DNA of 29,564 nucleotides from a virus. Position 1 is the first letter of the stretch, and each line of letters starts with the position of its first letter. A program made the position numbers and the translations under genes. Under the pieces are notes generated by a model. That model was not told the origin of the DNA, searched no databases, and saw nothing but the letters and a program-made list of their open reading frames with translations. Shown here in pieces: positions 1 to 29,564 of this stretch. The DNA is taken from positions 1 to 29,564 of IMG/VR virus record IMGVR_UViG_3300006347_000031. One strand, written 5' to 3'.

Positions 1-47
1 TAGATTCCACAAGGATTTCCATTTCTGTTAAGACCATTAACATCTCA
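1..47 (-). other. Continuation of the dotG repeat frame after the in-frame TGA
   Basis: Reading on from the TGA at 45-47 in the same frame gives DVNGLNRNGNPCGI up to the window edge. This matches the earlier unit at residues 249-261 (CNVDGFNRQGKPC) nearly position by position, with the TGA sitting where that unit has Cys. The frame is therefore still under coding constraint, or lost it very recently. Everything after position 1 is outside the window. Confidence 0.7.
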
Positions 48-905
48 ACCTAATTTGTCATAACCTTCTGCGTCTCTTCCGTCTGCTCCCCAGCCAGCTT
101 TCTTCATTTCTTCATGAGAAGTACAAGGTTTTCCTTGCCTATTAAAACCGTCAACGTTACAACCATTTTTGTCAAAACCTTCAGAGTCGAAACCTTTTTT
201 ATCGAATCCTAGCTTATTAAAACCTTCTTCGTTAAAACCTCTTCTGTCGAATCCTTCGAAGTTAAAGCCCTTATTGTCGAATCCATCTTTATCTCTTCCA
301 CCTCTATCAAGACCATTAACATTAAAACCTTGACGGTCAAAACCTTGGCGGTCAAAACCACGTTGATTATATCCTTGTTTATCATAACCTTGTGCGTCAA
401 ATCCAAATTCGTCATATTCAGATTTAGAAGTCCCACAATCAGACAACATATCTTTTAAACAAGCTATTTCGTCCTTGTTTAAAAGATCACTTATTGTATC
501 TTTTGGTTCATAGTAAGTCAAGTCTTTTTTGTTCTGGTCACTGATTATTTCGTCAATGTTTAAAGTTCCGTCAGGACCTAACTCTATTCCTTTTGTTGTA
601 GAGTCTATTCCACCAATGTGAGTCTTATTGTTTTCAAGAGATTTTTCTTCTTTTCTTTCTCTTCTTTCTTCTTTAATTTCTTTTGCTTCTTGGTCAACTT
701 TTTCAATATCTAAAACACCTACTTCTGTTTGTTTAGCTTTTGCTCTATTTTCAACATTCACCTTTCCAGCAGAAACTGTTACAGGTTCTGAACTTCCCAA
801 AAACATATAACCACCAACAGCAGAAGCACCAACTATTGCCGCTATTGCTATTGCTATTTTAGCTTTTTTTCCTAATCCATTATTTTCTTTCTTTATATCC
901 GACAT
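45..905 (-). CDS. dotG: DotG/IcmE-like T4SS core protein, N-terminal part, interrupted by in-frame TGA
   Basis: DotG (TraO in IncI plasmids) is the inner-to-outer-membrane channel protein of Dot/Icm type IV secretion systems, with a VirB10-like C-terminal domain. Here a short cytoplasmic N-terminus is followed by one membrane segment (residues about 15-37), a charged linker (60-95), and from residue 168 a run of five-residue repeats of the form G-F/Y-D/N-x-x. Such repeats are typical of DotG. The VirB10-like domain is not in the window. The start at 905 has an AGAGGT ribosome site and lies 12 bases after dotH, which matches icmK-icmE order. The frame meets TGA at 45-47 but continues to the window edge with the same repeat pattern, so this is either a nonsense mutation, readthrough or a sequence error. 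I am sure of the family, unsure whether the gene is functional. Confidence 0.85.
   Translation of the reverse strand: MSDIKKENNGLGKKAKIAIAIAAIVGASAVGGYMFLGSSEPVTVSAGKVNVENRAKAKQTEVGVLDIEKVDQEAKEIKEERRERKEEKSLENNKTHIGGIDSTTKGIELGPDGTLNIDEIISDQNKKDLTYYEPKDTISDLLNKDEIACLKDMLSDCGTSKSEYDEFGFDAQGYDKQGYNQRGFDRQGFDRQGFNVNGLDRGGRDKDGFDNKGFNFEGFDRRGFNEEGFNKLGFDKKGFDSEGFDKNGCNVDGFNRQGKPCTSHEEMKKAGWGADGRDAEGYDKLG
120..404 (-). repeat. 15-bp tandem repeats encoding DotG pentapeptides
   Basis: About 19 consecutive units of 15 bases encode G-[FYLRCK]-[DN]-x-x at residues 168-262. Neighbouring units such as those around 330-360 are nearly identical at the DNA level, while others have diverged, so this is a protein-coding minisatellite. 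A second short block of the same type resumes at 1-80. Copy number could change by slippage or unequal recombination. Confidence 0.85.
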
Positions 906-917
906 TTCAAACCTCTA

Positions 918-1862
918 TTATCTTGCTTTTACTGGTACTATGCTTCCATTCACTGATAACAAAATATCAGACATAAATGGGGTTGTGTATAAGTAAGAAC
1001 CATCCGATCCTTTCATTATATTAAATTGATCACCATTACTTAAAACACCAGGTGAAAGCAATTGTTGTTTTGTTTTTATAAACATGACTTTATCTTTCGT
1101 CCATACTTCAATTAAATCACTATTTGTTTCTCTTTGCTTATATCCGTCTGGTGTAATTCCATGAAGAAGGTCTGTTCTATCTTTCTTTGGAAATACACTT
1201 TGAGAAGATAAATCAACATCGATATTTGGTCTCATATTGCTATCATAAACCATAACTTGTGAGTTAGGACCATAGTCGTCTATTCTCAATTCTGTTTTAT
1301 AATCTATTTTATCAGTACCTACATTAAGAGTAAGCATTAGTGGTAATTTTGAATCTTTCAACATTACGATTAAGTTGCCCTTTGTTGAATATTTTTTTGG
1401 AGTTAATACCATTACACCTGTATTAATAATATCTTTTGCGATTACTTCTTCTGGTAATGGCAATACATAACTTTCGATAGGCCAATAATTTCCTTGTTTA
1501 TCCAAAAATACAAGTGTTGTACCGTAATTAGGAGACAGATAAATGTCTCTCATTTTTGAAGAGTTGTTTGATTTTACTTCGATTGTTCTAAATAGTGGGG
1601 TAGGATCATAAGGAGCTTCTTCTTCTGCCTTTTTATTCTCCAACGCTTCTTTTTTAATTCTTCTAACTTCATCAGGAGATGTTGGTGATACCTCTTCAAG
1701 AACCCTTTCTTCTGTTAATTTGTTAATAAGTTCAGATCTATCATCACTTAATCTTAAAGGCTCCTCTGCTTTTTTGTTCTGTGCAGCAAAAGACAGTGAA
1801 CTAAAGCCCATTGCCAACAATATTGCTGTACTTAATATTCGTTTATTCATACAAAATTCCAT
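918..1862 (-). CDS. dotH: DotH/IcmK-like T4SS outer-membrane core protein
   Basis: DotH (IcmK; TraN in IncI plasmids) forms the outer-membrane part of the Dot/Icm core complex with DotG, DotC and DotD. The 314-residue product has a Sec signal peptide near its start (hydrophobic stretch ILSTAILLAMG, cleavage probably after SFA-A), a charged linker rich in Glu and Lys (residues 30-85), then the conserved DotH region with an F-x-D-x-x-G-x-x-WPI motif around residues 124-134. It is somewhat shorter than Legionella DotH. Two starts are possible: 1862 (GGGA nine bases upstream) and 1850, which gives a cleaner signal peptide beginning MNKRIL. It lies between dotI and dotG, as in icm operons, with its own candidate promoter just upstream. 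Confidence 0.88.
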   Translation of the reverse strand: MEFCMNKRILSTAILLAMGFSSLSFAAQNKKAEEPLRLSDDRSELINKLTEERVLEEVSPTSPDEVRRIKKEALENKKAEEEAPYDPTPLFRTIEVKSNNSSKMRDIYLSPNYGTTLVFLDKQGNYWPIESYVLPLPEEVIAKDIINTGVMVLTPKKYSTKGNLIVMLKDSKLPLMLTLNVGTDKIDYKTELRIDDYGPNSQVMVYDSNMRPNIDVDLSSQSVFPKKDRTDLLHGITPDGYKQRETNSDLIEVWTKDKVMFIKTKQQLLSPGVLSNGDQFNIMKGSDGSYLYTTPFMSDILLSVNGSIVPVKAR

Positions 1863-1885
1863 TTATAATTTTCCCATCTCTTTTT

Positions 1886-1912
1886 ATTATAACACATTTT
1901 AAAAATCGTCAA
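1886..1912 (-). promoter_or_regulatory. Candidate internal promoter upstream of dotH
   Basis: On the minus strand, TTGACG (1907-1912) is followed after 15 bases by TATAAT (1886-1891), which is preceded by TG-n, making an extended -10. The spacer is short, but an extended -10 tolerates a poor -35. It sits in the only sizeable gap (69 bases) of this operon, just before dotH. Confidence 0.4.
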
Positions 1913-1931
1913 TCAAAATTGATATTATTTA

Positions 1932-2552
1932 TTACTTTATTTTAATATCCACTATGCCTATTCCTTTGTAGTTATCACTATTATTCATTTCTTTAACTAC
2001 AACTATAATGTTTAAAACTTCCTTCTTCGAATTTGTTTTATTTCCTGAAAAACTTTCAATTGCAACTTCAAAAAAATATTTCCACATTTGATTTCCATTT
2101 CCATCTATTGCTACACCAAGCAATCTTGGCTCCCTTCTTATTGCTGGATTTATTATCTCGTAGCCTTGTGATATATAATTGTTTTTCATTCTTATTAAAT
2201 CAAGATTCCACATTGTTTTTGCTATCGAAGGGTGAAAGTAATCTTTAAACATACTCCATCTTTCTTTTGTTCTATATGTTAAACTTGTTGTTTTAAATAA
2301 ATCTAAAAACCCCACTCTCAGCCAAGCCTCAACACTATCTGGATTTGTTAAAGGTTTGTCTTGTGGTTTTAGCCTTACTATCTTTGGCTGTTCAGTTGCA
2401 TAAACTTTGTAATATTTTTTACTTGTTTTAAACTTACTTTCTCCAAATTTAAAATATCCAAATAACAATAAGGAAGTTAAAACCAACATTACCATAGATA
2501 TTGTTAATGTCTTATTTAGAAGTTCTCTTGATTTGTCTATATTTATATCCAT
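1932..2552 (-). CDS. dotI: DotI/IcmL-like T4SS inner-membrane protein
   Basis: DotI (IcmL; TraM in IncI plasmids) is a VirB8-like inner-membrane component of Dot/Icm systems with a periplasmic domain of the NTF2-like fold. The 206-residue product has a short cytoplasmic tail, one membrane segment (residues about 15-33), then a periplasmic domain. Features of that domain resembling DotI are a V-x-x-W-L motif near residue 74 and an M-W-K-Y-F-F-E-V strand near residues 159-166. Its length is close to Legionella DotI (about 212). The start has an AAGGTGA ribosome site and follows the longer DotI-like gene by 12 bases. The assignment rests on topology, motifs and gene order. Confidence 0.8.
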   Translation of the reverse strand: MDINIDKSRELLNKTLTISMVMLVLTSLLLFGYFKFGESKFKTSKKYYKVYATEQPKIVRLKPQDKPLTNPDSVEAWLRVGFLDLFKTTSLTYRTKERWSMFKDYFHPSIAKTMWNLDLIRMKNNYISQGYEIINPAIRREPRLLGVAIDGNGNQMWKYFFEVAIESFSGNKTNSKKEVLNIIVVVKEMNNSDNYKGIGIVDIKIK

Positions 2553-2564
2553 AACTAAATCACC

Positions 2565-3392
2565 TTATTTTTTTTCAACTTCAACAACACTATGAACAGC
2601 AATTCCTTTTGGATTCAATTCATTTTTTACTCTTATAATTCTTATATAAGTTTTGAATTTTTTTTGATAATATTTATTACCTGTTTGATAAATTTTTATT
2701 GTATTTAATTCTACCACCCAAGCCATTCTTCTTGATTCTTTTTTAAGTTTTTCTGTTCTTTCTTTATCAAATCTTGCACCATTTAATAAAGCACCTTGAA
2801 CAATCATGTTGTTTTTTCTAACATAAACAGGTTCATTGCTACTTAAAAATTCTTTCTTATATTTAGCTAATGATTTCTCTGTAAAAAATGGTCGAAGGTC
2901 ATCAACATAACCCCTATCTAAATTTACATAATTATAATCAGACATTTTTCTGTATGCCTCTGAAGCAAAATCAATTATTTCTGATTTTGTATGGATTGCT
3001 TCTGTTAATTTAGACGGCTCGAAAGGTCTACCCATTTCATCAACAGGCAAATAAGCGTTTGAAGGCTTGTAAATCATACTTGCATAAACTAATGCATAAC
3101 AAGAAACTAAAAACGTCAAAAATAGGAATATCAGTATTCCTAGCGTTTTTTTATAACCATCTTTATAAAAATCATATTTTGCGAAAGAAGCTATTGCATT
3201 ATTCTTTAATTCTTTTGATATTTCTTTACTTTCTTCGTCAGAAATTAATTTTAATTTTTCTATTCTTTCTGATTCTAGTAATTCTTTACCTTTATTTTCT
3301 TTTGCTTGCTTTTCTTTAAGGGCTTTTTCACGAAGAGCTTTCTTTTTTCTTAATATAGCTTTTTCTTTTTCTGTATATTCTCTTTTTGCCAT
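2565..3392 (-). CDS. Second DotI/IcmL-like protein with long charged cytoplasmic N-terminus
   Basis: This 275-residue protein has a Lys/Glu-rich N-terminus, probably a coiled coil (residues 1-65), one membrane segment (about 84-108) and a periplasmic domain. The domain has a DotI-like layout: an N-terminal helix region with D-F-A-x-E-A-Y, then the strand R-M-A-W-V-V-E-L near residues 222-229. It lies between dotJ and the shorter dotI and is probably part of the same inner-membrane complex, in which DotI forms oligomers with and without DotJ. The extension is not typical of DotI and may bind a cytoplasmic partner; that is inference. Ribosome site AGAGG lies before the ATG at 3392. Confidence 0.65.
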   Translation of the reverse strand: MAKREYTEKEKAILRKKKALREKALKEKQAKENKGKELLESERIEKLKLISDEESKEISKELKNNAIASFAKYDFYKDGYKKTLGILIFLFLTFLVSCYALVYASMIYKPSNAYLPVDEMGRPFEPSKLTEAIHTKSEIIDFASEAYRKMSDYNYVNLDRGYVDDLRPFFTEKSLAKYKKEFLSSNEPVYVRKNNMIVQGALLNGARFDKERTEKLKKESRRMAWVVELNTIKIYQTGNKYYQKKFKTYIRIIRVKNELNPKGIAVHSVVEVEKK

Positions 3393-3403
3393 TATTAAAC
3401 CTC

Positions 3404-3733
3404 TTAATTTCCTTTTCTTAAGTCTTGTAATGCTTTGTTTAATTTTTGTTTCTTTTCGTCTGACATTTTATACTTTATTATTTCACCAGAGCTTGCTGTT
3501 AAATATGTTGTTACGTTATCACTCTTTTGCTTGAACACATAAGTTGAAATAGAAGCATTAATAAATATCAAAACAGAAAAGATTAATGATATCGTTAGAT
3601 TTCTTTTGTATCTAAATATATACCAATCTAAATTTCTATTAGTTTCTATTGTTTCAACAATAAACTTCTTTTTATCCCAAGTGTATTGTAATTTAGAAGT
3701 TTTATTCTTTTTTATTGAATCTTCTTTACTCAT
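3404..3733 (-). CDS. dotJ: DotJ/IcmM-like small inner-membrane protein
   Basis: The 109-residue protein has a charged cytoplasmic N-terminus with the aromatic run N-L-D-W-Y-I-F-R-Y-K, one membrane segment (residues about 48-67) and a short periplasmic tail. DotJ (IcmM, about 94 aa) is related to the N-terminal half of DotI and associates with it. Size, topology and position as the first gene before the dotI genes fit. Direct sequence similarity is hard to judge by eye, so the name is tentative. Ribosome site AAGGA precedes the ATG at 3733. It is the first gene of the minus-strand T4SS operon in this window. Confidence 0.55.
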   Translation of the reverse strand: MSKEDSIKKNKTSKLQYTWDKKKFIVETIETNRNLDWYIFRYKRNLTISLIFSVLIFINASISTYVFKQKSDNVTTYLTASSGEIIKYKMSDEKKQKLNKALQDLRKGN

Positions 3734-3985
3734 AAAACTTTCCTTGTTTTCTATTTATCTTAAGTTCTCATATTATATTATTTTGTCAATTTAATAAAAA
3801 AATCTTATTTAAAGAAAAAAATAGACGTTCTTTTTATTTATTTAAATATCTATATTTTTTTTATTTATAAGAAAAAAAAATAATGCTCATTTTTTTAATA
3901 AATAATATTTAAATTCAATAATATTTGTAAAAGTATTATAGTGTGTTAAATTGATGAAAGATATTATATTTCATAAGGATTTGAA
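3734..3985. other. Very AT-rich divergent intergenic region between dotJ and dotL
   Basis: These 252 bases hold no gene and are more than 80% A+T, with several A and T runs. They must contain promoters for both the leftward dotJ-dotG operon and rightward dotL. On the minus strand a perfect TTGACA (3784-3789) and a perfect TATAAT (3772-3777) occur, but only six bases apart, so they cannot serve as one standard promoter. The dotL side has an AAGGA ribosome site just before 3986. No iterons were recognised. Confidence 0.6.
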
Positions 3986-6649
3986 ATGGCAGCACAAAAA
4001 AAGAATAGAATTGTTCAAGGTGTCGATTTCAGGAATGAGGTCGATCCAAACAAAATGTATAAGGATAGTCGAACTAACGGAGAAAAATTTAAAGATTTCA
4101 TGTTTGCAGAAGGTGGTCTTTTGCTTGCAATGGCAATTTCATTAATTGTTTCTATGGAGGTCTTACTTACACTTCTTGGTAAAAAAACATTTGGCTTATC
4201 TATATGGATGGTGGTTTTCATACCTTTTTTCAAGAAAAGATCTGGGCAAATTACTGTCCTACCGTTTAAAAAACCTGAAACTTCTGGTGAATTAGACGTT
4301 AATCAGTTGCATCCTGTAACAAACATGCCTACACCAGCAAAAGGAATTTCCTTTTATGGTAATGAAATGAAGTCAAAAGATCAAATTTGGTTTGCAAACG
4401 ACGATGTTCGTACTCACTGTCTCATATTTGGGACAACTGGAGCAGGTAAGACAGAGACATTATTATCTATTTGTATGAATAGTTTAATTCATGCTTCAGG
4501 TTTTATATATGTTGACGGAAAGGGTGACAACTCTCTGTTTTTAAAGGTTTTTTCTATGGTTAGGCGTATGGGTAGAGAAGACGATTTACTACTTATAAAC
4601 TATATGACAGGTACTGTTGATACAACCAAGAAAACATTTGATAGGTTATCAAATACAATGAACCCATTTTCCAGTGGTTCAGCCGATGCACTTACCGAAC
4701 TTATCGTTTCTCTTTTACCATCTGGTGGCGGTGACGGAATGTGGAAAGGCCGTGCGGCAATTTTCATGGCGGCATTAATGCGTGTTCTTGTTGCACTTCG
4801 TAACGAAAGAAAGATAATGCTTGACGTAAATACTATACGTAAACACTTTTCATTGGAAAAATTAGAAGAGCTAATTGCAAGAGAAGATGTTCTTGATGTT
4901 CACAAAGATGGTTTGCAAGATTATGTTTGGAACTTGCCTGGTTATGTGAAACCAGATCCAGCAAAACCAAATGAAAAGATAGAACAAGACTACGGTGTAT
5001 TTGAACAGCATGGTTTCATTACGATGCAATACACCGAAGCTTTTGGTTTGTTATCAGATACTTATGGTCACATCATGAAAACTCAATTGGCCGAGGTTGA
5101 CTTCTTTGACGTTGTTGTAAACAGAAGAATTTTGGTTGTTCTACTCCCGGCTCTTGAGAAGTCTACTCAGTCATTAGGGAACTTAGGTAAAATCATTGTA
5201 TCTTCTGTTAGAGCAATGATGGCACAAGCACTTGGTTCAAAAGTTGAAGGTAGTAGAAAAGACGTTGTTGAGGCAAAGCCTACAAACGCTCCTAGCCCTT
5301 ATGTAACCGTATTTGATGAATATGGCTACTACGCAGTTGAGGGGGCGGCCGTGATGCCAGCCCAGGCACGTTCCCTGGGATTCGCAATGATCTTCGCAGG
5401 TCAGGATTATCAAGCCTTTAAGAAGGGTAGTGCCGAAGAGGCCGCTTCTATAGTAGCTAACTGTGCGGTAAAAATTTGTATGAAATTAGAGGACCCGACC
5501 GAGACGCTAGAGATTTTCACGAAGGCGGCAGGTGAAGCAAGTGTTAACGTTGGTAGTGGCACTCAATTAGATAAAGAATCTACATTAGGTGGCTACCGTG
5601 ACTCTGGTCAAGCTAACGTTACTTCTAAAGCTCGTATTGTTGGTCGTGATCTTAAAGACCAAGTTGCTGGTGAAGCACATATTCTTTTCGGTGATACATT
5701 CGTTCGTGCGAAAATGTTTTATGCTAACCCAGAACAAGTTGATAACCAACGTATTAACAAATTTTTACGTGTTCCAATGCCAGAATATTCTGTCGTTAGA
5801 AGACTTACATTAGGTTATAACAGAATTAATAGAACATATCAAGACTTTTTAACACCTGAATCAAAAGAACGTAAACAAGATGTGAACTCGTTCATAAAAG
5901 ACAGTATTAGTGAAGATTTAAATATTGTTAATGGTGGTTTATCTGCAATTAATAAGAGCACTAAAAAGGAAGTTGCTAAATTTAAAAACCCACAAACAAA
6001 AGCTATGTTAGCTCTATATAGTCATATGAGAAGACAGAATCTTCTTGACGCTCAAATAACTGAAGATAGAGAAGCGATTGATAAAATACATAAAGAAGAA
6101 AATAGTTATGATGACAAAGATGATAATGTTTATGTTAGCACAACTAAAAGTGAAGACTTTAATGACGAACCAATCTTTGATCAATCTATTGATTTAGATG
6201 ACGAAGAAGATACACCTAGTATTCGTGAAAAAGTTAGTGGCAGCGCAAAAGAAACGATGTCTGATCGTCAAATTACAAATAAACATAAAAGACTTGATAA
6301 TCTACGTGCTTATTTACAAAAAGCGCACCAAGAACAAGAAGGTAATTTATCAAGTGAAAAATACAATCCATTTAAGATTATGGAATTTGATATTCAAAGT
6401 GTCCAAAGTGGATTAACAAAAGTTGAAAAAGATTTAACAAACGATTTCTCTCAACGTGGACTAGAAACAGATGACGAAGATTTCCGTCAAAGTGATGATT
6501 GTGCTACAATGTCTACAGAAAAAGTTATTTTGGAAATTGCTCGTTCTACTGCTTATGCGAGTCAAGTTAAACTTAACAAACGTGAAAATAACAAAGAAAT
6601 GTTGAATGATATTATTAACGATATTATTTTAGATGACGTTGACGATTAA
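3986..6649 (+). CDS. dotL: DotL/IcmO-like type IV coupling protein ATPase
   Basis: DotL (IcmO; TrbC in IncI plasmids) is the inner-membrane coupling ATPase that delivers substrates or the relaxosome to the T4SS. The 887-residue protein has two membrane segments (about 43-65 and 70-82), a Walker A GTTGAGKT (149-156), a Walker B V-T-V-F-D-E (440-445) and the conserved A-Q-A-R-S-L-G block near 460-466. From about residue 600 it carries a long, acidic, probably flexible C-terminal region. In Legionella the corresponding part binds adaptors such as IcmS-IcmW. The gene is about 100 residues longer than Legionella DotL. Start at 3986 has an AAGGA site. Oddity: codons for residues 452-472 are much more G+C-rich than the rest. 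Confidence 0.9.
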   Translation: MAAQKKNRIVQGVDFRNEVDPNKMYKDSRTNGEKFKDFMFAEGGLLLAMAISLIVSMEVLLTLLGKKTFGLSIWMVVFIPFFKKRSGQITVLPFKKPETSGELDVNQLHPVTNMPTPAKGISFYGNEMKSKDQIWFANDDVRTHCLIFGTTGAGKTETLLSICMNSLIHASGFIYVDGKGDNSLFLKVFSMVRRMGREDDLLLINYMTGTVDTTKKTFDRLSNTMNPFSSGSADALTELIVSLLPSGGGDGMWKGRAAIFMAALMRVLVALRNERKIMLDVNTIRKHFSLEKLEELIAREDVLDVHKDGLQDYVWNLPGYVKPDPAKPNEKIEQDYGVFEQHGFITMQYTEAFGLLSDTYGHIMKTQLAEVDFFDVVVNRRILVVLLPALEKSTQSLGNLGKIIVSSVRAMMAQALGSKVEGSRKDVVEAKPTNAPSPYVTVFDEYGYYAVEGAAVMPAQARSLGFAMIFAGQDYQAFKKGSAEEAASIVANCAVKICMKLEDPTETLEIFTKAAGEASVNVGSGTQLDKESTLGGYRDSGQANVTSKARIVGRDLKDQVAGEAHILFGDTFVRAKMFYANPEQVDNQRINKFLRVPMPEYSVVRRLTLGYNRINRTYQDFLTPESKERKQDVNSFIKDSISEDLNIVNGGLSAINKSTKKEVAKFKNPQTKAMLALYSHMRRQNLLDAQITEDREAIDKIHKEENSYDDKDDNVYVSTTKSEDFNDEPIFDQSIDLDDEEDTPSIREKVSGSAKETMSDRQITNKHKRLDNLRAYLQKAHQEQEGNLSSEKYNPFKIMEFDIQSVQSGLTKVEKDLTNDFSQRGLETDDEDFRQSDDCATMSTEKVILEIARSTAYASQVKLNKRENNKEMLNDIINDIILDDVDD
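5341..5400 (+). other. G+C-rich patch with hairpin inside dotL
   Basis: These 60 bases are 67% G+C (40 of 60), while surrounding DNA is about 30-45%. The patch uses codons (GCC, GTG, CTG, TCC) rare elsewhere in the window and encodes the highly conserved coupling-protein segment after Walker B. Within it CCCAGG (5361-5366) and CCTGGG (5374-5379) form a perfect all-but-one G/C six-base-pair stem with a seven-base loop. G+C stays moderately raised to about 5530. Confidence 0.6.
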
Positions 6650-6681
6650 TATCGATTTTAAGTTTGAAAATAAACATTAGA

Positions 6682-6714
6682 AACTACCTGCCTGTGTAGG
6701 CAGTAGTTCTATTT
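6682..6714 (+). terminator. Hairpin after dotL, possible terminator
   Basis: AACTACCTGCCT (6682-6693) pairs with AGGCAGTAGTT (6698-6708) around a GTGT loop, with one bulged C. It is the only G+C-rich structure in the 216-base gap after dotL and is followed by a short CTATTTT run. The weak T-run makes it a moderate terminator or an mRNA 3' end stabiliser. Confidence 0.45.
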
Positions 6715-6751
6715 TAAGAAATGGATTTTTAAATAAATTATAAAAATACTA

Positions 6752-6779
6752 TTTACATTGATAAACCAGATATTAATAT
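6752..6779 (+). promoter_or_regulatory. Possible promoter for the three-gene group downstream of dotL
   Basis: TTTACA (6752-6757) and TAATAT (6774-6779) are separated by 16 bases and lie about 85 bases before the start at 6866. In such AT-rich DNA similar matches occur by chance, so support is weak. Confidence 0.22.
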
Positions 6780-6865
6780 ATTTTTATAAGAGAAAGAAAA
6801 GTTAAATAATATTATCAATGAAAATTACAATTTAATTAAATGATAATTAACAAGGAATTTAAAAA

Positions 6866-7435
6866 ATGAATGAAGAAGACAAAAAAATAGAAAAATCGAT
6901 GCATATGTTGAAGATTATTTCTCGTGGCTTAGGTTATCAAAAAGATAGCCAAGGATTTTTCTTAGCAGGACATGAACTTGACCTAGATTCTTTATTAGAT
7001 GTAGATACATTATCACCTATTCTATTTAGTATGATAGATATGCACTATAAAAACATAGGTCTAGATCCTGATTTTGAAACATTTTTCCCTATACAACTAG
7101 AAAAGAAAACAAAATCTTTATGTTTTGCTGTCGTTAAGGCTAATCCTGATTTTAATATCGAAAACTCGGCATTCTCTCGTGCAGTTGCTGGATGTGTTGG
7201 GTTGGATATTGTCGAAAAAGTTCTTATGCCAAACCCTAAAAACCAAGTTATGTTAGATCCATTGGTTAAAATGTGGAGAAAAGAACTAGCACCTTATAAA
7301 GAAGGTGAAGTAATAGATATAAAGAAACATTTTGAAAACTTATTTGAAGGAAATCTATGTTTATACCCTAAACTTAGAGAAGATTTAAGTGAAGAACGAA
7401 AAAATGATTTGAGAAAAGATTTGTTCAGTAAATAA
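6866..7435 (+). CDS. Hypothetical protein downstream of dotL
   Basis: I do not recognise this 189-residue soluble protein. It has no signal peptide or membrane segment and is mixed alpha/beta by eye, with alternating amphipathic helices. The first 70 residues (helix, short strands, acidic loop, then S-P-I-L-F-S-M-I-D-M helix) loosely recall the layout of the small T4SS adaptor IcmS, but no motif proves it. The ATG at 6866 has an AAGGA ribosome site nine bases upstream. The next two genes follow with a 19-base gap and a one-base overlap, so all three probably form one transcript. Position directly after the coupling protein suggests a role in transfer; this is inference from context only. Confidence 0.75.
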   Translation: MNEEDKKIEKSMHMLKIISRGLGYQKDSQGFFLAGHELDLDSLLDVDTLSPILFSMIDMHYKNIGLDPDFETFFPIQLEKKTKSLCFAVVKANPDFNIENSAFSRAVAGCVGLDIVEKVLMPNPKNQVMLDPLVKMWRKELAPYKEGEVIDIKKHFENLFEGNLCLYPKLREDLSEERKNDLRKDLFSK

Positions 7436-7454
7436 GCTTACAAGGAATATATAA

Positions 7455-7841
7455 ATGAGTAATACTAAAAATATAATGGGTAGAGTAGGCAATGGAACCC
7501 TTAAAAACGAACTTGAGCAAGTAGCAGAAAATGTTGAAAGCTTAAAAGAAACAATATTGTCTGGGAATATCTTAGGTAAAATGAAAGTTTCAGAGGTAGA
7601 AGAACTTATTGAAGCCATTGAGGATTTTCAAGTTAATTCTACTGTTCTAGACATTTTAGATAGTTCTTTTTCAAAAGTAAAAGAATACAGAACAGAAAAT
7701 CCATTGGATGTTAAACCAGAACCAGAAATAAGTTTGAAACAAAACAATGAAAATAAACGTCGAGCTTCAAATAAAATGGGTAGTGGAAACAGACCTTCAC
7801 TAAAACTTAAACAAGATGAAAACGATGATGAGGTTAGCTAA
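7455..7841 (+). CDS. Small hypothetical charged protein
   Basis: This 128-residue protein is not recognised. Residues 15-80 look helical and possibly coiled-coil (heptad-like spacing of Leu, Val and Ile among Glu/Lys); the last 45 residues are polar, proline- and charge-rich, and probably disordered. No membrane segment or enzyme motif is visible. AAGGA lies before the start at 7455. Its stop codon TAA overlaps the next gene's ATG by one base (7841), which suggests translational coupling, so the two products probably act together or in fixed ratio. Confidence 0.72.
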   Translation: MSNTKNIMGRVGNGTLKNELEQVAENVESLKETILSGNILGKMKVSEVEELIEAIEDFQVNSTVLDILDSSFSKVKEYRTENPLDVKPEPEISLKQNNENKRRASNKMGSGNRPSLKLKQDENDDEVS

Positions 7842-8506
7842 TGAAATCACCATTAAGAGAATTAGAAAAAAACAGAAAACAATATAACGATTTAATTAAA
7901 GAACTTGACGTTGCTATAAATAATGCTGAAGATTTAGACGTTGAAACTCTTGAAATATTAGAAGGAGAATTAGCCTCTATTGAAAGAATTGTTTACAACA
8001 TAAAAATAACTTTAAAACAACTTTCTAATAAATTATTCACTCAAAGAGCAATCAAAGATCAAAAAACAAAATCAATGCTAAAAGATAAATCTTCCATTCA
8101 GTTCAATGAAGTCCTTTTATATCAAGGTAAACCAGCTCGTGCCATTAACAATTTAGAAGCAAAAGCCAAAAAAGGAGATCCTGAATCTCAATACCTTATA
8201 GGAAAAACATACCTTCATGGTGTCATAGGCGCACAAGGTCATGTTTATATGAAAGACTCTGGATTAGGGCTTAAGTGGCTTCATTTAGCTTATAAAAATG
8301 GCATTGATGATGCTGGATATTTAGTAGGTCTTTACGAAAAATCTGTTTTTAACGTTGAAAAGGCTATTAAGATATTTGAAACACTAGGTAAAAAAGATCA
8401 TTTGAAATCACTAAAAGAATTAACGTTTATATATCAAAATGATCCAAAATATAAAAGCATGGAAAAGCTTTTATCTGTTAAAGAAAAACTTAGTGTTATG
8501 GAATAA
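7841..8506 (+). CDS. Sel1-like repeat protein with coiled-coil N-terminus
   Basis: The 221-residue protein begins with a helical, probably coiled-coil region (residues 1-70). It then has two to three Sel1/TPR-like helix pairs: the A-K-K-G-D-P-E-S-Q-Y-L-I-G block near residues 107-120 and W-L-H-L-A-Y-K-N-G-I-D-D-A-G-Y near 146-160 are typical Sel1 signatures. Sel1 repeats mediate protein-protein contacts. There is no signal peptide, so it is cytoplasmic, unlike many periplasmic Sel1 proteins. It ends with tandem TAA-TAA stops. Being coupled to two genes after dotL, it may help assemble a coupling complex; this is inference. The repeat assignment is fairly safe, the function is not known. Confidence 0.75.
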   Translation: MKSPLRELEKNRKQYNDLIKELDVAINNAEDLDVETLEILEGELASIERIVYNIKITLKQLSNKLFTQRAIKDQKTKSMLKDKSSIQFNEVLLYQGKPARAINNLEAKAKKGDPESQYLIGKTYLHGVIGAQGHVYMKDSGLGLKWLHLAYKNGIDDAGYLVGLYEKSVFNVEKAIKIFETLGKKDHLKSLKELTFIYQNDPKYKSMEKLLSVKEKLSVME

Positions 8507-8523
8507 TAACATTATCATTAAAC

Positions 8524-8555
8524 AAAGAAGAGCATTACAGTTCTTCTTTATTTTT
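8524..8555 (+). terminator. Terminator after the Sel1 gene
   Basis: AAAGAAGA (8524-8531) pairs with TCTTCTTT (8542-8549) around a ten-base loop, followed by TATTTTTG. It lies between two convergent genes and overlaps the stop codon of the minus-strand gene ending at 8548. The stem is AT-rich, so strength is uncertain. Confidence 0.5.
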
Positions 8556-9249
8556 GTAATAAACTAGATAATTTATAATTAAAAGAATACGACGAAATAT
8601 TACTTTTCACATCATAACTTAAAAACTTTATAAATCCTTTCCTTGATAGCGACATTAACGCCCTTTTTATAAACTGTATATTCAGTTTTCTATTTTTAAA
8701 TTCTAAAGATAGTAAATTTACAAGATTAGATAGTTTCATATATCTATTTTCCAAGCGCATATCAAAATTAAGGACATTCAGAAATAGTTTCTTAGCCTTT
8801 TCTCCACGAATAGAAGTAAAGTCTAACAAATTAAAGGAAACTGTATTTCCTTTTTTTAACTCATGAAAGAAAGAATCTTTAAAAGAGAAAAGGACTAATT
8901 CTTTTGTTTTCTTTTCAAAGTAAAGTGTATTTGTTTTTGCTGTCGATAATTTTTCTAAAAAAAGATCCACTTGTTCATCAAGTAGATTTTTTGATTGTGA
9001 ATGTATTTTTTTTCCAATGAAATTTCTTAATGTTGATCTTTTTACTTCTATTATTGGATTTAGGTTTTCTTTTTTATTTGAATTAACCAATTTGTTTACA
9101 AGAAACATTAGAATTGAAAAATTTATTTTTACATTGTATTCGTCAAGGAATGATTTTTTCTTTAATATGTTTCTCGGAATTAAAGTCGTGATTGTTTCTT
9201 TGTTGCACGGTAACTTGTGCCAAAAAGAATATTGCTTTCCTTTATGCAA
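8548..9249 (-). CDS. Possible plasmid replication initiator (winged-helix type), TTG start
   Basis: The 233-residue basic protein has no recognised catalytic motif. Its layout resembles two-winged-helix plasmid initiators of the Rep_3/RepB kind: residues about 25-120 with one helical/strand module, then R-G-E-K-A-K-K-L-F-L near 148-157, a following helix, and a basic C-terminal helix-strand region (K-R-A-L-M-S-L-S-R-K-G-F near 206-217). The start is TTG at 9247-9249, with GGAG nine bases upstream; an upstream ATG (9261-9263) runs straight into a stop. A weak start fits an initiator kept at low level. It could instead be another DNA-binding protein. Identification is tentative; that the ORF is a real gene is likely. 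Confidence 0.45.
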   Translation of the reverse strand: MHKGKQYSFWHKLPCNKETITTLIPRNILKKKSFLDEYNVKINFSILMFLVNKLVNSNKKENLNPIIEVKRSTLRNFIGKKIHSQSKNLLDEQVDLFLEKLSTAKTNTLYFEKKTKELVLFSFKDSFFHELKKGNTVSFNLLDFTSIRGEKAKKLFLNVLNFDMRLENRYMKLSNLVNLLSLEFKNRKLNIQFIKRALMSLSRKGFIKFLSYDVKSNISSYSFNYKLSSLLQK

Positions 9250-9290
9250 TTTTTATTACTCCATTTTTTTATTTTATTTATTTTAGTTTT

Positions 9291-9310
9291 TTAGGTGAAG
9301 AATAACCTAA
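9291..9310. repeat. Inverted repeat upstream of the putative initiator gene
   Basis: TTAGGT (9291-9296) and ACCTAA (9305-9310) form an inverted repeat with an eight-base spacer about 45 bases upstream of the TTG start. The two half-sites are one helical turn or so apart, as for a dimeric repressor operator, so autoregulation by the product is possible. Confidence 0.35.
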
Positions 9311-9476
9311 CAGAGAATTTAAAAATTATCAATAGGCAATTTGATTTTTTTTAATTGACTTTATTTAAAATATTTATTTTTTTTATTTTTTATTAAGGGT
9401 TTCTCTTCGTAGCCTTATCATGAAACAATTCGTTTCCTTTTTATTTTTATTTGGTTGCTTTTTAAGATTAAATTCA

Positions 9477-9504
9477 AAAAAAAGAACAGCTTGTCTGTTC
9501 TTTT
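9477..9504 (-). terminator. Terminator of the prepilin peptidase gene
   Basis: AAAAGAACAG (9480-9489) pairs with CTGTTCTTTT (9495-9504) around a five-base loop. On the minus strand the stem is followed by a T-run (complement of 9476-9480), directly after the stop codon at 9513. Confidence 0.65.
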
Positions 9505-9512
9505 CTTTTTTC

Positions 9513-10439
9513 TTAAAATATTAATTTTATTAAATCTGGATAATATATAAATAAAAAGAATGATAATATTATCGCAGGACCGAACGGGAGTTGATATTCT
9601 TTTAATTTTTTCTTAAAAGGTATTAATGCTATAAATTGTAGCACACCGATTACTGTTGATACTACTACTAAAAATACTAAATCTTGATAGCCTATCCAAG
9701 CACCGACCATAGCATATAGTTTTATATCTCCTTCGCCCATTGCGATATCAATACCTCTCAGCTTTTCATAACCTTTTACGAAACCATAAATAATTAAATA
9801 ACCAAGTATTGCTCCCAATACAGCTTCATTAATCGGAACAATTTGATTTTCAATGTTAGTATTATAATATAAACCCAAGAACAAGCTTCCAAGCGTAATA
9901 CTATCTGGTAGAATTCGGTGCTTCATGTCTATCGCAGCAGATGCTATTAATGCAGTAAACATTAATGTGAAAAACAAGAAGTCTATTGTTAATCCAAACA
10001 TATAATAACTATAAGCCCAAAATGCACCTATTAATAATTCAATGATAAGATATTGTGGCGAATATGAAGTTTTACAATAAGCACATTTACCACCTAAAAG
10101 AATATAACTTAACACTGGAATGTTATGCCAAATTGCAATATTATGACCACAACTACCACAACGTGAAGATGGTAAAGCTAAATTCATGCCTTTATTTGCC
10201 AACACTTCACTATATTCTTTTTTTTCTTCTTTCGTCATTTTTGAAGTTATTACATCATCTGGTAATTCTGTCATTTCTTTTACTATACCTAAATATTCAA
10301 GTGTCATCATTATAGGTAATCTATAAATAACTACATTTAAAAAACTGCCTACGAAACAGCCATATATAATTACTAATGTATAAGCGAGAATAGGATTTGT
10401 TCTCATATTTTCTATAAGTAAAGAAAATAATTCACTCAT
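9513..10439 (-). CDS. pilD: Prepilin peptidase / N-methyltransferase (PilD family)
   Basis: This polytopic inner-membrane aspartic protease cleaves class III prepilin leaders and methylates the new N-terminus. The 308-residue protein has the N-terminal G-S-F-L-N-V-V-I-Y-R-L-P motif (31-42), a cytoplasmic methylase loop with two Cys pairs (C94-x2-C97 and C119-x2-C122), and several membrane segments. The catalytic aspartates lie in D171-M-K-H-R-I-L-P-D and in the G-x-G-D motif GEGD (235-238). Both aspartates are present, so it should be active. A strong AAGGAG ribosome site precedes the ATG at 10439. It stands alone, but its likely substrates are the pilin-like proteins encoded at 23821-29564. 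Its loop between residues 45 and 85 is longer than usual. Confidence 0.92.
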   Translation of the reverse strand: MSELFSLLIENMRTNPILAYTLVIIYGCFVGSFLNVVIYRLPIMMTLEYLGIVKEMTELPDDVITSKMTKEEKKEYSEVLANKGMNLALPSSRCGSCGHNIAIWHNIPVLSYILLGGKCAYCKTSYSPQYLIIELLIGAFWAYSYYMFGLTIDFLFFTLMFTALIASAAIDMKHRILPDSITLGSLFLGLYYNTNIENQIVPINEAVLGAILGYLIIYGFVKGYEKLRGIDIAMGEGDIKLYAMVGAWIGYQDLVFLVVVSTVIGVLQFIALIPFKKKLKEYQLPFGPAIILSFFLFIYYPDLIKLIF

Positions 10440-10601
10440 GGTACTTTTACTCCTTAATTTTTTGTTTATATTTCAGATTACTTTATATTGCTTTTAAGTC
10501 AATTAATTGCTTTAAAAAATGGAAATAAAAAAAATATATGTTAATATTAGAAAGTTAACTATTAAAAAATAATAAAAATATAGGTAAGATTGAAAAAAAA
10601 C

Positions 10602-10630
10602 TTGATTTTAAAAAATTAGTTTGATAGATT
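10602..10630 (+). promoter_or_regulatory. Candidate promoter of the topoisomerase III-SNF2 operon
   Basis: TTGATT (10602-10607) and TAGATT (10625-10630) are separated by 17 bases, 40 bases upstream of the start at 10671. The intergenic gap (10440-10670) is divergent with pilD and very AT-rich, so other promoter pairs are also possible. Confidence 0.4.
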
Positions 10631-10670
10631 GTTTTCGATTTTACAGGAAGAAAATACTTAAAGGAGTAGT

Positions 10671-13292
10671 ATGAGGTTATTTATATGTGAGAAACCGTCA
10701 CAGGGGAGGGATTACGCTAAAGCTCTTGGGCATTCCAAAACTGGTGCAAAAGACGGCTACATTGAATGTAATAATGGAGACATTGTTACTTGGTGTTTCG
10801 GACACCTATTATCTCCACTAAACCCAGAGGATTATGGTGAAGAATATAAAACTTGGTCTTTAGATACTTTACCTATTTTACCAAAGGAAAAATGGGATTA
10901 CGTAATAACAAGCGATAAAAAGAAACAATACAAAATAATAAAAGGTCTTGTTGGTAAAACTAATGACGTTTATATCGCCTCGGATGCGGATAGAGAAGGA
11001 GAAATGATTGTCGTTTCTCTACTTGAAAGAATGGAATATAAAGGAAATAGATTTAGAGTTTGGGCAGGTGCGCAAGATGAAGAGACTCTTCGTGCTGCAA
11101 TTAAATCTGCTAAAAATGCTAATCTAACATATGATCTTTATTTAGCTGCTGTTACTCGACAGAAAGCTGACTGGATGTATGGTATGAACCTTACTCGTGG
11201 TATGACAGTTGTAAACAGACCTTTTATTGAAGGCATGTTCTCCCTTGGTCGTGTTCAAACAGCCACACTTGCTCTTATTGTTAACAGAGATCTTGAAATT
11301 GAAAACTTTAAACCAAAAGATTATTTTGAAATGTCTTGTTTCTTCACAACTAAGAAAGGTGAAGAATTAAAAACAGCTTGGGACGTTCCAAAAGAGCTTT
11401 TAGATCCAGAAGAAAAGAAATGTTTGGATAAAGATAAAGTCAAAGAGATCTTTGATAAGGTTAAAGGTCAAACTGGTACAGTAACTGTCAGTGAAAAGAA
11501 AAGAAAACAGGAAGACCATCCACTTCTATTTTCATTGGATAGTTTGTCAAAAGAATGTAATAGTAAATTTGGCATGTCTGCTGCAGAAGTTCTACAAACT
11601 GCACAAGCACTTTATGAAACTCATAAAGCAACAACTTATCCAAGAACCGATTGTGAATATATCAATGAAGAACAGCGTTCTAGAATTGATAAAACATTTG
11701 AAAGTATGACGACTGCTGACCCTGATAATTCTGAAATACAAGACCTTATCTCTCGTGCAGATAGAAGTATTAAAAGTCGTGCTTGGAATAGCAAGAAGGT
11801 TTCTGCCCACCACGCTATTGTGCCTAATATTGCAAAATTTGATATGGATAAATTAAATGAACGTGAAAGAAAGGTTTATGAATTAATTCGTCGTAGATAT
11901 CTTGCTCAGTTTTACCCAAAGGCAGAGGTTGATAGCACTAAAATTGAAATCATGTGTGAAGGTGAAAGGTTTAAAGCAAGTGGCACAATGCCTGTTTCTG
12001 CGGGTTGGAAAGAAGTTATCGGTAAAAAAGGTGAATCAAAAGAATTACCTGTTGTTGATAAAGGTGATGAACTTCCAGACGCCAAACCTAAGCTTGAAAG
12101 CAAGAAAACTAAACCACCTGCAAGATATACCGAAGGTACATTGCTTGACGCAATGAAAAACGCAGCTAAGTTTGTTGAAAAAGCAGAAGATAAAAAAATG
12201 CTTAAAGGTACGGAGGGTATTGGTACTGTTGCTACAAGACCAGAAGTTCTAGAAACATTAAAGAAACGTAACTACATTAACGCTTCAAAGAAACAAATTA
12301 TATCTAGTGAAAAAGGTCGTGCATTAGTAGAATACGCTCCAGAAGAAACAAAGAGTATTGCTATGACCGCTTTTTGGGAATCAAAACTTGAAGCTATTGC
12401 AGAAGGAAAGTTAAAGTCAGAAGAGTTTGTCTCTGGTCAAGAAGAATTATTGTCTAAAATGATTGAGGACATTAAAGCTGGTAAATGTACTCTTAAAAAC
12501 GCTGTTGGTGTCACTTACACTTGTCCACTTTGTAATGGTGGTTTAAGGAGTGGTAAATCAAAAACAACAAAGAAAAAGTTCTGGGTTTGTATGAACCGTG
12601 ATACTTGCGGTAAGTTTTATCAGGACAATCGTGGTAAACCTTTATTCCCTAAAGAAGTTGACCAAGGTGACGTAGAACATACGTGTGAAGTTTGTAATAC
12701 AGGTAAACTGCATAGGAATATTAGTAAAAAAAATACTTATTACTGGCGTTGTCAGAATTCTGAATGTAAGCAAATTTATATGGATAATGATTTTACTCCT
12801 GTGATATATATACCAGAAGAAGTTGATCAAGGTACAGAAGAACATACTTGTTTTTCTTGTAATAAGAATAAACTAACAAGGAAAAAAGGTAAGTATGGTT
12901 ATTACTGGAATTGTGAACCTTGTAAAAAGAACTTTAAGGATAATGAAGAAACAATATCACCAATTAACCCTGCCGAGGATACTGGCGGCATAGAACAAGG
13001 TGATACTAAATTCAAATGTTTCTCTTGTAAGAAAGAAGATTTAATCAGGAAAAAAGGACAATATGGTATTTACTGGAACTGTTCAGGTTGTAAGAAGAAT
13101 TTCAAAGACAAGGGCGGTGACAAAATAGAACCTATTAATCCGATTCAAAAGTCTGATTTTAAGTGTCCTAATTGTAAAGACGGGTATTTGGTAGAAAAAT
13201 CAGGTAAGAATGGAAAGTTCTTTGGATGTAATGCATATCCTAAATGCAAAACAATAAAGAAAGAAGTTAACGGCAAACCAGACGGATTTTAA
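10671..13292 (+). CDS. topB: DNA topoisomerase III (type IA) with five C-terminal zinc ribbons
   Basis: This type IA enzyme passes single strands and unlinks replication or recombination intermediates. The 873-residue protein begins M-R-L-F-I-C-E-K-P-S, as in Topo III. It has the Toprim acidic motif D-A-D-R-E-G-E near 104-110 and the active-site Tyr323 in A-T-T-Y-P-R-T-D-C, close to the position in E. coli TopB (328). From residue 618 to the end are five successive Cys4 zinc ribbons, an extension of about 250 residues; E. coli TopB lacks these, and TopA has only a few. Ribosome site AAGGAG lies five bases before the ATG. The SNF2 helicase starts three bases after its stop, so the two are co-translated. 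Relatives are known on conjugative plasmids (TraE of RP4). Confidence 0.93.
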   Translation: MRLFICEKPSQGRDYAKALGHSKTGAKDGYIECNNGDIVTWCFGHLLSPLNPEDYGEEYKTWSLDTLPILPKEKWDYVITSDKKKQYKIIKGLVGKTNDVYIASDADREGEMIVVSLLERMEYKGNRFRVWAGAQDEETLRAAIKSAKNANLTYDLYLAAVTRQKADWMYGMNLTRGMTVVNRPFIEGMFSLGRVQTATLALIVNRDLEIENFKPKDYFEMSCFFTTKKGEELKTAWDVPKELLDPEEKKCLDKDKVKEIFDKVKGQTGTVTVSEKKRKQEDHPLLFSLDSLSKECNSKFGMSAAEVLQTAQALYETHKATTYPRTDCEYINEEQRSRIDKTFESMTTADPDNSEIQDLISRADRSIKSRAWNSKKVSAHHAIVPNIAKFDMDKLNERERKVYELIRRRYLAQFYPKAEVDSTKIEIMCEGERFKASGTMPVSAGWKEVIGKKGESKELPVVDKGDELPDAKPKLESKKTKPPARYTEGTLLDAMKNAAKFVEKAEDKKMLKGTEGIGTVATRPEVLETLKKRNYINASKKQIISSEKGRALVEYAPEETKSIAMTAFWESKLEAIAEGKLKSEEFVSGQEELLSKMIEDIKAGKCTLKNAVGVTYTCPLCNGGLRSGKSKTTKKKFWVCMNRDTCGKFYQDNRGKPLFPKEVDQGDVEHTCEVCNTGKLHRNISKKNTYYWRCQNSECKQIYMDNDFTPVIYIPEEVDQGTEEHTCFSCNKNKLTRKKGKYGYYWNCEPCKKNFKDNEETISPINPAEDTGGIEQGDTKFKCFSCKKEDLIRKKGQYGIYWNCSGCKKNFKDKGGDKIEPINPIQKSDFKCPNCKDGYLVEKSGKNGKFFGCNAYPKCKTIKKEVNGKPDGF

Positions 13293-13295
13293 TTA

Positions 13296-15197
13296 ATGGA
13301 AAAATTGAAGTTATCTTATTTAAATGAAAATCACACCCGTTGTGATTTTCAATTTAATGATAGAGTTAAAGACACAGTGAAAAAAGTGCCAGGTGCTTGG
13401 TTCAACGGAGAAATGAAATGTTGGGTAATTCCAAGAAATTGGAGTTATCAGTTAGTTTTATGGACTAAAGAAGCAGGTATTGCACTTGAAATAGATAAAC
13501 AAATGCAAGTTGATTTTGGATTATCCAGAAGAGGAAAGACTGCAGAAGAAATCGAAGAACGTAAAAGAAAGAAAGCAGCAGACCCTTCGTATGCTGTTGA
13601 CGCTGAATATGATACCAAATATTTAAATCTTAGAGAAGGATTCGATCTTTATCCTTATCAGAGAGCAGGTTTGAAATATATGGTTATGAAAAATGGTCGT
13701 GTTTTATTAGGTGATGATATGGGGTTAGGTAAAACTCCACAAGGTATTGCTATGGCAAGACATTATCAAAACGATTGGCCTTTGGTTGTCATTGCACCAG
13801 CTTCTCTACTTCTTAACTGGAAAAAAGAAATTATGCAATGGCTTCCTGATATTAAAGACGAAGATATTCGTGTAATTAAAAAAGGAACGCAAAAACCTTC
13901 AAGAAAAATTACTATTGCCAGTTATGATTATACTATTAAACAAGAACAATCGATTAAAGATTATCTTGGTATTAAAGGTGTTTTACTTATAGATGAAGCA
14001 CATAACATGAAAAATCCAGAAGCAAAAAGAACAGAAGCATTAATGCGAATTTGTCATGTAGTTAAAAGACTTGCTGTAATAACAGGTACGCCTTTTTTAA
14101 GTAGACCAAAAGAGGCTTGGTCATTACTGAATGCAGTAAATCCATTTCATCCAGAATGGAAAAATCAACAAGAGTTTGAAGCTAAATACTGTGAAGGTAA
14201 GGTTGTAAAAATGGGTAAACGACATATTTACCAAGCTAATGGTGCTGCTCGTGTAGAAGAATTCCACGATTTAATTAGAGATGAAGTAATGATTCGAAGA
14301 TTAAAAACAGATGGCGGTGTTCTTGACCAATTACCTGATAAAAGACGTGTCACTCAGTATTTAGAACTTGATGACGAAGATCGTGCAAGTGTTGATATGG
14401 TTACTCAAAACATCACATATAGAGTTCTTAAAAATTATAAGAATTATAAAAATAATTTAAGAGAGCTTAAAAAAGTCTTTCTTGCTGAATCTACTGCGGA
14501 AGGTGCAGAGGACGACATGTTTAAAGCATACAAAATGACAGGTATGGCTAAAATCAATAATATATGTGATTGGGTTTCTCAAAAATTAGATGATAGTGAC
14601 GCCAAATTTATTATTTTTGGACATCATAAAGATTTCTTAAACGGGATCTCTGAAACATTGGAGAAAAAGAAAATTAAGTATATGAAGATTGATGGTTCTA
14701 CCAGTAAAGAGAAACGATTTGAAAACACTGAATCATTCCAGAAAGATCCAGAAATCCGTGTTGCGGTATTGTCAATAGTAGCTGCTTCTGTTGGTCTTAC
14801 TCTAACTGCTGCTTCTGAAGTTGTTATGGGTGAGTTTCCGTGGACTCCTGCATTAGCACAACAAGCAGAATGTCGTGCTCACCGTAATGGTCAAAAAGAA
14901 TTGGTAACTTGTTATTATATGGTTGCAAACAATACAATTGATGGATATTTATGGAACATGCTTTCTCGTAAAAGTGTTACTTCAAGTTTGATGCTTGACG
15001 GTGGTGAAGGTGACGAGATGGAAGAAGAAATTGATATGGAAACAGGTGACTTGCTTGATTCTATCATATTGTCTGTCCATGAAGCCGTTCAGAATGGAAC
15101 CATTAATATTGAAGATTTACCTGATAGTGAAGATGATAGTTTTAGTGATAATTTTTCTTCTATCGTTCAAAAACTAACAAATGGTATTAGCATATAA
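13296..15197 (+). CDS. SNF2-family helicase with N-terminal HARP-like domain
   Basis: This is a superfamily 2 ATP-dependent DNA translocase related to the SMARCAL1/ZRANB3 group, which anneals strands and remodels stalled forks. In the 633-residue protein, residues 1-65 resemble a HARP domain (F-N-G-E-M-K-C-W-V-I-P near 36-46). Motif I is G-D-D-M-G-L-G-K-T (139-147), motif II is DEAH (233-236), a T-G-T-P motif III lies near 267-270, and motif VI is A-E-C-R-A-H-R-N-G-Q near 523-532. All helicase motifs are intact. The last 75 residues are acidic. It follows topoisomerase III after three bases without a good ribosome site of its own, so it is probably translationally coupled. A joint role in unlinking or reversing forks is inferred from this pairing. 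Confidence 0.88.
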   Translation: MEKLKLSYLNENHTRCDFQFNDRVKDTVKKVPGAWFNGEMKCWVIPRNWSYQLVLWTKEAGIALEIDKQMQVDFGLSRRGKTAEEIEERKRKKAADPSYAVDAEYDTKYLNLREGFDLYPYQRAGLKYMVMKNGRVLLGDDMGLGKTPQGIAMARHYQNDWPLVVIAPASLLLNWKKEIMQWLPDIKDEDIRVIKKGTQKPSRKITIASYDYTIKQEQSIKDYLGIKGVLLIDEAHNMKNPEAKRTEALMRICHVVKRLAVITGTPFLSRPKEAWSLLNAVNPFHPEWKNQQEFEAKYCEGKVVKMGKRHIYQANGAARVEEFHDLIRDEVMIRRLKTDGGVLDQLPDKRRVTQYLELDDEDRASVDMVTQNITYRVLKNYKNYKNNLRELKKVFLAESTAEGAEDDMFKAYKMTGMAKINNICDWVSQKLDDSDAKFIIFGHHKDFLNGISETLEKKKIKYMKIDGSTSKEKRFENTESFQKDPEIRVAVLSIVAASVGLTLTAASEVVMGEFPWTPALAQQAECRAHRNGQKELVTCYYMVANNTIDGYLWNMLSRKSVTSSLMLDGGEGDEMEEEIDMETGDLLDSIILSVHEAVQNGTINIEDLPDSEDDSFSDNFSSIVQKLTNGISI

Positions 15198-15222
15198 CAA
15201 TAAATTTAAAAGATAATAAAAT

Positions 15223-15276
15223 AAAAGATATAGTTAAGCAAAATAATAAAAAAAGTGTTTGACTATATCTTTTTTT
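15223..15276 (+). terminator. Terminator of the topB-SNF2 operon
   Basis: An 18-base arm (15223-15240, beginning AAAAGATATAGT) pairs with 15256-15273 (ending ACTATATCTTTT) with a few G-U pairs around an A-rich loop. It is followed by a run of seven T. The stem is AT-rich but long. Its right arm contains the -35 box of the next promoter. Confidence 0.65.
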
Positions 15277-15287
15277 ATCAATATAAT
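15259..15287 (+). promoter_or_regulatory. Near-consensus sigma-70 promoter of the replication operon
   Basis: TTGACT (15259-15264), a 17-base spacer and a perfect TATAAT (15282-15287) match the housekeeping promoter consensus at 11 of 12 positions. It lies 34 bases before the AGGAGG ribosome site of the gene at 15321. The -35 box is inside the terminator stem, so upstream transcription and initiation here may affect each other. Confidence 0.7.
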
Positions 15288-15320
15288 CATCCAAAATTAC
15301 AAAGGAGGTATTTTTTAAAG

Positions 15321-16334
15321 ATGTCAATAGAAAACTTTTCAAAGGAAATATTAAACAAAGACATTCCTTTAAATATCTTAAAAATATGTGTGTATTTACT
15401 AACACACGATTCTGATACGATAGATATCGACGATACTTGTGATCAAATGTATATTACTAAAAGAAAACTAATGGGTGAAATCGATAAAACAAAACCCATT
15501 GAAGGATTCTTTAGTTCTGACGTTGATTCTGACGGTATGCACGTTTTTTATATTTTAGATAAGAAGTTTTATCTAAAATCCGAAAAGAAAAAGAAAAAAA
15601 ATAAAAAAGAAGATATTAAGATTGCTGATGCACGAGAAGCTTCTATTCAAAGAATTTTTGAATACTGGCGCACTACAATGAATAAAAGTAGCAGAACAAA
15701 ACTAGATAAAGAAAGAAGAAAAAATATAAACACCGCTCTTCAAAGTTATACAGAAGAAGAGTGTTGTATGGCTATTTCTGGTTGTAGCAAAAATCCTTGG
15801 AATATGGGACATAACCCAAGACAAAAAGAATATAATTCATTAGAATTGATATTTAGAAATGCTGAATATACCGAAGGATTTATCAAGGAGTCAGAAGGTT
15901 TAAGTTTAGAAGAAAAAGTAAAACTTGAAAATGATTCAAAACCAGTTAAAATAGAAGACCGACTTCAAGATGATAGTTGGGCTGAAAATAGATTGTCTCA
16001 TTTGGAAAACACAATGAGAGGAGAGCAATTAAACATCGAAAACAAGTCTAAAAATGAAACTTTATCTCTTGAAAATAAGTCTACTTCTTATACATCTGAT
16101 AACTTTGATTCTCTAGGTCTAGCGAAAGCTTCATTAATTTATCTTGGATTTGAAAATGAAAATTTTTATTTTGAAGATGATATTATTGTTGAAGAAAATA
16201 ATGAAGAAATAATAGTAGAAGCAGAATTTGAAGAAATAGTAGAAGACGAAGTAGTAGATACTAAAAAGGAAGAAGATTCAAGTCTTCCCCTATATATGAG
16301 AATCTTAAAAGAAAATAAAGAAGAATCTAAATAA
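15321..16334 (+). CDS. Phage-type replication organizer (O/DnaD-like)
   Basis: The 337-residue protein is probably the origin- or fork-binding partner of the loader and helicase that follow. The N-terminal 90 residues look like a winged-helix domain, followed by a Lys-rich linker (about 91-100). Then comes a helical domain with the block W-R-T-T-M-N-K, R-T-K-L-D and a downstream C-x-x-A-I-S-G-C, ending L-E-L-I-F-R-N-A, as found in many phage and prophage replication proteins. The C-terminal 130 residues are acidic and low-complexity, ending L-P-L-Y-M-R-I. I chose the ATG at 15321 because AAAGGAGGT stands 12 bases upstream; the longer frame from 15255 starts inside the promoter. Gene order (organizer, loader, helicase) supports the role. 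Confidence 0.7.
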   Translation: MSIENFSKEILNKDIPLNILKICVYLLTHDSDTIDIDDTCDQMYITKRKLMGEIDKTKPIEGFFSSDVDSDGMHVFYILDKKFYLKSEKKKKKNKKEDIKIADAREASIQRIFEYWRTTMNKSSRTKLDKERRKNINTALQSYTEEECCMAISGCSKNPWNMGHNPRQKEYNSLELIFRNAEYTEGFIKESEGLSLEEKVKLENDSKPVKIEDRLQDDSWAENRLSHLENTMRGEQLNIENKSKNETLSLENKSTSYTSDNFDSLGLAKASLIYLGFENENFYFEDDIIVEENNEEIIVEAEFEEIVEDEVVDTKKEEDSSLPLYMRILKENKEESK

Positions 16335-16349
16335 ATAAAGGAAAAGGTT

Positions 16350-16757
16350 ATGGATAATATAGATCAAGACTTTTTTAACAAGTTTGTTCAAAACAGAGTA
16401 GAAAATAGTAATGCGGATCTAATGAATGAAGATCCAAAAGAGCGTATTAAATTAATTAACACACTTTTTAAAATGTTAATTGGTATGTATGGCAGGAACT
16501 TTGCTGATCAATTTGACAACCCATATGCAAAAGAAATATGGCTCAATGCTTTATTAGTTTTTAAAAAAGAAGATATAGCAAAAGGATTAGATTTAATGTT
16601 GCAAGATCCTAATTTTCAAAGTGCTCCCAATTTAAAGAAATTTATTCTTTATTGTGACGATGCACAAAATGGAAAAGATTATATCAAAGAGAAGAAGCGC
16701 ATAAGAGATGCACAAAAACTTCCAAAACTTAAAAAATTAAAAACAAATAACAAATAA
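16350..16757 (+). CDS. Lambda P-like DnaB helicase loader
   Basis: The 135-residue protein shows the pattern of the short phage replication protein P family. It has a helix ending M-Y-G-R-N-F-A-D-Q-F, then W-L-N-A-L, a helix with I-A-K-G-L-D, and a P-x-L-K-K-F-I-L-Y-C block near 92-102. Lambda P binds DnaB and delivers it to the origin. This protein is much shorter than lambda P (233 aa) but like many plasmid and prophage homologues. It lies 15 bases after the organizer and 26 before dnaB, with AAGGAAAAGG before the start. The basic C-terminal tail (K-K-L-K-T) may contact DNA. The family is likely; the loading role is inferred from the neighbours. Confidence 0.65.
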   Translation: MDNIDQDFFNKFVQNRVENSNADLMNEDPKERIKLINTLFKMLIGMYGRNFADQFDNPYAKEIWLNALLVFKKEDIAKGLDLMLQDPNFQSAPNLKKFILYCDDAQNGKDYIKEKKRIRDAQKLPKLKKLKTNNK

Positions 16758-16783
16758 AAAATTGCAAAGGAGCTGTTGTTAAT

Positions 16784-18286
16784 ATGGGAAAATTAGGCGA
16801 TTACAAAAAAGATAACGAACTTGACGATATTGAATTTGATGATGAAGTTGATGAACTTGATCAAATGATTGAAGAACAAGAAAGAAAACAAGAAAAGAAA
16901 GAAGAAAGTAAATCAAAGATAAATGTAAATGAAATAGAAAAAATCGAAGAAAAAATATTAAGTATAATTCTTAATAATCAAAAAGTGCCAGAAGGTGTTA
17001 ATGAGCATTTATTTAGTACATTAAGACTGAAGGAAGTTTATCAAGGTATAGAACATTTTAGTAGTCAATCAGAAGAAGGTGTCTTTGACTCAGGTGCGGT
17101 TGGTGCGCTTTTGAGCAAAAGAAGAAACAATTCAAAATGGGAAGACGAAATTATTCCTAACCTTGTTAAAATAAGTAAAGGAAAAACAAACCATTTACAA
17201 AACTATTTAAGCATCTTAAAAGAACAAAATATTGGAATTAAAGCAAATAAAATAGCAGAAGCCATTAGAGATAAAATTAAAAATGGTGATCTGAGTTACC
17301 TAAAACAAGCTGCAACAGAACTTAATTCTATTGAATTGTTTGAAGATAGTGGATATGACACGTTAGAAGATGCATTAAATTCTGCAATTTTTAATATTGA
17401 TGAAAAACGTGATTCTGATGGTGAACACTCTGGTATCCCTACTGGTATTGAAACACTAGACGATACAACAGGTGGGCTACAAAAAAGTGACTTAATTATT
17501 CTTGCAGCTCGTCCTGGTCAAGGTAAAACTGCAACTGCAATAAACTTTGCATATAATGGTAAGGTTCCTTGTGGATTTATTAGTTCTGAGATGCCAAGTG
17601 AACAGTTAGCTTTACGTTTATTATCTCTTGATAGTGGAGTTAACGCACAAAAAATTCGTAACCCAAAGAAGTTGTTGCCAGATGAACTTCAATCTCTTAG
17701 AGAATCTTCTGAGAAAATGAAAAAAGATACTTTTATCTATATCGATGATAAACCTGGTATTTCAATTCAAGAAGTAAAAGAAAAAGCTAAAATTTGGAAA
17801 GAAAAATACGATATACAAGTATTATACATTGACTATATTCAACGTCTTACATATAAAGCACCTGGGGCTGATAAAATGCCACGTAGTGAAAGAATCGGTA
17901 TGATCGCAATGGAAGCAAAAGAGATTGCACGTGAATTAGATATTGCAGTAGTTGGTCTTGCACAGATAAGTCGTGGTGCTGAAAAGAACGAAGCCTCTGG
18001 TGGTCGCCCTATGCTTTCTGATCTTAAAGACTCAGGTATGATCGAGCAAGAAGCCGATTTGGTTATTTGTCCTTTCCGTGAGAATATGGACGGTATGGAC
18101 GTAAATGCTGTTGCTGAAATGGAAATCTTATTACTTAAAAACCGTCACGGACCACTTGGTGAAATTGACGCAGTATGGATTCCAAGAAACATGAAAATTG
18201 TTGAAGCTGACGATTATGACGTAGATTCAGGAACCATTTCACAAGTAACAGAAGATGCTGAAGAAGAAGAGGATATTCCTTACTAA
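16784..18286 (+). CDS. dnaB: Replicative DNA helicase DnaB
   Basis: This is a hexameric 5'-3' fork helicase of the RecA-like SF4 family. The 500-residue protein has an acidic, charged N-terminal tail (residues 1-45) not found in E. coli DnaB, and then the all-helical N-terminal domain (about 46-160). The ATPase domain has Walker A A-R-P-G-Q-G-K-T (near 242-249), an E-M-P-S-E-Q motif near 268, Walker B with L-Y-I-D-Y-I near 348, and the C-terminal K-N-R-H-G-P-x-G motif near 452-459. All catalytic motifs are kept. Ribosome site AAAGGAGC lies before the ATG. It is the last gene of the organizer-loader-helicase operon and is followed by a strong terminator. Confidence 0.95.
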   Translation: MGKLGDYKKDNELDDIEFDDEVDELDQMIEEQERKQEKKEESKSKINVNEIEKIEEKILSIILNNQKVPEGVNEHLFSTLRLKEVYQGIEHFSSQSEEGVFDSGAVGALLSKRRNNSKWEDEIIPNLVKISKGKTNHLQNYLSILKEQNIGIKANKIAEAIRDKIKNGDLSYLKQAATELNSIELFEDSGYDTLEDALNSAIFNIDEKRDSDGEHSGIPTGIETLDDTTGGLQKSDLIILAARPGQGKTATAINFAYNGKVPCGFISSEMPSEQLALRLLSLDSGVNAQKIRNPKKLLPDELQSLRESSEKMKKDTFIYIDDKPGISIQEVKEKAKIWKEKYDIQVLYIDYIQRLTYKAPGADKMPRSERIGMIAMEAKEIARELDIAVVGLAQISRGAEKNEASGGRPMLSDLKDSGMIEQEADLVICPFRENMDGMDVNAVAEMEILLLKNRHGPLGEIDAVWIPRNMKIVEADDYDVDSGTISQVTEDAEEEEDIPY

Positions 18287-18291
18287 AAATT

Positions 18292-18318
18292 AAAAGCTGC
18301 ATTGCAGCTTTTTTTTAT
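18292..18318 (+). terminator. Rho-independent terminator after dnaB
   Basis: AAAAGCTGC (18292-18300) pairs with GCAGCTTTT (18304-18312) around a three-base loop, and eight T follow. It lies six bases after the dnaB stop codon. Confidence 0.78.
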
Positions 18319-18335
18319 ATTTTAAATTTAATAAT

Positions 18336-18362
18336 AAAAAAGAAGGCAAAGCCTTCTTTTTT
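18336..18362. terminator. Bidirectional terminator between dnaB and ruvB
   Basis: AAAAAAGAAGGC (18336-18347) pairs perfectly with GCCTTCTTTTTT (18351-18362) around AAA. A/T flanks on both sides allow termination in both directions. It overlaps the ruvB stop codon at 18361-18363 and mainly serves the minus-strand ruvB transcript. Confidence 0.75.
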
Positions 18363-19374
18363 AATAATCTTCTTCTGGAATATTTTCTTTTATATAGGTA
18401 ATACCTTTTTCTGTTAATTTTCTACCACCTTTTGTTTTTGATAGTAAACCTTTTTTAATAAGGAATGGTTCTATTACATATTCAATTGTTTTTTCTTCCT
18501 CTGATATATATGGAGAAATTGCTTTAAGTCCAACTGCTTTGTCTTTAAAACCATAATGCATACAATGTAACATTTTTCTGTCCATTTCATTTAAACCCAA
18601 CTTATCTATTAATAGTTTATCTAAAGTTTCTATTGCAAAATCCTTATCTATTTTTGCTTCATTATTTACCAATGCATAAGGGCGTAATCTTCCAAGAAGG
18701 TTGTTTGCAATACGTGCTGTGCTTCTTGACCTCTTTGCAATTTCCATTGCTGCTTCAAAATCTAAATTGACTTCTAATATATCTGCCGATCTTGAAAGCA
18801 TTTGAGCAAGTTCTTCATTTGTATAGAATTTTAATTGGTGGGTTACATTAAATCTATCTCTTAGCGGCTGAGAAATACTACCTGGTCGTGTTGTTGCTGC
18901 TATTAATGTAAACTTTTTAATCGGTAAATGTATTAATTTTGTGCCACCACCATTATCTATGTTTATATCGAGGGTAAAATCTTCCATTACAGAGTAAAGA
19001 GATTCTTCTATTTTTGTTTTCAATGCGTGAATTTCATCTATAAATAAAATATCTCCTTCTTCCAAACTCATTAACGTTGCTGCCAAATCTGCTGGTCTTT
19101 CAATAATTGGTGCAGAAGTAATATGTAAATTTGCTTCTTTTGCATTTGCTATGATTTTTGCTATGGTTGTTTTACCAAGACCGGGTGCTCCAAAAAACAA
19201 CATATGACTAAGCTGTTCGTCCTTCATTTTTGAAGCTTTTATTGCAACTTGAAGCTCTTCTTTTATATGATCTTGACCAATATAGTGTTCAAAGGTCAAA
19301 GGGCGCAATTTATTACTTGCATTTTCTTCGTTTTTAAGGCTTTTTTCGTTTCCTTGCTCTTTAAAATTAGACAT
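18361..19374 (-). CDS. ruvB: Holliday junction branch-migration ATPase RuvB
   Basis: RuvB is the AAA+ motor that, with RuvA, drives Holliday-junction branch migration. The 337-residue product has Walker A G-A-P-G-L-G-K-T-T (62-70), Walker B F-I-D-E-I-H (111-116), the sensor region A-A-T-T-R-P-G (159-165), the P-L-R-D-R-F arginine-finger block (170-175), and a C-terminal winged helix ending with the typical I-E-P-F-L-x-x-K-G-L-L motif. I set the start at 19374 (AGAGGGA upstream), which gives the usual RuvB length. A longer frame to 19599 would overlap parE and adds no RuvB sequence. No ruvA or ruvC is present nearby. It is divergent from parE. Confidence 0.92.
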   Translation of the reverse strand: MSNFKEQGNEKSLKNEENASNKLRPLTFEHYIGQDHIKEELQVAIKASKMKDEQLSHMLFFGAPGLGKTTIAKIIANAKEANLHITSAPIIERPADLAATLMSLEEGDILFIDEIHALKTKIEESLYSVMEDFTLDINIDNGGGTKLIHLPIKKFTLIAATTRPGSISQPLRDRFNVTHQLKFYTNEELAQMLSRSADILEVNLDFEAAMEIAKRSRSTARIANNLLGRLRPYALVNNEAKIDKDFAIETLDKLLIDKLGLNEMDRKMLHCMHYGFKDKAVGLKAISPYISEEEKTIEYVIEPFLIKKGLLSKTKGGRKLTEKGITYIKENIPEEDY

Positions 19375-19400
19375 TTTTCCCTCTTGTGTTAAAATAATTC

Positions 19401-19428
19401 TTGAAATTAAAAAATATTTGTATAAAAT
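19401..19428 (+). promoter_or_regulatory. Possible parE promoter
   Basis: TTGAAA (19401-19406) and TAAAAT (19423-19428) are 16 bases apart in the 130-base divergent gap between ruvB and parE, leaving a leader of about 70 bases before 19505. Support is only moderate in this AT-rich gap. Confidence 0.3.
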
Positions 19429-19504
19429 ACTTGAATTATTGTCAAAAGTCAATAAGAATATAGTAGCGCACAATAGTAAAAAGTAATAAGGAAATAATAT
19501 AACA

Positions 19505-21484
19505 ATGAGTGAGAAAGAATATAACTCCCAGAGTATTGACGTTCTTGAGGGTCTTGACCCTGTCAAAAAGAGACCAGGGATGTATACCAATACTGACAAT
19601 CCTAATCATATAATTGAAGAAGTTTTAGATAACTCTCTTGACGAAGCATTGGCAGGTCATGCAACAAAAGTTTCTGTCACATATCGATTAGACGGCAGTG
19701 TTCAAATACAAGATGATGGGCGTGGTATCCCAACAGATATACATGAAAAAACAGGAATTCCAGCAGTCGAACTTGTTTTTACAAAACTACACGCAGGTGG
19801 AAAATTTAACAGTGAAAACTATGGTATGTCAGGCGGTCTGCACGGTGTTGGTGTCTCTGTGACAAATGCATTATCAGATAAATTAATTGTAGAAGTTAAA
19901 AATAAAGGTCACAAAGAAGTTAGACAAATTGTTTTTGAAGAAGGATTTGTTACTCAGCCTGTTCAAAAAGTGGGTTCTTGCCTTAAAGACGAATCGGGAA
20001 CAAAAGTTACTGTTTATCCGACAGCAAAATACTTTGCTGAACCAGAATTTGATTACAAAGAATTTATGAAATTAATGCAAGAGAAAGCTGTATTAATGTC
20101 TGGTTTACATTTGGTTTTTAATCGTGAACTAGAAAATGGTGAAATGGAAACAAAAGAATGGCACTACAACAATGGTATTTCTGATTACCTTGCTGAACAA
20201 TTAGATTCAGAAGATATGGTCACTCCTATATATACTAATGAAAATTATGTTGGTGAAGATAGTGATAATTACAGTGATATGGTTGGTGAAGGATTAGAGT
20301 TTTCTATTGTTTGGACACAAGAACGTAGTTTTAAAAAGAGTTTTGTAAACTTGATTCCTACCCCAAGTGATGGAACACATGTTGCGGGTTTTAGAAATGG
20401 ATTATATGAAGCACTAAAATCATTTGCAACAATGCATGGTTTGATTCCTAAAAATGTAAAATTAGTTGCTGATGATATTTGGGGTAAAGCTGCATTTATC
20501 TTATCCGCTAAAATTATTGACCCTGAATTTCAAGGACAAACAAAAGATAAGTTAAATAATAGATATGTTATTAATATGTTTAGTGGCTTAGTTCGTGATA
20601 ATTTTGAAAACTGGTTGAACTCTAATATTGAAGCTGGTAAGGTTCTTGCAGAATTAGTTATCGAACAAGCAAAAGCACGTTCTAAGAAAAGTTTAAAAAT
20701 TGAAAAGAGACAAACTGGCTCAGTTGTAAAGTTACCTGATAAATTAACAGAGTGTAAAACAAAAGATCCTGCACTTTCAGAACTTCTTATTGTGGAAGGG
20801 GACTCGGCAGGTGGCTCTGCTAAACAAGGTCGTGACCGTGAAACACAAGCACTTATGGCTCTTAAAGGTAAGCCATTAAACACTTGGGAACTAGAATCAG
20901 ATAAAATATTTGGAAACTTAGTAATTAATGATCTTAGTATTGCAATTGGTGTTGACCCGCATGGAAGACACGATGACGTAGATTGGAGTAAATTACGATA
21001 TCACACAATTTCTATTCTTTCGGATGCGGATAAAGATGGATTCCACATTCAGGTTTTATTGATTTCATTATTTATGAAACATTTTCCACAATTGATAGAG
21101 AAAGGTTATATTAAAGTTATTCAACCACCACTTTATCGTATTGATGTGACTTACAAAAACAAAAGAAAGAAAGAGGATCGTAATAAAACTATTTATGTTT
21201 TAGACGAAGAAGAAAAAGAATCAGCGATGAAAAAACTTAAAAAACAAGGTGTGGATCTTGAAAAAGATATTTCAATGCTTCGATTCAAAGGATTGGGTGA
21301 AATGAACCCAGAACAGTTGTATGAAACTTCATTGTGTAAGGACACCCGAAGAATTGAAACTCTTGAAGTCAATGATTGGGACTCTACTTTGAAAGCAATG
21401 GACAACCTTATGATGAAGAAAAAAGCAGAACAACGTGCTGAACTTATTATGAAGTACGGTGATTTTGAAGCGGATTTTGATTAA
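19505..21484 (+). CDS. parE: DNA topoisomerase IV subunit B (ParE)
   Basis: ParE is the ATPase subunit of topoisomerase IV, which decatenates replicated DNA. The 659-residue protein starts with the ParE-like A/I-x-V-L-x-G-L-x-P-V-x-x-R-P-G-M-Y-T block and keeps the GHKL ATP site (E-V-L-D-N-S-L-D-E-A, D-D-G-R-G-I-P, G-G-L-H-G-V-G). It also has the Toprim signatures V-E-G-D-S-A-G-G-S-A and D-A-D-K-D-G. The T-N-T-D/T-D-T and G-K-x-L-N-T-W-E features favour ParE over GyrB, as do length and lack of the long GyrB insertion. An AAGGA element precedes the ATG at 19505 at somewhat wide spacing. parC follows after 26 bases, so both subunits are made together. Confidence 0.93.
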   Translation: MSEKEYNSQSIDVLEGLDPVKKRPGMYTNTDNPNHIIEEVLDNSLDEALAGHATKVSVTYRLDGSVQIQDDGRGIPTDIHEKTGIPAVELVFTKLHAGGKFNSENYGMSGGLHGVGVSVTNALSDKLIVEVKNKGHKEVRQIVFEEGFVTQPVQKVGSCLKDESGTKVTVYPTAKYFAEPEFDYKEFMKLMQEKAVLMSGLHLVFNRELENGEMETKEWHYNNGISDYLAEQLDSEDMVTPIYTNENYVGEDSDNYSDMVGEGLEFSIVWTQERSFKKSFVNLIPTPSDGTHVAGFRNGLYEALKSFATMHGLIPKNVKLVADDIWGKAAFILSAKIIDPEFQGQTKDKLNNRYVINMFSGLVRDNFENWLNSNIEAGKVLAELVIEQAKARSKKSLKIEKRQTGSVVKLPDKLTECKTKDPALSELLIVEGDSAGGSAKQGRDRETQALMALKGKPLNTWELESDKIFGNLVINDLSIAIGVDPHGRHDDVDWSKLRYHTISILSDADKDGFHIQVLLISLFMKHFPQLIEKGYIKVIQPPLYRIDVTYKNKRKKEDRNKTIYVLDEEEKESAMKKLKKQGVDLEKDISMLRFKGLGEMNPEQLYETSLCKDTRRIETLEVNDWDSTLKAMDNLMMKKKAEQRAELIMKYGDFEADFD

Positions 21485-21510
21485 TAGTAGAGAATTTAGT
21501 AGGAGAAAAA

Positions 21511-23784
21511 ATGAAAATAGATGACGTATTTATAGACGTAGCGGATTACTCAACTCAGAAATACATTGAGTATGCCGTTGCGGTAGTTGCTGACCGTGCA
21601 TTGCCTTATGTGCATGACGGTCTAAAACCAGTTCATAGACGTATCCTTTACGCTATGACTGGATTAGGAATTAAATCAAAAGAAAAACCAAAAAAATCGG
21701 CACGTATCGTCGGTGACGTAATTGGTAAATATCACCCACACGGTGATGCTTCTGTTTATAATGCTATGGTTGCATTAGCGCAAGAATGGAAAATGAGATA
21801 CCCATTAGTTGCTTCACAGGGTAACTTTGGTTCTCGTGATGGGGATGGTGCGGCTGCCATGCGTTATACTGAGGCAGGAATAACGCCATTTGCAGAAGAT
21901 GTTTTATTGGATGAAATGAGAGAAGGCACTTGTGATTTTGTTCCTAACTTTGATGGCACAATGAGCGAAGTTAAACTACTTCCTTCAAAATTAAACAACT
22001 TATTACTAAATGGTTCTTTTGGTATTGCAGTAGGTATGGCGACAAAAATTCCTTCTCACAATATTAGAGAACTAACAGACGCTACATTGGCTTATATCGA
22101 TAATAAAGATATTACTGTTCCTGAAATTATGGAAATCCTAAAAGGTCCCGACTTTGCAACAGGTGGTCAAGTAATCACTTCTCGTGAAAAAATACTAGAG
22201 GCTTATGAAAAAGGTCAAGGTATTATTAAGATCCGTTGTCGTTGGAATGTTGAAAAATTGGCAAGAGGTCAATGGAGAGTAGTTGTTACAGAACTTCCGC
22301 CCGATTCTAACATAACTAAAGTTTTACAAGCTATTGATAAAATAACAAATCCACCTGTTCAAAAAGACTCAAAAGGTAAAAATAAACCTTTAAAAGCGAG
22401 TGTCTTAAAAGATAAACAGTTTTTAACAAGCATACTTGCAAAAGCAGAAAATGATTCTGATTCTAGTGGCTTAAGACTTATTTTAGAACCGAAATCTAGC
22501 AAACAAGATCCAGAAGAATTTATGAATCTTTTATATTCTAGAATTGGTCTAGAAGAAAGCTTTGGCATTAATTTAACTATGGTTGATATTAATAAAACAC
22601 CTAAAAGAACAAACATAAAAGAATACATTGAAGAATGGGTTGATTACAGAAAAGAAGTTTTAAGAAGAAGACTTGAATTCCATCTTGCAAAAGTGCAAAA
22701 AAGACTTCATATCTTAGAAGGTCGTTTAAAAGTTTATGAAAATCTTGATAAAGCTATTGATATTATTAAAGAGAGTGAAGAACCAAAAGAAGAACTTATG
22801 GAATTCTTTGATTTATCAGAACAACAAGCAGAAGATATTTTAGAAATAAAACTTCGTCAATTAGCTAAACTAGAAAAAGATAAACTTCAAAAAGAATATG
22901 ACAAACTTAAAAAAGAAGAAGAAAAATATTTAAGACTTCTTAATTCAGAAGCTAGATTTATTAGTTTAATGAAAAAAGAAATTGAAGAAACAACAGTTAA
23001 GTATGAAGATGAAAGAAGAACTCTTCTTGAAGAAGCAACAGAAGCAGTTGCTAAATCTACTGACGCTATTGTTGAAGAACCTGTTACTGTTATTTATACT
23101 AAGCAAGGTTGGTTAACAATGAGAAAAGGTCATAATGTTGATACTAGCACTGTTTCATTTAAAGATAATGACGAGCCAGAAAAGATTCTTGAAATGAAAA
23201 CGACTGAACAAATTGCATTCTTAGCTACAAATGGTCGTGGATATAGTATTAGACCAACAGAAGTGCCTAATGGTAAAAATAATTTCGTTCATATTAAGAG
23301 TTTAGTTGACTGTGGTGATGCAAATGTTGTTGATGTAATGGTCGGAAACAAAGATAAACTTTATGTTTTCTCTAATAGTGATAGCTATGGTTTTGTTTCT
23401 CATGCTGAAAACTTAGTTTCTAAGAATAAAGCTGGTAAGCACTTTATGTCTTTACCTAACAAAAACACAACAATCTTTAAAGCTCTTGAAATAAACCCAG
23501 ATCAAGGAGAGAGATTGAATATTCTATCTTCTGATTATAGATTATTGAGCTTTGACGTTAAAGAAGTTAAACAATTGGATAAAGGTAAAGGTGTTCAGTT
23601 AATAAGACTAAAAGATGATAGTATGAGTATTATTGATGTTTCTTTATCTCCTATTGAAGAGCTACCTGTTTTACACGGACAGAAAAAGAAAATATACAGA
23701 GATGAAGAGCTAGAACCATTTAATAGTAGTCGTGCTAGAAGAGGTAAGGTTGTCCCAGACAACACAACTCTTTCAAAAGACTAA
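21511..23784 (+). CDS. parC: DNA topoisomerase IV subunit A (ParC)
   Basis: ParC is the DNA-breaking subunit of topoisomerase IV. The 757-residue protein has the winged-helix core with G-K-Y-H-P-H-G-D (72-79), the active-site Tyr119 in A-A-M-R-Y-T-E, the V-P-N-F-D-G-T block, a coiled-coil region (about 390-500) and a C-terminal pinwheel domain without a GyrA-box Q-x-x-R-x-G-K-G pattern that I could see. At the positions equal to E. coli ParC Ser80 and Glu84, which bind fluoroquinolones, it has Ala80 and Asn84. AGGAG lies before the ATG. The gene is complete and followed by a strong terminator. Together with parE it makes a full, element-encoded topoisomerase IV. Confidence 0.93.
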   Translation: MKIDDVFIDVADYSTQKYIEYAVAVVADRALPYVHDGLKPVHRRILYAMTGLGIKSKEKPKKSARIVGDVIGKYHPHGDASVYNAMVALAQEWKMRYPLVASQGNFGSRDGDGAAAMRYTEAGITPFAEDVLLDEMREGTCDFVPNFDGTMSEVKLLPSKLNNLLLNGSFGIAVGMATKIPSHNIRELTDATLAYIDNKDITVPEIMEILKGPDFATGGQVITSREKILEAYEKGQGIIKIRCRWNVEKLARGQWRVVVTELPPDSNITKVLQAIDKITNPPVQKDSKGKNKPLKASVLKDKQFLTSILAKAENDSDSSGLRLILEPKSSKQDPEEFMNLLYSRIGLEESFGINLTMVDINKTPKRTNIKEYIEEWVDYRKEVLRRRLEFHLAKVQKRLHILEGRLKVYENLDKAIDIIKESEEPKEELMEFFDLSEQQAEDILEIKLRQLAKLEKDKLQKEYDKLKKEEEKYLRLLNSEARFISLMKKEIEETTVKYEDERRTLLEEATEAVAKSTDAIVEEPVTVIYTKQGWLTMRKGHNVDTSTVSFKDNDEPEKILEMKTTEQIAFLATNGRGYSIRPTEVPNGKNNFVHIKSLVDCGDANVVDVMVGNKDKLYVFSNSDSYGFVSHAENLVSKNKAGKHFMSLPNKNTTIFKALEINPDQGERLNILSSDYRLLSFDVKEVKQLDKGKGVQLIRLKDDSMSIIDVSLSPIEELPVLHGQKKKIYRDEELEPFNSSRARRGKVVPDNTTLSKD

Positions 23785-23790
23785 TAAAAT

Positions 23791-23818
23791 AAAAAAGCTC
23801 CTAGAAAGGAGCTTTTTT
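23791..23818. terminator. Bidirectional terminator between parC and the pilin gene
   Basis: GCTCCT (23797-23802) pairs with AGGAGC (23807-23812), extended by six A-T pairs on each side, around a four-base loop. The A- and T-runs let it work on both strands for the convergent genes parC and the large pilin-adhesin. Confidence 0.82.
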
Positions 23819-23820
23819 AT

Positions 23821-26800
23821 TTAGTTTTTAAAACAATAACCTGCTGATTCGTGGTAATCACCCAAACATCTAAGTTCTGCTTTGTAAGTTTCTGTTATTT
23901 GACAATAACCGTCTTTCACAACGCCATCACAAGTATCTACTTTACTGTATTCAATGTTCGATACGTCTGCTTCTATTGATATGTTGTAATCATAGTCTTT
24001 CAACAAATCACAATTACTATTTTTACTTACATATTCTTCTTTTAATGTTTTTGAAGATTTCCATTTAGATTTAGAAAGTATTCTCATGTTAGAAATTTCT
24101 GTTTCTTTTTGATAATCTACACCTTCAACAATCGTCTTACTGTTTTCTTTTATTAAATCTAAATAGTTTTTGTCTTCACAAATTTCTTTAAATTTGAATC
24201 CACCAAGATTTAATTCAACAACAGTGTCACCTGTATCACTGTGTCTAATCTTAATATCACCTTTCATTTTTTCAGATTTATTACTGTCTTCAACTAAGTC
24301 AACACTAAATGCAGTATTTGTAACTTTTAAACAAGTTCCAGATATATTCCTTATATCTGCACCACAAGACGATGATAATGATTTTACTCCGCTATCGTCG
24401 TCTATAATTGTTACAATCAATTCACTATTACCTATGACAACACCACTTTCTGGATTACTTAATACTATTTTAAATGTTTCGTCTGCTTCTGCAAGGTCAT
24501 CCCCATTTATGGTTACACTTATTTCTTTCTCGATTTCACCAGCAATGAATGTTAAATCTTTTGATGTCCCAATATAATCTTGAATAGGAGTGAACAATCT
24601 AACATTACCTTCTGACCAACCTGCATGGATATAATCATTCGAACTCATTCCGTTCCATAATTCATGGTTTCTTCCATATTTTGAAGACGATAAGCTATTC
24701 CAAATCGTTTGCAATTTATAAGCGTCATTTCCTGTGTGTCTATTTACTGTTCCATAAAATTCAGAACCAAATTTCCTTAATATTTGATTACCTGTTCTTT
24801 GGAAATAACTATGGTCAGTTATAATATATACACCACCACCATTGTTAATATACGTTGTAAAATTGTTCGCAGACTCATTTGTAAGAGAATCCCAGCCACC
24901 AGAAGACATTACAACAATTGCAGAATATTTATTCATTTCTTCTAGTGTTAAATTTACTTTTCTATTCGCTGATTTACTACCATTAAAATCAGGATGAGAA
25001 GCTTCTTTTATTATAGGAGTAAAACCTGCTATTGAGATAACACTTGGTATTGAAGTATCGAAATCGCTACCTGCGTTTTCATGAACAGAATAAGAATGAC
25101 CTTCTATTGCGTCACCATAAATTAATACCTTACCTCTTGATTTATGAGTGTTACTAATCCATTTTATTACATTATGCATGAAAATAAATTGATCTTGAAG
25201 TTCATTGAATTTCGTTGCTCCATTCCATTGATTGTTATAATATTTAGGGAAACCACCGTCAAACATTAATCTTCCACCATTTGGGTTATCAACAATTGAT
25301 ATAAATGGATTTCCATATTCGTCATAGACCAAGTTCTCTGTTTCTGATAGTATTGAAGTTGTTGTTATATCTTGTGTATTTACACGATAAGTAACGTCTT
25401 CTTCAAAAGGCTTGTTTAGTTTTATTTTTATTTTAAATTGAGAAGTTGTTCCATAATCACCTTCTACTATTTCTAAATCTTCTGGTTTGATCTTATCAGG
25501 ATCGAATCCAGCAGCCGCAACCTTACGTTTAACTTCTCTAATTTCCGTCTTATATTCTTTGAACGGGTTTTTATTGTTAGGAGTTTCACCAAATTGTAAC
25601 ACAGACTCAGGAATCAATCTCTTATCCCCAAATCTAATATCTATCTCATACCAAGTACCTGTTCTTTCTAAATCTAATTTGCAATATTTTCTCATGTAGT
25701 AATCGTCTTGTGCAGAGTCATAATACATTGTTTCTTCTGTGCATTCATAGAAAGAACCCGTTTCAACCCATTCTGTGTATTCAAAAGGTTGACTCTTCCA
25801 TATTTGAGTTTCTTCTATTGTTCTATATTCTAAACGAACTTCACCTGTTTCTCTTATATTACCAGAGTTTATATCCCTCTCTCTTACATATTCTTCTTTG
25901 TATTGATCTAGCTTACATTCTCTTTTACTATAATAAAGATTTTCTTCTGGTGAATATTCTCTTATCGAAGTCCCGCAAGAATAGAATTTTTTGAAGTCGT
26001 CATCTAACCAACCGCTATAAATTGATTCATAAGGAACCCATTTTGGTTCTTGAGGTTTTAATGTACTGTCACCTTCTGTTTCTTTGTCACCTTTACCATA
26101 CATACAATAAGTCACTGTTTCATAATTTGGCATATTATTGTGAGATTTGTTTCCACCTACATATGTAGATATACGTTCTGAATCATTACTAAACACTGAA
26201 CTACCATCTTTTGTATGTGACATACCTTGGCTGTTAACACATCTATTTTCATAAGCATACCACGTAAATGGAGGTGGACAATCTTCTTGTGGCACTCCTC
26301 TATGACAAGTATCACATATATGTTCAAACTTTGGTGTTGCGTGATGGTGCTCTGCCATTTGCTCTTCTGTTAAACCAACAAATGTTTCACCACCCTTATC
26401 ACCTACTTTATAAAGTAATTCTGACATAAATGCTTCTTTGTATTTGCCAGAACCCATTAAAAATCTTGAATGAACATCTTCTACTTGTTTCCAACCAGTT
26501 GGACAAGTGCCATTAAATGCCATTATTTCACCATAGTTATTCGATTGCCAAGTATATTTGGTTTGATCTGTATGGCTGGTTCTACAGGTTAAAACAACAC
26601 CTTCTTTACCTACTGTTATTTTTCTTGCTAAATTTTTTTCATTTTCTCCTGCAAATTCACAAGAGTCACCTATTTTTATATTCAAATCTGATTTAAATGC
26701 TTTTGCTTCAAAAACTATATCGTCTATTGGATCTGACATAAATGCAGCTAAAACTTCTATATTTATATTTTCATATGCTAAATTCCCATATATATCTTTT

Positions 26801-28167
26801 TCTGGTTCCAATAAAGCATTTGAAATGTAAGCATTTTCCTTAACTCTAAATAATGTCCCATAAGAATCTAATGTCGATATTTTTAACATGTCTTTAGTGA
26901 CGCTTGTTGTTTTTTCACCTACATCTAAATCTTTTAGCATTTTTACTGATTCTTTCATTACTGCTTCACCTGAAACATTCAAGTCTTCCAGTGTTGCCTC
27001 TGAGTTATTTAAGTTATTATATAAATTTAATGCTACATTTAATATATCAACATTTTCTATTGATTCAGAAAAAAGATTTTCACTTACAAACATTTTATTT
27101 ACAAATTGCCTATCTACCAACTGAATAACGATTCTTCCTTTTGCATGGCTAGGTTTTGCTGATTGTAATTGACCACAAGGAGAAGAACCATTTATTTCAA
27201 TTCCTTTTCCCATATCTCTACTGTAAATATTACATACTTTATCTAACACTATTTTTTCATTAGAGTTAAAAGAATCTTCAATATTCACATGAACAGTTGA
27301 AGGAACAGGAGTCCCTTTTATTGAAAATAATCCAATACCACACTCTATTGGTGAGCTTGACCAGTTTCCACCTAGATCTTCTTCCCAAATTAAACATGTT
27401 TTTATAGAATCTGAATTAATTTTATCGTAAATAAAAGAAATATTTGAAGATATCATAGAGTTTGTGCCATCTGTTTTTAATGACTGAAATGCTCCTGCTC
27501 TTTCCCAAGACGCTTTTATCAAACAATTATCTTTATTTGTTGAACATTCGAAATTAGATAAAACTTTGTCAGAACTATCAACTAAACTATATTTATTAAT
27601 TCCATTTTTGTTTGCAAAATCATTGGATTTTAATCTGTTGAATATATTGCTTATTTTTTCAAATCTTTCTCTGTAATCAGATATTTCTTTTGGTTTTGAT
27701 ACAGGCGGATTTAAATAAATAGAAAAAGATTCAATAAAGCCTTGAGAATCTTCTTTTGTTTTAATTTTTAAATCACTATTTAATGGTAATTTTGTTTGCC
27801 AAAAATTACAATCAATGAAAGCCCTTTCTTTTTCCGATTCTAATCTTGGTTCCCAACCATTTGATTTACCACAAATTTTATTGTTTTTTGCAATGAATGT
27901 TTCTAAAACATAAGGTGCAATTTCACTTAAGCCCTCTGCTTCACTACCAGAAGTCCAAAAATTATAACTATATCCGTCAATTGATATTCTTGTGTCAACA
28001 GCTTTCAATAATGTTGTTATATCTTTTGCTGCCGCTCTTTCAGAAACATATTTTTGATATTCACTGTATCCTTTTACACCACCAATTGCTATTGTGGATA
28101 TTAATGATAAAGCAATTAAACTTTCTATTAAAGTAATACCAGATTTTTTAAAAATTCTTTTTTTCAT
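23821..28167 (-). CDS. Giant type IVb pilin-adhesin with tail-collar, Calx-beta and Rossmann-like domains
   Basis: The 1448-residue protein starts with a class III prepilin leader (MKKRIFKKSG, cleavage before ITLIES with Glu at +5) and a hydrophobic pilin helix, so it should be processed by PilD and placed on a type IV pilus. Then come a pilin-like body (to about 370), a linker, and a phage-tail-collar-like module (about 589-690: G-G-E-T-F, then H-H-H, later N-M-P-N-Y and Y-C-M-Y). Two Cys-containing repeats follow (about 709-765 and 792-845). A Calx-beta domain (about 896-937 plus 1195-1257, ending D-E-T-F and T-I-I-D-D-D) appears split by an inserted Rossmann/amidotransferase-like domain. 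A Cys-rich tail ends it. I prefer ATG 28167 (AAGGA eight bases upstream, overlapping the previous stop) over 28182. Likely role: PilV-like tip adhesin. Confidence 0.75.
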   Translation of the reverse strand: MKKRIFKKSGITLIESLIALSLISTIAIGGVKGYSEYQKYVSERAAAKDITTLLKAVDTRISIDGYSYNFWTSGSEAEGLSEIAPYVLETFIAKNNKICGKSNGWEPRLESEKERAFIDCNFWQTKLPLNSDLKIKTKEDSQGFIESFSIYLNPPVSKPKEISDYRERFEKISNIFNRLKSNDFANKNGINKYSLVDSSDKVLSNFECSTNKDNCLIKASWERAGAFQSLKTDGTNSMISSNISFIYDKINSDSIKTCLIWEEDLGGNWSSSPIECGIGLFSIKGTPVPSTVHVNIEDSFNSNEKIVLDKVCNIYSRDMGKGIEINGSSPCGQLQSAKPSHAKGRIVIQLVDRQFVNKMFVSENLFSESIENVDILNVALNLYNNLNNSEATLEDLNVSGEAVMKESVKMLKDLDVGEKTTSVTKDMLKISTLDSYGTLFRVKENAYISNALLEPEKDIYGNLAYENINIEVLAAFMSDPIDDIVFEAKAFKSDLNIKIGDSCEFAGENEKNLARKITVGKEGVVLTCRTSHTDQTKYTWQSNNYGEIMAFNGTCPTGWKQVEDVHSRFLMGSGKYKEAFMSELLYKVGDKGGETFVGLTEEQMAEHHHATPKFEHICDTCHRGVPQEDCPPPFTWYAYENRCVNSQGMSHTKDGSSVFSNDSERISTYVGGNKSHNNMPNYETVTYCMYGKGDKETEGDSTLKPQEPKWVPYESIYSGWLDDDFKKFYSCGTSIREYSPEENLYYSKRECKLDQYKEEYVRERDINSGNIRETGEVRLEYRTIEETQIWKSQPFEYTEWVETGSFYECTEETMYYDSAQDDYYMRKYCKLDLERTGTWYEIDIRFGDKRLIPESVLQFGETPNNKNPFKEYKTEIREVKRKVAAAGFDPDKIKPEDLEIVEGDYGTTSQFKIKIKLNKPFEEDVTYRVNTQDITTTSILSETENLVYDEYGNPFISIVDNPNGGRLMFDGGFPKYYNNQWNGATKFNELQDQFIFMHNVIKWISNTHKSRGKVLIYGDAIEGHSYSVHENAGSDFDTSIPSVISIAGFTPIIKEASHPDFNGSKSANRKVNLTLEEMNKYSAIVVMSSGGWDSLTNESANNFTTYINNGGGVYIITDHSYFQRTGNQILRKFGSEFYGTVNRHTGNDAYKLQTIWNSLSSSKYGRNHELWNGMSSNDYIHAGWSEGNVRLFTPIQDYIGTSKDLTFIAGEIEKEISVTINGDDLAEADETFKIVLSNPESGVVIGNSELIVTIIDDDSGVKSLSSSCGADIRNISGTCLKVTNTAFSVDLVEDSNKSEKMKGDIKIRHSDTGDTVVELNLGGFKFKEICEDKNYLDLIKENSKTIVEGVDYQKETEISNMRILSKSKWKSSKTLKEEYVSKNSNCDLLKDYDYNISIEADVSNIEYSKVDTCDGVVKDGYCQITETYKAELRCLGDYHESAGYCFKN

Positions 28168-28171
28168 TGTA

Positions 28172-29564
28172 TTATCCTTCATAAATACAGTAGTTTACTA
28201 CGTAGTATGGTGGTCTATTTTCGTGAGATTTGTCTTTACCAGCAGGACCTGTTGGTATTTCATTTGCATTACTCCATACAGTATCCCCACGAGCACCAAC
28301 TTTTGCCATTGCATAACCAGCACAGTCTGACCCACTACAGCTTGCTTTTATGTCTGGAACTTCATGGTTGTGAATTGGCATTTCATCTTCTGTTAAGGTA
28401 TGGAATGCTTCACCACCACTATCGCCTACTGCATATTCTAATACATTTCCTTCTTTATTAAGGAAAGCTTTTTTTTCATTTACTAATTTATTTATTTCAC
28501 TCGGAGTTAAGTCTTTAAGCTGTGTTTTGTTTTCTCCTAGTAAAAATCGACCTGCTGCTTTTTCAAAATATGTAAATCCAACTGGACAACTTCCATCAAA
28601 AGCCGCTATTTGACCAACTCTTGCATTTGCCAATTTCCATTGTTCTTTTTTATTCCCGTTAATATCTGTATATGTTGTGCAAATTACAGGTTCTGTGTGT
28701 AAAACTTCAACTCCGTCAACAACTTTTTTAATTTTTAAAACTTTCATTGCACCTTCAAAATTTGGATTATGTATATCTGTTGGATCTGATTTATTACCAA
28801 AACAATATTTATGTAAACTAGTGCTATCTATTACACCTAATTTTAGATGGTTTGCTTTAACAAAACTATTATCCCCTGACAAGGTTAATGTTCCAAATAT
28901 ATTTACATTTTTTTCAAAAACAGAATTCGAAGTTACTTTTAATGTGTCTATTTCTGTTGAACCATTTACTGTTAATTTATTTTCTATTATGTTTTCTTCA
29001 CCCAACATTCTGACTTTATCGTTGAAAACAGACTCTTTATTTACCATTAATTCATTTAATTCAGTGTTACCTGCAACCATTAATGTATTTTCAACAGTAA
29101 GTGTTCCTGTTTCAATGTTTGAAACATTCAAAAGATTTACATAGCCTTCTGTTGTATGTAATTCATCTAAAACGCCCACTGCTACATTTACACCTGAGTT
29201 ATTTTGAGTCATCATCCCGCAAGGAACTTTTTGAATTATTCCTGATATTTCCATGTCACATAAAGAATCTAAGTTAAATCTTTGTGCCGAAGCCGAATAA
29301 ACGTCAGCCTCTACAAAAGAATGACCTTTATCTGGATCTATACCTATACCGCAGTCTAAGTCACCTTTTCTAACCCAACTATTTGTCGCATTTGAATATT
29401 CATATGTAAAACAAGTTTGAATCGTATTTAAATCATCTAACCTTTCTTTAAATGTTATTTTACTGTTTATCATACTGTTGGAGCCAGTCACGTCTAAATA
29501 CTCGACACCTTCTCCGTCAGCTTGGTATTGAGCTAAGAAAGCACAACTTGTGTTTAAATTTAAA
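28172..29564 (-). CDS. PilV-like pilin-adhesin with tail-collar-like C-terminus (N-terminus outside the window)
   Basis: The reading frame is open to the window edge, so the gene starts beyond 29564; the GTG at 29489-29491 is internal. The visible 463 residues match the first third to half of the giant protein next door in order and motif: N-S-M-I-x-S, a C-x-x-E/Y region, a C-G-I-G motif, a P-C-G motif, and the linker with repeated S-V/T-V-N-x-T strand patterns (beta-rich, like a fibre shaft). It ends in a collar-like domain: G-D-S-G-G-E-A-F, then E-M-P-I-H-N-H, and final R-P-P-Y-Y-V-V-N-Y-C-I-Y. That is the standard end of phage tail-collar fibre tips. Probably a pilus-tip adhesin that recognises recipient cells. 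The stop lies between ribosome site and start of the next gene. Confidence 0.75.
   Translation of the reverse strand, partial: LNLNTSCAFLAQYQADGEGVEYLDVTGSNSMINSKITFKERLDDLNTIQTCFTYEYSNATNSWVRKGDLDCGIGIDPDKGHSFVEADVYSASAQRFNLDSLCDMEISGIIQKVPCGMMTQNNSGVNVAVGVLDELHTTEGYVNLLNVSNIETGTLTVENTLMVAGNTELNELMVNKESVFNDKVRMLGEENIIENKLTVNGSTEIDTLKVTSNSVFEKNVNIFGTLTLSGDNSFVKANHLKLGVIDSTSLHKYCFGNKSDPTDIHNPNFEGAMKVLKIKKVVDGVEVLHTEPVICTTYTDINGNKKEQWKLANARVGQIAAFDGSCPVGFTYFEKAAGRFLLGENKTQLKDLTPSEINKLVNEKKAFLNKEGNVLEYAVGDSGGEAFHTLTEDEMPIHNHEVPDIKASCSGSDCAGYAMAKVGARGDTVWSNANEIPTGPAGKDKSHENRPPYYVVNYCIYEG

Follow-up and report, generated by a model that had tools for sequence, protein, structure and literature searches.

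The window, by which we mean the whole stretch of DNA analysed here (29,564 bases, from IMG/VR), carries a group of genes typical of conjugation, together with two neighbouring genes that share a region resembling a phage tail protein. The genes outside the main reading frame that are relevant to its interpretation are the following:

918-1862, minus strand: DotH/IcmK, outer-membrane core of the T4BSS (Pfam, E 1.3e-33)
2565-3392, minus strand: DotI/IcmL of the T4BSS (Pfam, E 7.4e-13)
3986-6649, plus strand: conjugation coupling ATPase of the TrbC/IcmO type (NCBIfam TrbC_conju, E 1.4e-110)
9513-10439, minus strand: prepilin peptidase of type A24, which would be expected to process the pilin (Pfam, E 5.8e-21 and 4.8e-29)
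28172-29491, minus strand: upstream paralogue of the main reading frame with a tail-like C-terminal region; the frame runs off the edge of the window, and its N-terminus lies beyond

A weak match to DotG is also present, and among plasmids the coupling ATPase is closest to those of Piscirickettsia salmonis, with 49% identity. The type IVB transfer genes and the prepilin peptidase mean that the window fits a fragment of a conjugative element better than one of a virus.

The main reading frame encodes a giant prepilin, whose layout is as follows:

23821-28182, minus strand: giant prepilin ORF of 1453 residues, with an alternative start Met at 28167
28048-28182, minus strand: class III (prepilin) signal, residues 1-45, KSG/ITLIESLIALSL (NCBIfam match and sequence)
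26095-26532, minus strand: region like a phage tail protein, residues 551-696 (phrog_8763, E 2.1e-6)
25549-26085, minus strand: linker rich in Tyr and Cys, residues 700-878, with what looks like a repeat (recognised by eye, from the sequence alone)
25354-25488, minus strand: first half of a Calx-beta domain, residues 899-943 (splice test)
24598-25341, minus strand: inserted ThuA-like module of the phrog_11065 family, residues 948-1195 (profile matches)
24394-24588, minus strand: remaining half of the Calx-beta domain, residues 1199-1263, with DDD at its end (Pfam, E 3.7e-10; Foldseek)
23824-24393, minus strand: Cys-containing C-terminal region, residues 1264-1453, without a family match

The N-terminus matches the NCBIfam family of prepilin-peptidase-dependent proteins (E 3.9e-5), and Pfam N_methyl reaches 14.6 bits there, which is under its cut-off; the class III signal, Glu5 and hydrophobic stretch that characterise type IV prepilins are all present. 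Residues 551-696 are common to the ORF and its upstream paralogue (BLASTP, E 3e-29), and a Pfam search with residues 1264-1453 matched no family.

The initial annotation had proposed that the Calx-beta domain of this protein is interrupted by an inserted domain, with about 255 residues between its halves. Pfam recognises the second half at residues 1201-1263 (E 3.7e-10, profile positions 54-119 of 119), the native ORF scores 40.3 bits against Calx-beta (PF03160), for which the curated cut-off is 27 bits, and the first half searched by itself against Pfam gives no match. When the insert is spliced out, a single continuous Calx-beta match of 56.4 bits appears, which now covers profile positions 23-119. 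As controls, nine pieces from elsewhere in the protein, each of 62 residues, were placed before the second half, and these reached 44.0-45.8 bits with matches that start at profile position 54, or in one case at 47; the true first half thus adds 10-12 bits, which no control does. Calx-beta domains are usually continuous over about 100 residues, whereas this one is broken near profile positions 51-54 by an insertion of 255 residues, the very length that had been proposed. The sequence motifs on which the proposal relied are all present, but the residue numbers given for them were 5-8 too low, apparently because the count began at the second Met (28167). In the numbering of the full ORF they lie at 906 (VEGDYGTT) and 930 (VTYR) in the first half, at 1018 (KVLIYGD), 1088 (AIVVMSSGG) and 1113 (NNGGGVYII) in the insert, and at 1202 (DYIG), 1210 (LTFIAGE), 1233 (ADETF) and 1258 (TIIDDD) in the second half.

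The same split is found in independent relatives, namely in the Vibrio coralliilyticus plasmid p380, V. owensii, a Photobacterium, phage PaBG and a viral contig (L043). After splicing, continuous Calx-beta matches are obtained for V. owensii (55.9 bits), Photobacterium (68.9 bits), L043 (47.2 bits) and PaBG (36.1 bits); unspliced, the scores are 41.2 bits for V. coralliilyticus, 30.5 for L043 and 20.7 for PaBG. Taken together, the profile evidence supports a real insertion in a Calx-beta loop of the pilin. One could instead suppose that nothing has been inserted, and that an unrelated strand-rich stretch happens to precede a ThuA-like domain followed by a partial Calx-beta domain. The silence of the first half alone in Pfam would fit this, as would the Foldseek result, in which the second half alone was paired with solved Calx-beta domains. 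It is nevertheless very improbable, as no piece but the genuine first half lifts the score and carries the match back to profile position 23, and four further relatives behave in the same way once spliced. A chance resemblance of the first half to Calx-beta is rejected on the splice test with its nine controls.

The AlphaFold model of residues 885-1275 (pLDDT 81.7, pTM 0.74) is predicted to contain three strands, then an alternating alpha/beta core, and then four to five strands. Foldseek, a sequential local method that did not bridge the insert, matched the second half to the solved CBD1 of CALX (E 8e-5). In BFVD, the full length of the model matches a virion protein of a Ralstonia phage over 392 columns (TM 0.60, E 1.7e-28), and a full-length match to PaBG was obtained as well. 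The splice test, the confidence of the model and these full-length matches, rather than an inspection of coordinates, support the view that both halves are probably joined in one sandwich, which nothing in these results contradicts.

With regard to the insert, a relationship to ThuA or to class I amidotransferase-like folds had been suggested, as had its nature as a separate unit. In direct searches ThuA (PF06283) scores 17.5 bits (Pfam) and 21.1 bits (a second search) against the module, short of the curated cut-off of 33.4. The comparison of profiles with hhalign, in which 34 aligned ThuA proteins of other genomes stood for the ThuA family, yields a probability of 93.8 (E 1.7e-7, score 56.6, 142 columns), and 60 column-shuffled versions score at most 27.8. 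Under the same procedure the module scores 23.1 against DJ-1/PfpI (probability 3.1) and 16.0 against the Rossmann family TrkA_N (probability 0.2), and ThuA itself scores 27.5 against DJ-1. The ThuA score is well above the shuffles and both of these families, which makes the relationship specific though remote, and the low DJ-1/PfpI and TrkA_N scores rule out a generic Rossmann similarity. A profile search of the PDB retrieved 2gk3 (0.007), a putative cytoplasmic protein that we take to be amidotransferase-like, and Foldseek found no confident PDB fold match for the module. The insert is thus very probably a remote ThuA relative with a class I amidotransferase-like fold, as the profiles indicate, and its independence as a unit is borne out by giant phages, whose virion and tail proteins contain the same module within other host domains.

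The module and ThuA align in the order of the alpha/beta core, in the 'yv~~GGG~~~iH' region and in the 'DHP' region. They differ in that the module is without the C-terminal part of ThuA, carries an extra DGGFPK hairpin and is inserted in a beta-sandwich. Residues invariant across 38 sequences of the family include D954, D975, K980, D1123 and R1148, and H1173 and E1191 are nearly invariant; in the model the conserved charged residues lie mostly at strand ends, as would be expected of a ligand-binding or active site. These predicted positions, together with the ThuA-specific profile match, could mean that the module is an active ThuA-like enzyme that modifies sugars, trimming or altering glycans of the target cell or of its extracellular surroundings, instead of only binding them, and thereby giving a pilus or virion access to the envelope. 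Such an activity is possible but somewhat doubtful, given that the H of ITDH is replaced in several phage members, that a member from the phiKZ group is without the DHP motif as well, and that the papers found give no clear definition of the chemistry of ThuA itself.

The module belongs to phrog_11065, which matches residues 922-1195 (E 2.3e-39); a profile built from relatives of the module sets the bounds at 948-1195 (239 bits). This family is described as 'virion structural protein' of phiKZ-like jumbo phages and is filed by PHROGs under head and packaging. Named phage matches, which share roughly 25-32% identity with the module, include PhiPA3 gp235, whose annotation notes a similarity to phiKZ gp201, as well as Noxifer, Psa21, HRDY3, KTN4, SCTP-2 and PaBG gp238. 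A search with the whole protein found no relative among viral and genome contigs, whereas the alignment of the module did, and located it in 60 IMG/VR contigs, many of them above 200 kb. In a survey of 84,980 species with one genome each, matches were limited to a Photobacterium and V. owensii, a pattern-limited result that is to be read as a lower bound, and samples of 296 and 398 genomes held no copy in ordinary chromosomes besides the centre genome itself. The GC content of the module (32.3%) is close to that of the window (31.6%), so that composition gives no sign of a recent import of the module.

The proteins of the phiKZ-like phages differ from the pilin in their host domain, which is clearly not Calx-beta, and in being virion components rather than prepilins. 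In most phages a short beta stretch precedes the module and another follows it; the AlphaFold model of PhiPA3 gp235 residues 1-390 (pLDDT 83.5, pTM 0.81) likewise places strands on both sides. The stretch before the module in SCTP-2 matches the first 39 of the 67 positions of CHB_HEX_C_1 (E 0.004, under the cut-off), and splicing brought no gain in this weak score from Pfam; the host near the N-terminus is tentatively CHB_HEX_C_1-like, as judged from its first half, the models and its position. Two contigs (L036 and L042) have a third host domain. Furthermore, in 17 phage loci an additional domain is nested in the module itself, after FPKFYN, and in PaBG, which is one of these, a Calx-beta domain holds the module and the module holds the further domain.

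The carriers other than phages that have the full-length gene and whose surroundings were read all lie near or on conjugation genes. In addition to the window, these are the Photobacterium locus, with TraV and TraC a few genes upstream, and p380, where TraD, TraI, TraC, TraV, TraF, TraH and TraG are found on the same plasmid, some 33 kb or more away from the gene with the module, and which PLSDB types as non-mobilizable. The V. owensii locus has the same gene as p380 on a contig of similar size. The proteins of the Vibrio-family plasmid carriers look secreted and not pilin-like.

As phrog_11065 is filed under head and packaging, its phage members may serve the structure of the virion instead of binding receptors, and the module might be a spacer or assembly domain of virions and pili that makes no contact with the target. 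The tree of the module agrees with this in so far as the type of host domain appears to be stably inherited, with the CHB-type phage rows together to one side of a branch (SH-aLRT 89); a single clade of Calx-hosted rows is not rejected (p-AU 0.298), two of these rows having very long branches. A purely structural role seems distinctly unlikely when it is considered that the charged, pocket-like residues are conserved, that the module is found on conjugation-linked elements, which have no capsid, and that the nested domain was gained or lost at least seven times on the tree, a behaviour typical of variable receptor-binding proteins.

Recognition of a target surface is the reading that we favour, and the simplest one, since the module is common to virion proteins and to surface proteins linked to conjugation, conserves a charged site and has a relative in sugar metabolism. 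The pilin would then resemble the PilV tip adhesins of IncI1 and IncI2 plasmids (R64, TP114), which are likewise long minor pilins of a conjugative element of the type IVB kind, and for which, as for this pilin, recognition of the recipient is proposed (PMC10654706, PMC9045228). The PilV adhesins of the IncI2 plasmid TP114 recognise sugars of the recipient LPS (PMC10654706). Compared with PilV, the present protein is much longer and adds the Calx-beta/ThuA and tail-like modules. No PilV or shufflon family of Pfam or NCBIfam matches the ORF, positions 23500-29564 hold no inverted repeats suitable for a shufflon at its 3' end, and no invertase was recognised; the window stops just upstream of the pilin gene, and any adjoining pil operon would lie outside it.

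By this analogy, the protein would be a PilV-like giant minor pilin of an IncI-like, type IVB conjugative element, located at the tip of the pilus, with a distal part assembled from modules of the phage-tail type. The Calx-beta sandwich near its end may serve as a holder, from one loop of which, between the 'dGtA' and 'sDY' positions, the ThuA-like alpha/beta domain would face outward and, as a recognition head, bind a molecule on the surface of the recipient, probably a glycan. The same head would perform the equivalent task on the virions of jumbo phages. We consider this account, with the module as a recognition head on both pilus and virion, reasonably probable, and it suggests that a device for docking to target cells is common to phages and conjugation. 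A bolder version, in which the module is a mobile docking cassette of jumbo phages and conjugative elements that occurs solely as an insert, has settled in at least three host sandwiches, accepts inserts of its own and acts enzymatically on surface glycans, appears rather unlikely.

A family listed by PHROGs merely as 'virion structural protein' gains an identity, that of a distant relative of ThuA which sits within a beta-sandwich, and a virion family of giant phages is now linked to conjugation proteins. If the module does recognise target cells, one protein part would help to decide which cells are entered both by giant phages and by transfer plasmids. The open-licence papers searched contain no description of Calx-beta in tail fibres or jumbo phages, of ThuA in tail fibres or of domain insertion into Calx-beta.

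There is a precedent for an alpha/beta domain placed within a beta-sandwich, and the split pilin is a variant of it. In the beta subunit of integrins, a loop of the hybrid domain, which is a beta-sandwich of an adhesion protein, carries an I-like alpha/beta domain as an insert. The likeness is one of arrangement and not of homology; a relationship to the integrin I-domain is rejected, with a Foldseek probability of 0.25 or less and a TM of 0.18 or less. With a further domain nested in the inserted module, the architecture offers an unusually clear natural example of repeated domain insertion.

The domains nested within the ThuA-like module apparently belong to at least two kinds that are unrelated to each other, and counting on the module tree indicates that the nested domain was gained or lost at least seven times. 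In gp238 of phage PaBG (L004:3522-7175), the extra domain is located past the FPKFYN motif and is phrog_33406-like. The module likewise holds a domain past FPKFYN in 16 IMG/VR loci (for example L047, L049 and L071), and the loci L045-L064 carry another kind. With regard to the domain surrounding the module, a third kind of host domain is found in two loci, L036 and L042, where the module lies close to the C-terminus of a viral protein bearing InlB-like repeats. Next to a site-specific integrase, Vibrio campbellii pIFL1_1 has what appears to be a decayed copy: a 129-aa remnant (L009:5965-6354) of the module together with the start of Calx-beta.

The window (1-29564), filed as a virus in IMG/VR, contains T4BSS/IncI-like transfer genes and a prepilin peptidase, as well as topoisomerase- and gyrase-like genes, and looks like a fragment of a conjugative plasmid or ICE. 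Among plasmids, its coupling ATPase is nearest to that of Piscirickettsia (49%). The last three entries below are genes of this mobile element, as read from the sequence.

45-905, DotG/IcmE-like protein containing a series of decapeptide-like repeats (GFDxxGY...)
18361-19599, RuvB-like gene
19505-21484, ParE/GyrB-like gene
21511-23784, ParC/GyrA-like gene

Two long paralogous proteins (28172-29491 and 23821-28182) are encoded in tandem with a small overlap, sharing 27% identity across 500 columns. Their distal regions are both phage tail-like, and the split Calx-beta extension is present only in the second (23821-28182), being absent from the first.
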